Assembly (NCBI GenBank): GCA_029261195.1 | Contig: JAJDBU010000038.1 | Coordinates: 1 to 55,191, forward strand | Direction: 5' to 3' | Origin: Nitrospirota bacterium | Lineage (GTDB): Bacteria > Nitrospirota > Nitrospiria > SBBL01 > JAADHI01 | DNA: 55,191 bases | Shown: in pieces, positions 1 through 55,191 of the stretch | How the letters are laid out: the number at the start of each line of letters is the position of its first letter | Numbering within the stretch: position 1 is the first letter of the stretch | Notes under the pieces: model-generated | What the model was told of the DNA's origin: nothing | Database searches by the model: none | Seen by the model: the letters and a program-made list of their open reading frames with translations, nothing else | Position numbers and translations under genes: made by a program

Positions 1-1
1 T

Positions 2-124
2 TATAGGACAAAAGATGCCGCTTATGTGCTTCCGAGTGACATGAGTGAAGGATCAGATCAGAAAAACGTGAGAAATTTTTCTCACGAAATCGCTGTGCTC
101 CTTCTGAGGGGTAAGCGGGCCTGA
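2..124 (+). CDS. Possible C-terminal end of an upstream gene (partial)
   Basis: An open frame enters from the left edge and ends at TGA 122-124, giving about 40 residues ending in LLLRGKRA. I do not recognise it. Its position just before a CPBP protease of the type sometimes found in exosortase/EPS loci makes a C-terminus from such a locus conceivable, but the match is only by feel. A perfect 9-bp inverted repeat lies inside the frame at 67-86, which would be unusual in a coding sequence, so the open frame may be chance. Confidence 0.25.
   Translation, partial: YRTKDAAYVLPSDMSEGSDQKNVRNFSHEIAVLLLRGKRA
67..86. repeat. Perfect 9-bp inverted repeat
   Basis: CGTGAGAAA at 67-75 and its exact complement TTTCTCACG at 78-86 are separated by two bases. 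The 2-base loop means the real hairpin would open at least one more pair. There is no long T tract after it, so it is not a textbook terminator. It could be an operator, or a coincidence inside the partial gene at 2-124. Confidence 0.4.
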
Positions 125-174
125 CTTTTTCAGCAAGCCCTAGTTACAAAGTTTAATCTTAGATCTAGCCACTC

Positions 175-903
175 TTGATTGATTTTCAAAAAATAAAACG
201 CCTAGCTTCGGGGTACATCAACACGCCTGTCTTTCCTCGCGTGCTTCCCTTTGCCTGCTTCATGGCCTTTATTGCTATTCAGGGGTTCTTTTCTCCGGGA
301 GGGTTTTTTGAGTCGGAGCAGATCATTTTCTGGCTCTACCCGATGAGAACCCTTCTGGTGGCGGGGGTACTTATTCCGTGCTTTCGGAGCTATTCCGAAC
401 TACAAGAAAAACCCTTTGTAAACGCTGGGGAATTGGCGTTTTCTGTCTGTGTAGGCATTCTGGTTTATCTTGCCTGGTTGCAAATGGATTGGCCCTGGGC
501 CATACAGGGCGATGGAGGCGCAGGCTATAATCCATTTAAAAGAGAGGGCAGCACAGGCTACTTTCTGGCCGCAGTTCGTTTGATCAGTGTGTCAGTGGTC
601 GTTCCAATTATGGAAGAAATTTTTTGGCGGTCCTTTCTAATTCGTTATATCATCTCACCTGATTTTACTTCCATCCCTTTGGGGAAATTCACGACCCAAT
701 CCTTCCTCATTTCAGCCGCACTCTTCGGGGCGGAACATCATCTCTGGTTGGCAGGCCTCATGGCGGGTGCGGTCTATAACCTGCTTCTCTACAAAACGGG
801 TCGCATATGGCCCTGCATTCTTGCACATGGCACAACTAATTTTTTATTAGGCCCTTCATGTTCTCATCACAGAGGATTGGGTCTGGTGGTAGGGCTCTGC
901 TAA
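175..903 (+). CDS. CPBP-family intramembrane protease, 3' end frameshifted
   Basis: Predicted polytopic inner-membrane protease of the CPBP (CAAX protease/Abi) family. The three family motifs are present: EExxxR at residues 147-152, FxxxH at about 184-188 and HxxxN at 218-222. It resembles the CPBP subgroup linked to exosortase/exopolysaccharide loci, though no exosortase lies in this window. The frame opens right after a TAG at 166-168, so the first possible start is TTG 175, with no clear ribosome binding site; a later start such as ATG 262 is possible. After residue 226 the reading frame gives an unlikely tail. The next frame gives LHVLITEDWVWW and a stop at 890-892, which looks like a natural family ending. 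One extra C in the CCC run at 852-854 would explain this. It is either a real frameshift or a base-call error. Confidence 0.75.
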   Translation: MIDFQKIKRLASGYINTPVFPRVLPFACFMAFIAIQGFFSPGGFFESEQIIFWLYPMRTLLVAGVLIPCFRSYSELQEKPFVNAGELAFSVCVGILVYLAWLQMDWPWAIQGDGGAGYNPFKREGSTGYFLAAVRLISVSVVVPIMEEIFWRSFLIRYIISPDFTSIPLGKFTTQSFLISAALFGAEHHLWLAGLMAGAVYNLLLYKTGRIWPCILAHGTTNFLLGPSCSHHRGLGLVVGLC

Positions 904-948
904 AAAATAACCGGGATAAGTTGCAAATGATCGTGATAAACTCGTGTA

Positions 949-1596
949 TTATTTTAATAGGATTTTTATATCCGTCTTCGCTTTGATTCTTTGCAGATAT
1001 TCCGCTTTCTTTTCGGACTCTTTTTTTGTGATTAAAAGGGTTTCGATCCACTCATTCACTTCTGACAAAGTGCGTCCTGCAAATAAATCGGGGTGTTCCC
1101 GAAAATAGCCCTCAATTACTTTTGGACTGATAAAGATAAAACCTTTAATTCGTTCGTCTAAGAGCTGCTCGACCCAGAGATATTCTCGGATTTCTTCCTC
1201 TAGCTCCGACTCAATCAAACCGGTCTGATGAAGCGCATCCCCAAATGCCCCGTCGTTTTCAAAATGCTGTCGGATTTTTTTCAGCCTTCCTTTGACGGCA
1301 TCAATCGTCGGTTTTTCCAGGATAAAACGTCTCGCTTCATGGCGGAGGAGGCGCTGATGGATGACCTGTGTTAAATATTGTGAGAGATCAGACTTCTCTT
1401 CTGGAGGAGCGAAGAAAAGCCGGTAACGCTCCAGATCGGAGTAGAAGATAAGCTCACGAATCGGTTCGCGGGCAATGATCGTGACAATTGCGGCGATCCC
1501 CTCAACAATCTGCTCGTCTGATGGTGGAAGCTGCTCAGCCGCTATGGGAGAGGGAATGGAAACAAAGAGCATCAATGAAACGAGCACTGCAATCAT
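949..1596 (-). CDS. SurA_N-like periplasmic protein without a PPIase domain
   Basis: Predicted exported protein of 215 residues from the preferred start at ATG 1596. This start gives a compact signal peptide (MIAVLVSLMLFVS... cut near AAE), whereas the longer frame to 1638 would add a polar extension and overlap the RDD gene. The mature part is helical and charged and resembles the N-terminal peptide-binding region of SurA-type chaperones (IARE/ISDLERY-like start, then a long helical bundle). No parvulin PPIase domain follows. It is the last gene of the chaperone operon, 11 bp after the RDD gene. A role in envelope protein folding is inferred from fold resemblance and context. It could also be a lineage-specific periplasmic protein. 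Confidence 0.6.
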   Translation of the reverse strand: MIAVLVSLMLFVSIPSPIAAEQLPPSDEQIVEGIAAIVTIIAREPIRELIFYSDLERYRLFFAPPEEKSDLSQYLTQVIHQRLLRHEARRFILEKPTIDAVKGRLKKIRQHFENDGAFGDALHQTGLIESELEEEIREYLWVEQLLDERIKGFIFISPKVIEGYFREHPDLFAGRTLSEVNEWIETLLITKKESEKKAEYLQRIKAKTDIKILLK

Positions 1597-1607
1597 AGGA
1601 ACATTCT

Positions 1608-2120
1608 CTAAGGAGCCAAAAGAACTTGTGTGCCGCATAGAAGGTCATGCAAGGCACGCTTTTTCCGCCCGAAAAATGTGAGCAGGAATCCAATGCCAAA
1701 GAAGGATGCCGAGATGTAAAGCCCGAGTGACCGGAAAAAAGCTTGCGGGGGAGAGGGAGAGCCAAGTGAATCGTTAACGACAATAATTCGAAGCGTCATC
1801 TTTCCCGGGGTCTGCCCACAGTGCGTATGAAAGAAGCTAAAGTACCCGAGTTGAATGAAAAAGAGGCTGCACAGCGAAATGGCACTGACGTCTGAGAGGT
1901 CAATAGTATCCAGTCCGTTCGAACCCGCCGCAGACAACAGGCCTGTCATGCCCGCAAACATGAAAAACTGAAAAAGTATTCCGATGATAGCGGTGTCGAT
2001 TAGGGCGGCAATGGCACGGCGGATAAAACCGGCTGGCCGGGAAACCCCATTTACTTCGTTGGAAGGTGACTCAAAGGACTCGTAGTCTTCAGTCCTCTGA
2101 TCGCTTATTAGCGTTTTCAT
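1608..2120 (-). CDS. RDD family membrane protein
   Basis: Small inner-membrane protein of 170 residues with an RDD-type signature: an Arg-rich entry (residues 30-36, AGFIRRAIA) followed by LIDTAI, which opens the first membrane helix. Two further hydrophobic segments lie near residues 75-100 and 130-155, with the conserved GQTPGKMTLRI motif between them and an RSLGLY turn before the last helix. The function of the family is poorly defined; membrane transport or homeostasis roles have been suggested. The start overlaps the end of rsmE by 32 bp, which suggests translational coupling in the chaperone operon. Confidence 0.85.
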   Translation of the reverse strand: MKTLISDQRTEDYESFESPSNEVNGVSRPAGFIRRAIAALIDTAIIGILFQFFMFAGMTGLLSAAGSNGLDTIDLSDVSAISLCSLFFIQLGYFSFFHTHCGQTPGKMTLRIIVVNDSLGSPSPPQAFFRSLGLYISASFFGIGFLLTFFGRKKRALHDLLCGTQVLLAP

Positions 2121-2868
2121 TTTTCATCTCATAGTGCACAATGGCCAAGGCGGCAAGGGCGGCTGTTTCTGCACGGAGGATTTGCTCCCCCAGAGAAACC
2201 GGGAGAAAACCGGCCTTAAGGGCTTCACACACCTCGCTTGGTTCCCATCCCCCTTCGGGTCCGATCAAAAGTATTCCTGCCTCGGGTGATTGTACAATTT
2301 CCAGTCTGATTTTGTCTCCGCTGGGTTCAGCGGGGGTTCTTTCTGAAAAGATAAATCGAAAACATTCAGAAGGCAATCCTGAAACGGACTCCGACAGAAA
2401 GTCTCTCAACTCAATCGGTGCATCAATTTGAGGCAGTGACCAACGGCAGGACTGTTGGGAAGCCTCGGTCATAATTTTCAGCCAGCGTGATTGTTGATGC
2501 GCCAAGCGCTCAGGACGGACACGAACAACGGTGCGTTCGGTGATGAGGGGGGTGAGTCTCGCCACGCCGAGTTCGGTCGCCTTTTGCACGACCCAGTCCA
2601 TTTTTTCCCCCTTCAACATCCCGACGGCAAGGTGAAGCTTCCCGAGTTGTTTGGCTGGGGGGGACACTTCTGATTCGATTTCGAGCCTAAATGGGTCCGG
2701 GTAGGAAGCGCTCACCCGACACAGGTAGCGCTTCGGTTGTTCATCGACCAGGGTAAGAGATTCGCCAACCTTCAGGCGAAGGACATCACGGAGATGGTGG
2801 ACAAGATCCGTCTCGAGTGTGACCTGCTTATCGTCAATTTGATCGGAGCGAATAAAATAGACGGGCAT
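2089..2868 (-). CDS. rsmE: 16S rRNA m3U1498 methyltransferase RsmE
   Basis: SPOUT-class methyltransferase that modifies U1498 of 16S rRNA with S-adenosylmethionine. The 259-residue length is typical. The C-terminal SAM-binding knot is clear from LLIGPEGGWEPSE (near residue 200) and LGEQILRAETAALAAL (near 226-241), the two diagnostic motifs. The N-terminal PUA-like RNA-binding part includes VHHLRDVLRLKVGE. It follows dnaJ by 31 bp and overlaps the RDD gene. The rsmE gene lies next to dnaJ in many bacteria, which supports the call. Confidence 0.95.
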   Translation of the reverse strand: MPVYFIRSDQIDDKQVTLETDLVHHLRDVLRLKVGESLTLVDEQPKRYLCRVSASYPDPFRLEIESEVSPPAKQLGKLHLAVGMLKGEKMDWVVQKATELGVARLTPLITERTVVRVRPERLAHQQSRWLKIMTEASQQSCRWSLPQIDAPIELRDFLSESVSGLPSECFRFIFSERTPAEPSGDKIRLEIVQSPEAGILLIGPEGGWEPSEVCEALKAGFLPVSLGEQILRAETAALAALAIVHYEMKNENANKRSED

Positions 2869-2899
2869 TTTTCGTCCAAGCTAAACTCTGCAAGCGGGA

Positions 2900-4003
2900 C
2901 TACTCAAATATCCCTTTGACTTTCCCTAAGAGTGACCCTGAGTCAGAATCTACTTCTTCGCCGCTCTCTTTGGCATAGGCTTCCAGGATTTCCCGTTGAT
3001 TGTTGTTCAGTTTTGTCGGAATCGTGATGCGTATCGTGACAAGCTGATCTCCAAGCCCATAGCCACGCACATTCGGAAAGCCAATCCCTTTGAGGCGAAG
3101 GGTTTTCCCATCCTGTGTACCGGGAGGAATTTTTAAAGAGGTTTCCCCTTTGATGGTCGGCACATCAATTTTTCCACCCAGGGTGGCCTTAACGAAACTG
3201 ACGGGAGCCTCATAGAGAATGTGATCGCCGTCCCGGGTAAACTGGGCGTGGTCTTTCACGGTTAAGACAACGTAAAGGTCTCCGGGAGGGCCGCCGTTGA
3301 CACCCATCTCTCCTTCACCCGAAACACGAAGCCGCGTGCCGGTATCAACCCCGGGAGGCACTCGGACCGAAATGGTCTTTTCTTTCTCTTTATAACCTTG
3401 TCCTCGGCAGGAGGGGCAAGGGTTCGCAATCATTTTTCCTGAGCCGTGACAGGTGCTACATGTCCGACTGACCGTAAAAAATCCCTGCTGGAAGCGGACC
3501 TGGCCGGCACCGTTACAGGTGTTGCAGCGCTTTGTTGCGCCCCCTTTTGCGCCGGTACCCTTACATTGATCACAGGATTCAGGCCGTCTAAGGCGGATCT
3601 TGCCTTCCTTGCCGAATATCGCCTCCTCAAAGGTGACGGTCATGTTGTAGCGTAGATCGTTTCCAGCCTGTGCGCGTTGCCCACCTCCGCCAGGCTGTCC
3701 GCCAAAAAACTCCTCGAAGATATCTCCGAAGACATCGGAAAAACCACCCGGGCCACCTTGTCCTGGAGCACCCGCACCGACACCGGCATGGCCGAACTGA
3801 TCATAGCGCTGCCGCTTTCCAGCGTCGCTCAGAACGCTGTAGGCCTCGTTGGCCTCCTTAAAGGCCGCCTCTGACTGCTTATCTCCAGCGTTTCGATCGG
3901 GATGGTACTTGAGCGCAAGCTTCCGGTAGGCTTTTTTGAGTTCATCTGCCGAGGCACTTCGCCCGACACCGAGGGTTTCGTAGTAGTCTCTCTGACTTGC
4001 CAT
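2900..4003 (-). CDS. dnaJ: Chaperone protein DnaJ
   Basis: Type I Hsp40 co-chaperone of 367 residues that delivers substrates to DnaK and stimulates its ATPase. Domains in order: J domain (1-70) with the essential HPD at 34-36; Gly/Phe-rich linker (about 72-105, with [13 protein letters not shown]); zinc-finger domain with four CxxCxGxG repeats (about 140-205: [32 protein letters not shown]); then the two C-terminal beta-barrel substrate domains. The start is preceded by an AAGGAA-type ribosome binding site that sits directly after a long hairpin (4021-4056). It follows dnaK in the same operon. Confidence 0.97.
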
Positions 4004-4020
4004 GCATATTCCTTAAACGA

Positions 4021-4056
4021 AGGATGCCGTTGCCAGCACACTGACAACGGCATCCT
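4021..4056 (-). other. 12-bp perfect hairpin between dnaK and dnaJ
   Basis: AGGATGCCGTTG at 4021-4032 is exactly complementary to CAACGGCATCCT at 4045-4056, with a 12-base loop. In the operon mRNA it lies between the dnaK stop and the dnaJ ribosome binding site and ends about 17 bases before the dnaJ ATG. No T tract follows on the transcribed strand, so simple termination is unlikely. An RNA-processing or stabilising element that sets the DnaK:DnaJ ratio is more likely. Confidence 0.7.
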
Positions 4057-4068
4057 GAAACCGCTTAC

Positions 4069-6012
4069 TTATTTCTTATCTGTTTCCTCAAACTCGGCAT
4101 CGACCACTGTTTCACTCGCTTTTGCCGAATCGCCTTTGCCGGCACGCCCATCTGCCGAACCTGCGCTGGCATCAGGTCCAGGGCCGCCGGTTGTCGCCTG
4201 ATCTTCAGCTGTTTTTTTGTACATTTCTTCGGCTAGCTTATGGGACACTTTGGAGAGTGCATCCAGAGCGGCTTTAATGGCATCGATATCTTCCGAGCCG
4301 ACCAGTTTTTTGCATTTTTCGAGTTCTGTTTCGACCGCAGTCTTTTCCTCCTCGGAGATTTTGTCTCCGAAATCTTTCAATGATTTTTCTGTTGAATAGA
4401 TCAGGTTGTCGGCCTCGTTTCGGGTCTCGACTAGGGCTTTCTTCTTCTTATCTTCGTCGGCATGTGCTTCGCCTTCTTTGACAAACCGGTCGATCTCTTC
4501 GTCACTCAAACCGCTGGACGCTGTGATCCGAATCGACTGCTCTTTTTGAGTTGCCAAATCTTTTGCAGCGACATGGACGATGCCATTGGCATCAATATCA
4601 AATGTCACTTCGATCTGAGGCACACCGCGCGGTGCAGGCGGAATACCGACGAGGTCAAACTGGCCCAACAGTTTGTTGTCTGCCGAGAGTTCTCTCTCTC
4701 CTTGGCCGACCCGAATGGTGACGGCATTCTGGTTGTCTGCCGCAGTCGAAAAGGTTTGACTTTTCTTGCTTGGGATGGTGGTGTTCCGGTCGATGATCCG
4801 GCTGAAAACGCCTCCAAGGGTCTCAATCCCGAGTGAAAGGGGAGTGACATCCAGTAGGAGTACATCTTTCACATCTCCTTTTAAGACAGCCCCTTGAATT
4901 GCAGCGCCGATGGCAACCACCTCATCCGGATTGACGCCCTTGTGGGGCTCCTTTTTAAAGAAGGCCTTAACCACCTCCTGGACCTTCGGCATCCGGGTCA
5001 TGCCGCCGACCAGAACCACCTCGTTAATTTCACTGGCGTCGAGATCGGCATCGGCAAGCGCTTTTCGGCAGGGTTCGATGGATCGATTGATGAGGTCTTC
5101 GACCAACTGCTCCAGTTTTGCCCGAGTCAGTTTGATCGCAAGATGCTTCGGACCCGAGACGTCCGCCGTAATAAAGGGCAGATTGACCTCTGTCTCTTGT
5201 GAAGAGGAGAGTTCGATCTTTGCCTTTTCGGCCGCCTCTTTCAAACGTTGCAGGGCCATCTTGTCCTTTTTGAGGTCAATGGCGTTTTCTTTCCTAAACT
5301 CGTCGGCAAGCCAGTCGAGAATGGTGAGATCAAAGTCATCGCCGCCAAGATAGGTGTCGCCGTTGGTCGATTTGACTTCGAAAACGCCGCCCCCGATTTC
5401 CAGAATTGAAATATCAAAGGTTCCCCCTCCAAGATCGTAGACGGCGATCTTCTGATCCGCCTTTTTGTCGAGACCGTAGGCGAGCGCCGCTGCCGTCGGT
5501 TCGTTGATAATGCGTAAGACCTTCAGACCTGCAATCGCTCCCGCATCTTTCGTCGCCTGCCGTTCACTGTCGTCAAAATAGGCGGGCACAGTGATCACGG
5601 CTTCCGTCACTTTTTCACCGAGATACTCTTCAGCATCCTGGCGAAGCTTCTGAAGGATCATGGCCGAGACTTCAGGAGGGCTGTATTTTTTTCCCTGGAT
5701 TTCAACATGGGCATCTCCGTTTTCCGATGCCACTATAGGGTAGGGGAGACGCCCCATCGCATTCTGAACAACGGGAGAGTCCATCTTCCGTCCCATGAGC
5801 CGCTTAATTGAAAAGACGGTGTTGGTCGGGTTGGTCACGGCCTGTCGTCGAGCGATTAAACCGACCAAGCGTTCACCCTTGTCTGAAATGGCTGCGACAG
5901 AGGGGGTGGTTCGATTGCCTTCCGCATTCGAGATCACCTCCGGATCTCCGCCTGAAACAACTGCCATGCAAGAGAAGGTGGTGCCTAAATCAATTCCGAT
6001 TACTTTTCCCAT
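4069..6012 (-). CDS. dnaK: Chaperone protein DnaK (Hsp70)
   Basis: Cytosolic ATP-dependent chaperone of 647 residues. The N-terminal ATPase domain begins with [13 protein letters not shown] and contains the [14 protein letters not shown] phosphate-binding motif (near 193-206) and [10 protein letters not shown] (near 333). The substrate-binding domain starts after the [14 protein letters not shown] linker (near 385) and is followed by a helical lid and an acidic tail ending in EFEETDKK. It lies between grpE and dnaJ. The start has a strong AAAGGAGGAA ribosome binding site a few bases upstream. No CIRCE repeat or hrcA gene was seen, so heat-shock control, if present, would run through a sigma factor or another repressor. 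Confidence 0.98.
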
Positions 6013-6065
6013 GTGTTCCTCCTTTAATAGCGCTTTAATAAGAAATTCAAAAAATGTGTTGTGTT

Positions 6066-6088
6066 TAAAGACTGTCTCAATGTCTTTA
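6066..6088 (-). other. Hairpin between grpE and dnaK
   Basis: TAAAGAC at 6066-6072 pairs with GTCTTTA at 6082-6088 around a 9-base loop, in the 86-bp gap between the grpE stop and the dnaK start. There is no T tract. Like the dnaK-dnaJ hairpin it could be an RNA processing or stability element, but the stem is short and AT-rich. Confidence 0.35.
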
Positions 6089-6098
6089 TAAACTTGTC

Positions 6099-6716
6099 CT
6101 AAGCCTCTGTTTTGTCTTCCCGGGTTTCAGTCATTTTCGGGTCGGCCTTTTTTGCAACAATCACCAGAGAAGGCCGAATCACACGATCTTTCAGAAAATA
6201 GCCTTTCTGAGCTTCTGAAACGACTGAACCTTCCTCAACAGTAGAACTTTCTTCAATATCTGCCTGCCCGACTGATTGATGGATGCTTGGATCGAAAGGC
6301 TGATTCAGGCATTCAATGGGTCGTACCCCGAACTTGTCGAGCGCGGAAAGGAACTGCTTCTGGATCATGGCAAGCCCTTCTAGCATCTTTTCAAAATCCC
6401 GGGTTTCTTTAGAATGGATTACTGCCCGTTCCAGGTTATCGATGACAGGAAGCATCTCTTCCAGAATGCGCTCATTTGCAAATTTCGCTAAGTCAGCCTT
6501 CTCTTTCTGTGTCCGTTTTTTATAGTTTTCAAAGTCGGCCAGGGTGCGAAGATAGCGATCATGGTTCTCCTTGGCCTCCTGCTCAAATTTGTCGGCCTCT
6601 ACTTCCTCCTCAAGCACCGTCGATTCCAGAGTCTCTAAGTCCGCCTGCTCGGTAGTTGGTTCCGGTTCCAGAACTTTTTCCGGTGTCTCTTCTTGTGTTT
6701 CTTTGTTCTTGGCCAA
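6099..6716 (-). CDS. grpE: Nucleotide exchange factor GrpE
   Basis: Cytosolic nucleotide exchange factor for DnaK, 205 residues. An acidic disordered N-terminus (1-50) is followed by a long coiled coil with [20 protein letters not shown] (near 54-73) and the family signature region, then a C-terminal beta domain with [10 protein letters not shown] and [19 protein letters not shown]. The start is TTG at 6716, chosen because AAGGAGGA lies four bases upstream. It is 45 bp after coaX and 86 bp before dnaK, so all are probably cotranscribed. Confidence 0.96.
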
Positions 6717-6761
6717 GACTTCCTCCTTGAAAATTGAACGTTGTTCCCAATGACCTACCTC

Positions 6762-7541
6762 TTAATTTCCATAATCAGAGGCGTTCATTCCGTAGATAAT
6801 CATGAGACCTTCTAAAGTCAAGGTCGGTCTAATCTTTGAAATCGATTTGCAATCGCCTGCAACAAGCTCGGCAAGGCCACCGGTTGCGACAACCAATGTT
6901 TTGCCTCCGATTTCAAGGTGAATGCGTTCCACAATTTCGTTGATGAGTCCGACGGTTCCGAAAAAGATGCCCGACTGCATACTTCCTACAGTATCGCTCC
7001 CGATGACCTGTGTAGGTCGTTTTAATGCCACTTCCGGTAGTTTCGCAGCACGTTGTACGAGGGCTTCGGCTGAAAGCGCCATGCCGGGCGCGATGGCTCC
7101 ACCCAGGTAGGCTCCCGTTTCAGAGACAACACAGAAAGTCGTTGCTGTACCGAGATCGACGATAAGGACCGGGCCGCCATAGAGGTGATAGGCTGCCGCC
7201 GCATTGACTATCCGGTCTGACCCGACCTCTTTAGGATGCTTATATTGAATCGTCAGTCCGGTTTTGAGTACATCGCTAACAGTCATCGGATTGCGGTCAA
7301 AGTATCGTTGCGACATCTCTTGAAAGAGGGGGGTAAGGGCTGGGACGACGCTTGAGAGGATGACGCCTGTAATTTGTTCGGCAGAGATTTCTCGCCCCTT
7401 CAGAAGGCTGCACAATAATATGCCGTATTCGTCGGATGATTTATGCAGATCACTTGCAATACGCCAGGTTCCGACGAGGCTTTTCCCCTTAAAGATGCCG
7501 AAAACCACATCACTGTTTCCAATATCGATGACTAAGAGCAT
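6762..7541 (-). CDS. coaX: Type III pantothenate kinase
   Basis: Phosphorylates pantothenate in the first step of coenzyme A synthesis; an ASKHA-fold enzyme of 259 residues. The N-terminus has the phosphate-binding IDIGNS motif (residues 5-10), then KEVGSDRIVNAAAAYHLYG near 105-123 and the second nucleotide motif IVDLGTATTFCV (near 127-138). GGAIAPGM lies near 153-160. A strong TAAGGAGGAAAAA ribosome binding site precedes the ATG. It appears to be the first gene of the chaperone operon, downstream of a promoter-like sequence at 7614-7643. The pairing with grpE is unusual, since hrcA more often sits there. Confidence 0.95.
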   Translation of the reverse strand: MLLVIDIGNSDVVFGIFKGKSLVGTWRIASDLHKSSDEYGILLCSLLKGREISAEQITGVILSSVVPALTPLFQEMSQRYFDRNPMTVSDVLKTGLTIQYKHPKEVGSDRIVNAAAAYHLYGGPVLIVDLGTATTFCVVSETGAYLGGAIAPGMALSAEALVQRAAKLPEVALKRPTQVIGSDTVGSMQSGIFFGTVGLINEIVERIHLEIGGKTLVVATGGLAELVAGDCKSISKIRPTLTLEGLMIIYGMNASDYGN

Positions 7542-7562
7542 GACTGATTTTTCCTCCTTATA

Positions 7563-7574
7563 AGAATCGATTCT
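7563..7574. promoter_or_regulatory. 12-bp perfect palindrome upstream of coaX
   Basis: AGAATCGATTCT is a perfect palindrome located between the proposed coaX promoter and the coaX ribosome binding site. It would lie in the 5' leader of the chaperone operon, where a repressor could act. No known operator consensus is matched. Confidence 0.3.
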
Positions 7575-7613
7575 CTTAAGGATGACTCCAGAACGACTTA
7601 AATTCCCGGCGAT

Positions 7614-7643
7614 ATTCTATCTTTACCATCAAAGCCTTGTAAA
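7614..7643 (-). promoter_or_regulatory. Candidate sigma-70-type promoter for coaX-grpE-dnaK-dnaJ
   Basis: On the minus strand, TTTACA (7638-7643) and TAGAAT (7614-7619) are separated by 18 bp, about 70 bp upstream of the coaX start. I saw no sigma-32-like CTTGAAA/CCCCAT pair. This is consensus matching by eye only. Confidence 0.4.
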
Positions 7644-7713
7644 TATTGCAATCACTCGCAGGATACGAATTAAGCCTAAATCGACCTTGATGAAAAATAC
7701 GGCGGGCTCAAGA

Positions 7714-7734
7714 CTAGAAAGTGGGCCAATTTTA
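7714..7734 (+). repeat. Dispersed 20-21-mer, copy 1
   Basis: CTAGAAAGTG followed by GGCCAATTTTA. A near-identical 20-mer occurs in the reverse orientation at 17169-17188, also in a non-coding gap. The pattern resembles the terminal repeats of IS21-family elements as I recall them, so these could be scars of such elements. No transposase gene is present. Confidence 0.45.
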
Positions 7735-7869
7735 CCGCCGCCGCAGTAGAGTACACCTAAGTCCGACAGACTCCTAGCATGAGTTGAATAGATCCGCACA
7801 GACTCACAAAACTCACAAAACTCCCACTTAAATACATACCAAAACGATTTAAAATCCGCCCGAGTTTTC

Positions 7870-7898
7870 TTGACACATTCGGGGTCCTATGATATCAA
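7870..7898 (+). promoter_or_regulatory. Candidate promoter for the TPR/ATPase unit
   Basis: TTGACA (7870-7875) and TATCAA (7893-7898) are separated by 17 bp. The predicted leader would be about 190 bases long and would contain the nested inverted repeats before the TPR gene. Consensus match only. Confidence 0.35.
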
Positions 7899-8030
7899 TT
7901 TTAGTAGCTCTGGAAGTCTGTCAAAGAAATAAGATCGTCACGAAATGGAGGTCAGCAGAGCCAGGTTAAGAGATTATTTGAAGCGAATAGCGGCGCTATT
8001 TAGCACAATTGATCTTAGAAACAGGCCTAT

Positions 8031-8070
8031 TTTTCCATCGAGATAGGTCTTATATCTTCTCGATAGACCC
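8031..8070 (+). repeat. Nested inverted repeats just before the TPR gene
   Basis: ATCGAGA (8037-8043) pairs perfectly with TCTCGAT (8058-8064). GGTCT (8046-8050) can alternatively pair with AGACC in the segment after 8064. ATAGGTCT can alternatively pair imperfectly with AGGCCTAT further upstream. The pairings are mutually exclusive and end immediately before the ribosome binding site, so they could form a leader switch. They may also be coincidental. Confidence 0.3.
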
Positions 8071-8089
8071 CTGAATGGAGGTCGTTTCC

Positions 8090-10018
8090 TTGTCTTTACA
8101 CAAGAGCGCCATTATAGAAAAAGCCCAGAAACTCGCTGCAAAAGGGCACTACGGCCAGGCGATCGGGGAATGGGAAAAGCTGATCGGCACTTTACCCGAT
8201 GACGGCAATACCTACAATTCCATTGGAGATCTGCACCTAAAGGCGGGGCAACAAAAGCAGGCGACCAATTTCTTCATAAAAGCCGCAGAGGTCTTCCGGT
8301 CGGCAGGCTTCGAACTCAAAAGCATTGCGATTTTTAAGAAGGTTCTAAAGCTTGATCCTTCCCGGCTGGAAATCAGCGAAAAACTCGCAGGTGTTTATGC
8401 TGATCGCGGATTGCTCGGCAACGCAATGAATGATTATCTACAAGCAGCGAAAGCTTACTTCAGTCAGGGAAATTTCGAGGCCTCATTGTCGGTCTATCGA
8501 AAAATATCAGACCTTGATCCCTCGAACACCGACACTCTTCTTACGATCGCCGAAATGTCTCAGAAAGAGGGACGTCATGAGGAAGCCATTGAAGTCTATA
8601 AAAAACTCGCCGCCTTGTTTGAAGAAAAAGATCAGTCTTCCAAAGCAGAAGCAATCCTTCAGAAGATTCTAGCGCTTGAGCCATCCTGCGCGGTAAAAAC
8701 CGAAGCGCCTCCCGAAGTACTTTTCGAAAAAATTGAGCCGGAAGCGCCACTGGAAGATAAGGCCGCCTTTACAGACAACGAAGCGCATTCAGATCTCCCG
8801 GAACCGGAGACTCCGGACAGCGCTCTGCTTGCAGAAAATCCATCTGAATTATTTGAACCCGAACCCGAACTGATGACCGATGAGCAGACCATTTACTCCG
8901 CAGAGGGCTCGTTTCAAATCGGTGGCACACAAGAAGAAAATGCTGACCAAAAAGACACAGCGCTTTTCGGGGATGTTGATCCTGACACACAGTTTGATGA
9001 TCAGTTCCCAGAAGAAGCACTATTTCAAGAAATTTATCATGAGGCCGCTCAGGAAGTGGAAAAAGAGGAGACAAGGCTGTTTGAAGCGCCAGCTTTGTCC
9101 AATGCCTTTTCAGACGATCTGCCTCTTGAGCATGAGGCCGATGGGCGACCGGTCTTGGAGCAAGACCCCCCGGGTTCAACAGCCGACACAGTAGACGCAC
9201 GGCGGCCTGCCAAAGTTGACGAGCTCTTTCTTGATGCAGATCCTTTCAGTTCTAAAGAATTGGAAGAGGCCTCTCTTTCGGACGATGTCTACGAAATTGA
9301 TTTTGATGAGCCAAGCCTCGGTATCTCGACCTCACCCCGTATCGAAGTGGGTGACATGGGTCCCGAAACACATAAAATACTGGAAGAGGAGCCGGAAGGA
9401 CCCGTGAATGTCAGTCGTCCTGCTTCTGCCGAGGATGAAAGCGATGCGAAAATAAAAGAAAACTACATTAACCTCCAGACCTATTTTTCCGAAGAACTTG
9501 AAGAAGATAACGAGACAAACCCGGACCGGACAATCCGAACAGTTCAGGACAAAAATCCTGAAGAGATTGAAAGCGAATACGATCTAGGCATTGCCTATCG
9601 GGAAATGGGGATGCTGTCAAAGGCGGTCATGGCCTTTGAAAATGCCTCCCAAGGGAAGTCCCGTTTTAAAGACGCGATCACCATGCTGGCCACCTGTCAC
9701 CGTGAACTTGGATCAATTCAGAATGCCTTTTCATCTCTCGAAAAAGGCTTAAGCCGGAGTACCTCCGACCAAAGCGCTGCCATTACTTTTAAATATGAAT
9801 TGGCTCTCCTGTACGATGAAGAAAGAAACCTGGAAAAAGCTTCCCATTTTTATGATGCGGTTTTTGAGATTGACCCGGCCTACCGGGAGGTCGCGAAAAA
9901 AAGGGAACAAGTGAATAGACAAATTTCTGCATCACCGCCACCCCGCAGCCCCACCGAGTCTTTCCGGGTCACAAAGCAGAAGCTTGAACGAAAAAAAGAC
10001 CGGGTCTCCTATCTATAA
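8090..10018 (+). CDS. Tetratricopeptide repeat protein with acidic central region
   Basis: About 642 residues, probably cytosolic (no signal peptide or membrane segment). N-terminal TPR units span roughly 1-195, then a very acidic, Pro/Glu/Ser-rich and probably disordered stretch runs to about 480. A second group of TPR-like helices (YDLGIAYREMGMLSKAVMAFENA) follows to about 610, with a basic tail at the end. The frame is open from ATG 8075, but GGAGGT at 8077-8082 lies inside that start and is ideally spaced (7 bp) for TTG 8090, so I prefer TTG. An AAA ATPase gene follows 30 bp later, so the two probably form one unit. The TPR arrays suggest scaffold or assembly work, for example for a pilus, secretion or polysaccharide apparatus. 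The exact role is unknown. Confidence 0.8.
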   Translation: MSLHKSAIIEKAQKLAAKGHYGQAIGEWEKLIGTLPDDGNTYNSIGDLHLKAGQQKQATNFFIKAAEVFRSAGFELKSIAIFKKVLKLDPSRLEISEKLAGVYADRGLLGNAMNDYLQAAKAYFSQGNFEASLSVYRKISDLDPSNTDTLLTIAEMSQKEGRHEEAIEVYKKLAALFEEKDQSSKAEAILQKILALEPSCAVKTEAPPEVLFEKIEPEAPLEDKAAFTDNEAHSDLPEPETPDSALLAENPSELFEPEPELMTDEQTIYSAEGSFQIGGTQEENADQKDTALFGDVDPDTQFDDQFPEEALFQEIYHEAAQEVEKEETRLFEAPALSNAFSDDLPLEHEADGRPVLEQDPPGSTADTVDARRPAKVDELFLDADPFSSKELEEASLSDDVYEIDFDEPSLGISTSPRIEVGDMGPETHKILEEEPEGPVNVSRPASAEDESDAKIKENYINLQTYFSEELEEDNETNPDRTIRTVQDKNPEEIESEYDLGIAYREMGMLSKAVMAFENASQGKSRFKDAITMLATCHRELGSIQNAFSSLEKGLSRSTSDQSAAITFKYELALLYDEERNLEKASHFYDAVFEIDPAYREVAKKREQVNRQISASPPPRSPTESFRVTKQKLERKKDRVSYL

Positions 10019-10048
10019 ACTACCGGGAACAGGAAAAATGGAGAGTGG

Positions 10049-10870
10049 ATGAACCATCTTGAATTTTATCAGCTGAGAGAGCAGCCTTTTTCGATCTCGG
10101 TCGATAATCGTTTCTATTTTGACAGTCAACAACATGCTGAGGCCTTGCTTCGCCTGAAATACGCCGCGGAGTACCGAAAAGGTCTGGCGGTCATCGTCGG
10201 CAGTGTCGGTACCGGAAAAACAACCCTTGCCCGGAGAATGCTTGATGAACTGGATGAGAATCAATATGAATCGGCTCTGCTGGTCGTCATCCATACCGCG
10301 ATCACCCCTGAATGGCTTCTGAGGAAAATTGCCGTCCAACTCGGGGTTAAAACCCCCTCCAAAGTAAAAACAGATTTACTGACCCAGCTCTACAGGCGTT
10401 TAGTGGAGATTTACGAATCGGGGAAAAAAGCGGTTGTTCTGGTGGATGAAGCGCAGATGCTCCACAACAGGGAGATCATGGAAGAGTTCAGAGGCATCCT
10501 GAATATTGAATACAACAGTCAGAAGTTGATCACTTTCATTTTTTTCGGCCTTTCCGAATTGGACGAGGCCATGGCCCTCGACAAGCCGCTTCAGCAAAGG
10601 ATCGCGATTCGTTATCCGCTCCGCTCCTTTTCAGAAAAGGTCACCAAAGAATATATCCAATGCCGCCTGGAGATCGCGGGTCTGCAAAAACCCCTTTTTT
10701 CAGCTACTGCACTTACGGCAATTCATCACTACTCAGAAGGCATTCCACGCCTGATTAACACCATTTGTGATAACGCCCTTTTTGAAGGTTTCCTCATAAA
10801 AAAAGAACTCATCGACGAAAAAATGATCCAGGAAATCGCAAGCGATCTGAATCTTGATCCATCCGCTTAA
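10049..10870 (+). CDS. ExeA/GspA-like AAA ATPase
   Basis: P-loop ATPase of 273 residues in the ExeA/GspA and MshM-like group that helps assemble secretion or pilus machinery or acts in exopolysaccharide loci. It begins with the family's FYQLREQPFSIS-type motif, then has Walker A GSVGTGKT (51-58), Walker B VVLVDEAQ (129-136) and a sensor region (FIFFGLSELDE). A C-terminal lid domain contains GIPRLINTICDNAL. There is no C-terminal membrane anchor or peptidoglycan-binding domain, unlike full ExeA. A good ribosome binding site (GGAGAG) precedes the ATG. Its last bases overlap the convergent comEC end by 4 bp. Confidence 0.85.
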   Translation: MNHLEFYQLREQPFSISVDNRFYFDSQQHAEALLRLKYAAEYRKGLAVIVGSVGTGKTTLARRMLDELDENQYESALLVVIHTAITPEWLLRKIAVQLGVKTPSKVKTDLLTQLYRRLVEIYESGKKAVVLVDEAQMLHNREIMEEFRGILNIEYNSQKLITFIFFGLSELDEAMALDKPLQQRIAIRYPLRSFSEKVTKEYIQCRLEIAGLQKPLFSATALTAIHHYSEGIPRLINTICDNALFEGFLIKKELIDEKMIQEIASDLNLDPSA

Positions 10871-13389
10871 GATCCGCCCAAAAAGAACCTCTTGATATTT
10901 TCCCACTCCTGAGCAGGCACACCACCAGACCAAATCATCCTTTTTATTTTGTTACTCTCGTAAGTTTGGATTTTCAGAGGCAAGTCCGGATTTCCATATT
11001 TCTGCTCAAGTTCGAAGCTTATCGCCCCGTCCCGGTCGCTTCGATAGAGCTTTGCGCCAAGTTGGTCATAAACATTCAGCACGCTCGGGTGAGGGTGGCG
11101 GTAACGATTCTTTCGCCCGGCGGAAATAATCGCAATTTCGGGCGAGACCGCCGTGATGAACCGGAGGCTCGATGAACTACGGCTGCCGTGATGCGGCACT
11201 TTTAGAATGCTGCTTTTCAAATCGGGATATTCTTCGACAAGATTCTGCTCGGTCTCCGCTTCAATGTCGCCAGTGAAAAGGAAGCCCAGGGTTTTCTCCT
11301 TCATTGTCGGGCAGGAGAGGCGGAGGACGATGGAATTATCGTTGGGTTTCATCTGAAGGTGCAGGTCTTTTTCCCCTGGATTTAAAAAAAAGAGGGCGCA
11401 AACATCAATTGTTTTCGGCGCTGTTCGATTGTTGACGATGAGATGCTTAAGCCCTTTTGCCCGGAGAGCCCTCGAAAAGTTCTGATAGTGATCCGCCTTG
11501 TTTCCCCGTCCATTGCTCCAGACCTCTCCGACCTTGAATGTACGCATCAAATAGGGAAGTCCACCCATGTGGTCAAACTGTGGGTGAGTTGCAACAAGGA
11601 TGTCAATCGTCCCGATCCCGCGTTCCCAGAGATAAGGGGCAATGGCGAACTTTCCGGCCGTTTCAGTCCCCCCGTCAATCAACATTGTTTTTCCATTTGC
11701 AAACTCAATCAAGGTCGCATCCCCCTGTGCGACATCAAGAAAAGTGACTCTGAGATGAGCGGGTGACATCCGCATTCCACCCCGAACAAAAAATAGCATC
11801 CCGAAACTCAGGAGAAAAATAGAGAACAGAAATTTCGGTTTCTTTAAAAGGATGATCGTTAAAAAGAGGGTGTAATAAAGGACGACAAGCCATAAAGGGG
11901 GCGAGGCAAAGTGAAAACCGGCCCCCGGAAGTTCGGCAAAAAACGATATCAGATCGTAGAAATAAGACAAAAGCGGCTCATGTACTTCAGCAAGCGGGAA
12001 ACCTTCGGAAAAAAATAGGGCGGCGAGGGCCGAGAGCAGGCCAATCGGGACGATGAACCAACCGACAAGCGGCAGCACAAGCAGATTGCTTATAAGACCG
12101 ATCCAGGAGAATTGGTGAAAATAGTAGAGCGTCAAAGGGAGGGTACCCAGGATTGCCCCAATCGTTGAGTGCATCATGAGGGAGCCAGGGCCTGCGACGG
12201 CTCGCCGATAAAATGAAGCGCCTGCCTCGGGAATATCGTGAGCATCGGCCCCGTCACGCTCCTTCTTCCATCCCAGAATTAAGAGGATAAACAGGACAGA
12301 CAGGAAGGAGAGCTGAAAGGAGATTTCAAAGACTGCCCTGGGTTCAAAAAAAATGATTAGGAGAGCTGCAAGGGCCAGGGCCGTTTTTGCATCCCGACTT
12401 CGCCCCATCCAGATCGAAAGCAGATAGAGCAGGATCATTGTCAATGCCCGCAGAGTACCGATCTTCGCCCCGGCCAGGAAGGTATAAAAAACGGCCGCGA
12501 CAGCAGTGAGCAATGCAGCCCATTGTGAGGGAATTTTCCAGAGCGTCAGCCGCAGCAGGATTGCTTCGGGAAGCCTCAGCAGCAGGAAACGGACCAGACC
12601 GAAAATAAAGAGAGAAACAAAAGCCAGATGGGCACCGGAAACCGCCAGAAGGTGAGCTGTACCGGAAGCGGAGAAATCCTCCCGAACTTTGTCTGGCAGA
12701 TAGCCTGTTTCTCCGATCACCAGAGCCATGAGCAATGCGCCGGCGGGGCGCTTAAAAGCCTTCAAAATCCGTCGTCGGATTTCATCGCGCCACCGGAAAA
12801 TATGCTTTAGAACCGGGTTTCCGCCTTCGCCGACCTTCTCGATTCGATCCAGGTTTGACAGGTTGGCTACACCGCTCCAGCCTGTCCGCTCCCGGTAGTC
12901 TGCATATTGGAAGACCCCCTTGTTTTGAAACTGCTTGGGTCGGCGTAACTTGATCTTCATCTCCAGGTGATCGCCATACTCAAAAGGGATCTCTTTTTTC
13001 CAGATATTAAGATGGAAATCGCCCTGAAGCGGATGTACTTCCTCACCGACGAGGAGAGCACCTGCCTTCATCTGAAGCCTTACATGTCTTGGGTCGTGGC
13101 GAAGAGGGCCGGAAACCTGGGCAATCATTCGGATGGAGCCCTGATCGACATAATGCCTTAAATCATGAGCAGAGAGGGGTATTGCGATCATCTGGTGTAT
13201 CAGGAAACCTGAGGCGCCTACAAGGAAGAGGGAAAAAGACAGAAGGCTGGCACGAAAAAAAACAAGTTCAAGAAGCAGGAAAATACTGACGACTAGACTG
13301 GAGGTCAGCGGAAAATATAAAAAAGCTTCGCTGAAAAAGAGGCCGCCAATGAGGGCAAGGGTAAACGACACCAAGGGCCTTTTACCCAT
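10867..13389 (-). CDS. comEC: ComEC/Rec2-family DNA-uptake channel protein
   Basis: Inner-membrane protein of 840 residues that in competent bacteria carries single-stranded DNA into the cytoplasm. N-terminal hydrophobic segments and a DUF4131-like soluble domain (about 60-200) come first. A multi-helix competence domain follows (about 210-500, with GLVRFLLLRLPE, AGAKIGTLRALTM and FQLSFLSVLFIL). The C-terminal metallo-beta-lactamase-like domain (about 550-790) has FLDVAQGDATLIE, THPQFDHMGG near residue 600 and VPHHGSRSS. The usual HxHxDH is HPQFDH here, so the second His is replaced by Gln, which may affect metal binding. The start has GAGGCG upstream. No other competence gene is nearby. Confidence 0.92.
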   Translation of the reverse strand: MGKRPLVSFTLALIGGLFFSEAFLYFPLTSSLVVSIFLLLELVFFRASLLSFSLFLVGASGFLIHQMIAIPLSAHDLRHYVDQGSIRMIAQVSGPLRHDPRHVRLQMKAGALLVGEEVHPLQGDFHLNIWKKEIPFEYGDHLEMKIKLRRPKQFQNKGVFQYADYRERTGWSGVANLSNLDRIEKVGEGGNPVLKHIFRWRDEIRRRILKAFKRPAGALLMALVIGETGYLPDKVREDFSASGTAHLLAVSGAHLAFVSLFIFGLVRFLLLRLPEAILLRLTLWKIPSQWAALLTAVAAVFYTFLAGAKIGTLRALTMILLYLLSIWMGRSRDAKTALALAALLIIFFEPRAVFEISFQLSFLSVLFILLILGWKKERDGADAHDIPEAGASFYRRAVAGPGSLMMHSTIGAILGTLPLTLYYFHQFSWIGLISNLLVLPLVGWFIVPIGLLSALAALFFSEGFPLAEVHEPLLSYFYDLISFFAELPGAGFHFASPPLWLVVLYYTLFLTIILLKKPKFLFSIFLLSFGMLFFVRGGMRMSPAHLRVTFLDVAQGDATLIEFANGKTMLIDGGTETAGKFAIAPYLWERGIGTIDILVATHPQFDHMGGLPYLMRTFKVGEVWSNGRGNKADHYQNFSRALRAKGLKHLIVNNRTAPKTIDVCALFFLNPGEKDLHLQMKPNDNSIVLRLSCPTMKEKTLGFLFTGDIEAETEQNLVEEYPDLKSSILKVPHHGSRSSSSLRFITAVSPEIAIISAGRKNRYRHPHPSVLNVYDQLGAKLYRSDRDGAISFELEQKYGNPDLPLKIQTYESNKIKRMIWSGGVPAQEWENIKRFFLGGS

Positions 13390-13460
13390 TGATCGCCTCT
13401 AAAAAAGGATGCTGTTAGTAAAAGGTTCTTACGTGACGAGTGATCGTCGGATTATTATGA

Positions 13461-13595
13461 CTACTGCATCAGGGCAGCGGCCATCATGGCAATCACCAAG
13501 CCGATTAGTGCAAATATAAGGCATCCACAGCCATAGCGATTGGTGGTCGCTGCGCCTTCGTGTATTTTGAGTTTTTGGCTTTTTTTTCGACTCAA
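13461..13595 (-). CDS. Proposed 44-residue single-pass membrane peptide
   Basis: A short frame starting at TTG 13595 and ending at TAG 13461-13463. It encodes a basic N-terminus (SRKKSQKLKIHEGAATT), then NRYGCGC and a strongly hydrophobic segment (LIFALIGLVIAMMAAALM). That is the layout of a small membrane protein with the positive end in the cytoplasm. It lies 24 bp downstream of the PDZ gene in the same direction, and a weak CGGA motif precedes the TTG. A longer overlapping frame (13429-13611) gives a protein without such organisation. I do not recognise a family, and the short length makes the call tentative. Confidence 0.4.
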   Translation of the reverse strand: MSRKKSQKLKIHEGAATTNRYGCGCLIFALIGLVIAMMAAALMQ

Positions 13596-13619
13596 TGATT
13601 TTCCGGTGCAAAAAGAGGC

Positions 13620-13994
13620 TTAAGCTTCAAAGCGATGTGTGGATCCCACAAGGAGACTCAATTTTTTCGTTTTACGCTTGCGAATAATGGTCAATGGAAC
13701 CTTTTCCCCAGGAGAGAGCGTTGAAACCACTTTCACTAAGGTCGCTGAGTCTGGAATCTTTTTCTTGTTGAGTGAGATAATAAGATCCCCTTCCTGAAGA
13801 CCCGCCTTCATTGCCGGACTGCCGAACTCAACACGAGTGACCAACACGCCCTCGCTTTGAGAAAGACCATAACGGATTGCCATCTTGGGCGTGAGGTCTT
13901 GGATCAGAACACCGAGCCATCCGGAGGCAACCCACTGGATGGCGATGAATGTAAATATTGCAATACCTGAAAGCTTTCGCATCGCGATTCTCAA
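13620..13994 (-). CDS. Small exported PDZ-domain protein
   Basis: 124 residues (120 from the second ATG at 13982, which gives a tighter signal peptide). An N-terminal hydrophobic signal or anchor (about 7-25) is followed by a single PDZ domain: LGVLIQDLTPKMAIRYGL, GVLVTRVEFGSPAMKAGLQEGDLI and a closing strand (KVPLTIIRKRKTKKLSLLVG). This is the HtrA/DegP type of PDZ but with no protease domain, so it may act as a substrate or peptide adaptor in the periplasm. A very good promoter sequence lies at 14020-14048, so it is probably transcribed separately from proA. The proposed small membrane peptide follows directly. Confidence 0.8.
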   Translation of the reverse strand: MRIAMRKLSGIAIFTFIAIQWVASGWLGVLIQDLTPKMAIRYGLSQSEGVLVTRVEFGSPAMKAGLQEGDLIISLNKKKIPDSATLVKVVSTLSPGEKVPLTIIRKRKTKKLSLLVGSTHRFEA

Positions 13995-14019
13995 GAGCCC
14001 GTATTTTTAAGCGAAGGGG

Positions 14020-14048
14020 ATTATTCCAGACAGCCTAAGGGATGTCAA
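14020..14048 (-). promoter_or_regulatory. Strong sigma-70-type promoter for the PDZ gene
   Basis: On the minus strand, TTGACA (14043-14048) and AATAAT (14020-14025) are separated by exactly 17 bp, about 25-55 bp upstream of the PDZ gene starts. This is one of the best consensus matches in the window. Confidence 0.6.
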
Positions 14049-14058
14049 GCGGGTAAAA

Positions 14059-14074
14059 GGCTCAGTGGAGAGCC
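14059..14074 (-). terminator. Weak terminator-like hairpin after proA
   Basis: On the minus strand, GGCTC, a 6-base loop, GAGCC and then TTTT follow proA by about 58 bp. The stem is only 5 bp and the T tract is short. A second small stem (CGGAA/TTCCG, 14077-14090) lies just before it. Together they may end the proBA transcript. Confidence 0.35.
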
Positions 14075-14131
14075 ATCGGAAATCATTCCGGACAAGGAAA
14101 AAAAGGAAAATTTTATGCTTAGATCGGTATC

Positions 14132-15400
14132 TTACTCCCGAATCTGCCCATCTCCAAAGATGATGAATTTTGTGCAGCAGAGTGCGTTAAGACCCATGGG
14201 ACCACGAGCGTGAATTCGGCTGGTTGAGATCCCCATCTCGGCACCGAGGCCAAGCTGGAAGCCATCATTAAAACGGGTCGAACTGTTGATGAAAACAGCA
14301 GAAGCATCGACTTCGTTCATAAAACGCATGGCCCGCAGGTGGTCGCGGGTGATAATCGCTTCTGAATGCTGAGAACCATAACGCGTAATATGAGACATCG
14401 CTTCGTCGATTGAATCGACTACTTTGATTGAGAGGGTCAGGTCAAGGTATTCAGCACACCAATCCGATTCATCAGCAGCTGAGAGTGACTCGATACTGTC
14501 TTTGAGGATCTCAAGTGTTATTTCACATCCGCGAATCTGTCCACCAACTTTCTGAAAGCTGTCGGCAAAATGGGGTAAAAACTGATCTGAGATTTTCCGG
14601 TGAACCAGGAGGGTTTCCATGGCATTGCAGACGGAGGGCCGCTGCGCCTTTGCGTTGAGACAGATGGCCTCGGCCATCGACACGTCGGCACCTTCATCGA
14701 CGTAGGTGTGGCAAAGTCCCTTGTCATGTTTTAAAACAGGCATTTTGGCATGTTCGACAACGACCTTGATGAGACCTTCTCCGCCGCGTGGGATGATCAC
14801 ATCAATCATGTCTTCCATCTTGAGCAGTTCATAGACTGCCTGTCGGTCCGTTGTCTTAATCAGGGTTAAGCTGTGTGCCGGCAATCCGGCGGAAGTGCCT
14901 GCGGCTTCCAGTACCCCGGCAATAGCGGTATTTGAATAGATGGCTTCCGAACCACCACGCAAGATCACGCCATTGCCCGATTTGATACAGAGTCCGGTGA
15001 CATCGGCGGTGACATTGGGTCGGGATTCGTAGATGATGCCGATAACGCCAATCGGTGTCCGCATCTGCCCGACCTGTAAACCGTTTTCGAGGCGTTTCAT
15101 GCCGAGGATTTCTCCAACCGGATCAGGCAGGGCCGCAACTTGCCGTAAGCCATAGGCCATCGCGCTAATCCGTTTTGGCGTCAGGGTCAGACGTTCTAAA
15201 AGCGGCTCGCTTAGACCCTTGATTTTTCCGGCTCCAAGGTCTTTTTTATTTTCATCGCTCAAATAGCTCGACTGCAATTCCAGTGCGTCGGCCATCGCCA
15301 GGAGCGCTCTGTTCTTAAGCGAGGCGGGAAGTTTCGCGAGGGCACGGGCGGCCTTTTGGGTTGCTGCCGCTTCTTTTTTTATTTCGTCAAATAGTGACAT
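14132..15400 (-). CDS. proA: Gamma-glutamyl phosphate reductase
   Basis: Second step of proline synthesis: NADPH-dependent reduction of glutamyl-5-phosphate to the semialdehyde. The 422-residue aldehyde-dehydrogenase-fold protein has the catalytic Cys258 in the QRPSVCNAMETLL context, the nucleotide-site motif GIIYESRPNVTADV (121-134) and the IHARGPMGLNAL family motif near the C-terminus. Its ATG shares one base with the proB stop (TAATG), so translation is coupled to proB. Confidence 0.97.
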   Translation of the reverse strand: MSLFDEIKKEAAATQKAARALAKLPASLKNRALLAMADALELQSSYLSDENKKDLGAGKIKGLSEPLLERLTLTPKRISAMAYGLRQVAALPDPVGEILGMKRLENGLQVGQMRTPIGVIGIIYESRPNVTADVTGLCIKSGNGVILRGGSEAIYSNTAIAGVLEAAGTSAGLPAHSLTLIKTTDRQAVYELLKMEDMIDVIIPRGGEGLIKVVVEHAKMPVLKHDKGLCHTYVDEGADVSMAEAICLNAKAQRPSVCNAMETLLVHRKISDQFLPHFADSFQKVGGQIRGCEITLEILKDSIESLSAADESDWCAEYLDLTLSIKVVDSIDEAMSHITRYGSQHSEAIITRDHLRAMRFMNEVDASAVFINSSTRFNDGFQLGLGAEMGISTSRIHARGPMGLNALCCTKFIIFGDGQIRE

Positions 15401-16527
15401 TACATGATGACCAAATTATCTCGATGAATGACCTCATCGGCCCCTTTATATCCCAACAAAGTTTCGATTGTGGAAGACTGATGTCCCTTGATCTGCATCA
15501 TCTCAGAAGCACTATAGTTCGTCAAGCCACGCGCAATTTCCCGTCCTGTTGGAGAAATACAGCAAACCGCATCACCTGTCCCGAAGGTCCCCCATATGGC
15601 GGTCACGCCGGAAGGCAGGAGGGAACGGCCTTTTGAGATGAGGGCTTCTACGGCACCTTCGTCGAGTATGAGTCTTCCCTTGGTCTTCAGAGAGGAGGCA
15701 ATCCAATGTTTTCTGGAGGAACGTCGACTTTGCTGCGGCAAAAAGAGGGTGCCAACCGAGTCGCCCTCGAAAGCCTTCTTGATCAATCCGGGGATCGTGC
15801 CGTTTAGAATCAGGGTCGTCACACCATAGTCTGCAACGTCGCGGGCCATTTTGATTTTTGTTGCCATTCCGCCGGTGCCACTGGCATTACTTGAGGCCCC
15901 CGCTATCAGTTCGATTTCCTCAGTCACGGCCTCGACAACGGACAGTCGCTCTGCCTTAGGATTCTTTACAGGATCTTCTGTATAGAGGCCGTCAACGTCT
16001 GAAAAGACAATCAGAAGGGAGGCATCAACGAGATGGGCAACCTGGGCAGCAAGGTTGTCATTATCCCCCATTTTGATTTCATCAACGGTCACAGTGTCGT
16101 TTTCATTGATGATGGGTAAAATTCGATGCTCCAAGAGGGTCAGCAAGGTATTTCGGGCATTAATAAAACGTCTTCGATCGGCAATGCCGTCATGAGTCAA
16201 AAGGATCTGTGCGACCTTGATTGAAAAAGGCTTAAATAGACGTTCATAGGTCCACATCAGACGGCTTTGCCCAACCGCAGCAGCAGCCTGCTTCATTGGA
16301 ATTGTTTTGGGGGGACCTGAAAGACCGAGGATTTCTCTACCGCAAAGGACTGAGCCGGATGAAACAATCAGTAGCTCATGACCCGCTTCACGAAGTGTTG
16401 ACACTTCTCCGGCAATTTGGGAAAGCCGAGCTTCGTTGATCCCTTTGTCATGGGAAGCGATGACACTGCTTCCGATTTTTAGGACAATACGTCTATTTTT
16501 TTTGAGGGAAGGGCGCTTGGCTGGCAT
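15400..16527 (-). CDS. proB: Glutamate 5-kinase
   Basis: First step of proline synthesis; phosphorylates glutamate. 375 residues with an amino-acid kinase domain (about 10-265; IVLKIGSSVI at the start, INENDTVTVDEIKMGDND near 141-158, SGTGGMATKIKMA near 219-231) and a C-terminal PUA domain (about 285-365, with LILDEGAVEALISKGRSLLPSG). Feedback inhibition by proline is a property of the family. The start ATG is preceded by AGAAGAAG-type purines. It lies 138 bp downstream of the CBS gene and overlaps proA by one base. Confidence 0.97.
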   Translation of the reverse strand: MPAKRPSLKKNRRIVLKIGSSVIASHDKGINEARLSQIAGEVSTLREAGHELLIVSSGSVLCGREILGLSGPPKTIPMKQAAAAVGQSRLMWTYERLFKPFSIKVAQILLTHDGIADRRRFINARNTLLTLLEHRILPIINENDTVTVDEIKMGDNDNLAAQVAHLVDASLLIVFSDVDGLYTEDPVKNPKAERLSVVEAVTEEIELIAGASSNASGTGGMATKIKMARDVADYGVTTLILNGTIPGLIKKAFEGDSVGTLFLPQQSRRSSRKHWIASSLKTKGRLILDEGAVEALISKGRSLLPSGVTAIWGTFGTGDAVCCISPTGREIARGLTNYSASEMMQIKGHQSSTIETLLGYKGADEVIHRDNLVIM

Positions 16528-16665
16528 GGTTTCTTCTTCTAAGCCATCAAGGGGAGCGACGAGCTAGGCTTTCAAGCCTCAAAGCTTCTTTCTCTTGCTT
16601 CTAATCATTATTTCCTAAACGGAGTAGCTTGAACACATCACGAGGTTCTTAAGGCCCGGTGTCAC

Positions 16666-17109
16666 TCACAATAGGTTAAAAAACAATGCCTTGTTAATTT
16701 CAGTGATACCCACGATACCTAGGTATTTACCTTCTTCGACAACGGGAATCCAACGTAAGTTCTTTAAACCCATGTAGGAAGCAGCTTTGAGAACGGGGTC
16801 GTCCGGCGAAACGATCATGGGGTTTGATGTCATGATTTCGCTGGCCTTCATCTTGAGTACCTTGGAATAACCTTCCTCCATCCCCTCAAAATCACGGCTC
16901 CTCACATTATCATGGATATAATCCCCGTAACCCGGAAACATCGGCATCATGACATCGCGAAGTGCAACAACCCCGATAAGATCGCCACTTTCTTCTAAGA
17001 TGGGGATGACTGGAATGTCACGCTTGATCACTTTAACCGCGATAGAATGCACAAAATCTGTTTTCCTGGCTGTGGGAAGCCCTGTAATCATGACATCACG
17101 TACTTTCAT
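16666..17109 (-). CDS. Protein with two CBS domains
   Basis: Small cytosolic protein of 147 residues made of a CBS pair: the first from VRDVMITGLPTARKTD to GVVALRDVMM (about 3-55), the second from KASEIMTSNPMIVSPDD to GIVGITEINKAL (about 88-143). Stand-alone CBS pairs usually bind adenine nucleotides and regulate a partner. The partner is not identifiable here. An AGGAGGAGAAG ribosome binding site precedes the ATG, and a good promoter lies at 17197-17225, so it can be transcribed apart from obgE. Confidence 0.88.
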   Translation of the reverse strand: MKVRDVMITGLPTARKTDFVHSIAVKVIKRDIPVIPILEESGDLIGVVALRDVMMPMFPGYGDYIHDNVRSRDFEGMEEGYSKVLKMKASEIMTSNPMIVSPDDPVLKAASYMGLKNLRWIPVVEEGKYLGIVGITEINKALFFNLL

Positions 17110-17168
17110 CTTCTCCTCCTGGGGTTAAACTTTATACTTGCCTAGCCAAATACGCTTGTAAGAGCAAA

Positions 17169-17188
17169 TAAAATTGGGCACTTTCTAG
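17169..17188 (-). repeat. Dispersed 20-21-mer, copy 2
   Basis: On the minus strand it reads CTAGAAAGTG then CCCAATTTTA. It matches 7714-7734 except for one indel and one substitution. It lies in the leader of the CBS gene. Confidence 0.45.
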
Positions 17189-17196
17189 TTTAGGCT

Positions 17197-17225
17197 AAGC
17201 TAGCATCCGAATTTTTTCTTGTCAA
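17197..17225 (-). promoter_or_regulatory. Promoter for the CBS gene
   Basis: On the minus strand, TTGACA (17220-17225) and TAGCTT (17197-17202) with a 17-bp spacer, about 90 bp before the CBS start and just after obgE. Confidence 0.5.
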
Positions 17226-17264
17226 AATCGGAATATTTTTTTATAAGCCTCATGGAGATAAAGA

Positions 17265-18305
17265 CTAGAGACCATCTACCTTTTCCGATCCACCACGGTT
17301 CTGTTCGACCGCTTGTCCTAAAAAAAGGATGAGTTCTTTTGTGCCTTGTGTATTTGCGGAAGAGACCTCAAAAAAGGGGATGCCTTTTATTTTACAATAG
17401 TTGGAAATCGCACAGGCCTTCTGAGCGTCACCCGCAATATCGATCTTTGTTCCGGCCACCACAAAGGGTTTTTCTCCCATTTCAGGGTGGTAGCGTTCGA
17501 CCTCTTCACGGATCACTTCAAAATCATGAACAGGATCGCCTTCGGCCATTTCAGAGACATCAACCATGTGCAGTAAGATGGTGGTGCGTTCCAGGTGCTT
17601 CAAAAATTGAAGTCCTAAGCCCTTACCTTCATGCGCTCCCTCGATTAAACCGGGCACATCAGCAATCGTAAAGTGATAGCGACGTCCTCTCCGTGCGCCC
17701 CATGTGGCGACGCCCAGGTTCGGTTCTATTGTTGTAAAGGGGTAGTCAGCCACTTTTGGCCTGGCCTGAGTCACTGCGGCGATGAAAGAGGATTTTCCTG
17801 CATTTGGAAAGCCGACCAAACCGACATCAGCCAGAAGTTTTAACTCCAGCGACAACCAGCGTTCCTGCCCGGGTTCTCCTGGTTTTGCAAGCGTTGGGGC
17901 TCTGTTTGTAGAGGTTTTATAATGAATATTCCCCGGCCCGCCCCTACCGCCTTCGGCCACAATCGAGCGCTCACCCGCCTCAACGAGATCAGCCAGTACT
18001 TCACCACTGTCTTTGTCTTTAATGATCGTACCGATCGGTACCTTGATAATCCGGTCATCACTGCTTTTTCCGGATGAGCCGTGACCGCTGCCGTGCCGGG
18101 CATGTTTGACTTTATAGTGTTGTTGGTAGCGCAGATCAAGTAGTGTAGAAAGTTCGAGGGAGGCTTCAATGATGACGTCTCCCCCGCGTCCGCCGTCACC
18201 CCCGTCCGGCCCGCCGTGAGGGACACACTTTTCCCGCCGAAAGCTGGAACAGCCGTCACCGCCGTCGCCGGCTTTCACGAAAATCTTTACTTGATCGATA
18301 AACAT
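17265..18305 (-). CDS. obgE: GTPase Obg
   Basis: Essential ribosome-associated GTPase, 346 residues. The Gly-rich Obg domain covers 1-158 (many GGDGG-type turns), and the G domain follows with P loop GFPNAGKSS near 165-173, switch TTIEP, DVPGLIEGAHEG, NKxD-type GTKIDI and SSANTQG. No C-terminal OCT domain is present. It lies downstream of rplU-rpmA, the common arrangement, so it is probably cotranscribed with the ribosomal proteins. Confidence 0.97.
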   Translation of the reverse strand: MFIDQVKIFVKAGDGGDGCSSFRREKCVPHGGPDGGDGGRGGDVIIEASLELSTLLDLRYQQHYKVKHARHGSGHGSSGKSSDDRIIKVPIGTIIKDKDSGEVLADLVEAGERSIVAEGGRGGPGNIHYKTSTNRAPTLAKPGEPGQERWLSLELKLLADVGLVGFPNAGKSSFIAAVTQARPKVADYPFTTIEPNLGVATWGARRGRRYHFTIADVPGLIEGAHEGKGLGLQFLKHLERTTILLHMVDVSEMAEGDPVHDFEVIREEVERYHPEMGEKPFVVAGTKIDIAGDAQKACAISNYCKIKGIPFFEVSSANTQGTKELILFLGQAVEQNRGGSEKVDGL

Positions 18306-18421
18306 GGAAAAAGACTGAGAAGAGTTGCTTGCTATGGGTTTAAAGTGCGCGCTTTCTCTTCCAGGGAATCCACCAAAGAATTTTCCAGAGAGAAAGGGAG
18401 CAGACTCGAATCTGTGGTTCT

Positions 18422-18679
18422 TTAACTTGGAGGGTAGACGCTAACCCGTTTCCGGCTTCGGCCGTAACGTTCGAAGGTGACGATGCCGGTCTCCTTCGCA
18501 AAAAGCGTGTCATCTTTACCGATACCGACATTGGTACCGGGGTGAATCTTGGTGCCTCTCTGGCGGACCAGAATATTGCCTGCGAGGACGTGTTGACCGC
18601 CGAAGCGCTTGACGCCTAAGCGTTGTGCATTACTGTCGCGGCCGTTTCTTGAGGAGCCGACTCCCTTTTTATGCGCCAT
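18422..18679 (-). CDS. rpmA: 50S ribosomal protein L27
   Basis: 85 residues of standard L27 sequence: [20 protein letters not shown] at the start, then [22 protein letters not shown] and GKDDTLFA. The N-terminus begins directly with AHKKG, so the cleaved extension seen in Firmicutes is absent. It lies 3 bp after rplU and 116 bp before obgE. Confidence 0.98.
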
Positions 18680-18682
18680 GAA

Positions 18683-19009
18683 CTACTCCTTTACAGGTTC
18701 TGCTGTAATTTCTGCGATTTTCAGACGGGTGAAAGACTGACGATGTCCCTGTGTTCTCCGGTAATTTTTCCGTCGCTTCTTTTTAAAGACATGGATTTTT
18801 TTCCCACGCCCCTGTTCAGTCACTTCCGCCACAACCGAAGCACCTTCAAGTTTGTCCGGATCAAGGGTAAGGACCTCGTCGTCTTGCAGGAGGAGTACTG
18901 AAGTTAAGGTAATCGACTCACCTACATTGGCATCGCACTTTTCGACTTCGACCACATCACCGACAGCCACTCGATATTGTTTTCCGCCTGTCTCTACAAC
19001 CGCATGCAT
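18683..19009 (-). CDS. rplU: 50S ribosomal protein L21
   Basis: 108 residues. It starts AVVETGGKQYRVAVGD, the L21 hallmark, and has KKIHVFKKKRRKNYRRTQGHRQ near the C-terminus for 23S rRNA binding. The AGAGAGGTAATAAAG leader gives a ribosome binding site. A promoter-like TTGACA-N18-TAAGAA lies at 19052-19081. First gene of the rplU-rpmA-obgE unit. Confidence 0.98.
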   Translation of the reverse strand: MHAVVETGGKQYRVAVGDVVEVEKCDANVGESITLTSVLLLQDDEVLTLDPDKLEGASVVAEVTEQGRGKKIHVFKKKRRKNYRRTQGHRQSFTRLKIAEITAEPVKE

Positions 19010-19051
19010 CTTTATTACCTCTCTAAATAGAAAACCGCCACAAAGGACAGA

Positions 19052-19081
19052 TTCTTACCATATCAATTTCAGTCATGTCAA
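19052..19081 (-). promoter_or_regulatory. Candidate promoter for rplU-rpmA-obgE
   Basis: On the minus strand, TTGACA (19076-19081) and TAAGAA (19052-19057) with an 18-bp spacer, in the gap between the end of the pirin gene and rplU. Confidence 0.45.
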
Positions 19082-19086
19082 TAGAA

Positions 19087-19788
19087 TCAGGTCTGACGAA
19101 TGACGACAAGATGCACATCGGATTCTGTTTTTAGTTGAAGATGATTTCCACTGAGCAAATCTCCTTCAGAAAAAAGACTGCCGTCATCAGCAAGCGCCCG
19201 ACCTTTTGCAAAATAGATAACAAAGGATTCCTCAAAGGCAATCTCCTGGCCTGGATTCAACAAACCCACATCAATCAGGGTCTTGTTATTCAGGGTAAGT
19301 TCCTGTCCATCACTTGCAGACCTTCCTTCTGCACCACCATGCACGCGAGTCAATCTGCCCTTGGCGGGTCGGTACAAACGATAGGCTGCCTTCTCTCCTG
19401 CTTGATCCGGCAAGACCCAGAGTTGGAGCATCCGGTTTTTGGACTCATCCGGATTGACTTCATTGTGAAAAAATCCCTCTCCTCCCGAACGCTGTACCTG
19501 GACGACAGGCGCAATCAACTCCTGCCCATGTTCCAATGAGCCTTCGTGCATCAGCCGTCCTTCCAGCATAACTGAAATCACATCGACTTCCTGGTGATGG
19601 TGCATCCGGGTATCCCCTTTGGGGTTAAACCGTGCGTCGGCCATATAAACAAAATTGCCAAGTCCGGGATGTGTTCCCGGATTCGCGTGTTCCCCCCAAA
19701 GCCGTGGCGCCATGACCAGGCGGTGTTCCCGAAGCCCGGCAAAACCACCCAGATGCAGTTCATCCCGCCTTATAATTGATGCTGTCAT
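19087..19788 (-). CDS. Pirin family protein (YhhW/quercetinase-like bicupin)
   Basis: 233 residues from ATG 19788, chosen because AGGAGGAGG lies 4 bp upstream; the frame extends 8 codons further with no such site. The N-terminal cupin is recognisable from FADARFNPKGDTRMHHHQEVDVISVMLEG-type sequence (metal ligands in THMHHHQE-like context) and QVQRSGGEGFFHNEVNP. The C-terminal cupin is less conserved. Pirins of the YhhW type can oxidise quercetin or act in stress responses; the true substrate is unknown. It lies 82 bp downstream of the CDGSH gene and is probably in the same redox-linked unit. Confidence 0.88.
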   Translation of the reverse strand: MTASIIRRDELHLGGFAGLREHRLVMAPRLWGEHANPGTHPGLGNFVYMADARFNPKGDTRMHHHQEVDVISVMLEGRLMHEGSLEHGQELIAPVVQVQRSGGEGFFHNEVNPDESKNRMLQLWVLPDQAGEKAAYRLYRPAKGRLTRVHGGAEGRSASDGQELTLNNKTLIDVGLLNPGQEIAFEESFVIYFAKGRALADDGSLFSEGDLLSGNHLQLKTESDVHLVVIRQT

Positions 19789-19870
19789 CAACCTCCTCCT
19801 TGTCGCCCTCAAGAAAACAAGGGGGCAAGACCGCTACTTCCGTTCAAGCCCCCCAAAGAAACGCCCTAAC

Positions 19871-20101
19871 TCAAAGCCTTGTGTGGGTCCCGTCACAATA
19901 GGGCGGGTTTTTTGTTTCTCTGCATCCACACCAAGCCACTTTTTTTGCCGCTTCCAGGCTAACCTTGATTGGCGTTTTTCCTGTATTCAGGCGCTCGTGG
20001 GAGCCATCGCAATAGGGTTCGTTTTCTGTTTTTCCACATCGGCACCAATATTTTTCGCCCGCTTCCTCTGATTTTATGTAAGGCCGTTTCTGTATCGCCA
20101 T
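19871..20101 (-). CDS. Double CDGSH iron-sulfur domain protein
   Basis: 76 residues holding two complete CDGSH zinc-finger-like motifs: [16 protein letters not shown] (about 20-35) and [16 protein letters not shown] (about 58-73). Each has the C-x-C-x8-9-C-D-G-x-H pattern that binds a redox-active 2Fe-2S cluster with three Cys and one His. A tandem pair in one chain is a known bacterial type. It is divergent from the HxlR regulator with operator-like repeats between them, so it is probably under that regulator's control. Confidence 0.93.
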
Positions 20102-20149
20102 GAAGATTCTCCTTTTTTTTGATGGTTTATTTTTCTTCCGTCAATATGC

Positions 20150-20223
20150 TAGTTTCATACCATCTATTTGTTTATTTTGTAAAGTATGTACTGTTAACGC
20201 AGTTACTTACATATATGAAACTA
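20150..20223. promoter_or_regulatory. Operator-like inverted repeats in the CDGSH/HxlR divergent region
   Basis: TAGTTTCATA (20150-20159) is mirrored exactly by TATGAAACTA (20214-20223), 54 bp apart. Between them lies an imperfect palindrome of GTATGTACTG / CAGTTACTTAC around TTAACG. Sites built from GTAxGTAC/GTTAC-like halves are typical of HxlR-family regulators. It probably serves both the regulator (plus) and the CDGSH gene (minus). Confidence 0.5.
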
Positions 20224-20240
20224 AAGAGGAATTGTGCAAT

Positions 20241-20534
20241 ATGGAAGCAAATTGTCCGGTAGAAAAAACCCTAATGGCCATTGGGGGGCGATGGAAGGTT
20301 TTGATCTTAAGAGAACTTTTCAATGGGACCAAACGTTTTGGTGAGCTAAACCGTGGCCTCGAACGCATTAGCCAGAAAATGCTAACCCAGCAGCTTCGTG
20401 AGATGGAAAAAGATGGCATCGTTCACAGAAAGGTCTTTCCACAAATTCCGCCTAAAGTCGAATACTCCCTCACTCCACTTGGAAGAAGCCTGGAACCGGT
20501 CCTGAAGGCGATGCACACATGGGGGCTGAGGTAG
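20241..20534 (+). CDS. HxlR-family transcriptional regulator
   Basis: 97 residues from ATG 20241, preceded by AGAGGAATT; the frame runs upstream to 20100 but that part is low-complexity and covers the operator. The winged-helix HxlR domain is clear: [20 protein letters not shown] (4-23), [24 protein letters not shown] (recognition helix) and [21 protein letters not shown]. Cys5 sits where YodB/HypR-type family members carry their redox-sensing Cys, so thiol or electrophile sensing is plausible. It probably controls the divergent CDGSH gene and itself. Confidence 0.88.
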
Positions 20535-20608
20535 GCTTCGCCTATCAATTCACATTAAGTCAGTCCATCCCTTTTTCCCGAAGTGAAAATTAAAAAATAT
20601 TTCAAAAA

Positions 20609-20636
20609 ATGTAAATTGCCAACCGGCAATCTACAT
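20609..20636. repeat. 12-bp inverted repeat with one mismatch
   Basis: ATGTAAATTGCC pairs with GGCAATCTACAT around AACC (11 of 12 positions). On the minus strand it is followed by TTTTTTG and then a further T-rich run, as in an intrinsic terminator, but no minus-strand gene ends there. On the plus strand it could be an operator for the downstream membrane-protein gene. Confidence 0.4.
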
Positions 20637-20729
20637 CGACAAATGGACGGAAAATTCTTCTTCAAAATCATTCAAAATGCCACATATAAGTCATCAGCAG
20701 ATTTAACTCCTTTTCCACTATTCTGAACA

Positions 20730-21698
20730 ATGATTCGGCCTAGGATCATGAAGGCAATTAGACTTTGCCTACGCATGCTAGGTTACGCGACAGGCATCGT
20801 CCTATTGATGAGTTTGGCCTGGCACCTATGGTATCACCCGGCGGAAATCAGACGTCTAGCTGAAATATCGCTGCCTACTCTTGCCTCGGTGTTGATCGCA
20901 CAACTTGCCGCTTACATCATTCAAGTGGGGACAACATGGTGGCTCACAAGAATTTTTATTCCGGCCCTGGGCCTGTGGGAGTATTTCCTTGTCTCGTCCA
21001 GTGGTTTTGTTATCGGCATGTATGGTCTTCCCGGCACCAGTTACGCCGTCAAAACTATTTATTGCAAGCAGCGATATGGCTTTTCCCATATCGGCTTTCT
21101 CGCGATCAATATAGTGATAGGACTGCTCGCTCTCTTCACAGCAGGCACTGTAGCGTGTGGCGCTCTAACACTGATAGGGTTTGGTGGCAATCCTGTTCAT
21201 ATCGGGCTGTGGCTGCTGGCTATCGGGCTTACCCTTGGGGCGATCATTGTCCTAGTCATGGTAGACAAGGTCCTACCCTTGGTCCATTTTGAGAAAACAG
21301 CCAGATTCACCGAATTCTATCGGCAAATTATCCAGGATCATGTGGGACTCCGCTTGGTATTGATTTCCCTGACATTTCGCAGTGTATTTAGTTTTTTTGG
21401 CTTCGGCTTATTATTCTATGCTCTTGGTGGTGGTAGCCTGCTGGCGGGGGGAACGATTGACGCCTTATCGACACTGCTTCGACTTGTGCGCATCACCCCT
21501 GGCAATCTGGGCATTTACGAATGGTCGGTTGCTAGCTTGGGACAATGGCTTGATGCCTCCTTGGCGACTGGATTAATCGCTGCGGGCCTCTATCGCTTGA
21601 TCGGTCTCTTGGTCGTCACATCAACAGCCCTTGTCGGTCAGTTAATTGCGCGAATCATTGGTTTTACACCTGTAAATGATTCATCGAATCTACAATGA
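20730..21698 (+). CDS. Lysylphosphatidylglycerol synthase TM region/UPF0104-like membrane protein
   Basis: 322-residue polytopic inner-membrane protein with seven or eight hydrophobic segments. It has the family pattern of the PF03706 group: an early VGTTWWLTRIF segment, an YGLPGTSYAVKTIY loop and RITPGNLGIYEWSVASLG near residue 254, equivalent to the PGGLGxxE motif. Members are flippase or transferase-like proteins near lipid or glycan genes. No synthetase domain is attached. The initiator is taken as ATG 20730; ATG 20748 (MKAIRLCLRM) is an equally possible start. The gene stands alone. Confidence 0.75.
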   Translation: MIRPRIMKAIRLCLRMLGYATGIVLLMSLAWHLWYHPAEIRRLAEISLPTLASVLIAQLAAYIIQVGTTWWLTRIFIPALGLWEYFLVSSSGFVIGMYGLPGTSYAVKTIYCKQRYGFSHIGFLAINIVIGLLALFTAGTVACGALTLIGFGGNPVHIGLWLLAIGLTLGAIIVLVMVDKVLPLVHFEKTARFTEFYRQIIQDHVGLRLVLISLTFRSVFSFFGFGLLFYALGGGSLLAGGTIDALSTLLRLVRITPGNLGIYEWSVASLGQWLDASLATGLIAAGLYRLIGLLVVTSTALVGQLIARIIGFTPVNDSSNLQ

Positions 21699-21785
21699 TT
21701 TCATCCAAATTAGAGCCTGTTCTCACCTTTCTGCTACAATCACCGGGAGAAAGTATTGATGTCGGATTAAGGAGGATCAAGAAAA

Positions 21786-23408
21786 ATGCCCAATCAATAT
21801 GAAGAAATATTCCCGATCAAAGAAGATCTGACTCACTACCGCCTACTCACGACGGCCCATCTCTCCCTCAAATCCTTTGAGGGCATAGAAATCCTGTCTA
21901 TTGCACCCGAAGGCTTGACTCTTCTTGCGGAAGCCGCCTTTACGGATGTGGCTCACATGCTGAGGTCTTCGCATCTAACGCTGCTCTCTCAGATATTGGA
22001 TGATCCGGAAAGTTCTGAAAATGATCGCTATGTTGCCAACCAACTGCTGAAGAATGCAGTGATCGCCTCAGAAGGCATTTTCCCGCTCTGTCAGGATACC
22101 GGGACGGCGATTGTGATGGGGAAAAAAGGACGACAGATTTGGACGGACTTCTCAGATGAAGAAGCCCTTTCGGATGAAGCCGCTCTTTCCCAGGGCATTC
22201 TCAAGGCTTACAGCAAGAATAACCTCCGCTATTCACAGAATGCCCCGATCACAATGTACGAAGAAAAAAACACCGGCAATAACCTGCCCGCCCAGATCGA
22301 ACTTTACGCAAGCGGCAAACAGTCATATCAGTTTCTTTTTATGGCGAAGGGCGGTGGCTCGGCCAACAAAACCTTTCTTTACCAGCAAACCAAGGCCGTC
22401 TTAAACCCGACAACCTTGCTGAACTTCATGAAAGAAAAAATGAAGACCCTCGGCACCTCGGCTTGTCCTCCTTATCATCTGGCCTTTGTCATTGGAGGCA
22501 CCTCTGCCGAGATGACCCTTAAAACTGTCAAGCTGGCCTCTGCTGGCTACCTCGACCAACTGCCGACGACGGGAAGCGCATCAGGTCATGCCTTCCGGGA
22601 TTTAGAGACCGAAGCGGCGGTGATGAAGGTTTCACAAGAACTCGGCATCGGGGCACAATTTGGCGGAAAGCATTTCTGCCTTGATGCCCGCGTCATCCGC
22701 CTGCCAAGGCACGGTGCCTCCTGTCCCATCGGCCTGGGCGTGAGTTGCAGCGCCGACAGGAATATCAAAGGGAAGATTACCCGAGATGGAATCTTTTTAG
22801 AACAGCTTGAAAGCAACCCGGCGCAATATCTGAGAGGCCAGGTGGCCCTGAAATCAAAGGCCATCCGGATTGATTTGAATCAGCCGATGTCCGAAATTCA
22901 GGCGATTTTGAGCAAATATCCCGTCGCCACCCGACTTTCCCTTTCCGGCAAGATTGTTGTTGCGCGAGACATTGCCCATGCGAAACTGAAAGAACGACTC
23001 GATCAGGGAGAGGATCTTCCAGACTATTTCAAGGATCACCCCATCTACTATGCCGGTCCGGCAAAAACCCCGAAAGGTTTTGCCTCCGGCTCCTTCGGGC
23101 CAACCACTGCGGGACGTATGGATGCCTATGTCCCTCTCTTTCAGGAACAAGGCGGATCGTTGGTAATGCTGGCAAAAGGGAATCGTTCAAAAGGGGTGAC
23201 TGATGCCTGTCGCAAAAATGGCGGATTTTATCTGGGTTCCATAGGCGGTCCGGCAGGCCTTCTCGGCAAGGAATGTATTCTTGAAGTCAAAATCATCGCC
23301 TATGAAGAACTCGGCATGGAAGCCATCTTCATGATCACCGTCAAAGATTTTCCCGCCTTCATCATCGTCGATGACAAAGGCAATGACTTTTATGAAGGGC
23401 TGTTGTAG
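21786..23408 (+). CDS. Class I fumarate hydratase (4Fe-4S, fused form)
   Basis: 540 residues. Interconverts fumarate and malate in the TCA cycle. The alpha and beta halves are fused as in FumA/FumB. The probable cluster ligands are Cys102 (FPLCQDTGT), Cys227 ([10 protein letters not shown]) and Cys321 (GVSC); their spacing fits the known class I pattern. The C-terminal half has [21 protein letters not shown] and [22 protein letters not shown] ribosome binding site precedes the ATG. Being oxygen-sensitive, it suggests a low-oxygen or facultative lifestyle. A CysZ-like gene follows 14 bp later. Confidence 0.95.
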
Positions 23409-23422
23409 CCCCGTATAACTTT

Positions 23423-24154
23423 ATGCGAGGCAACCCCTTTACAGGCGCAGGATACTTTTTGCGCGGTTTTAGCCTGATCCGGATGCAGGGCATCCGCCAG
23501 TATGTATTGATTCCCCTCGCCATTAATATCTTTCTCTTCACGCTCTTGATTATCTTCGGGGCGGGGCAGTTTTCCAATCTCATGGCATGGCTCCTACCCG
23601 CATCGCTTGACTGGCTCTCATGGTTGCTTTGGCCGATATTTGCCCTTGCCGTGTCGACTGTCATTTTTTTTACCTTTATTCTGATCGGCAACCTGATTGC
23701 TGCGCCTTTTAATGCAGCGCTTTCCGAGGCCGTCGAGGCCCGGCTCAGAGGCAATCGAGTGAAGGAGGGCACAGACTGGCAGGCCATTCTCTCAAATCTG
23801 TGGCCCGCTCTGCTTTCGGAATTTAAAAAAATCGCTTATTTTCTCAAGTGGGCCTTGCCCATTCTCATCCTCTTCGTCATCCCTGTTGTGAATATCATTG
23901 CCCCTTTCATCTGGATTTTTTTCAGTGCCTGGATGCTGGCCCTGGAATATACCGATTATCCAATGGGCAATCATGGCATTCTGTTTGAAAATCAGAAGCT
24001 GAGATTAAAAGAAAAGCCATTGATGGTACTAGGCTTTGGGGGGGTAGCCCTTTTGATGATGATGGTTCCGATTGTCAATTTTATGGCAATGCCAACTGCT
24101 GTCGCCGGTGCAACCGTGATGTGGATAGAAGGCTTTGAGCAGCCTTCGGATTAA
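23423..24154 (+). CDS. cysZ: CysZ/EI24-family membrane protein
   Basis: 243-residue inner-membrane protein related to the sulfate permease CysZ. It has GAGYFLRGFSLIR at the start, four main hydrophobic segments, LIGNLIAAPFNAALSEAVE (near 90-108) and the hallmark YTDYPMGNHG (near 176-185). CysZ brings sulfate in for cysteine synthesis, but no other sulfate assimilation gene is nearby, so the substrate is uncertain. It is probably cotranscribed with the fumarase and ends in a 4-bp convergent overlap with the symporter gene. Confidence 0.85.
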   Translation: MRGNPFTGAGYFLRGFSLIRMQGIRQYVLIPLAINIFLFTLLIIFGAGQFSNLMAWLLPASLDWLSWLLWPIFALAVSTVIFFTFILIGNLIAAPFNAALSEAVEARLRGNRVKEGTDWQAILSNLWPALLSEFKKIAYFLKWALPILILFVIPVVNIIAPFIWIFFSAWMLALEYTDYPMGNHGILFENQKLRLKEKPLMVLGFGGVALLMMMVPIVNFMAMPTAVAGATVMWIEGFEQPSD

Positions 24155-25833
24155 TTCTCCAGAGGCACACGAATCCGCTCGACCAGTGCCCGTATTTCGT
24201 CCGGCGGCGGAGGCGTCACACGCGAAACGGCATTCGCAATCGCAAAGTTGAGCAACATGCCGAGGGCGCCGATGCCCTCAGGTGAGATGCCGAACCACCA
24301 ATGCTCTGCACTGTTCAGTTCGGGGTGAATAAATTTGAAATAGATAATGTAAGCGGCGGTAAAGACAATGCCCACAACCATGCCGCTAATCGCGCCCTGT
24401 CGATTCATTCGTGTTGAAAAGATGCCCATGACGATGGCGGGAAAGAAAGAGGCCGCGGCCAGACCGAAGGCAAATGCAACCACCTGGGCGACAAAACCGG
24501 GCGGGTGAAGCCCGAAATAACCGGCGATCAAAACCGCCCCTCCCGCAGCAATCCTTGCCGCCATCAACTCCTGCTTTGCCCCAATGTCCGGCATCAACTC
24601 CTTTTTTAAGAGGTCATGGGCAATAGATGTGGAAATGACCAGCAGCAGACCGGCGGCGGTTGAAAGGGCAGCGGCAAGCCCTCCGGCGGCCACCAGGCCG
24701 ACCACCCAGTTCGGGAGCTTTGCGATTTCCGGATTGGCCAGAACCATGATGTCCCGATCAATCGTCAATTCGTTTTTAATTTCTGATTTCGGGCCGCGAT
24801 ACTGAATTTGCCCGTCCCCGTTCAAATCTTCAAATTTGATCAAGCCCGTCTTTTCCCAGTTTTTAAACCACTCGGGTGCCGCGCTGTATTCAATGTTTGA
24901 AATCGTGGTTAGCAGGTTGGTTCGGGCAAAAGCGGCAAGGGCAGGGGCGGTCGTGTAAAGCAGAGCGATGAAAAGCAAGGCCCATCCGGCAGAGCTGCGG
25001 GCGGCAGCGACTTTTTTTACGGTATAGAAACGGACAATGACATGGGGCAGTCCCGCCGTTCCAACCATGAGTGCGGCGGTGATAAAAAACATATCGATGG
25101 TCGATTTGCTGCCGTCGGTGTAGGTGTTAAAACCCAGCTCCTGACTCAAGCCGTTTAAGCGGTCGAGCAGGTAGATACCGGAGCCGTCGGCCATCGTTCC
25201 GCCAAAGCCGATCTGCGGAATAATGTGTCCCGTCATCAGGAGAGAAATAAAGATGGCGGGCACAAGATAAGCAAAAATCAACACACAATATTGGGCAATC
25301 TGGGTGTAGGTAATGCCCTTCATCCCGCCCAGAACGGCATAAAAAAAGACAATGCCCATGCCGATCAGCACGCCCAGGGTGATATCGACATTTAAAAATC
25401 TGGAAAAAACGATGCCGACCCCTCGCATCTGCCCGGCAACGTAGGTGAATGAAATAAAGATGGCACAGATAATGGCCACGAAGCGGGCGGTCTGCGAATA
25501 GTAGCGGTCACCGACAAAATCGGGTACGGTGAATTTTCCGAATTTTCGGAGGTAGGGGGCGAGCAGGAGGGCGAGCAGCACGTAACCGCCCGTCCATCCC
25601 ATCAGGTAGACCGAACCGTCCCGTCCCATGAATGAGATCAGGCCTGCCATTGAAATAAAGGAGGCAGCGCTCATCCAGTCCGCAGCGGTCGCCATACCGT
25701 TTAAAAGTGGCGGTATTCCTTTGCCAGCGACGTAAAAATCAGCCCTGGAACTCGCCCTTGCCCAGATGGCGATGCCGATGTACAAAGCAAAGGAGAGGCC
25801 GACCATAATGTAGGTCCAGCTTTGTACGCTCAA
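24151..25833 (-). CDS. Sodium:solute symporter large subunit (VC_2705/ActP-like)
   Basis: 560-residue SSS-family transporter with about 13 membrane helices: SWTYIMVGLSFALYIGIAIWARA, the AADWMSAASFISMAG motif (near 50-64), AGQMRGVGIVFSRF, and GVLIGMGIVFFYAVLGGMKGITYTQIAQY (substrate/Na+ region). An insert with an EF-like DLNGDGQIQYRG motif lies near residue 335. It pairs with the DUF4212 small subunit directly upstream (4-bp overlap), which is diagnostic of the VC_2705 subfamily. Small carboxylates such as acetate are plausible substrates; this is not proven for the subfamily. Confidence 0.93.
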   Translation of the reverse strand: MSVQSWTYIMVGLSFALYIGIAIWARASSRADFYVAGKGIPPLLNGMATAADWMSAASFISMAGLISFMGRDGSVYLMGWTGGYVLLALLLAPYLRKFGKFTVPDFVGDRYYSQTARFVAIICAIFISFTYVAGQMRGVGIVFSRFLNVDITLGVLIGMGIVFFYAVLGGMKGITYTQIAQYCVLIFAYLVPAIFISLLMTGHIIPQIGFGGTMADGSGIYLLDRLNGLSQELGFNTYTDGSKSTIDMFFITAALMVGTAGLPHVIVRFYTVKKVAAARSSAGWALLFIALLYTTAPALAAFARTNLLTTISNIEYSAAPEWFKNWEKTGLIKFEDLNGDGQIQYRGPKSEIKNELTIDRDIMVLANPEIAKLPNWVVGLVAAGGLAAALSTAAGLLLVISTSIAHDLLKKELMPDIGAKQELMAARIAAGGAVLIAGYFGLHPPGFVAQVVAFAFGLAAASFFPAIVMGIFSTRMNRQGAISGMVVGIVFTAAYIIYFKFIHPELNSAEHWWFGISPEGIGALGMLLNFAIANAVSRVTPPPPDEIRALVERIRVPLEN

Positions 25834-26117
25834 AGGCTGCTGTCTCCCCGTTTTTCTTGTTCATCAAGTCCGTGCGCTTTGTCGAGCCCTTTCATGAGTT
25901 GCACATAGACAAAAATCAGAACAACAAAGACGTAGATTGCCCCCTGTTGCGCAAACCAGAAACCGAGATAAAAACCACCGATCCGAATACGATTGAGCTC
26001 TTCGACAAAAAGGATGCCGCAGCCGTAAGAAACAATGAACCAGACTGTAAGTAATGTCGCCAGATAGCGCAGGTTTGTCTTCCAGTAAGTGTTCGTATGA
26101 TTGTCTTTTGTCATCAT
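25830..26117 (-). CDS. DUF4212 small subunit of the sodium:solute symporter
   Basis: 95 residues with two membrane helices (about 17-38 and 50-72; FYLGFWFAQQGAIYVFVVLIFVYV) and the YWKTNLRYLATLLTVWF N-terminus typical of the family. It overlaps the large subunit by 4 bp (ATGA), so both are translated in a coupled way. Confidence 0.92.
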   Translation of the reverse strand: MMTKDNHTNTYWKTNLRYLATLLTVWFIVSYGCGILFVEELNRIRIGGFYLGFWFAQQGAIYVFVVLIFVYVQLMKGLDKAHGLDEQEKRGDSSL

Positions 26118-26309
26118 TTAGGCGTCATGGGAATGCAATGCATCTTCATGGTCTCAGGCGTGGAGAATCATATATTGGCAGGGTGATTTATTCAAGATCG
26201 GGAAAATATTTTTGTAGAAATTTTTGCTTTTTTTGAACTGTTGTAACCTGCTATGGTTGACAGGAAGTCACCAAAGCTTAACCCACTCTAATGGAGGAAA
26301 GTAAATAGG

Positions 26310-26765
26310 ATGATCAATCAGATTGCACAGAAAATTAAAGAATGGAAGCCCGCACCCCTTGTTCATGCCCACTGTGATGGACCTTGTGGTGTCTATGACC
26401 CTGCCTCCGCCCGGATTGCAGGGGAAGCCGTGCTTGCAATGACAAAGAAAATTATTGCCCTGAAAGACAGCACGGATGATGCTTCCCAACATACCCTCGC
26501 GCGCTACATCGCCATTAAAGAAGAGCAGGCACATGTTGCGAAAACGGAATTGCTGATTTTATGGTCGGATTACTTCAAACCCCCGCATTTAGAAGCCCAT
26601 CCCGATCTGCATACCACCTTTTGGCAGGCAGCCAAACTGTGTTCAGCCTGCAAGGTATCTGTTTGTCTGGAAAGTGCGGAAAAGTTGATGGAAGCCATTG
26701 AGGCCATCCACGCGATTTTCTGGGGAACGAAAGGCCGCGATGTGTCTTATTACACCGCGAGCTAA
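26310..26765 (+). CDS. sodN: Nickel superoxide dismutase, precursor
   Basis: 151 residues. The nickel hook HCDGPC is at residues 21-26, with VYDP after it. The first 20 residues (ending PAPLVHA) are a leader to be removed so that His21 becomes the N-terminal ligand, with Cys22 and Cys26 giving the thiolates. The rest is the four-helix bundle (KEEQAHVAKTELLILWSDYFKP in the middle). GGAGGAAA lies about 12 bp upstream of the ATG. The maturation protease gene follows 22 bp later. The upstream gap (26118-26309) is divergent with the symporter operon and could hold nickel-responsive control, but I saw no clear Nur box. Confidence 0.96.
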   Translation: MINQIAQKIKEWKPAPLVHAHCDGPCGVYDPASARIAGEAVLAMTKKIIALKDSTDDASQHTLARYIAIKEEQAHVAKTELLILWSDYFKPPHLEAHPDLHTTFWQAAKLCSACKVSVCLESAEKLMEAIEAIHAIFWGTKGRDVSYYTAS

Positions 26766-26787
26766 GCACATTGGCAACAGCCCCTAA

Positions 26788-27141
26788 GTGAATCATGAAT
26801 TAAGACAGAGCAGAGGGCGTGATCTGCTGCTTTGGCTCTTGAGGCTCCGGAAACGCTTTCGCGTCTCCGGAGCCTCTATGCTTCCCCTCTTGCAAGCGGG
26901 TGATGAGGTCTTGGTTGACGCCCGTGCTTATCGTCAAAAGCGACCGATGCTGGGAGATATTGTCGTTGCCCGTCATCCACAGCGGTCCGGGTTTCCTGTC
27001 ATCAAACGAGTCACCGTCCTTCTGGAACATGATCGCTATTTCCTGAGCGGTGACAATACCGCCGAAAGCACGGACAGTCGCGACTTCGGTGCCATCACAC
27101 TGAAACAGATCATCGGTCATGTGATTTGTCAATTTCCATGA
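26788..27141 (+). CDS. sodX: NiSOD maturation protease (signal peptidase-like)
   Basis: 117-residue S26-like peptidase. Ser30 in the SGASMLP box and Lys73 in the VIKRV box form the Ser-Lys dyad, followed by SGDNTAESTDSRDFG. It lacks a clear N-terminal anchor beyond the moderately hydrophobic LLLWLLRL. Its position right after sodN identifies it as the peptidase that removes the SodN leader in the cytosol. It overlaps rlmN by four bases (ATGA). Confidence 0.93.
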   Translation: MNHELRQSRGRDLLLWLLRLRKRFRVSGASMLPLLQAGDEVLVDARAYRQKRPMLGDIVVARHPQRSGFPVIKRVTVLLEHDRYFLSGDNTAESTDSRDFGAITLKQIIGHVICQFP

Positions 27142-28181
27142 AGAGCAACTTACCTCATTTCCTGGCCTTGAGCTTTGAAGAGATCGAAGCCCTGGGTATG
27201 AAACTGGGCTGGAAGCCTTATCGAATCGCACAGGTCCTGGCCTGGGTTTACAAACGCTATGTCACCGACATTGATGCCATGAGCGATCTTTCAAAAGCAG
27301 ATCGCCTGCTTCTTTCCGAATCGGTAACGCTTGCTCCTCTTGAAATTGTCAGTCGTCAGAAATCGATTGACGGTACTGAAAAATTCCTCTTTGCACTGGC
27401 AGATGGTTTGCAGATTGAGACCGTACTCATCCGGGACGAGCGCCGTCGGACGCTCTGTATTTCTTCACAAGTCGGATGCACCCTCGACTGTACATTCTGC
27501 CTGACGGCACAGATGGGACTGAAACGAAACCTCCGCTCAGATGAAATCCTCAATCAGATCCTCACCGTTCAATCCCTGCTCTCGGATGACGAACGTATCG
27601 GGAATATCGTCCTGATGGGTATGGGGGAGCCGATTGCCAATCTGTCCGCTTTGCAGAAAGCCTTAGTCTGGATGATTTCGCAAAGTGGTTTCGACCTCGC
27701 CTCCCGCCGTGTGACGGTCTCCACGGCAGGCATGATTCCCCAGATTGAAAAGCTGTTGGACGGCCCTGTTGATGTCAATCTGTCAATCTCACTGAATGCA
27801 ACGACCGATGCCGTGCGGACGCTCTTGATGCCGAAGGTCAATCGTCTCTATCCTCTTAAAGATTTACTGGCGGCCTGTCGGCGCTTTCGCCTACCGCCGC
27901 GCCGTTCCATTACCTTTGAATATGTCATGTTAGAAGGGGTGAACGATTCACTGGAAGATGCCGACCGTTTGATTGTTTTAACCCAAGGAATCCGCTGCAA
28001 GGTCAATCTCATTCCCTTTAATTATTATCCCGGCGCCCCCTATCACTGCTCACCCGAAGCCGTGATTCTCCGTTTCCAAAACCAGCTCTTGCAAGCAAAA
28101 GTACGCACGACCATCAGAAAGAGCAAGGGACAGGACATCCTGGCTGCCTGTGGACAGCTTAAAGGTCAATTTGCGAAATAA
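27138..28181 (+). CDS. rlmN: 23S rRNA A2503/tRNA A37 C2-methyltransferase RlmN
   Basis: 347 residues from ATG 27138 (the frame is open four codons further). A dual-specificity radical SAM enzyme. The 4Fe-4S motif CTLDCTFC has Cys114, Cys118 and Cys121. GNIVLMGMGEP is the SAM-binding GGE-like motif. Cys338 in the AACGQL tail is the methyl-carrier/resolving cysteine. The ATGA overlap with sodX means it is translationally coupled to the NiSOD pair, an odd partner. Confidence 0.95.
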   Translation: MKSNLPHFLALSFEEIEALGMKLGWKPYRIAQVLAWVYKRYVTDIDAMSDLSKADRLLLSESVTLAPLEIVSRQKSIDGTEKFLFALADGLQIETVLIRDERRRTLCISSQVGCTLDCTFCLTAQMGLKRNLRSDEILNQILTVQSLLSDDERIGNIVLMGMGEPIANLSALQKALVWMISQSGFDLASRRVTVSTAGMIPQIEKLLDGPVDVNLSISLNATTDAVRTLLMPKVNRLYPLKDLLAACRRFRLPPRRSITFEYVMLEGVNDSLEDADRLIVLTQGIRCKVNLIPFNYYPGAPYHCSPEAVILRFQNQLLQAKVRTTIRKSKGQDILAACGQLKGQFAK

Positions 28182-28249
28182 AGAGGCCTTTGCTATCTTT
28201 TTTGAAGGCTGGACGATTAAAAAAAGGGGATGCCGCGCTTGGTAGCTCG

Positions 28250-28279
28250 CTGACAGGGTAAACTTTTATTCGGTATTTT
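28250..28279 (+). promoter_or_regulatory. Candidate promoter for the outer-membrane/efflux operon
   Basis: CTGACA (28250-28255) and TATTTT (28274-28279) with an 18-bp spacer, about 30 bp before the ATG at 28311. A weak match. Confidence 0.3.
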
Positions 28280-28310
28280 TATGGGGTTCTTAAAAGAAGG
28301 AGAATGGATT

Positions 28311-29324
28311 ATGAAGCATCACCGTTTAAGACTTGTCCTTGTCAATCTTTTTATATTGCTGGTGTTCTATTCCGCCTCAGAATCTGTCTTTGCAAAAGAT
28401 CCGCAAGACCCACCCGAAAGAGAATCTGCCTCTATAAAAAAGTCCAAGCCTACATTTGATCTCGAAATCGGCCTAGGCTATCGAATCGATGACCTTGATT
28501 GGTCAATTGCCGGGTTTTTGACTCAAACGAATTTTGTAAATATCCTTTCAGAATTAACCTGGGAAGATCTTAGGATCTATCAAGTCAAAGTGGGAGGACG
28601 CCTAAGCGTTCCCCTTCACAAAAGGCCTTACGCAGTCTATATGAGAGCTGCCTTAAGTTACGGTAAAATTGTGGACGGTGAAAATCAGGATTCCGACTAC
28701 GCCGGCAACAACCGGACACTCGAATTTTCACGTTCCAATAATGACGCAAACGACGGGACGGTCGGTGACGGCAGCATCGGAGTCGGTTTTCAGTCGAAAC
28801 GCAGGCGGATAAGAAACCAATGGATGCTGAGGGCTGCACCGCTCATCGGTTACTCCTATCACCAACAGAACCTTGAAATGACGAATGGATTTCAAACTGT
28901 TCCCTTGGCCGGTCCATTCTCGGGTTTAAACAGCACCTATGATGCAGAATGGTTCGGGCCTTGGTTCGGCCTTGACCTGGCAATAGATGACGGTAAAAAA
29001 ACCACCCTTTTTGCTTCGATCGAACTCCATTGGGACACCAGCTACAATGCTGAGGCTGATTGGAACCTGAGACAAGACTTTGCCCACCCCCTCAGCTTTA
29101 AGCACGAAGCCGATGGAGAGGGCATTGTGGGGCGCATTGGCTGGGCGTATTTTATCAGGCGAAATCTCTCGATCAATACCACCTTTGAGTATCAGCGCTG
29201 GACAACGAAATCGGGCACAGATACAACGTTTTTATCTAATGGCACCGTCGTGAAAACCCCCTTTAATCAGGCCACATGGGAATCTCGCGCTCTCAACCTG
29301 AGCCTCCAGTATCGCTTTCAATAA
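28311..29324 (+). CDS. Predicted outer-membrane beta-barrel protein
   Basis: 337 residues from ATG 28311; AAGGAG lies 9 bp upstream, whereas the earlier ATG at 28281 has no such site. A signal peptide (about 1-28, ending SVFA) is followed by alternating amphipathic strands (IGLGYRIDDLDWSIAG, MLRAAPLIGYSYHQQ, LNLSLQYRFQ) and the C-terminus ends in aromatic F-Q, as in many outer-membrane proteins. I do not recognise a specific family; weak similarity to omptin-like or Protochlamydia-type barrels is possible. Its stop lies only 3 bp before the frame of the efflux channel gene, so it is probably part of that operon. Confidence 0.7.
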   Translation: MKHHRLRLVLVNLFILLVFYSASESVFAKDPQDPPERESASIKKSKPTFDLEIGLGYRIDDLDWSIAGFLTQTNFVNILSELTWEDLRIYQVKVGGRLSVPLHKRPYAVYMRAALSYGKIVDGENQDSDYAGNNRTLEFSRSNNDANDGTVGDGSIGVGFQSKRRRIRNQWMLRAAPLIGYSYHQQNLEMTNGFQTVPLAGPFSGLNSTYDAEWFGPWFGLDLAIDDGKKTTLFASIELHWDTSYNAEADWNLRQDFAHPLSFKHEADGEGIVGRIGWAYFIRRNLSINTTFEYQRWTTKSGTDTTFLSNGTVVKTPFNQATWESRALNLSLQYRFQ

Positions 29325-29327
29325 AGT

Positions 29328-30800
29328 TTGCCATGTGTAAAAAAACAAACCTCATTGGGCCCTTATTTGAATAAGTTAAAGACTGACTCGCTGCTTCTTT
29401 TTTTCTTCACCCTCATGATGCTTTCCTGCATTCCGAAACCCGCACAAGTTGCTTCTCCTGTTTCTGCGCCGGAACAATTTTCCAGTTCCGGCAAAGCTCA
29501 AATTTCTGATCAGTGGTGGCTCAGTTTTGATGATCCCGGACTGAATTATTTGATGGATCAAGCCTTATCCCATAACTTCAGCTTGCGAAGCGCATGGGAC
29601 AGGCTGGCTCAGAAGGAAGCCCTGGTGCAAAGAGAAGGAGCCGCTCGCAGTCCCACACTTGATTTTCAGGCGAATGCCTCACGCACAGAAACAAGAGGTT
29701 CGGCAGGCACCCTCACGACAGGCCAGCAAAGCCGATCTTTTAAACGGTTTTTTGTGGGATTGAGCACCAACTATGAACTGGATCTTTGGGGGCGCATTGC
29801 TTCGACGCATGAGGCGGCCAAGCTCGACCTGAAAGCCAGTGAAGAAGATCTTCAAGCTGCCGCGATAACGCTTTCGTCGCAAGTCGCCTTTAGCTGGTTT
29901 CAATGGCTGGAACAGAAGGGGCAACTTGAATTACTTGCAAAGCAGATCAAAACCAATGAACAGGTCTTGGAACTCGTCACCTTCCGTTTTCGCCGTGGTC
30001 AGGTCGGAGCGACCGATGTCCTTCAGCAACGGCAATTGATTGAAGCCAGTCGAGGAGATATGGCTTCGGCGCAGTCGAAGGCAAAAGTGTTACGACATCA
30101 ATTGGCCATTTTGCTGGGGCGTCCCCCGAGTTTTTTACCGAGCCTTTCGGTTTCAGAACAAGAAAGCAAATTGACGACGATGCCATCACTACCCGAAACC
30201 GGTTTGCCTGCCGAACTCATCCAGCGTCGCCCGGACATTCGCAGCGCCTATTTCAGGCTGCTTGCAGCAGATCAAAGCCTGGCCGCTGCCGTGTCCAATC
30301 GTTTTCCTCGTATCAGTCTCACTGCGCAGATTAATAGTTCGGGTCAGGCAGTCCGGGATTTATTTGATAACTGGCTGACAACATTGGCGGCCAATCTGGT
30401 CGGACCGATCATTGACGGTGGAAGCCGTCGTGCCGAAGTGGACCGCACACGGGCCTTGCTTTCAGAGCGTTTGAACGATTATGGACAAGTCATTCTTGAG
30501 GCGCTTGGCGAGGTTGAAAATGCCTTGATTCAGGAGAGGCAGCAACATCTTTTAATTCAAAGCTTCGATAAGCAACTCAAACTTTCACGGCAGGTCCTTG
30601 AGCAAACGCAGGAAAATTATCGACAAGGCGGCGCTGATTTCCTTCGTATTCTGGATGTCCTGCTGACACAACAGGCCCTGGAGCGTTCCCTTTTGCAGGC
30701 CCGTCGTGAGGCTAAGGGTTTTCGTGTGAATCTTTATCGTGCGCTTGGTGGTGGATGGAAGCTGGATCGGCCCGTACAAGCAGGGTTTATAGACAAATAG
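29328..30800 (+). CDS. TolC/NodT-type outer-membrane efflux lipoprotein
   Basis: 490 residues in the longest frame. A signal peptide with lipobox LMMLSC puts the lipidated cysteine at residue 34. Two outer-membrane efflux protein repeats follow, with LNYLMDQALSHNFSLRSA and LPAELIQRRPDIRSAYFRLLAADQSLAAAVSNRFPRISL-type motifs, which are diagnostic of NodT factors. The start is uncertain: TTG 29328 has no clear ribosome binding site and later TTG codons are possible. It is the exit duct for the RND pump encoded next. Confidence 0.92.
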   Translation: MPCVKKQTSLGPYLNKLKTDSLLLFFFTLMMLSCIPKPAQVASPVSAPEQFSSSGKAQISDQWWLSFDDPGLNYLMDQALSHNFSLRSAWDRLAQKEALVQREGAARSPTLDFQANASRTETRGSAGTLTTGQQSRSFKRFFVGLSTNYELDLWGRIASTHEAAKLDLKASEEDLQAAAITLSSQVAFSWFQWLEQKGQLELLAKQIKTNEQVLELVTFRFRRGQVGATDVLQQRQLIEASRGDMASAQSKAKVLRHQLAILLGRPPSFLPSLSVSEQESKLTTMPSLPETGLPAELIQRRPDIRSAYFRLLAADQSLAAAVSNRFPRISLTAQINSSGQAVRDLFDNWLTTLAANLVGPIIDGGSRRAEVDRTRALLSERLNDYGQVILEALGEVENALIQERQQHLLIQSFDKQLKLSRQVLEQTQENYRQGGADFLRILDVLLTQQALERSLLQARREAKGFRVNLYRALGGGWKLDRPVQAGFIDK

Positions 30801-30824
30801 CATGTGGAGTAGGTGAAATAAATA

Positions 30825-32072
30825 ATGAGTGACCAAGAAAAACCCAATTCGGGACGAGGGATCATTTCGTTTCTTCTACGTGCTTTCATGGTCGTCGCCG
30901 TACTTGCCGGAGGGGCATTTTTTTCAATGTCCCTGGTGAAGAGCGGCCCGACGGCAATACGCAAAGTCCCCGAACGCCGCGCCCGCCTCGTGGAGGTGGA
31001 ACAGGTTCAGCTCTCAAATCACCGTGTCACCATTGAAGGTATGGGCACAGTCAAACCTGCTCGGGAGATCGATCTTTATGCCCGCGTAAATGGCGAGGTT
31101 CGCTGGCTGAGTCCCCTGCTAATGCCGGGTGGACATTTTATTGCCGGTGAAAAAATCCTTCAAATCGACCGTTCTGATTATGAACTGGTAGCTCGTGAAC
31201 GCCTTGCAGATCTTGCGCAGGCTCAAAGCAATTTAAAACTGGAGCTGGGACAACAAAGCGTTGCTCTTCGAGAATTTGAGCTTTTGGGTGAGAATTTTGG
31301 AAAAAAACCGGGCGGAAACCTCAAAAACAAAGATCACGACCTTGTTCTACGTTTACCGCAATTAGAAAATGTGCGCGCCGGCGTAGAAAAAGCTCAATCG
31401 GCTCTCGAAAAGGCCAAGTTGGATCTTGATCGAACCAGGGTTATTGCCCCTTTTAATGCCATCGTAGAAACGGAGGCGGTCGATCTCGGGGCAGTGGTCA
31501 CGACTGCAACAAAGCTTGCGACTTTGATTGGCACTGACCGCTATCGGGTGGAGGTCTTGATTCCGGTGGATCAACTCCGTTGGATCAAAATCCCAGGCAT
31601 GAACAAGCTGGAAAGCGGGTCGGCCGTAAAAGTGTATGATCGAGCGGCATGGGGGGAGAAGGCTTTTCGGGAAGGAAAGGTCATCCGACTTGCGGGAGAC
31701 CTTGAAGCAGAAGGACGTATGGCCCGCCTTTTAGTTGAAGTAAGCGACCCCTTGGGTCTCAAATCCGGAAAGAAAAGCCTTCCCCATCTCTTGATCGGCT
31801 CTTTTGTGCGTGTCGCCATTGCGGGCAGAAGCCTCAATCAGGTCGTCGCCATTGACCGTGCGCTTCTCAGGGACGGCGATACCGTCTGGCTTATGAATAC
31901 AAAAAATGAATTGGAAGTCCGGCCGATTGAGATTGTTTACCGGAATCGGGAGCAGGTCTTCGTTTCGACTGGTCTTCACAAAGGGGAGCGTTTAGTCATC
32001 ACCGATCTCTCTGCCCCCGCAGCGGGAATGCCGCTTCGCATACAAAGGACGGGTGAGAGATCAAAGCCTTGA
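30825..32072 (+). CDS. RND efflux periplasmic adaptor subunit
   Basis: 415-residue membrane-fusion protein. One N-terminal membrane anchor (about 17-38) is followed by the lipoyl/barrel-sandwich half motif EIDLYARVNGEVRWLSPLLMPGGHFIAGEKI, an alpha-helical hairpin (about 120-200), the second half (ARVIAPFNAIVETEAVDLGAVVT) and a beta-barrel domain. It links the inner-membrane permease to the TolC-like channel. Its stop overlaps the permease start (TTGA). Confidence 0.93.
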   Translation: MSDQEKPNSGRGIISFLLRAFMVVAVLAGGAFFSMSLVKSGPTAIRKVPERRARLVEVEQVQLSNHRVTIEGMGTVKPAREIDLYARVNGEVRWLSPLLMPGGHFIAGEKILQIDRSDYELVARERLADLAQAQSNLKLELGQQSVALREFELLGENFGKKPGGNLKNKDHDLVLRLPQLENVRAGVEKAQSALEKAKLDLDRTRVIAPFNAIVETEAVDLGAVVTTATKLATLIGTDRYRVEVLIPVDQLRWIKIPGMNKLESGSAVKVYDRAAWGEKAFREGKVIRLAGDLEAEGRMARLLVEVSDPLGLKSGKKSLPHLLIGSFVRVAIAGRSLNQVVAIDRALLRDGDTVWLMNTKNELEVRPIEIVYRNREQVFVSTGLHKGERLVITDLSAPAAGMPLRIQRTGERSKP

Positions 32073-35000
32073 ATACCAATCCATCCCATCACAATACGGA
32101 AGCTCATCACAAACTGAAAGGCCCCATCGCCTGGATGGTGCATCATCGGGTGACACCCAATTTGCTGATGATTGTGCTTTTGCTTGGCGGCTTCCTGATG
32201 TCGGGGAAAATCAAGAAAGAAGTCTTCCCCAATTTTGATCTGGACGAGGTTCGCATTACGGTTGCCTATCCCGGTGCAAGCCCGGAAGAGGTTGAGCAAG
32301 GCATTATTTTGGCAATTGAAGAAGCCATCAGCGACATTGATGGCGTGGAGGAAATCACGGCCACTGCAAATGAAGGCATGGCCTCTATTATCGCAGAATT
32401 GGAAGAGGGCGGAAATTCACAAAAAACCTTTCAAGATATCCAACAGGAAATTGATCGCATTCGAACCTTTCCGGAAGAAGCAGAGGAGCCGACGGCTACG
32501 ATTCCTACACGGAGGAGAATCGTCGTTTCTGCCGTCATTTATGGCGATGCAAGTGAAGGGGTACTGCGCGAGCTGGCCGAAGAAGTGCGCGACCGCATCC
32601 TGCAAGATCCGGAAGTGACCCAGGTTGAGTTGGGCGGGGCGCGCAATGTCGAGGTGAGCATCGAAATCCCGATGCTCACCTTACGTACTTATGGTCTGAC
32701 CCTGGAGGGCATCGCACAAAAAATACGGGCGACTGCTGTTGAGCTGCCGGGCGGTGCGATTGATACCGCCAGCGGTGAAATATTGATCCGGATGAAGGAG
32801 CGGCGAGACTGGGCTAAGGAGTTTGCACAAATCCCGATTGTCACGACCGCTGAAGGGGCGGTGCTTCATCTTGAGGAAATTGGCATTGTTCGCGAGGGTT
32901 TTGAGGAAAGTAATCGTTTTTTGAGCTTCAACGGCCAGCCGGCGATGGCCCTGGATATCTATCGTGTGGGTGAGCAGACGCCGATCAGCGTTTCAGACGC
33001 CGTCCAGAAAAACCTGAGAGAAATTGAACCCGATCTGCCGCCCGGCATTTTCCTCGAAATCAACCGGGACCGATCAAAGGTGTATCGCCAGCGTCTCAAT
33101 CTGCTGCTCAAAAATGGATTTTACGGGCTTTTGCTGGTCTTGGTTTTGCTGGGCCTTTTCCTTGAGTTTAAGCTGGCCTTTTGGGTGACCATGGGGATAC
33201 CCACCTCCTTTTTAGGGGCCTTTCTTTTTCTGCCATCGCTCGGCGTTACAATTAATATCGTCTCGATGTTTGCCTTTATTATTGCGCTGGGCATCGTGGT
33301 TGATGACGCTATCATTGCAGGGGAAAATATTTACGAATACCGAAGCAAGGGAGAGGGTTTCGTTTCGGCAGCGATTAAAGGGACAAAGGATGTGTCCGTC
33401 CCGATCACCTTCAGCATCCTCACCAATATCGTTGCTTTTAGCCCGCTCTATTTTGTGCCCGGACAGATGGGGAAAATCTTTCAGACCTTGCCGCTCGTTG
33501 TCTGTAGTGTTTTTATCATTTCCTGGGTCGAAGCCATTTTAGTGCTGCCTGCTCACGTCGCCCATGGCGAAAAAGAACAAACCGGGACGCTGACCTATAA
33601 GTTGCACAAACACCAACAACGCTTCAGCACCTTCTTTTCAAAGTGGGTTGTCAAACTCTTTGGGCCATTTTTAGAGCTCTGCCTTCGTTATCGTTATTTC
33701 TCGGTCGCTGTCGGAATTGCGACCCTGGTGGTGGTCTTGGGTTATGCCAAAAGCGGCCGGATCGGTTTCATCCTTTTTCCAAAGATTGAGGCAGATCAGG
33801 CCGTCGTCACAGCGACCCTCCCCTATGGTAGTGCGATGCACAAGGTCAGGGAAACGCGGGACTGGCTCGTAAAAAGCGTCAACGTGGTGATTCAGGCCAA
33901 TGGCGGGGCGGAGTTGGCAGAGGGCACGCGCGCTAGAATTGATGAAAATATCGTCGAGGTGAGCGCCTATTTGACCGAACCCGAAGTCCGCCCGATTAGC
34001 ACGGCAGAGCTTACGCGGCTTTGGCGGGAGCAGACCGGACAGATGACGGGCTTAGAGTCTCTTCGTTTTGAATCGGACCGCGGCGGACCTGGGCGAGGGG
34101 CGGGCATCACCGTGGAGCTGAGTCACCGAGATATAGCCATCTTGGATCAAGCCAGCGCCGAACTGGCTAATTCGCTGAGGGAATTTCCCAATGTCAAAGA
34201 TATTGATGACGGTCTTGCCGCCGGAAAAGAGCAGCTCGATTTTCGGCTGCTTCCGGAGGGAGAAAGTTTGGGTCTCACCGTGCGAGAGGTCGCAAATCAG
34301 GTGCGGAGCGCCTTTTTTGGTGAGGAAGCCCTGCGGCAGCAACGAGGCCGAAATGAGGTCAAAGTGATGGTGCGGCTGCCGGAGGCCGAACGGATCAGCG
34401 AATACGATGTCGAGCAATTGTTAATTCGCACACCCTCTGGGCGTGATGTGCCTTTGATGCATGTGGTCGAAGTGCAACGTGGCCGGGCCTACACCTCGAT
34501 TACGCGTCATAACAACCGGAGGACGGTTGCCGTTACCGGAAATGTGGTTCCGATTGGGGAGACACGCCAGGTGCTAGGCGTCGTGAAATCGGAGATTTTG
34601 CCGGACTTGGTTCGGAATTATCCTGGTTTGAGTTACAGTTTTGAAGGGCGCCAAGCGGAAATGCGAAAAAGTTTGATGAGTTTGGGGCGTGGATTCATGA
34701 TGGCCATGTTGGGCATCTACATGCTCTTGGCCATTCCTTTTCGCAGTTATGTGCAGCCGCTCATCGTCATGGCCGCCATCCCCTTCGGCATCTTCGGGGC
34801 CATCATCGGCCACATATTCATGGACTACAATCTGAGTATCATCAGCGTCATGGGCATCGTCGCCCTCTCCGGTGTTGTCGTAAATGATGCCCTGGTCATG
34901 ATTGAATTCGCCAACGGGCAGCGTGATGCAGGCGCAAGCCCGCGAGAGGCCATTCGCATGGCAGGCATCCGACGTTTTCGCCCCATCTTACTCACCACCC

Positions 35001-35230
35001 TGACCACCTTCGGCGGCCTGGCCCCGATGATTTTCGAGACTTCACGACAGGCTCGATTCATTATTCCCATGGCCATTTCCCTGGGCTTCGGCATCCTATT
35101 CGCGACAGCGATTACCCTGATTATTATTCCCTGCCTTTATATTATTTTAGAGGATGTGTTGGGCCTATTTCGGAGGGGCTGGCACGGAGAGGAGAAGGGG
35201 CTGTCGGTGGAGGACTCTGGTTTGGTGTAG
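32069..35230 (+). CDS. RND efflux permease (AcrB/HAE-like)
   Basis: 1053-residue inner-membrane drug:proton antiporter-type permease. Twelve membrane helices are split by two large periplasmic loops. Conserved motifs: VFPNFDLDEVRITVAYPGASPEEVE at the first loop, IALGIVVDDAIIAGENIYEYR in TM4 with the proton-relay Asp pair, and SGVVVNDALVMIEFANGQRDAG near the second TM10 region. The start is TTG, overlapping the adaptor gene. The substrate cannot be deduced. With the adaptor and the TolC-like protein it makes a complete tripartite pump. Confidence 0.95.
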   Translation: MNTNPSHHNTEAHHKLKGPIAWMVHHRVTPNLLMIVLLLGGFLMSGKIKKEVFPNFDLDEVRITVAYPGASPEEVEQGIILAIEEAISDIDGVEEITATANEGMASIIAELEEGGNSQKTFQDIQQEIDRIRTFPEEAEEPTATIPTRRRIVVSAVIYGDASEGVLRELAEEVRDRILQDPEVTQVELGGARNVEVSIEIPMLTLRTYGLTLEGIAQKIRATAVELPGGAIDTASGEILIRMKERRDWAKEFAQIPIVTTAEGAVLHLEEIGIVREGFEESNRFLSFNGQPAMALDIYRVGEQTPISVSDAVQKNLREIEPDLPPGIFLEINRDRSKVYRQRLNLLLKNGFYGLLLVLVLLGLFLEFKLAFWVTMGIPTSFLGAFLFLPSLGVTINIVSMFAFIIALGIVVDDAIIAGENIYEYRSKGEGFVSAAIKGTKDVSVPITFSILTNIVAFSPLYFVPGQMGKIFQTLPLVVCSVFIISWVEAILVLPAHVAHGEKEQTGTLTYKLHKHQQRFSTFFSKWVVKLFGPFLELCLRYRYFSVAVGIATLVVVLGYAKSGRIGFILFPKIEADQAVVTATLPYGSAMHKVRETRDWLVKSVNVVIQANGGAELAEGTRARIDENIVEVSAYLTEPEVRPISTAELTRLWREQTGQMTGLESLRFESDRGGPGRGAGITVELSHRDIAILDQASAELANSLREFPNVKDIDDGLAAGKEQLDFRLLPEGESLGLTVREVANQVRSAFFGEEALRQQRGRNEVKVMVRLPEAERISEYDVEQLLIRTPSGRDVPLMHVVEVQRGRAYTSITRHNNRRTVAVTGNVVPIGETRQVLGVVKSEILPDLVRNYPGLSYSFEGRQAEMRKSLMSLGRGFMMAMLGIYMLLAIPFRSYVQPLIVMAAIPFGIFGAIIGHIFMDYNLSIISVMGIVALSGVVVNDALVMIEFANGQRDAGASPREAIRMAGIRRFRPILLTTLTTFGGLAPMIFETSRQARFIIPMAISLGFGILFATAITLIIIPCLYIILEDVLGLFRRGWHGEEKGLSVEDSGLV

Positions 35231-35243
35231 GAAGGTGCACTTG

Positions 35244-35273
35244 TTTACAGTGTGGTTTTTCTTCCGATAGTAA
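35244..35273 (+). promoter_or_regulatory. Candidate promoter for the CHASE2 cyclase
   Basis: TTTACA (35244-35249) and TAGTAA (35268-35273) with an 18-bp spacer, ending 22 bp before the GTG start. Confidence 0.35.
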
Positions 35274-35295
35274 GGGATGTTTTAGAGATCTAAAA

Positions 35296-37590
35296 GTGAC
35301 ACGTTTCAGAAAAGCGTTTGCCTTCGGGTTTTTTACAGGACTGCTCGGGGTGGGCGTGGCTTTCAATCCTGTCGGCCTGGGTCTTGAAGAAAATTTTGGC
35401 CTGAGTTTGTTATTTAATCTGCGAGGCGCAAGAGCCGCGCCCGAAGAAGTTGTTGTCATTGCTCTTGATAAACGGTCGGCAGACCAACTCAATCTCCCTC
35501 GGGATACTAGAAAGTGGCCCCGATCCTACCACGCAAAATTGATTGATCGTTTAAGCGATGAAGGTGCGAGTGTCATTGCTTTTGATATCTTGTTCAAAGA
35601 GAAGCGCGAGAATGATGCTCTGCTAAGAGAAGCCATTGAGGATGCCGGAAATGTTGTCCTGATTGAAACGATCGAAAAAGAAAGCCTTCATCTAAACAAG
35701 CGCCTGGATCAGGGGGCCGGGAAGGTGGTATTAGAAAAACTTGTCCCTCCGACCCCGGAAATTGCGGCTGCTGCGCTATCACTGGCCCCTTTTCCTCTAC
35801 CGAAAGTCCCGGCCAGAGTAAATCAGTTTTGGACCTTTAAACATGTGAGCGTTGATTTTCCAACGATGCCCGTCGTTGTTTTTCAGATTTTTGCCTTAAA
35901 CGTTTTTGATGAAATGCACTCGCTTTTTGAAAAAGTCTTAAGCCAAGCCAATCTCAACAATGCCAAGCAAGAGCAGATAAACGATGCTTCTATCGCCTTA
36001 ACGAAAAAGTTGCTCACCCGGACAAAAGTTGAACTGATCAATGACAAAAAAATTAATCAATATATCCAAAACCTGAAGGCAATCCTGGGGAAAGAGACAT
36101 TTGTCTCTGGAAAGATGAAGGCAGCCTTGCAGAACCCGGCGCTAAAATATTCTGATCGCCTAAAGGCCGTCATCAATATGTATACAGCCGGCAAAACGCG
36201 CTACCTCAATTTTTACGGACCTCCGGGCACAATTACAACAGTTCCGTTTTATCAAGCGCTTCAAGGGTCGGCTAAGAGCGAAGAGGGTTTAAGCCCCTTT
36301 GATTTTAAGGGCAAGGCCGTCTTTATCGGATCTTCCGAAAGGCTTCCCGACTCTAGAAAAAAAGATGATTTTCATACAGTCTTTTCCCAAGAAACGGGTT
36401 TGTATCTGAGCGGCGTCGAGATTGCCGCAACCGCATTTGCCAACCTACTCAAAGAAAGTTCACTTCGCCTTTTATCTCCCGCATTCCACCTTTTTACCCT
36501 CTTGCTGTGGGGCTGTATCGTCGCAATGCTCTGGTTCTTGCTTTCTCCAGTCAAAGCGTTTTTCTCTACGGTCGGAGCGACTTTATTATTGATTGGCATT
36601 GCTTACAGGCAATTTGAATCTTCCGGGCTTTGGTACCCGGTGATCATTCCGCTCTTTGTCCAGATGCCGATTGCGATTATGGGCGCGTTGCTTTGGAATT
36701 TTGCTGATGCAAAAAAAGAACAGCGACAGATAAAAAAGGCCTTTGCGTATTATCTGCCCGATAAAGTTGTTGAGCGATTATCCGGGCGTATTGAGCTTCT
36801 CAATACTGAGCAGCAGATCGTTGAGGGCATTGTCTTGTATTCAGACATCGAAAATTACACCGTGTTGTCGGAATCAATGCCTCCAAAGGATCTGGCTGCA
36901 TTGATGAGCAATTATTATGAAACCATTTTTGCCCCGGTAGAAAAGTACGGCGGGATTGTGCTGAATGTGACAGGCGATGCCATGCTCGCCATTTGGACAG
37001 GCGCTGAGTTAACGGCAGGACTCAAGCGGCAAGCGTGTAGCACGGCGATTGCGATGGCTGAAGTCCTTGATCGATTTAATCAAGATTCCGGACGGATCAA
37101 ACTCCGCACCCGGATCGGAATCCACTGTGGAGAGATTTTTCTTGGCAATATCGGGGGTGGTCACCGACTCGAATATACCGCAATCGGAGATACGGCCAAT
37201 ACAGCGTCACGCATAGAAGGTCTGAACAAATATCTGAACACAGACTTATTGATCTCGCAGGTCATGCGAGAGGATCTGGACGGATTTTTAACAAGGCCAC
37301 TCGGCGTTTTTTTAATGGCTGGAAAACGGAAGCCGCTCATCATTCATGAGCTTGTTTCTTATTTGGAGCATTGCCATATCGAACAAGAGGAACTTTGCCG
37401 CTTGTTTTCATCCGGCCTTGAGTTATACAGGGAGCGGTGTTGGCGTGAAGCCCTTGAATATTTTTCAAAAGTCCTGAATGCGAAGAGAGAAGACGGCCCC
37501 AGCCTCTTGTACATCAAGCAGTGTCAACACAATATAAAAAATCCGCCACCCCCTTCCTGGGATGGCGTCATTCAGCTCGAAAAAAAATAA
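35296..37590 (+). CDS. CHASE2-domain adenylate/guanylate cyclase
   Basis: 764-residue inner-membrane receptor cyclase. After an N-terminal membrane helix there is a large periplasmic CHASE2 domain (about 40-400; VVVIALDKRSADQL, ASVIAFDILF, KAVFIGSS), then three membrane helices (about 400-480) and a cytosolic class III cyclase domain (about 510-690). Metal-binding Asp residues are in LYSDIENYT (about 517) and TGDAMLAIW (about 561). HRLEYTAIGDTANTASRIEGLNKY carries the substrate/transition-state region. It probably makes cAMP, since the TAIGDT context resembles the CHASE2 adenylate cyclase group, but cGMP cannot be excluded. The start is GTG. The next gene is a FecR-TPR-barrel protein. Confidence 0.93.
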   Translation: MTRFRKAFAFGFFTGLLGVGVAFNPVGLGLEENFGLSLLFNLRGARAAPEEVVVIALDKRSADQLNLPRDTRKWPRSYHAKLIDRLSDEGASVIAFDILFKEKRENDALLREAIEDAGNVVLIETIEKESLHLNKRLDQGAGKVVLEKLVPPTPEIAAAALSLAPFPLPKVPARVNQFWTFKHVSVDFPTMPVVVFQIFALNVFDEMHSLFEKVLSQANLNNAKQEQINDASIALTKKLLTRTKVELINDKKINQYIQNLKAILGKETFVSGKMKAALQNPALKYSDRLKAVINMYTAGKTRYLNFYGPPGTITTVPFYQALQGSAKSEEGLSPFDFKGKAVFIGSSERLPDSRKKDDFHTVFSQETGLYLSGVEIAATAFANLLKESSLRLLSPAFHLFTLLLWGCIVAMLWFLLSPVKAFFSTVGATLLLIGIAYRQFESSGLWYPVIIPLFVQMPIAIMGALLWNFADAKKEQRQIKKAFAYYLPDKVVERLSGRIELLNTEQQIVEGIVLYSDIENYTVLSESMPPKDLAALMSNYYETIFAPVEKYGGIVLNVTGDAMLAIWTGAELTAGLKRQACSTAIAMAEVLDRFNQDSGRIKLRTRIGIHCGEIFLGNIGGGHRLEYTAIGDTANTASRIEGLNKYLNTDLLISQVMREDLDGFLTRPLGVFLMAGKRKPLIIHELVSYLEHCHIEQEELCRLFSSGLELYRERCWREALEYFSKVLNAKREDGPSLLYIKQCQHNIKNPPPPSWDGVIQLEKK

Positions 37591-37710
37591 TCCAAAAACA
37601 CCCCCCTGTAAAACCGCTTTTGAAAACAATACAAGCTCAGATTTTTCCCAAGAAGAACACGCACTATCGCAGCTTGTTTCTAAACTTCTTCCGATTACAT
37701 CATAAATATC

Positions 37711-37739
37711 TTGACAAATACCCCCATAGTTGATAGTTC
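37711..37739 (+). promoter_or_regulatory. Candidate promoter for the FecR-TPR-barrel gene
   Basis: Perfect TTGACA (37711-37716), 17-bp spacer, TAGTTC (37734-37739). The -10 is weak. It would give a leader of about 200 bases. Confidence 0.45.
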
Positions 37740-37837
37740 CACCGTCTGCGTAAGAGATGCGTTCTGCATCATAGACTTATGCAAACCGCCACCATAAAAT
37801 CACGACCCCTCTGACAAGTTTATTTAAAAAAACATCT

Positions 37838-37864
37838 GCGACCTAAAGATCGCTTTGTTTTTTT
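37838..37864 (+). terminator. Weak terminator-like element in the FecR leader
   Basis: GCGA (37838-37841) and TCGC (37850-37853) pair around 8 bases and are followed by TTTG and a run of T. The stem is too short for a confident terminator. It could be an attenuator or the end of the cyclase transcript. Confidence 0.25.
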
Positions 37865-37941
37865 ATCCGATGCGAGTGATGCTTCGTTTAACACTTTGAA
37901 TCACCCCATTAAGACACCCGAGGGACCTACAAAGGAATACC

Positions 37942-40900
37942 ATGAAAATAAAAAAGACAGCCCCTTCTTTCGAGCGAAAAAATCCATTCTTGAGTCCTTG
38001 TACCTTGATCCTTTTTGTGGGTCTGATGATATTGAACCCCCTTTCCGTTTGGGCTGCGGACTGTGAACCCTGGCTTGCTAAGTTGGTTTCGATTGAAGGG
38101 GAGGTGAAAGCCCGGAAGGCCGGAGAAGAAAGTTGGCAGACCGTAAAAGTCAACAAAACTTTTTGCCGTGGGGAAGCCCTTCAGGTTGGAAAAAACAGTC
38201 GTGCGGCGGCGCTTCTCAGCGACCATAGTCTGGTGCGTCTGGATGCGCAAAGCCTACTGACTTTCACTGGCGAGCGACAACAACAAGGCTTTTGGGTGGA
38301 ATTGCTCAAAGGCATCGGCCACTTCATCAGCCGGGTGCCGCGCAGCTTGAATATTTCGACGCCATTCGTAAATGCGAGCGTGGAAGGAACAGAATTTTTA
38401 GTTCGCGTTGGTACAGATACCGCTTTTCTAAGCGTTTTTGAAGGGGCAGTCACCGCACAAAATAAGCACGGGTCTTTAAAACTCACCAGTGGGGAATCGG
38501 CGACTGTGGGCGCAGGTCAGGCGCCTATCATCCAGCAAGTGATCCGACCGCGTGAGAATGTGCAATGGGCATTGTATTACCCCGCGATATTGCAGTTCGA
38601 TCGTAAAACCTTTGCCGGACAGCCAGCCGGGGCATGGCAATCACGGGCAGCACAATCCATCTCATTATTTACAGAAGGGGCGATTCCTCAAGCCCTTGAC
38701 GCTCTATCTGAAATCGGCAAGAAAATAGACGATGCGAGGTTTTTTAATTATCGCGCCTCATTACGGCTTGCTGTGGGACAAGTGGCCGGGGCGCAGAGCG
38801 ATCTTGATCAGAGCCTTGCCCTCACTCCGAACGACGGTGATGCGCTTGCTCTCAAGGCTGTGATTGCAGTGGTTCAGAACGACCGGGAGGGGGCCTTAGC
38901 CCTTTCAGAACAGGCTCTGACTGCGGCGCCAAATTCGGTCGGGCCGCTGCTTGCCCGCTCCTATGCCTTGCAAAGCAATTTTCAACTTGCAAAAGCCCGT
39001 GAAGCGCTGGAATCAGCCGTGGCGCAAGAGCCCGAAAATGCCCTTGCCTGGTCGCGATTGTCAGAACTCCGATTGATGTTTCGCGATTTGAAGGCCGCGC
39101 TTACAGCGGCAGAAAAGGCCGTTGCAATCAATCCCAATGTCGTACGCGCGCAGACCGTGCTCGGTTTTGCGCAATTAATGCAAATCGATACAGAGGCGGC
39201 AAAACAGTCCTTTGAAAAAGCCATGCGACTGGATCAGGCTTCACCGCTTGTCCGGCTGGGTTTAGGTCTGACCCTGATTCGTGAGGGCAATCTGAAAGCG
39301 GGGCGAAAGGAAATTGAAATTGCGGCGATGCTCGATCCAAGTAACGCCCTGATTCGGAGCTATCTTGGAAAAGCCTATTATGAAGAAAAGCGCGAGGACT
39401 TGGCTGACGAACAATATCGAATGGCCCGCGAGCTTGATGCAAATGATCCGACGCCTGATCTTTATAGCGCAATATTAAATCAAACCCGGAATCGTCCGGT
39501 GGAGGCATTGAAAGAGATTGAACGGTCGATTGCTTTAAATAAAAACCGCGCGGTCTATCGATCCCGCTTGTTGTTGGATGAAGACCTGGCTGCCCGGAGC
39601 GTCAGTCTGGCGCGCATCTATGATGATTTGGGTTTTCAGCAATTGGCCCTTGTGGAAGCCTGGAACTCGCTGAACAGCGATCCGGCAAACTATTCCGCCC
39701 ACCGCTTCCTGGCCGATTCCTACAAGGCGCTTCCCCGCTCGGAGATCGCAAAAAACAGCGCTCTGCTAATGGCTCAATTATTACAACCGCTGAACATTAA
39801 TCCCGTGCAGCCCGGTCTGAGCGACATTGACACAGCCATCCTGAGCGGAACGGGCCTTCGAGACCCTTCTTTTAATGAGTTGGACCAGCTTTTTAACCGC
39901 GACCGCTTTCACTTTCTTTCTTCGGGAGTATGGGGTGAAAATGGTCTCTTCGGCGAAGAAGCAATCTTGAGTGGCCTTCATGGCCGATCTTCTTACAGCT
40001 TTGGACAATCCTATCAGGAATCCGATGGGTTTCGAGCCAATAACGGTTTCACACAAAAAAATATCACCGCCTTTGCCCAGATGCGCCTGACAGCTCGTAC
40101 AAGTATTCAAGCTGAGTTTCGACGTAGCGAAACCGAAAAGGGAGACCTTAATCTCAACTTTGATCCAGATGATTTTTCAAAATTCTCTAAGAAAAAAAGG
40201 GAAGTTGAAACCTACCGGCTTGGTTTTCATCAAATCCTCTCCCCTCGCTCAAACATCATTGCCACTTTCTTCTATCGAGATTCAAAGGAGGATGGGCTCT
40301 CAGAGCTTCTTCCTGACCCTCCCTTCATCACTGGCGGTTCAATAAGGGCTCTCCTAGAAGCACGAGGTTATAGCGGTGAGATCCAGCATTTATTTGTGAG
40401 GGAACATACAAATATTATTACTGGTTTGGGTCATTTTGACGGAGACAGTATACCTAATATTATTGCAAATATTTTATCTCCTATCCCGGCACTAGCTGGG
40501 GAAAAGATTATCGATGACAAAAAAACTCGTGACCGTCATACCAACCTCTATCTTTATTCCATCACCAATGTTTTTCCAAACACCACACTCACTCTAGGTG
40601 GCAGCGGTGACTTCTTCGATGGCATTCCAAGAAACCGTGATCAATTTAATCCAAAACTGGGTCTCACTTTAAGGCCGAAGCCTTCAACGAGCCTCCGTAT
40701 AGCGGCCTTTAGAACCCTCAAAAGATTGCTTGTAGCGAATCAAACGATTGAACCGACGCAGGTGGCTGGTTTTCAGCAGTTTTTCGATGACACAAATGGT
40801 ACAGATGCTTGGCGTTTTGGCGCGGCAGTCGACCAGGAGTTTTCAAAAACACTCTTTGGTGGAATCGAAGTCACTACACGGGATGTGGAAGTGCCTCAAG

Positions 40901-41370
40901 TTCCCAGCCCAGGCCTTCCTTCGGAAGTGAAGAGGGATGAACGCCGGGGACGTGCTTATCTCTACTGGGCCCCGCATCCCCAGCTTTCAGCCAGTGCAGA
41001 ATATCTCTATGAACGTCTCGATTCAGAGGACTTTACAAACCCCTTCAATCCAAAAGTTAAAACGCAACGCTTTCCTCTGGGCATCAACTATTATCTCCCA
41101 AACGGGTTTTTCACCCGAATCAAAGGTACCTTCATTGATCAAGAGGGGATGTTTAAAGATGTCGCATCGGGTAAATTCTTAGACGACGGCGACAGGTTTT
41201 GGTTGGTGGATGCCTCGGTCGGTTACCGCTTGCCGAAGCGTTTGGGCTTCTTAACACTGGCGGTTAAAAACCTACTCGACGAAAAATTTCGATTCCAAGA
41301 GACTGATCTCGGGAATCCATCCATCCAAGCGGAGCGCCTAGTTTTTAGTAAACTGACACTGGCGTTTTAG
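37942..41370 (+). CDS. FecR domain - TPR - C-terminal beta-barrel fusion protein
   Basis: 1142 residues. A signal peptide (about 1-38, ending SVWAA) is followed by a FecR domain (about 48-190: VSIEGEVKARKAGEESWQTV, RAAALLSDHSLVRLDAQSLLTF, NASVEGTEFLVRV). A long TPR array follows (about 235-640, many units such as ALAWSRLSELRLMFRDLKAALTAAEKA). The last 500 residues are amphipathic strands of a large outer-membrane barrel related to TonB-dependent receptors, closing with LTLAVKNLLDEKFRFQETD and a terminal F. No plug domain or TonB box is seen. Layout suggests a periplasmic scaffold joined to an outer-membrane pore, like TPR-barrel exporters. A good AAGGAA ribosome binding site precedes the ATG. 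It follows the CHASE2 cyclase and precedes a small peptide gene. Confidence 0.85.
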   Translation: MKIKKTAPSFERKNPFLSPCTLILFVGLMILNPLSVWAADCEPWLAKLVSIEGEVKARKAGEESWQTVKVNKTFCRGEALQVGKNSRAAALLSDHSLVRLDAQSLLTFTGERQQQGFWVELLKGIGHFISRVPRSLNISTPFVNASVEGTEFLVRVGTDTAFLSVFEGAVTAQNKHGSLKLTSGESATVGAGQAPIIQQVIRPRENVQWALYYPAILQFDRKTFAGQPAGAWQSRAAQSISLFTEGAIPQALDALSEIGKKIDDARFFNYRASLRLAVGQVAGAQSDLDQSLALTPNDGDALALKAVIAVVQNDREGALALSEQALTAAPNSVGPLLARSYALQSNFQLAKAREALESAVAQEPENALAWSRLSELRLMFRDLKAALTAAEKAVAINPNVVRAQTVLGFAQLMQIDTEAAKQSFEKAMRLDQASPLVRLGLGLTLIREGNLKAGRKEIEIAAMLDPSNALIRSYLGKAYYEEKREDLADEQYRMARELDANDPTPDLYSAILNQTRNRPVEALKEIERSIALNKNRAVYRSRLLLDEDLAARSVSLARIYDDLGFQQLALVEAWNSLNSDPANYSAHRFLADSYKALPRSEIAKNSALLMAQLLQPLNINPVQPGLSDIDTAILSGTGLRDPSFNELDQLFNRDRFHFLSSGVWGENGLFGEEAILSGLHGRSSYSFGQSYQESDGFRANNGFTQKNITAFAQMRLTARTSIQAEFRRSETEKGDLNLNFDPDDFSKFSKKKREVETYRLGFHQILSPRSNIIATFFYRDSKEDGLSELLPDPPFITGGSIRALLEARGYSGEIQHLFVREHTNIITGLGHFDGDSIPNIIANILSPIPALAGEKIIDDKKTRDRHTNLYLYSITNVFPNTTLTLGGSGDFFDGIPRNRDQFNPKLGLTLRPKPSTSLRIAAFRTLKRLLVANQTIEPTQVAGFQQFFDDTNGTDAWRFGAAVDQEFSKTLFGGIEVTTRDVEVPQVPSPGLPSEVKRDERRGRAYLYWAPHPQLSASAEYLYERLDSEDFTNPFNPKVKTQRFPLGINYYLPNGFFTRIKGTFIDQEGMFKDVASGKFLDDGDRFWLVDASVGYRLPKRLGFLTLAVKNLLDEKFRFQETDLGNPSIQAERLVFSKLTLAF

Positions 41371-41522
41371 GCGAAAATAGAATGAGTTCTACATTTAACC
41401 GGGCGACTATTTATGGAAGGGGGTGATTAGCGAAAGAGATCAGAGCAAAATCAATTTCAATACCAACTAGGATGTAAGTAGTCAAATCACTTAATCATTG
41501 CAATTTATTCATGGAGGAAAAA

Positions 41523-41729
41523 ATGGCAGATGAATATACAGAAGTAAAATTAGCAGTCTATCCTGACGGAAAAGTAACAGTCTTAAACCCGAGCGAACCA
41601 CCGATAGTCATGAAACCTGGAGATCCACCCTTTGTCCCTCCGAAGGGAATTACAGCGACAAACACAATTGGGGTTATTCGCTCCAACCCAACCTATATTT
41701 GTGTTGGTGGGACAATTTATTGCATTTAA
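41523..41729 (+). CDS. 68-residue peptide with Cys-containing hydrophobic C-terminus
   Basis: ATG 41523 is chosen because GGAGG lies 6 bp upstream; the earlier in-frame ATG at 41511 overlaps that site. The peptide has a charged N-terminus (MADEYTEVKLAVYPDGKVTV), a Pro-rich middle (EPPIVMKPGDPPFVPPKG) and a C-terminus NPTYICVGGTIYCI with two Cys. No signal peptide is present. The leader-plus-Cys-rich-core look is that of a processed or exported peptide, but no maturation enzyme was recognised. It lies about 150 bp after the FecR-barrel gene in the same direction and may belong to it. I do not recognise a family. Confidence 0.6.
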   Translation: MADEYTEVKLAVYPDGKVTVLNPSEPPIVMKPGDPPFVPPKGITATNTIGVIRSNPTYICVGGTIYCI

Positions 41730-41846
41730 CCCTTTTGGAGAAACTCTAGACGGGGAATCTATCTCGCTATTTGACTTGAGTCGCAGGTCATATCGTGAAG
41801 AGTCGGGGGTGCCATTTTTTTGAGAGCGTCCCCGGCTTACTCTCCC

Positions 41847-42001
41847 TTACGCATCGTTATCCATCTTCGCTTCCAAACAACGTCGTTTTTCATCACCCTC
41901 CAAAAGGCGGCGGGTGATGGCCTTAACAAAGAGGCTTAACCATTCGGTGCGATGCAATTCACCTTCCAACTCCTCCCGCGTGACCACGATCAACGAAACC
42001 G
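41847..42001 (-). pseudogene. Truncated second copy of the kinase gene 3' end
   Basis: About 155 bp that match the 3' end of the Ser/Thr kinase gene (42663-44072) almost base for base in the first two thirds, with roughly six mismatches over 115 bases by eye. Translated on the minus strand it gives VSLIVVTREELEGELHRTEWLSLFVKAITRRLLEGDEK, then a diverged tail and TAA at 41847. It lacks any start. Homology stops abruptly at 42001. It is the last helix region of a cyclic-nucleotide-binding domain and lies downstream of the toxin gene. Confidence 0.85.
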
Positions 42002-42035
42002 GAAGCAATTTAGCCCGAAATTCGGCTTGAGCTTG

Positions 42036-42326
42036 TTATCCTTTAGTTCGGTCGTGTGCTTTTTTATACACCTTCCCTCGCTCCCTTTTTCCGATCGCAA
42101 GGACATAGATGACAAGATGTTGATCAGAAATCTCATAGACCAATCTATAGCCAGCCGATCGTAGTTTAATTTTGTATACGTTCTCAAAACCGCTCAGTCT
42201 GCTTGCCGGGACATGAGGATTCCTCAGGCGTTCTTTCAATTTCTTTTTGAATTGTTGTTGAAGAGGCGAAGACAGTTTCTTCCATTCTTTTAGGGCAATC
42301 GGAAGAAACTTGAGACTATAAATCAT
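42036..42326 (-). CDS. RelE/ParE-family toxin
   Basis: 96 residues from ATG 42326; the start overlaps the antitoxin end by 11 bp. The RelE fold pattern is clear: YSLKFLPIALKEWKKLSSPLQQQFKKKLKERL, PHVPASRLSGFENVYKIKLRSAGYRLVYEI and VIYVLAIGKRERGKVYKKA. The C-terminal GKRERxKVY motif carries basic catalytic residues of RelE-type ribosome-dependent mRNA interferases. It pairs with the Phd-like antitoxin upstream. Confidence 0.92.
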   Translation of the reverse strand: MIYSLKFLPIALKEWKKLSSPLQQQFKKKLKERLRNPHVPASRLSGFENVYKIKLRSAGYRLVYEISDQHLVIYVLAIGKRERGKVYKKAHDRTKG

Positions 42327-42567
42327 CAAGTGCTATCGCAACAGCGCTCCCCAGGTCTTTTCTGCGGGTTTTTACAAGTTTTCCTAATTCATAGTCGTCT
42401 AAAAGATCCATCATCCACTCATAAGTGTCTGCGGGTATCAGATAGGCCGTAGGCTTGTTGTGATTTAAAATCGCAACGGGAGAGCCCTCAGCTTCATTTA
42501 ACAGGGCCGTTGGATTCTTCTTTAGCTCAGAGATACTTGCAGAACAATTGGCGAAAATCTGTTTCAT
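42316..42567 (-). CDS. Phd/YefM-family antitoxin
   Basis: 83 residues from ATG 42567, which has TGGAGGCA upstream. The N-terminal DNA-binding domain shows ASISELKKNPTALLNEAEGSPVAILNHNKPTAYLIP, the typical Phd/YefM sequence. The C-terminal part (WMMDLLDDYELGKLVKTRR) wraps the toxin. Such antitoxins repress their own operon. The pair sits between the kinase gene and a copy of the kinase 3' end. Confidence 0.92.
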   Translation of the reverse strand: MKQIFANCSASISELKKNPTALLNEAEGSPVAILNHNKPTAYLIPADTYEWMMDLLDDYELGKLVKTRRKDLGSAVAIALDDL

Positions 42568-42662
42568 CAATGCCTCCATAAAAGACCTGAATTAAGCGCT
42601 GACTTTAGATCATTTATGAGGCAAAATCAAACGAACGCGGGCTTAGGCAGTGAGTAAAAATT

Positions 42663-44072
42663 TCAAACTGATGCATCATTTTTAATTTCGGCTTCCAGAC
42701 GGCGCAGCTTTTCATCTCCCTCCAAAAGGCGTCGGGTGATGGCCTTGACGAAGAGGCTTAACCATTCGGTGCGATGCAATTCACCTTCCAACTCCTCCCG
42801 TGTGACCACGATCAAGGAAACCGCTGTGCTCGTCGTAACCGTAGCCGTTCGCATCTGTGATCCAAAAATCGCTGTTTCTCCGAAAACCTCTCCTTCACCG
42901 AGTTGGCAGATCCACTGAGGTTTATGATCGACATTTTTGTGAACCTCGCAGGTTCCGTTTAGGATAATGTAAGCGGCGTTGGCCTTCCGTCCTTCTTGTA
43001 CAATGACGCAGCCCTTGGGGAGGTGTTTCGTCTCAAACCACCCGCCTCCCCGCAGAAAGTCCTCAATCTCATTCATTAGGGCATCGACAGTCGGGTAACG
43101 GGATGCCTGGTCCGAACTTAATGCACGCATTGCAATACGACATAATCCCGGAGGGAGTTTTCGATCTTTCACGACGACCTGCGGCCCTTGAATGTCTCCT
43201 TGATCCGCCAGGGCCCTGATGTCCCGAACCGTCTTTCCAAGATAAGGGGCGCGTAAGGTCAACATAAAATAAAGCAAGCCGCCAAGACCAAAGATATCGG
43301 TTCGTTCGTTGATGTTTTCATTTTTGCTCCGGGCTTGTTCAGGAGCCATGTAGGCGGGCGTACCGGATAATGAACTCTTTCTTCCTTGTAAGCGGGTATT
43401 GTCGGTCTCTTCAGCTACACCTTCACCTGCTTTAATTGATTGATTTTCTTTGATTAAATGAGCAATGCCCCAATCCACCACATAGACCTGCCCATGGGTC
43501 CCGACCATGACGTTGCTGGGCTTAAGGTCACAATGCACCACGCCCCGACTATGCGCAAAGGAAATGGCATCACATATTTTTAAGAAGATGTTCAACCAGT
43601 GCCTCATGTTTTTCCCAATCACACTTTCGGGATCTTCTGCCTTCAATGCATCGCATAAGGTTTTACCCTCCACCAGCTTCATGGTAAAACGCTTAGGCCT
43701 GCCGTCATCATCCATTTCGATGTCATGAACCGGGATGATGTTTGGATGATCCAAACTCGCCATGATTTTGGCTTCTTCAAAGAAGCGGTCTCGATTGTAC
43801 TGAGGGGTGTCTGGCTTCAACTCCTTTCTGGCAATCTGACGATGTAACAATTTATCACGCACCTTACAGACCGTACTTGTCCCGCCTTGCCCAAGGACTT
43901 CCTTCTCCTCAAAGCGGGAAGAAGCGGTCATTTTCACGGAGTTCTCCCGAACTTGGCTTGGGATGTGAATGGTTTGATCGAGATCCTCTGGAAGGTCGTA
44001 AGCGAGCGAAGTGTCCGTGTTTTTCTTCTTAGCCGCTATGGTCCCTACAATAGGCTTAGGGGGTGTTCTCAA
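42663..44072 (-). CDS. Ser/Thr protein kinase with C-terminal cyclic-nucleotide-binding domain
   Basis: 469-residue cytosolic kinase, no membrane anchor. The kinase domain (about 55-330) has P loop GQGGTSTV, the Lys in IARKEL, HCDLKPSN near 179 (Cys replaces the usual Arg), DWG near 197 instead of DFG, and GTPAYMAPEQ. The C-terminal cNMP domain (about 345-455) keeps the phosphate-binding cassette FGETAIFGSQMRTATV, with Glu and Arg that bind the cyclic nucleotide. Being close to a CHASE2 cyclase it is a candidate effector. The start is TTG directly after the ridA stop (TTAATTG), so translation is probably coupled to ridA. Confidence 0.93.
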   Translation of the reverse strand: MRTPPKPIVGTIAAKKKNTDTSLAYDLPEDLDQTIHIPSQVRENSVKMTASSRFEEKEVLGQGGTSTVCKVRDKLLHRQIARKELKPDTPQYNRDRFFEEAKIMASLDHPNIIPVHDIEMDDDGRPKRFTMKLVEGKTLCDALKAEDPESVIGKNMRHWLNIFLKICDAISFAHSRGVVHCDLKPSNVMVGTHGQVYVVDWGIAHLIKENQSIKAGEGVAEETDNTRLQGRKSSLSGTPAYMAPEQARSKNENINERTDIFGLGGLLYFMLTLRAPYLGKTVRDIRALADQGDIQGPQVVVKDRKLPPGLCRIAMRALSSDQASRYPTVDALMNEIEDFLRGGGWFETKHLPKGCVIVQEGRKANAAYIILNGTCEVHKNVDHKPQWICQLGEGEVFGETAIFGSQMRTATVTTSTAVSLIVVTREELEGELHRTEWLSLFVKAITRRLLEGDEKLRRLEAEIKNDASV

Positions 44073-44537
44073 TTAATAAGCCCTCACTTCAACAATCATC
44101 TCTAGTTCGACAGGGGCATCAAGCGGCAAAGAAGTCACCCCCAGCGCCAGGCGGGCATGGCGACCAGGATCTCCAAAAATTTCAACAAGCAGATCGGAAG
44201 CGCCGTTGGCGACAAGCGCTTGTTGGGTAAAGCTTGGAGACGAGGCAACATAAACCGCAATCCGGACGACCTTTGTCATCTCATCCAGCGAACCCGTTTC
44301 GGCTTTGATGACGGCAAGACCGTTTAGCAAGGCAATACGGGCTGCTTCAACAGCCTGCTCAAGCGTCAGGGCTTCTCCGATTTTTCCGCTTGAGAGCAAC
44401 TGCCCCTCAACAAAAGGAAGTATTCCGGAGAGAAACAGGAGGGTCCCAGTCCGGACGACCGGCACATAAGAGGCCACCGGTTTCGGCGCTTGAGGAAGCT
44501 TAAGTCCGAGTTGTTCTAATTTTTTTTCATAATCCAT
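44073..44537 (-). CDS. RidA family protein
   Basis: 154-residue RidA/YjgF-family protein. GTLLFLSGILPFVEGQL, EAARIALLNGLAVIKAETGSLDEMTKVVRIAVYVASSPSFTQQ and the closing VELEMIVEVRAY are typical. It is of the longer subgroup, and the classical arginine that binds imines lies near PGRHARLALGV. True RidA proteins hydrolyse reactive enamines/imines. It lies between deoB and the kinase gene, with the kinase TTG starting one base later. Confidence 0.92.
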   Translation of the reverse strand: MDYEKKLEQLGLKLPQAPKPVASYVPVVRTGTLLFLSGILPFVEGQLLSSGKIGEALTLEQAVEAARIALLNGLAVIKAETGSLDEMTKVVRIAVYVASSPSFTQQALVANGASDLLVEIFGDPGRHARLALGVTSLPLDAPVELEMIVEVRAY

Positions 44538-44541
44538 CGTT

Positions 44542-45729
44542 TTAAACCATCAAAGGTAAAAAGCTTTCTCCAACAGAAAGCGGTGGGACTTGAAAAATCT
44601 CAGCGATCGTTTGACCCAGATCGGAGAAACTTGCCCGGTCACCCAGCTTGATCCCCACATCACTTCCCTTGCGATAGACCAGGAGAGGGACGTATTCCCG
44701 GGTATGATCCGTTCCGGGGAAAAGGGGATCGTTGCCATGATCGGCTGTGATCATCAGTCTATCCCCTTTTTCCATCTTTGAAATAAAAGAGGGAAGCCAT
44801 TGATCAAAGCGCTTCAGGGCTTCGGCATAGCCCGCCGGATCATTTCGATGACCGTAAAGCATATCAAAATCAACAAGGTTCGTGAAGATCAAGCCCCGGT
44901 CTATTTGATCTAAAGAACGAAGCGTCTGCTCCATGCCGTCTTCGTTATTTCGGGTATGGATTGCACTCGATAGACCCCGACCGGAAAAGATGTCGTCAAT
45001 CTTGCCGATCCCTAGCACTGGAATACCTTTCTGAACAAGCCGGTCCAGAAGCGTTTCAGATGTCGGCGGCAAACAGAAGTCCCTGCGTCGTTCGGTTCGT
45101 ACGAAATCTCCGCTTTCTCCGGTAAAGGGGCGTGCGATGACTCTCGCCAATTGATGCGGTGGTTTCAGCAAATTTCTTGCTATTTCACAAAGTGCATAGA
45201 GTTCAGTCGGGTTGATGAGCCATTCGTGGGCAGCGATTTGAAAAACGGAATCGGCAGAGGTATAGACAATCGGTGATCCCGATTCCAGATGCTGGCGACC
45301 TAGGTCTTGAATGATTTTTGTTCCGGAGGCCACGCAGTTTCCCAAGACCTTCCGTCCGATTTTTTCCTCAAACGGACGAATGACTTCGGGTGGAAAGCCG
45401 TTTGCGTAGGTCGGAAACGGTTCCTCTGTGATGAGTCCCATCATTTCCCAATGTCCGATGAGCGTGTCTTTTCCGGAGGAGGACTCAGCCATCCGAGCGA
45501 AGGATGCGATAGGACGGGCATGCGCTGGAATCCCTCGAAAATGCCCGAGATGCCCCAAACCACATTGCGCCAAATGCGGCAGCTCAAGACCATCGACTGC
45601 CTCCGCAAGATGCCCAAGCGTATTGCTGCCGACATCTCCATATTTTTGTGCATCAGGGAGCGCTCCGATGCCAAGGCCGTCAAGGACGATGACGATTACC
45701 CTGCTTCTTTTCGGATGCAACTGGGGCAT
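44542..45729 (-). CDS. deoB: Phosphopentomutase
   Basis: 395-residue alkaline-phosphatase-fold enzyme that interconverts ribose 1- and 5-phosphate in nucleoside salvage. The metal-binding VIVLDGLGIGALPDA at the start, GSNTLGHLAE (near 35) and the second metal site DRLMITADHGNDPLFPGTDHTREYVPLLVY near 320 are present. It overlaps the end of mltG by 34 bp; its ATG has AAGAG upstream. Confidence 0.96.
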   Translation of the reverse strand: MPQLHPKRSRVIVIVLDGLGIGALPDAQKYGDVGSNTLGHLAEAVDGLELPHLAQCGLGHLGHFRGIPAHARPIASFARMAESSSGKDTLIGHWEMMGLITEEPFPTYANGFPPEVIRPFEEKIGRKVLGNCVASGTKIIQDLGRQHLESGSPIVYTSADSVFQIAAHEWLINPTELYALCEIARNLLKPPHQLARVIARPFTGESGDFVRTERRRDFCLPPTSETLLDRLVQKGIPVLGIGKIDDIFSGRGLSSAIHTRNNEDGMEQTLRSLDQIDRGLIFTNLVDFDMLYGHRNDPAGYAEALKRFDQWLPSFISKMEKGDRLMITADHGNDPLFPGTDHTREYVPLLVYRKGSDVGIKLGDRASFSDLGQTIAEIFQVPPLSVGESFLPLMV

Positions 45730-46745
45730 GCGCTCTTGCCTTTTTTACCCAATTGAAACTTTCGGACGGCGGCGTTGTGTTCTTTCAGGGTAAGAGAAAA
45801 GTAGTGGGTGCCGTTTTTTTTAGAAACAAAATAAAGATAGTCCACATCGGCCGGATAAAGGGCGGCATGGATGGCCTCTTTTCCGGGACTCGCAATCGGG
45901 CCGGGCGGAAGCCCTTTTACACGATAGGTATTGTAGGGCGAGGCGTGTTTTAAATCTTTTCGTGTCAGATTACCGTTGAAATTTTTCAGTGAAAAAATAA
46001 CGGTCGGGTCGCTCTGCAAGCGCATCTTTTTTTTGAGTCGATTGTGAAAGACCGCAGAAACAATCGTTCTTTCTTCCGGAACGGCGGTCTCTTTTTCGAT
46101 AATTGAAGCCAGCGTGACGACCTCCCGCTGCGTCATGCCAATGCGGTCCGCCTGTTTTTTATAAGCATCATCGTAGACCAACTTAAATTGGGACGCGATC
46201 CGGACAACGATTTGATCGGGAGGGATCTGTTTTGTAAAGCGGTAGGTCTCCGGGAAAAGAAAGCCTTCGAGGCTGTCCCCGTCAAACCCCAGGGCCTGAA
46301 TGATTTGGGGGTTACGGCCTATCTGCTGAAAAATCTCAGCCTCGACCAGACCGGCACGCTCCAGTATTTCAGCAATTTCCTTTAGGGACTTACCCTCTGG
46401 AATGACAACCCGGTATTGGAGAACCTCTCCCTTCACCAGGGTGTCGAGCAAGAGCTCCGGAGTCATTGCACGGTGGAGACGGTATTCTCCCGGTTTGATT
46501 TTTGTCTCTTGCCGGGTCAATTTCCCGAAAAGACGAAAGGAGAATTCACTTGTGACCAGTCCTTCGTCAACCAGAAGCTTGGTCACTTCGCGAAATGAGG
46601 CACCCTCTTTTATTTCGATGACTCGGTCACTCGCGTCTGAGGAAGGTGAATGCTTTAAAAATTGACGGGCCTGAAAAAGGCTGACGCCGATAACAAGGAA
46701 AAAACCTACAAAGGAAATGAGGGTGATTTTTTTGAACATCATCAC
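45696..46745 (-). CDS. mltG: Endolytic murein transglycosylase MltG
   Basis: 349-residue inner-membrane protein with one N-terminal helix (about 8-26) and a periplasmic YceG domain. The catalytic Glu is in ASIIEKETAVPEER near residue 217. FLFPETYRF, HNRLKKKMRLQSDPTVIFSL and YNTYRVKGLPPGPIASPG are conserved. It cuts nascent peptidoglycan glycan strands. The GTG-ATG-ATG start region has AGGGAG upstream, and a perfect TATAAT lies about 25 bp before it, without a good -35. Confidence 0.96.
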   Translation of the reverse strand: MMMFKKITLISFVGFFLVIGVSLFQARQFLKHSPSSDASDRVIEIKEGASFREVTKLLVDEGLVTSEFSFRLFGKLTRQETKIKPGEYRLHRAMTPELLLDTLVKGEVLQYRVVIPEGKSLKEIAEILERAGLVEAEIFQQIGRNPQIIQALGFDGDSLEGFLFPETYRFTKQIPPDQIVVRIASQFKLVYDDAYKKQADRIGMTQREVVTLASIIEKETAVPEERTIVSAVFHNRLKKKMRLQSDPTVIFSLKNFNGNLTRKDLKHASPYNTYRVKGLPPGPIASPGKEAIHAALYPADVDYLYFVSKKNGTHYFSLTLKEHNAAVRKFQLGKKGKSACPSCIRKEAG

Positions 46746-46817
46746 TCCCTGAAATTGGATTATATTGTCGTCAGGTTCCCTCCCTTAAAATCAAAGAGAG
46801 GAGGAGGGCGACACTCC

Positions 46818-47183
46818 TTAAGAAGATGCCCTTGATTCAGATGACGCAGAAGATGGACTTGCTTTATTTTCGCCGTCACGACTCTCCCACTGTTGAAACC
46901 GACCGGACAGCTCATGCAGCTCTTTTTCCAGGCGATTGAAGTCGTCTTTCGTCGGCAGGGAAACTTTGGTGACAACCCGACTGCAAAGATCAGCCGCTTT
47001 TTGAGACATCTGCTCCTTACGGTTCTCACAGCGATTTTCGATAGATTCAAAAAATTCTTTAACGCGGCGTGCTTCGTTGCTCTGGTTCTCTTCCCCTTGC
47101 GTTGCAAGTTCGTCAACAAGCTCCTTTACCCGACCGGAGAGACCCAAGCCCATGAAGGCCGCTTTTTTTATGACGCTAAACAT
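46818..47183 (-). CDS. Phasin-like coiled-coil protein
   Basis: 121-residue small helical protein: an amphipathic N-terminus (FSVIKKAAFMGLGLSGRVKELVDELATQGEENQ), a long charged helix to about 100 and a Ser/Ala-rich tail. This organisation resembles PhaF/phasin-type polyhydroxyalkanoate granule proteins, but many short coiled-coil proteins look alike. No PHA synthase is nearby. It lies between alaS and mltG, 44 bp after alaS. Confidence 0.6.
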   Translation of the reverse strand: MFSVIKKAAFMGLGLSGRVKELVDELATQGEENQSNEARRVKEFFESIENRCENRKEQMSQKAADLCSRVVTKVSLPTKDDFNRLEKELHELSGRFQQWESRDGENKASPSSASSESRASS

Positions 47184-47226
47184 ATCAACACCTCTTTAAG
47201 GACTCTGGACCAGGAACAGGCATGCC

Positions 47227-49869
47227 TCAGGACATGCCTCGAATGATTTCAAGCGATTGGGCCAATGCCGCATCCAGTTTGTCGGTCCGTTTTCCTCCGG
47301 CTTGCGCCATTTCCGGTTTGCCGCCACCGCTTCCATCGACTAAGGCCGCGAGCGCCTTTGCAATTTTTCCGGCCTGATAACGGGCGGTCCAATCGGGAGT
47401 CACCATGACGACAATCGATACCTTCTCCTCATCGGGAGAGGCGGCCCCCACGATGATAATACCAGATTGCAGCAAATCGCGTAAATGATCGGCTCGAGCA
47501 CGGATGATCTTGATGTCCGCAGGCGGAATTTTTTCCTTAAGCAATGAAAGATCTCCGATTTTCTGAACACCGGAGAGGGGATCTTTGGCGCCACCACTCT
47601 GCGCCTTGCGAAGGTCCGCGATCTCCTGCTCCTTTTTCTGCAAAACTTCCAGGAGGCGCTCGGTTTTCTGAGGCAATTCATCGGGGCGGCTCTTTAGCTG
47701 GACGGCGACCTTTTGTAAACAGTGTTCCTGAGTTTTCATCCACGCGTAGGCAGCGCGTCCGGTCAGGGCTTCAATCCGCCTTATCCCGGCGGCAACGCTG
47801 CTCTCTTTCACAATCTTAAAGAGACCGATTTCTCCGACCCCCCGGCAATGGGTGCCGCCGCACAACTCGCTGCTGAAATCACCCACCGAGACCACCCGGA
47901 CTTCATCGCCATATTTTTCCCCGAAGAGGGCCATCGCGCCCGTATCGACCGCTTCTTTCATGCCCATGATGTTGGTTTCGACCGCCGTTCCCTTAATAAT
48001 CCGTCGGTTGACCTCGGCCTCGATTCTGTCAATCTCATGGGAATTTAAGGCTGCAAAATGCTGAAAATCGAAACGGAGGCGATCGGGGGAAACGAAGGAG
48101 CCGGCCTGTTTGACATGGTCTCCAAGAATTTCCCTCAGCGTGGCGTGAAGCAGGTGAGTTCCGGTGTGGTTCCGTGCCGTGTCATGGCGGCTTGCTTGTT
48201 CGACAAGCGCCCGGTAGACCTGGCCGACTTCAATTCTACCTTGCTTCACCTTTCCGTGATGGAGGCTGAGCTCACCCGATGCTTTACTCGTACGATCAAT
48301 CTGAACAAGCGCTGACTTTGAAGAAAGACTTCCCTTATCTCCGGCCTGCCCCCCCGATTCGGCATAAAAGGGGGTAGTTTTGATTAGGAGCGCAATCTCA
48401 TCCCCTGCCTCAGCCGATGAGACCAATTCGTCTTCTTTGATAATCGCCAGCAGAGGCGTTTCCGACTCAAGCTGTGTGTAGCCGACAAAGTCGCTTTTTC
48501 CATGACGGTCGAGCAAGGTCTTATAAATCGTATTACTTTTAGAGGTCGAGACCTTCTGCTCAGCCCCGACCCAGGAGCGTCTGGCCCGTTCTTTTTGTGC
48601 GGTCATTGCCGCGCTGAAACCCAAGAGATCGAGTTTTAAGCCGCTCTCAATCGCAATCTCTTCGCTCAGATCAATCGGAAAACCATAGGTGTCATACAGG
48701 GTAAAAAGTGAGGCCCCCGGAATGCTTTCCTCTCCCTTTTTTTTGAGCCCTGTGATGATCTCTTCAAGAAGCTGCACGCCCTGATTAAGCGTATGGATAA
48801 AGCGCTCTTCCTCCCCCAGAATCATTCGTTTGATCTGAGCCTCTTGTTGCTTCAATTCTGGATAAGGGCCGGACATTTGCTCAATCAGCGTTTGGGTGAG
48901 GCCATGCAGAAAGGGTTCGTAAAAACCGAACTGTCGTCCAAAGCGAGCAGCCCGGCGAAGAATGCGTCGAAAAACATAACCTCGACCTTCATTCGCAGGA
49001 ACGACCCCGTCAGCGGCAAGAAAAGTCAGAGCGCGGAGATGATCGGCAATGACCCGACCCGGCATGGCGGCAAGCACCTCCTCCTCCGAACGATTTGATT
49101 CTAAGGCAATAGCCTGAAAGAGTGGGCGAAAGAGGTCTGTTTCGTAGTTACTGAAGACGCCCTGGCAAACCGCCGTAATTCGCTCCAGCCCCATTCCCGT
49201 GTCGATACTCGGTTTGGGTAAAGGACTCAATTTCCCGGACAGATCCCGGCTATACTGCATAAAAACAAGGTTCCAGATTTCAAGATAGCGATCACATTCA
49301 CAGCGCCCAATCCCGGGACAATCGGCATGGACGGCTTCGCCCTGGTCAAACATAATTTCCGAGCAGGGGCCGCATGGCCCGACATCCCCCATTTGCCAGA
49401 AATTGTCCTTCTCTCCCAGTCGGATAACCCTCCTGGCAGGCACAATTTTTTCCCAAAGGGCTGCGGCCTCATCATCGTCCTTGTAAACGGTAATAAAGAG
49501 TTTGGAGGGAGGGAGTTGATAGGTCTTTGTCAGCAGATCCCATGCGAAACGGATGGCCTCTTCCTTAAAGTAGTCGCCGAAGGAAAAATTGCCAAGCATC
49601 TCAAAAAAAGTATGATGGCGTGCAGTTTGGCCGACATTATCAAGATCGTTGTGTTTTCCCCCCGCCCGAACACACTTTTGAGATGAAACCGCCCGCTGGT
49701 AAGGTCGAAGCTCTTCTCCTAAAAAAGTCGATTTAAACTGGACCATTCCCGCGTTGGTAAAAAGGAGGCTCGGGTCGCCAGCCGGGATGAGGGATGCACT
49801 TGCCACCTCGGCATGGCTTCGCTCCGAAAAAAATCGAATAAACTCCGCCCGAATTTCTGATGAGGTCAT
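47227..49869 (-). CDS. alaS: Alanyl-tRNA synthetase
   Basis: About 880 residues from ATG 49869 (TTG 49872 directly before it is possible). Class II aminoacylation core with MVQFKSTFLGEE, HHTFFEMLGNFSFGDYFK and GRGYVFRRILRRAARFG. The editing domain has HTGTHLLH near 570 and CGGTHCRGVGEIG near 673, the zinc-binding residues for deacylating Ser-tRNA(Ala). The C-terminal C-Ala domain has VDGSGGGKPEMAQAGG. A candidate promoter is at 49911-49940. Confidence 0.98.
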   Translation of the reverse strand: MTSSEIRAEFIRFFSERSHAEVASASLIPAGDPSLLFTNAGMVQFKSTFLGEELRPYQRAVSSQKCVRAGGKHNDLDNVGQTARHHTFFEMLGNFSFGDYFKEEAIRFAWDLLTKTYQLPPSKLFITVYKDDDEAAALWEKIVPARRVIRLGEKDNFWQMGDVGPCGPCSEIMFDQGEAVHADCPGIGRCECDRYLEIWNLVFMQYSRDLSGKLSPLPKPSIDTGMGLERITAVCQGVFSNYETDLFRPLFQAIALESNRSEEEVLAAMPGRVIADHLRALTFLAADGVVPANEGRGYVFRRILRRAARFGRQFGFYEPFLHGLTQTLIEQMSGPYPELKQQEAQIKRMILGEEERFIHTLNQGVQLLEEIITGLKKKGEESIPGASLFTLYDTYGFPIDLSEEIAIESGLKLDLLGFSAAMTAQKERARRSWVGAEQKVSTSKSNTIYKTLLDRHGKSDFVGYTQLESETPLLAIIKEDELVSSAEAGDEIALLIKTTPFYAESGGQAGDKGSLSSKSALVQIDRTSKASGELSLHHGKVKQGRIEVGQVYRALVEQASRHDTARNHTGTHLLHATLREILGDHVKQAGSFVSPDRLRFDFQHFAALNSHEIDRIEAEVNRRIIKGTAVETNIMGMKEAVDTGAMALFGEKYGDEVRVVSVGDFSSELCGGTHCRGVGEIGLFKIVKESSVAAGIRRIEALTGRAAYAWMKTQEHCLQKVAVQLKSRPDELPQKTERLLEVLQKKEQEIADLRKAQSGGAKDPLSGVQKIGDLSLLKEKIPPADIKIIRARADHLRDLLQSGIIIVGAASPDEEKVSIVVMVTPDWTARYQAGKIAKALAALVDGSGGGKPEMAQAGGKRTDKLDAALAQSLEIIRGMS

Positions 49870-49910
49870 CAATATTCCATAAACCGCTAAAATCTGTAGA
49901 ATTCCGGCTT

Positions 49911-49940
49911 ATCTTATTCATTTCAGGGCCTATTTTGCAA
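49911..49940 (-). promoter_or_regulatory. Candidate alaS promoter
   Basis: On the minus strand, TTGCAA (49935-49940) and TAAGAT (49911-49916) with an 18-bp spacer, about 40 bp before the start. No T-box-like leader is visible. Confidence 0.35.
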
Positions 49941-50158
49941 GGCTGGCGGAGTTGACCGACATACCTCACAAGGTTCAAGATCGTCACAGGTGAGGGCGAT
50001 TTTTGAAACAGCGTCATTAATAATCCAAGTAGGAATGTAGACGAAAACAGTTATTCCCAGAGGGCGTTTTCAACTAGGCTCTGTCGATATTGATCTATGA
50101 GAGAATCTCCTGAATAAGGAGTTTGAAATAGAATTATCAGAAAATTTGCATCTTTTTA

Positions 50159-50187
50159 TTGAAGCGCTTATCTTCTCAGAGTATTTA
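50159..50187 (+). promoter_or_regulatory. Candidate purU promoter
   Basis: TTGAAG (50159-50164) and TATTTA (50182-50187) with a 17-bp spacer, 18 bp before the ATG. Confidence 0.4.
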
Positions 50188-50204
50188 AGGAACTTAGAGA
50201 GACC

Positions 50205-51080
50205 ATGACAAACAAGAGCCAGCGCACGCACTCCGCCATTCTGATGATTGCCTGTCCGGATCAAACTGGATTGATCGCCGCTGTGACCCACTTTATTCGT
50301 GAGAATGGAGGAAATATTATTCATCTGGAGCAATATGTGGATGGTGAATCGAGTCATTTTTTTATGCGCCTTGAATGGGACCTTCAGGGTTTTAATCTTC
50401 CGATGGATCAATTTGAAAAATGCTTTCAAGAATCGATTGCGGCACAGTTCGACATGAGTTATCAGCTTTATGCCTCTGATGAAAGACCCCGCCTGGCGAT
50501 TTTCGTTTCAAAATATTCCCACTGCTTGTTCGATATTTTGTCTCGCTATCAGGCGGGTGAATGGCAGGTTGATATTCCCTTAATCATCAGCAATCATCCG
50601 GACCTCGAAGTCGTCGCAAAGAATGTGGGAATCGACTTTTATCTTTTCAAAATCAACAAAGAAAATAAGAGAGAGCAGGAAGAGAAGCAGCTTCGCCTGT
50701 TAAAATCACACAAGATCGACTCGATTGTGCTTGCCCGTTACATGCAGATACTGAGCGATGATTTCGTTCGCCATTATCCCCAGCAAATTATCAATATCCA
50801 CCATTCCTTCCTTCCCGCCTTTTCGGGAGCGAAACCCTATAATGCAGCCTATGATCGAGGGGTTAAGATCATAGGGGCGACCAGCCACTATGTGACGGCG
50901 GAACTGGATGCCGGGCCGATTATTGAGCAGGATGTCGTTCGAGTCAGCCATACCGACACGGTTGAAGATTTCATTCGTAAAGGTCGTGATCTGGAAAAAG
51001 TCGTTCTTTCACGGGCGATCTGGCATCACATGAAGCGGAAAATTTTGGTTTTTAAAAATCGAACGATTGTGTTTGTGTGA
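50205..51080 (+). CDS. purU: Formyltetrahydrofolate deformylase
   Basis: 291 residues. Hydrolyses 10-formyltetrahydrofolate to formate and THF, controlling the C1 pool. An N-terminal ACT domain (about 6-85, AILMIACPDQTGLIAAVTHFIRENGGNI) is joined to a formyltransferase-fold hydrolase with VLARYMQILSD, INIHHSFLPAFSGAKPY near 199 (catalytic His) and GATSHYVTAELDAGPIIEQDV (catalytic Asp). It is 24 bp before the FAD oxidoreductase. Confidence 0.96.
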   Translation: MTNKSQRTHSAILMIACPDQTGLIAAVTHFIRENGGNIIHLEQYVDGESSHFFMRLEWDLQGFNLPMDQFEKCFQESIAAQFDMSYQLYASDERPRLAIFVSKYSHCLFDILSRYQAGEWQVDIPLIISNHPDLEVVAKNVGIDFYLFKINKENKREQEEKQLRLLKSHKIDSIVLARYMQILSDDFVRHYPQQIINIHHSFLPAFSGAKPYNAAYDRGVKIIGATSHYVTAELDAGPIIEQDVVRVSHTDTVEDFIRKGRDLEKVVLSRAIWHHMKRKILVFKNRTIVFV

Positions 51081-51104
51081 TCTCCGAACTTTAAGGAGAG
51101 ATGC

Positions 51105-52313
51105 TTGGAGAAATCCTACGACATCCTGATTGTTGGCGGCGGCATTATAGGGAGCAGCATTGCAATGGCCCTTTCAATGGCCGGTGCGAGCGATATTGCT
51201 GTTGTCGATTGTGATCTTTCCGGAAAGTGGGGTTCGTCTGAGCGTAATGCAGGAGGCGTTCGTGCCCTTTGGGACCAAGAGGTCAATGTCGCTCTTTCAA
51301 AAAAATCGATCTCATTCTACGCATCGCATGCGGCCGAGCTTGGTTTCCAGCAGAAAGGGTATCTTTGGCTCTACGATGGGGTAAGCGAAAAAAAATTTAA
51401 AGGCCGCTATCATCGTCTTGAGCAATCAGGATGCCTGATCGCGTCTTTGAATCCTATCGATATTGCAGACAGATTCCCTTTTCTTAACCGCTTGGATGGC
51501 GTGAGCATGGCGGCCTTTTCACCGAGTGATGGCCTGATCAACCCGAATCGACTTAAAAACTATTACCGTGACCAAAGCCCTGAGACCCAGGTGGATTGGA
51601 TCGACAATCAAGTGGTCGAAGAAGTCAGTCTTGCGCATGGGCGACCGACCTCGGTTCGACTTTGCGCAGTGTCCACGGAGGATGAAGTCGAGCGCTTTCT
51701 TCTTGATCAGCTGAGCCCGAAGGACAGCCCCCGGACGGAGATTAAGGTTGGAACCCTCATCAACGCCGCCGGTTCATGGGCTCCCCGCCTCGCGCTATTG
51801 TATGGAACAGAAATCCCTTCTCTGCCTGTGCGACGTCAGGTCTCCATTCTGCATTGCCAGGGTCTTGATCTTAGCCCCTACGGGATGATTGTCGATACGA
51901 CCGGTCTCTATTTTCACCCTGAAGCGGGAACCCTTCTGGCCGGTTATGCAGTGCCCTCAGAGGCCGCAGGTTTCCACTTTGAATTTGAAGGTGATGCCTT
52001 CTTTATGACCGAGGTCTGGCCTCGTCTGGCAGCAAGAAGTAGTCACTTTGATCGTCTGAAGCAGATCGGGGGCTGGGCCGGGCTTTATGCGGTGTCGCCA
52101 GACAACAGCGCAATCATCGGTTCGGTGCCGGGGCGACCCAATATTTTTGAGGCCCATTCTTTTTCAGGGCACGGAGTCATGCAGTCCTATGCCGTTGGGC
52201 AGGGTGTAGCCGAATTGGTCTTGCAGGGGGGATATCAGACGATTGACCTTGCTGGTCTTTCGGGCGATCGCTTTAAAAGAGGGGAGCTGGTAATGGAAGG
52301 GATGCTGATTTAG
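51105..52313 (+). CDS. FAD-dependent oxidoreductase (DAO family)
   Basis: 402 residues. Rossmann FAD motif ILIVGGGIIGSSIAMALSMAG (8-28), NAGGVRALW (near 47), and the C-terminal IGGWAGLYAVSPDNSAIIG and SFSGHGVMQSYAVGQGVAELVL regions identify the sarcosine/glycine oxidase (DAO) superfamily. The substrate is probably an N-methylated or D-amino acid, and the neighbouring purU fits a one-carbon (formaldehyde/formyl-THF) link. The start is TTG, chosen because AAGGAGAG lies five bases before it. It shares an operon with purU. Confidence 0.88.
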   Translation: MEKSYDILIVGGGIIGSSIAMALSMAGASDIAVVDCDLSGKWGSSERNAGGVRALWDQEVNVALSKKSISFYASHAAELGFQQKGYLWLYDGVSEKKFKGRYHRLEQSGCLIASLNPIDIADRFPFLNRLDGVSMAAFSPSDGLINPNRLKNYYRDQSPETQVDWIDNQVVEEVSLAHGRPTSVRLCAVSTEDEVERFLLDQLSPKDSPRTEIKVGTLINAAGSWAPRLALLYGTEIPSLPVRRQVSILHCQGLDLSPYGMIVDTTGLYFHPEAGTLLAGYAVPSEAAGFHFEFEGDAFFMTEVWPRLAARSSHFDRLKQIGGWAGLYAVSPDNSAIIGSVPGRPNIFEAHSFSGHGVMQSYAVGQGVAELVLQGGYQTIDLAGLSGDRFKRGELVMEGMLI

Positions 52314-52342
52314 GTCCTAGTGTGGTGTCAAGCATGATGTGG

Positions 52343-52930
52343 CTAGGTTAAGGTTTTTCGTCCTCTCTGTTCCAATCGAATGGTTCGCTCTCTTTTGACG
52401 ATAAACCGAAAGATGGACTCACGGTCGTCTTCCTTTATTTCTATGTACTTGACTCCGATTTCATACTTGGGTGTTGAATCTTCATTCCAGCCTTTCTGCT
52501 CTGAGTGGATCACTTCCCCCTCAATGCTCATTTCATTGAAAGGGAGAACCGGCAGAATCAATTTGAAGCGAAGTTTTGTTCCAACCTGCTCGGCTCTTTC
52601 CGAGGAAAGGCCCAGTCCGGATCCACTTAAGTCATGTACGATGGCCTCGTGAGGAAAAAGTTTTCTATCCCGTTCCCGCGACTGGGCCTTAATGAGATAG
52701 TTGACCTTCCAGTCAATCCAAAGAAGAAGCTCAAGCATCTGTCCATTCTCCTGATTGCCGCTGACATCAAACCTTGATGCAATTTGGGGCATTTCGATCA
52801 AGGAGATCGGATTCAAGTCGTTTTCTCCATCGTCTTCGTGACCTGCAGAGTCATTCTTAGAATCGAGGACACGATACAAGATCGGACATGCAGCGCTCAC
52901 CCGGATATATTCTCTCTTTGGCTTATCCAT
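52343..52930 (-). CDS. PilZ-domain c-di-GMP receptor
   Basis: 195 residues from ATG 52930; the longer frame overlaps the cyclase gene. A PilZ-type RxxxR is at residues 6-10 (REYIR) close to the N-terminus, and the second motif DLSGSGLGLSSE is near residue 100. The spacing between them is larger than usual because an insert intervenes, so the fold may be a two-part PilZ. The remaining C-terminal barrel has LRFKLILPVLPF and IGVKYIEI. It follows the GGDEF gene by 17 bp, so cyclase and receptor are in one operon. Confidence 0.85.
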   Translation of the reverse strand: MDKPKREYIRVSAACPILYRVLDSKNDSAGHEDDGENDLNPISLIEMPQIASRFDVSGNQENGQMLELLLWIDWKVNYLIKAQSRERDRKLFPHEAIVHDLSGSGLGLSSERAEQVGTKLRFKLILPVLPFNEMSIEGEVIHSEQKGWNEDSTPKYEIGVKYIEIKEDDRESIFRFIVKRERTIRLEQRGRKTLT

Positions 52931-52947
52931 AGAACTAATTAGGCTCC

Positions 52948-54453
52948 TTACTCCTGATAGGCCAGGACTTCCCATTTTTCGCTTTCAACCTTTTTGTTTT
53001 CGAAGGCTTCCGTCGCCATAATGCAGTTTCGACCTGCTCTTTTTGCCGCGTATAGGGCTTGATCTGCCTGGAGAAAAAGGGTTTCCGCTGTCCTGATGAT
53101 TGGAAGAGCCGGGTAGTGCGCGATGCCGATACTGACTGTGACTGAAATGTCATTCATGGCCGCATCAAAACGATTTTTTTCCATCCGGCTTTTGATCCGG
53201 TTTGCGACGACCATTCCCTCTTGCAGGTTTGTTCCGGGAAGGAGAATGACAAACTCCTCTCCACCATAGCGGACAAGCACATCAATGTCCCGCAAGCTGC
53301 TTTGACAGATTTTGGCCACCTCGCGCAGTACGTTGTCCCCGACGAGATGTCCATAGGTATCATTCACCTTTTTAAAATAGTCGAGATCCAGAATCATCAA
53401 GGTAATCGGCGTGTTGTAGCGAACGGCCCGCCGGAACTCCCGCTCCAGGATTCCCGTGAAAGCCCTGCGGTTCAATACGTTTGTCAATGGATCTTTGACG
53501 GCAAGTTCTTCAACCTGCCTGTACATTTCGGCATTGCGAACTGCAATGGCTAAGGGTGCCGAAATCATCGAAAGTACTCTGGATTGATAATCGTAAAACA
53601 GACTGGAAGGCTGTGCTTCCCCTGTCTTGAGCGCAAAACCGCTTTTTTTACCACTTGCTCCCTTCGGTATTCGGATCAGACGAAGGATGCCTATCTTATT
53701 TTTTCCGATTTCAAGCGGGATCAGCACTTCTGAATCACCATAGCGCGTCATCGAATCAGCGATGTTTCGTTTGGACTTGGTAAAGCGTATGCCATCCTGC
53801 CGTGTTTCTTCGGCGATTTCTGCAATAAAACGGCTCCATTTGCCCCGGTCAGCCTCAATACGTGCCTCATCCCAGCCTTTCAGATAGAGGCAGGCAATGT
53901 CATACGGAACAATCTTTTTGATGTTCTTCATTAAGGAATCAATGACTTCATCGATATTGAGTGATTCGCTTAGTTTCTGGTTTAGCTGGTAAAGCTGGCT
54001 TAAATCATTGTTCCATTTTTTGAGTTGATCCCGCTCTTTGGAAAGCGCTTTGTTGCTCTTCTCCAGCTCATTTGAAAGCTCTAGCACCTCTAGAAGGTTT
54101 TCACGGTTTTTAAGACCTTTACGAATCGTTTTTTCAAGGCGTTTTGACGGAAAGGGCAGTTCCAGGTAATCGAATGCCCCAGCGCGAAGCAGAGCTCCGA
54201 GTTTTCCGGCATTGAGGCTGCACCCGATAAGAATCATAGTGGCCGTTGATTGTCGTTGTTGTAAAGACTTCATGAACTTTAAAACGCTGAAGTACGAAAA
54301 GTTTGTTTCGATGAGAATGATGTCTGCTTCTCCTTCAATGTTCAGTGAAGTCGAGCTTTGCATTTGGCATCCCTTTTCTTTGAGCATTTCGAGCAGCTTA
54401 AGATGCTTTCCCGGCTCCGGACTTAAAAATGATATTTTTGTGTTTTGTAGCAT
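52948..54453 (-). CDS. Diguanylate cyclase: degenerate receiver - GAF-like - GGDEF
   Basis: 501 residues. The N-terminal receiver-like domain (about 5-115) has IETNFSY where the phospho-Asp would be and YLELPF instead of YLxKPF, so both phosphorylation residues are lost. A coiled coil (about 120-150) and a GAF-like domain (about 155-320) follow, then the GGDEF domain (about 330-485) with the active-site RYGGEEF near 398. The inhibitory I-site RDID lies five residues before it, so product feedback is likely. It synthesises c-di-GMP from two GTP. GGAGGGAAT precedes the ATG. Confidence 0.93.
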   Translation of the reverse strand: MLQNTKISFLSPEPGKHLKLLEMLKEKGCQMQSSTSLNIEGEADIILIETNFSYFSVLKFMKSLQQRQSTATMILIGCSLNAGKLGALLRAGAFDYLELPFPSKRLEKTIRKGLKNRENLLEVLELSNELEKSNKALSKERDQLKKWNNDLSQLYQLNQKLSESLNIDEVIDSLMKNIKKIVPYDIACLYLKGWDEARIEADRGKWSRFIAEIAEETRQDGIRFTKSKRNIADSMTRYGDSEVLIPLEIGKNKIGILRLIRIPKGASGKKSGFALKTGEAQPSSLFYDYQSRVLSMISAPLAIAVRNAEMYRQVEELAVKDPLTNVLNRRAFTGILEREFRRAVRYNTPITLMILDLDYFKKVNDTYGHLVGDNVLREVAKICQSSLRDIDVLVRYGGEEFVILLPGTNLQEGMVVANRIKSRMEKNRFDAAMNDISVTVSIGIAHYPALPIIRTAETLFLQADQALYAAKRAGRNCIMATEAFENKKVESEKWEVLAYQE

Positions 54454-54788
54454 ATTCCCTCCAGTGGCAAATTTATGTGCGACAGCCTATTACAGTATGA
54501 GTAATTTATCAACCTTCGTTGGAAATAAAAAAGGAGGCTCTGTCTGTTTTTTATTGATTTGTCTGTCTTGATTTGCAACTGGTGTGCCAAGGACTTTTGT
54601 TTTGGAGGCAGAGGAATCAGGAAGGGTGCGGGCTGGCGGTTCTGTAATAAACTCTGAATGCTTGTTTTCAATGGGATTGAATGAGATTTAGACATGCCGG
54701 CATGTTGTTCATTTTTCATATTCTGTGTCGCTATAAAGCCTGAAGTCCCTTCGAGAATCTCTTTCGGCTTGTCTAGTAAACATTTGTT
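54454..54788. other. Non-coding gap upstream of the GGDEF gene
   Basis: About 335 bp between the GGDEF start and the stop of the receiver-domain pseudogene. I see no gene or clear promoter. Confidence 0.45.
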
Positions 54789-55090
54789 TTATATGATTAA
54801 TTTTATTTTGTCACATGCATTTTTGACAACAATGAACAGCTCATTGAGTTGGAATGGTTTTGTGAGATAAGCCTAGGGCATTGCACAAATGGCGTCGATG
54901 GCGGAGCTGAGGGAAGCGTAGTCGGCAATGATAATCAGCAGAGTGAGCGGAGCGTGTTCTTTTATTTTTTTAAGAGATCAAGGCCCTTGAGTCCTGGCTT
55001 ATTTAGACCTTTTCGCACAAGATTAAAACTGTCTTTGTCAAAGTTTTGACAGGAGTCAATCCCAAGGTTAGTTGAAAATTGATAGATGAC
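54789..55090 (-). pseudogene. Decayed response-regulator receiver domain
   Basis: Read on the minus strand, three fragments together resemble a receiver domain: VIYQFSTNLGIDSCQN...SFNLVRKGLNKPGLKGLDLLKK, then (next frame) IKEHAPLTLLIIIADYASLSSAIDAICAMP, then after a TAG at 54873-54875 AYLTKPFQLNELFIVVKNACDKIKLII and TAA at 54789-54791. Lesions: a frame change at the A run near 54965-54971, the in-frame TAG, and a Gly where the phospho-Asp should be (KGLNKPG for TDLNMPG). The Lys of TKPF remains. The start of the domain is not recognisable. Confidence 0.75.
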
Positions 55091-55191
55091 CTATGCTGCT
55101 TTTGATTGATTTTGATCTTGAGCGAATTTCTCCATATTACTTTTTAGCAGTGGAAGAAACCTATATCCTTTTATCTTTCTGAGCGAAGGTT

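Follow-up and report, generated by a model that had tools for sequence, protein, structure and literature searches.

The receptor gene described here lies in a window (the whole analyzed stretch of 55,191 nucleotides, contig JAJDBU010000038.1 of a Nitrospirota bacterium) and is a single intact open reading frame, running from the ATG at position 37942 to the stop codon ending at 41370. A gene for a CHASE2 sensor enzyme precedes it, and an open reading frame for a 68-aa protein is found between it and the next convergent genes. The features of the locus are the following:

35296..37590, + strand: CHASE2 sensor joined to a class III nucleotide cyclase, putative inner-membrane partner, 764 aa (Pfam, alignment)
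37942..41370, + strand: receptor gene, signal peptide, FecR domain, TPR array and predicted plugless 22-strand barrel, 1142 aa (ORF, Pfam, AlphaFold2, Foldseek)
38077..38535, + strand: FecR-type periplasmic beta domain, residues 46-198 (Pfam, AlphaFold2)
38602..39780, + strand: TPR helical array, residues 221-613 (Pfam, AlphaFold2, VIA-align)
39904..41367, + strand: predicted 22-strand TonB-receptor-type barrel without plug, residues 655-1142 (Pfam, AlphaFold2, Foldseek, VIA-align)
41523..41729, + strand: 68-aa small protein with GGAGG ribosome site, no signal peptide and the C-terminal tail NPTYICVGGTIYCI (ORF, profile)
42663..44072, - strand: Ser/Thr protein kinase with C-terminal cyclic-nucleotide-binding domain (Pfam)

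Pfam analysis of the receptor recognized FecR at residues 80-170 (E 7e-14, above cut-off), about ten TPRs belonging to several TPR families with the best stretches between residues 271 and 481, and TonB_dep_Rec_b-barrel at residues 714-1111 (E 3.4e-7, 30.9 bits with a cut-off of 27). A plug domain was absent from all Pfam families listed up to E 1, and visual inspection of the linker and of the residues following the signal peptide showed no TonB box. Alignment with 16 full-length relatives revealed the same domain order and invariant residues along the whole chain, including two cysteines assigned to the FecR part, C41 and C75. As judged from these aligned sequences, the fusion is not a product of chance, its order being common to all 16. 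In the Pfam scan of the 16 family members, for which the first 25 of 45 families were listed, FecR and TPR were present in 16/16 and the barrel family in 9/16 at E ≤ 1; one or two of the other 15 members could carry a weak plug match. The FecR domain was also considered as an anti-sigma regulator, which was rejected: it shares one chain with a signal peptide and a barrel, no sigma domain or ECF sigma factor was found in the seven window genes scanned, and the receptor itself is the only FecR protein of the genome. CHASE2 genes number two in this genome, the second being located at G000:C10:10294-11151 (L208).

The original prediction had described one chain joining FecR, a long TPR array and a large barrel lacking a plug, and had named strand number and plug as the features to examine by structure prediction. 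AlphaFold2, run on the receptor with 16 relatives (mean pLDDT 75, pTM 0.51), returned a FecR-type beta domain at residues 46-198, helical repeats at 221-613 and 22 long strands at 655-1141, counted by hand from the listed secondary-structure elements with the short strand 853-858 left out. The model as a whole being of moderate confidence, the way in which its domains are placed relative to one another was disregarded. The linker from the last helix to the first barrel strand comprises about 40 residues, which leaves no room for a TonB-receptor plug. Reading frame, Pfam, model and relatives thus agree with the predicted architecture, and the absence of a plug is borne out by both Pfam and the short linker. 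All 50 matches listed by Foldseek were TonB-dependent transporters, while in VIA-align PirA ranked first among barrels (Z 21.6, rmsd 2.7, 402 aligned) and the helices were best matched by TPR subunits of the anaphase-promoting complex. PgaA and BcsC were absent among the matches listed by either program, an absence that by itself excludes nothing. The barrel is predicted to be of the TonB-dependent-transporter type and not of the smaller PgaA/BcsC type.

The CHASE2-cyclase gene lies upstream of the receptor gene with 351 nt between them. In view of this gap and of promoter-like matches at chance level (10 observed versus 8.7 expected, sd 2.6), co-transcription of the two genes is at most a possibility. 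After five duplicate loci were dropped, 93 receptor genes were counted, and 69 of them had a CHASE2-type ORF at a distance of 1.5 kb or less. This corresponds to 69 of the 77 evaluable genes, as 16 were situated at contig edges and eight lacked a nearby CHASE2 despite at least 2.5 kb of sequence on both sides. The CHASE2 gene was positioned upstream on the same strand in 59 cases, downstream on the same strand in five, and on the opposite strand upstream in three and downstream in two. From 72 CHASE2-like ORFs in non-duplicate loci 67 were aligned (L100, L109, L111, L114 and L117 were left out) and 66 of these, without L072, were scanned for domains: CHASE2 was present in all 66, a cyclase in 63, a histidine kinase in two and SpoIIE in one. 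A response-regulator-like ORF, recognized by eye, comes next at both histidine-kinase loci. The constant element beside the receptor is the CHASE2 sensor and the output domain varies; such an exchange of outputs while CHASE2 stays constant would be expected of a receptor that communicates with CHASE2.

Most of the partner enzymes retain key cyclase residues: the alignment positions which we take to be the metal aspartates are kept in 65/66 and 65/66 proteins, and the presumed catalytic Asn and Arg in 62/66 and 64/66. Residues 557 and 626 of the window enzyme, which we read as the substrate-specifying Lys/Asp positions of class III cyclases, are Asn and Glu, the family having mostly Asp (39/66) and Glu (57/66); cAMP and cGMP are indistinguishable as product from sequence. 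The Ser/Thr kinase encoded near the cyclase cassette is a possible downstream effector and, with its cyclic-nucleotide-binding domain in the same chain, possibly a one-chain analogue of cAMP/cGMP-dependent kinase. Directly upstream of the CHASE2 gene, an RND efflux set (outer-membrane factor, adaptor and pump) occupies 29328-35230 on the same strand.

The distribution of the receptor family was analyzed with several queries. The barrel found matches in 16/269 genomes of the class, and the 16-row receptor alignment found them in 30/395 genomes of the phylum at E ≤ 1e-30 and in 20/297 genomes from the phylum of Desulfosarcina alkanivorans, some of the latter over FecR/TPR only. In a contig collection the single receptor protein retrieved no relative, and a pattern scan with the alignment yielded 457 related stretches among 533 candidates. 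According to the record titles, the best 80 of these 457 stem from Nitrospirota, Deltaproteobacteria, Gammaproteobacteria, Burkholderiales, Nitrosomonas-type bacteria, Brocadia and others. One contig (L151) carries two receptor genes about 2 kb apart.

Comparison with characterized systems led to a receptor of Sinorhizobium. The receptor-family profile matched proteins of S. chiapasense, S. meliloti and Methylocystis (E 6e-44, 6.9e-39 and 1.3e-35), most strongly in FecR and partially in the barrel. The S. meliloti protein, encoded on pSymB directly before a CHASE2 ORF, comprises 1202 aa and was matched in FecR, TPR and part of the barrel, the barrel half being weak (E 5.3e-8, partial); in S. 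chiapasense and Methylocystis an intact CHASE2-cyclase gene comes next. In S. meliloti ml59 (L067, 12594-14542) CHASE2 and cyclase are split between two reading frames, and the gene table has no entry for this gene. By its length, its domains and the function of its neighbor only, the pSymB protein is probably NsrA. NsrA is described as an outer-membrane receptor required for signaling to CyaK and CyaD1/D2, its barrel spanning residues 600-1200 and free ribosomal protein uL2 being its candidate signal (PMC7529298); CyaD1, CyaD2 and CyaK are given as CHASE2 enzymes in PMC13001267. The likeness thus extends from FecR, TPR and a C-terminal barrel within about 1200 aa and an adjoining CHASE2 ORF, as seen in the probable NsrA protein, to an outer-membrane receptor acting upstream of CHASE2 adenylate cyclases. 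On the other hand, the barrel of the probable NsrA protein has strongly diverged in sequence from that of the window receptor, a small-protein gene was not seen at the S. meliloti pSymB locus, and uL2 is the candidate signal of NsrA and not known to act on the window receptor. Because of the profile matches, the CHASE2 neighbors and the published role of NsrA, we assign the window receptor to a described kind and not to a new class.

CHASE2 genes beside such receptors have been published for NsrA-type receptors and related clusters (PMC7529298; PMC13001267; PMC9239204). In the Campylobacterota cluster, compared here by its published description, a CHASE2 adenylate cyclase is grouped with a phosphodiesterase, a FecR outer-membrane protein and a TPR protein, the TPR being a separate protein there, in contrast to the window receptor (PMC9239204). 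The Burkholderia BiofilmReg operon pairs a LysM-FecR protein with a CHASE2 histidine kinase; it resembles the window in combining FecR with a CHASE2 sensor but has a LysM anchor in place of the TPR and barrel (PMC5192318).

The new element of the finding is the small gene 3' of the receptor, which seems, on the basis of sequence comparison, to belong to an undescribed small-protein family tied to such receptors. Tails like NPTCTWVYILGMWYYICY end many small proteins encoded downstream of receptor genes, and the family shares the C-terminal motif NPxCx(W/Y)...GxWYxxC. Downstream sequence of 450 nt or more was available for 87 receptor genes, of which 64 were followed by a candidate (50-260 aa, ribosome site, at most 300 nt from the receptor gene) and 23 were not. 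A crude hydrophobicity rule assigned no signal to 38 of the 64 candidates, a Sec signal to 16 and a lipoprotein-like signal to ten, although by eye a minimum of three Sec assignments (L082, L133, L144) look wrong. A strict regular expression for the tail gave 38 matches in 9,625 ORFs, 20 of them counted downstream of a receptor, and it was replaced by a profile because unrelated ORFs match it too. The profile, built from 24 seeds picked for their motif and location, was used to search the full set of 14,280 ORFs of the non-duplicate loci and detected 31 matches at E < 0.1, namely the 24 seeds and seven non-seed proteins, all adjoining a receptor gene. Rebuilding with new members stopped at 28 matches at E < 0.01, all adjacent, and one round brought a single ORF from outside the adjacent set to E < 0.1. 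In leave-one-out analysis 19 of the 24 seeds were recovered at E < 0.01, with the window protein at 0.0078; L085, L142, L121 and L098 were weaker and L116 was not recovered.

The linkage of the family to the receptor was also observed across genomes. The 68-aa protein alone as query found only itself among 269 class genomes, so that the family appears only with an alignment as query. A six-frame search with the 26-row alignment A2 gave 12 matches in 11/395 genomes and two in 2/297, all 14 located 85-700 nt from a receptor gene and none in genomes without a receptor match; as some of these genomes had supplied seeds, the search addresses unlinked copies and not family size. One genome (G359) contains a second small-protein match at G359:C2:152896-153558. 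Between the small genes of three relatives dN was 0.07-0.10, against a dS of 0.87, 1.11 or saturated, and their 18 C-terminal residues were identical; as dN is far below dS, we conclude that the gene is translated and that selection maintains its tail. At L063, where CHASE2 lies 3' of the receptor, a similar tail was found in an ORF 5' of the receptor with a non-significant E of 0.27. Nine small proteins scanned against Pfam and NCBIfam gave nothing above the curated cut-offs, AlphaFold2 of the 68-aa protein (pLDDT 51.9) showed a hint of strands at most, and the titles and abstract beginnings of the literature searched, with partial coverage, contained nothing on these proteins. L034 and L058 carry tandem secreted Cys-containing small proteins downstream of the receptor.

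Taken together, we consider it likely that the window gene encodes an NsrA-like outer-membrane receptor that uses its FecR/TPR arm to pass a surface signal on to the CHASE2 enzyme, with the small protein as a dedicated partner. The predicted 22-strand barrel, devoid of a plug and apparently of TonB coupling, would carry the TPR array and the FecR domain into the periplasm. A signal from outside, probably a protein or peptide by analogy with NsrA, would act on the barrel, and the arm would then touch the periplasmic CHASE2 domain of the neighboring inner-membrane enzyme. We infer from gene linkage, swapped outputs and the published NsrA genetics that this contact may alter cyclic-nucleotide synthesis. 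With 22 strands and no plug the barrel would form a wide hole, which something must close or use: the TPR/FecR arm could do so, and so could the small protein, whether as a plug, a ligand or cargo. The 68-aa protein is probably the dedicated ligand, plug or cargo of the receptor, with ligand or plug most likely and favored over cargo by analogy with the closest relative studied, which is a receptor.

The original prediction had compared the protein with the polysaccharide exporters PgaA and BcsC and proposed an export pore with a sensory domain rather than an importer. PgaA/BcsC-type exporters possess a 16-strand barrel, and a FecR domain is not known in PgaA or BcsC. They share with the receptor a TPR array joined to an outer-membrane barrel, but differ in barrel fold and gene neighborhood, as the seven window genes scanned around the receptor contain no polysaccharide-synthesis domain; kinship with these exporters is not supported. 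In a more general form, an open barrel with a TPR arm might secrete cargo, possibly the small protein, with CHASE2 reporting on the traffic. Features that would suit this are the missing plug, the fusion of a TPR array with a barrel, the presence in many relatives of a small gene directly 3', whose product often lacks a signal peptide, and a C39-like peptidase gene directly after one small gene (L032, 12896-13555). Nevertheless, we judge it unlikely, since the barrel is of TonB-receptor type and not of a known exporter fold, no synthase or inner-membrane exporter was common to the neighborhoods inspected by eye, the rough rule gives about one in three of the small proteins its own Sec or lipoprotein signal, and the nearest characterized relative is a receptor. 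The export-pore reading is therefore weak and displaced by the NsrA-like receptor, whereas the "sensory, not importer" part of the prediction is well supported.

With the TonB-dependent transporters and transducers (PirA, FptA, FecA and others) the receptor shares, by prediction, the 22-strand barrel fold, differing from them by the missing plug, the FecR domain in the same chain and the CHASE2 partner. From its barrel type it might be viewed as a small-molecule importer freed of TonB dependence with FecR/TPR as regulatory arm. We regard this as very improbable, because the plug is missing, neither an ECF sigma factor nor an uptake transporter was present among the scanned window neighbors, and the constant partner is CHASE2. 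As for the small gene, its product may be no partner at all, but a chance ORF or an independent linked gene, for example for a peptide-antibiotic precursor. Low identity among the members, the low-confidence fold and the 23 receptor genes lacking a candidate are in line with such an explanation, which nonetheless appears improbable in view of profile matches beside receptors only (12/12 in 395 genomes, 2/2 in 297), the low dN and the seven non-seed matches.

Returning to the NsrA-like receptor with a dedicated partner, the lipoprotein and Sec forms place the small protein in the envelope, and the signal-less forms, that of the window included, would fit either secretion via the barrel or liberation when cells lyse. 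Many small proteins lack an export signal, and the candidate signal of NsrA, uL2, is a cytoplasmic protein set free from cells; hence the more speculative idea, to which we give rather less than even credence, of a three-gene envelope-spanning cassette over several phyla in which the receptor has a self-encoded protein signal or plug; the small protein might then serve as a lysis alarm specific to kin, which neighbors would sense via the barrel. Few outer-membrane barrels that drive an inner-membrane cyclase have been described, NsrA being one, and the present data extend the receptor-CHASE2 arrangement to several phyla, in which the CHASE2 outputs are interchangeable. Should the small proteins prove to be ligands or plugs, what CHASE2 systems sense would become testable with a defined, locally encoded molecule.

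Follow-up and report, generated by a model that had tools for sequence, protein, structure and literature searches.

The window, which is the whole 55,191-nucleotide stretch of Nitrospirota DNA analyzed here, carries on its forward strand a gene for a protein of 68 aa (41523..41729). The reading frame runs for 68 codons from an ATG at 41523 to a TAA stop at 41727-41729 and is a real gene. A Shine-Dalgarno sequence, GGAGG (41513..41517, same strand), lies 5 nt ahead of the ATG, as the original prediction of a short peptide gene with a ribosome binding site had described. A longer call of the same frame, from 41511, begins inside the Shine-Dalgarno sequence, making 41523 the better start. The encoded protein has an N-terminal strand-turn-strand (LAVYPDGKVTVLNP), a Pro-rich linker, and a C-terminal cysteine hairpin (NPTYICVGGTIYCI) that spans Cys60 to Cys67 (41700..41723, forward strand; codons 41700-41702 and 41721-41723). 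It is slightly acidic by residue count, and its predicted structure is all-beta at low confidence (mean pLDDT 55), a model judged too weak for fold search. The gene starts 152 bp past the stop of a gene for a FecR-TPR-barrel protein on the same strand, and no terminator-like site was found on that strand in the interval.

The FecR-TPR-barrel gene (37942..41370, forward strand) encodes an NsrA-type protein of 1142 aa with a FecR domain (residues 80-170), a TPR array (about 230-540), and TonB-receptor-like barrel strands (655-1141). All three regions were returned by a Pfam scan (FecR, TPR, and TonB_dep_Rec_b-barrel, the last above the cut-off), and a Foldseek search with the predicted structure (mean pLDDT 80) retrieved FpvA, FptA, FhuE, and FecA at E values from 1e-15, for FpvA, to 5e-14. 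No plug family was detected by the Pfam scan, and in the model the strands directly follow the helical TPR region. Pfam also gave no match to DUF560/Slam, the nearest solved folds being TonB-dependent receptors. The barrel profile matches NsrA at E 2.9e-30 over columns 50-1111, and at E 1.2e-8 with the barrel part alone; a single-sequence barrel search of plasmids had given no match, and NsrA was reached through CHASE2 instead. In Sinorhizobium meliloti, a FecR-domain gene with the same domains as the window barrel protein stands directly before cyaK (L173). Two points lead us to take this gene as nsrA, namely the barrel limits published for NsrA (aa 600-1200) and the location of nsrA just upstream of cyaK. 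NsrA, which with CyaK is the only tested relative found in this analysis, has been reported to be needed to perceive a peptidic signal, uL2, which raises cAMP by way of CHASE2 cyclases (PMC7529298, PMC13001267). Because the fold is that of a TonB-dependent receptor and the protein is homologous along its length to the receptor NsrA, a receptor or sensor module is a better reading of the barrel than the export barrel proposed originally.

Upstream of the receptor gene and on the same strand lies a gene for a CHASE2 adenylate/guanylate cyclase of 764 aa (35296..37590; CHASE2 E 1.7e-30, Guanylate_cyc E 2.1e-14), likely the cAMP output of the module. A same-strand CHASE2/cyclase gene is found upstream of the barrel gene in 64 of 83 loci. 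Convergent to the short gene, a Ser/Thr protein kinase gene on the reverse strand (42663..44072) encodes a C-terminal cNMP-binding domain, and its product is a possible cAMP effector. Genes for cNMP-binding proteins occur near the module in about 15 loci and PDE-like genes in 6 of 71, which fits cAMP signaling. Directly upstream of the cyclase gene, on the same strand, the window also contains a Pom-type outer-membrane protein and an OEP/HlyD/RND efflux set (28281-35230).

Of the 396 genomes of the phylum, 24, that of the window among them, encode full-length FecR-TPR-barrel orthologues. With the barrel profile, 502 relatives were recovered from a collection of bacterial and archaeal genomes, for which a single-sequence scan of genome contigs had returned none, and the best 80 of them include Desulfobacterota, Nitrospirota, Brocadiales, Gammaproteobacteria, Acidobacteria, Methylomirabilota, and Nitrospinaceae. 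A set of 90 dereplicated loci from several phyla, all with downstream DNA present, was then used to examine the position behind the barrel, with the opposite strand of the same DNA as the control. A short open reading frame with the cysteine-hairpin motif directly follows the barrel gene in 57 of the 90 loci, vs 2 of 90 in the antisense control; the motif rule misses some members that were recognised by eye, at L077, L143, and L150. Carriers in culture include Desulfosarcina alkanivorans (L092) and Desulfonema magnum (L109). Homologues adjoining the same FecR-TPR-barrel gene, the check suggested with the original prediction, thus exist and lie directly after it. In a quick FastTree of the barrels, a clade of 26 rows carries larger secreted proteins in place of the short protein, mostly without CHASE2, and outside this clade the short frame is present in 54 of 67 testable loci. 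In this clade, such larger secreted proteins were seen downstream of the barrel at L055, L056, L071, L098, L113, L144, and L145, nearly all of those tested being without a Pfam family. The gene in the slot behind the barrel varies fast, and the slot itself is kept. At two loci near the window in the barrel tree, the short gene is followed by a peptidase gene, C39-like cysteine peptidase in one (L053:8897-9556) and reprolysin-like metallopeptidase in the other (L052:9520-11304).

By plain similarity, the short protein looks like an orphan, as originally noted: Pfam, NCBIfam, and the PDB hold no family matching it, and a single-sequence search of the genomes of 58 relatives gave nothing significant (best E 0.012), so that its relatives were found via the neighboring barrel gene. 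A Pfam hit to a reovirus domain (E 0.006, 17 bits) is below the cut-off and was put down to chance, and a likeness of the hairpin to choline-binding repeats is far under the Pfam cut-off. A leave-one-out profile, built from 37 neighbor peptides of other genomes with the window protein excluded, matches the window frame along its length at 18.6 bits (E 0.0015 in 10,343 sequences); the best of 10,000 shuffles reached 9.8 bits, and the frame ranks first among the 343 open reading frames of the window. An earlier, smaller version of the profile had given 13.3 bits (E 0.015). When the window protein was included in the profile, 16 strong matches (E<1e-11) were obtained in the 396 genomes of the phylum, all 16 at barrel loci.

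Many barrels are followed by genes of the same build, namely a short frame with a strong Shine-Dalgarno sequence, encoding an N-terminal strand-turn-strand (LAVMDNGTVKV and VEISRNGKVDI in relatives, LAVYPDGKVTV in the window), a variable middle, and a C-terminal hairpin (NPCTWVNALGTWYYICW and NPTCRWAKIGGVWYYICS in relatives), with tails rich in Cys, Trp, and Tyr. Close pairs within the family show purifying selection (pN/pS 0.11-0.27); the window gene itself has no close relative for such pairing. Conservation between subfamilies is low, with a mean column identity of 24%, and one or both Cys are absent in some members. The short gene is a member of a previously undescribed family, made up of tiny proteins whose genes mostly sit immediately after that of an outer-membrane receptor, and by the signs of profile, Shine-Dalgarno sequence, and pN/pS, the family appears to be translated and under selection.

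In five relatives, the reading frame ends at a TGA that falls in the last Cys column or beside it, and these are candidate new selenoproteins (L066:6395-6583, L154:7730-7909, L087:4030-4224, L073:4644-5000, and a gene on the minus strand after the barrel at L190). In L066 and L154 the TGA falls in the alignment column of the window Cys67 codon, at which their tree neighbors L115 and L140 have Cys; in L087, L073, and L190, for which the alignment is less certain, it is close to this column, and its placement in the column itself is not sure. SECIS-like hairpins lie 10-15 nt downstream of the TGA in all five, and those of L066 and L154 begin 11 and 12 nt after it, respectively, with a loop that starts with G. 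These hairpins were considered as terminators, but none of the five is followed by a T-run. A first hairpin rule, written after L066 and L154 had been seen, marked only these two and L087 among the 57 members, vs 1.9% of all TGAs in the loci; L195, in a second set, was also marked and is not a candidate. The four constraints of a published bacterial SECIS model (PMC13188914) were then applied. All four are passed by L066, L154, and L087 in a scripted scan (background 1.8% of TGAs) and by L073 when its fold is read; L100 passes too, but with an unfitting reading frame, and L190, from the second set, misses the energy limit (-6.8 vs -7.5). SelA is encoded in the genomes of all five TGA members, and also in 19 of 26 other genomes of the set, so that its presence is a necessary rather than a strong test. 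Within the nearest clade, SelA is present in the three carriers of TGA and absent from the two with Cys. A SelB match was found in G251 and none in the genome of L154; the genome of the window has neither SelA nor SelB, and the window protein has Cys. Selenocysteine in the TGA members is likely, though not proven, on these sequence grounds. In most cases, selenocysteine serves in redox sites. Together with this, the exchange of Cys and TGA suggests that the hairpin may be redox-active or metal-binding.

Where the short protein acts was approached through signal peptides, called with a simple rule based on hydrophobicity and the lipobox. Of the 57 motif-bearing members, 15 were assigned a Sec or lipoprotein signal, and 42, the window protein among them, have none. 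Export of the peptide, as originally suggested, is putative. At two loci (L059:5897-6559 and L069:5783-6528), tandem copies with the same type of Cys hairpin are present, the first leaderless and the second with a Sec signal peptide. No exporter recurs in the neighborhoods of the leaderless members. The members with signals and the tandem copies support an extracytoplasmic place of action; with 42 of 57 members leaderless and no recurrent exporter, such a site is only putative for the leaderless ones.

A functional link of the short protein to the receptor and the cyclase is likely. On balance, the short protein is probably a dedicated third component of an NsrA/CyaK-type transmembrane cAMP module that modulates its signal, with the redox or metal state of the hairpin setting the output, although this is held with modest confidence. 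In such a module, the CHASE2 adenylate cyclase would sit in the inner membrane and the FecR-TPR-barrel receptor in the outer membrane, with the short all-beta protein as their partner. Its C-terminal hairpin may bind the receptor, at the barrel or at the periplasmic FecR-TPR part. Activation of the cyclase by the receptor would then depend on the redox or metal state of the paired Cys (Cys/Sec in some relatives), and cAMP would in this way report an envelope signal. The location of the leaderless forms and the direction of control are inferred. The S. meliloti nsrA-cyaK pair has no short Cys-hairpin gene, and the receptor can thus work without the short protein.

Other roles were weighed against this one. 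The short protein could be a self-made ligand, a leaderless protein that leaves the cell by lysis or another route and activates the receptor of the same cell or of its neighbors (kin or lysis sensing), as uL2 does for NsrA. The tested ligand of NsrA is itself a cytosolic protein without a leader, with activity in extracts of plants, yeast, and bacteria, and the rapid change of the gene in a retained slot would suit a ligand. However, that ligand is thought to work through basic charge, which the slightly acidic window protein does not share, release is only putative, and the lipoprotein and signal-peptide versions point to a partner that, for part of the family, is tethered or periplasmic; this role is considered unlikely. 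The prevalence of leaderless members, the cyclase on the same strand, and the lack of a terminator between barrel and peptide would also suit a regulator that acts on the CHASE2 cyclase by feedback from the cytoplasm and is translated last in the operon. Versions of the protein with a Sec or lipoprotein signal, among them those in the tandem copies, are hard to reconcile with such a regulator, which is given a still lower probability than the ligand.

The combination of TPR and barrel with an adjoining small protein of conserved C-terminus recalls secretion systems comparable to type XI (Slam/DUF560), in which the short protein would be cargo and the hairpin its export tag, and related barrels of one clade are followed by large secreted proteins. 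Nevertheless, the barrel has the fold of TonB-dependent receptors and not that of the 14-strand type XI barrel, the relative NsrA functions in perception, and the type XI substrates described in the literature have Sec or lipoprotein signals, which most of the short proteins lack; cargo is accordingly judged improbable. Least probable is a precursor of a ribosomally made, modified peptide with leader and core. The short length, the charged first half, and the Cys/Trp/Tyr-rich tail of the family resemble such precursors, but the supposed core is the conserved part, the N-terminal part resembles a small folded domain, and no recurrent family of modification enzymes or peptide exporters was found around the loci. 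The modified peptide of the original prediction thus receives no backing from the neighborhoods; the only candidate residue of this kind, selenocysteine, concerns five relatives and not the window protein. Altogether, a receptor partner whose hairpin modulates cAMP is favored, followed by the ligand, the cytoplasmic regulator, the cargo, and the modified peptide.

Among known systems, the closest is NsrA-CyaK (with CyaD1/D2) of S. meliloti, in which a FecR-TPR-barrel outer-membrane protein likewise adjoins a CHASE2 adenylate cyclase, and cyaD1 has PDE and CRP-type genes next to it, much as PDE-like and cNMP-binding genes lie near some of the loci. It differs in gene order (nsrA before cyaK), in lacking the short gene, and in a barrel that is only distantly similar. 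Beside S. meliloti cyaD1 (L178:2070-6209) stand genes for a Crp/Fnr regulator, a FecR protein, a Sel1-repeat protein, and a phosphodiesterase, a similar cast without the short protein; SMc02178 was considered as a counterpart of the latter and rejected, since the matching gene beside cyaD1 encodes the Sel1-repeat protein. TonB-dependent siderophore receptors with FecR signaling (FecA, FpvA) share the barrel fold and the use of a FecR domain. In contrast to these, the window barrel protein has no plug in sequence order and has FecR fused to it, and the window module has a cyclase output instead of an anti-sigma/sigma pair. Type XI systems (Slam/DUF560, NilB, HrpB) also combine periplasmic TPR with a C-terminal barrel and a neighboring small substrate gene, but the DUF560 barrel has 14 strands, a FecR domain is present in the window protein, and type XI substrates have signal peptides and a C-terminal beta-barrel domain. 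The Burkholderia BiofilmReg operon pairs a FecR protein (LysM-FecR) with a CHASE2 sensor, but this is a histidine kinase instead of a cyclase, and neither a barrel nor a short peptide is present.

The signal sensed by CHASE2 domains has been described as unknown (PMC5192318), and among outer-membrane inputs to CHASE2 cyclases the only tested one found here is NsrA. The 502 receptor relatives across phyla, many with their own tiny conserved protein, provide a direct way to approach the passage of a signal from the outer-membrane barrel to the cyclase. The exchange of Cys and TGA, if confirmed, would add a selenoprotein family, for whose read-through proteins NCBIfam has no model and which was not recognised among the parts consulted of a 2026 selenoprotein inventory (PMC13188914). 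More tentatively, and with less confidence than the role of the window protein, the loci may represent a widespread envelope-to-cAMP system in which a TonB-receptor-like sensor without a plug would have, as its redox-sensing subunit or its ligand subunit, a protein of 60-140 residues with a Cys or Cys/Sec hairpin. Such proteins would be new both as a protein family and as a selenoprotein family, and would supply CHASE2 cyclases with a third component of a new type.

Downstream of the short gene, a ParE/Phd-YefM toxin-antitoxin pair (42036-42579; region 41847-42579) is flanked by the kinase gene on one side and by a copy of the kinase 3' end on the other. This copy, at about 41851-42001, is 87% identical over 151 bp to about 42673-42823, and the pair looks as if it had been inserted with duplication of the flank.
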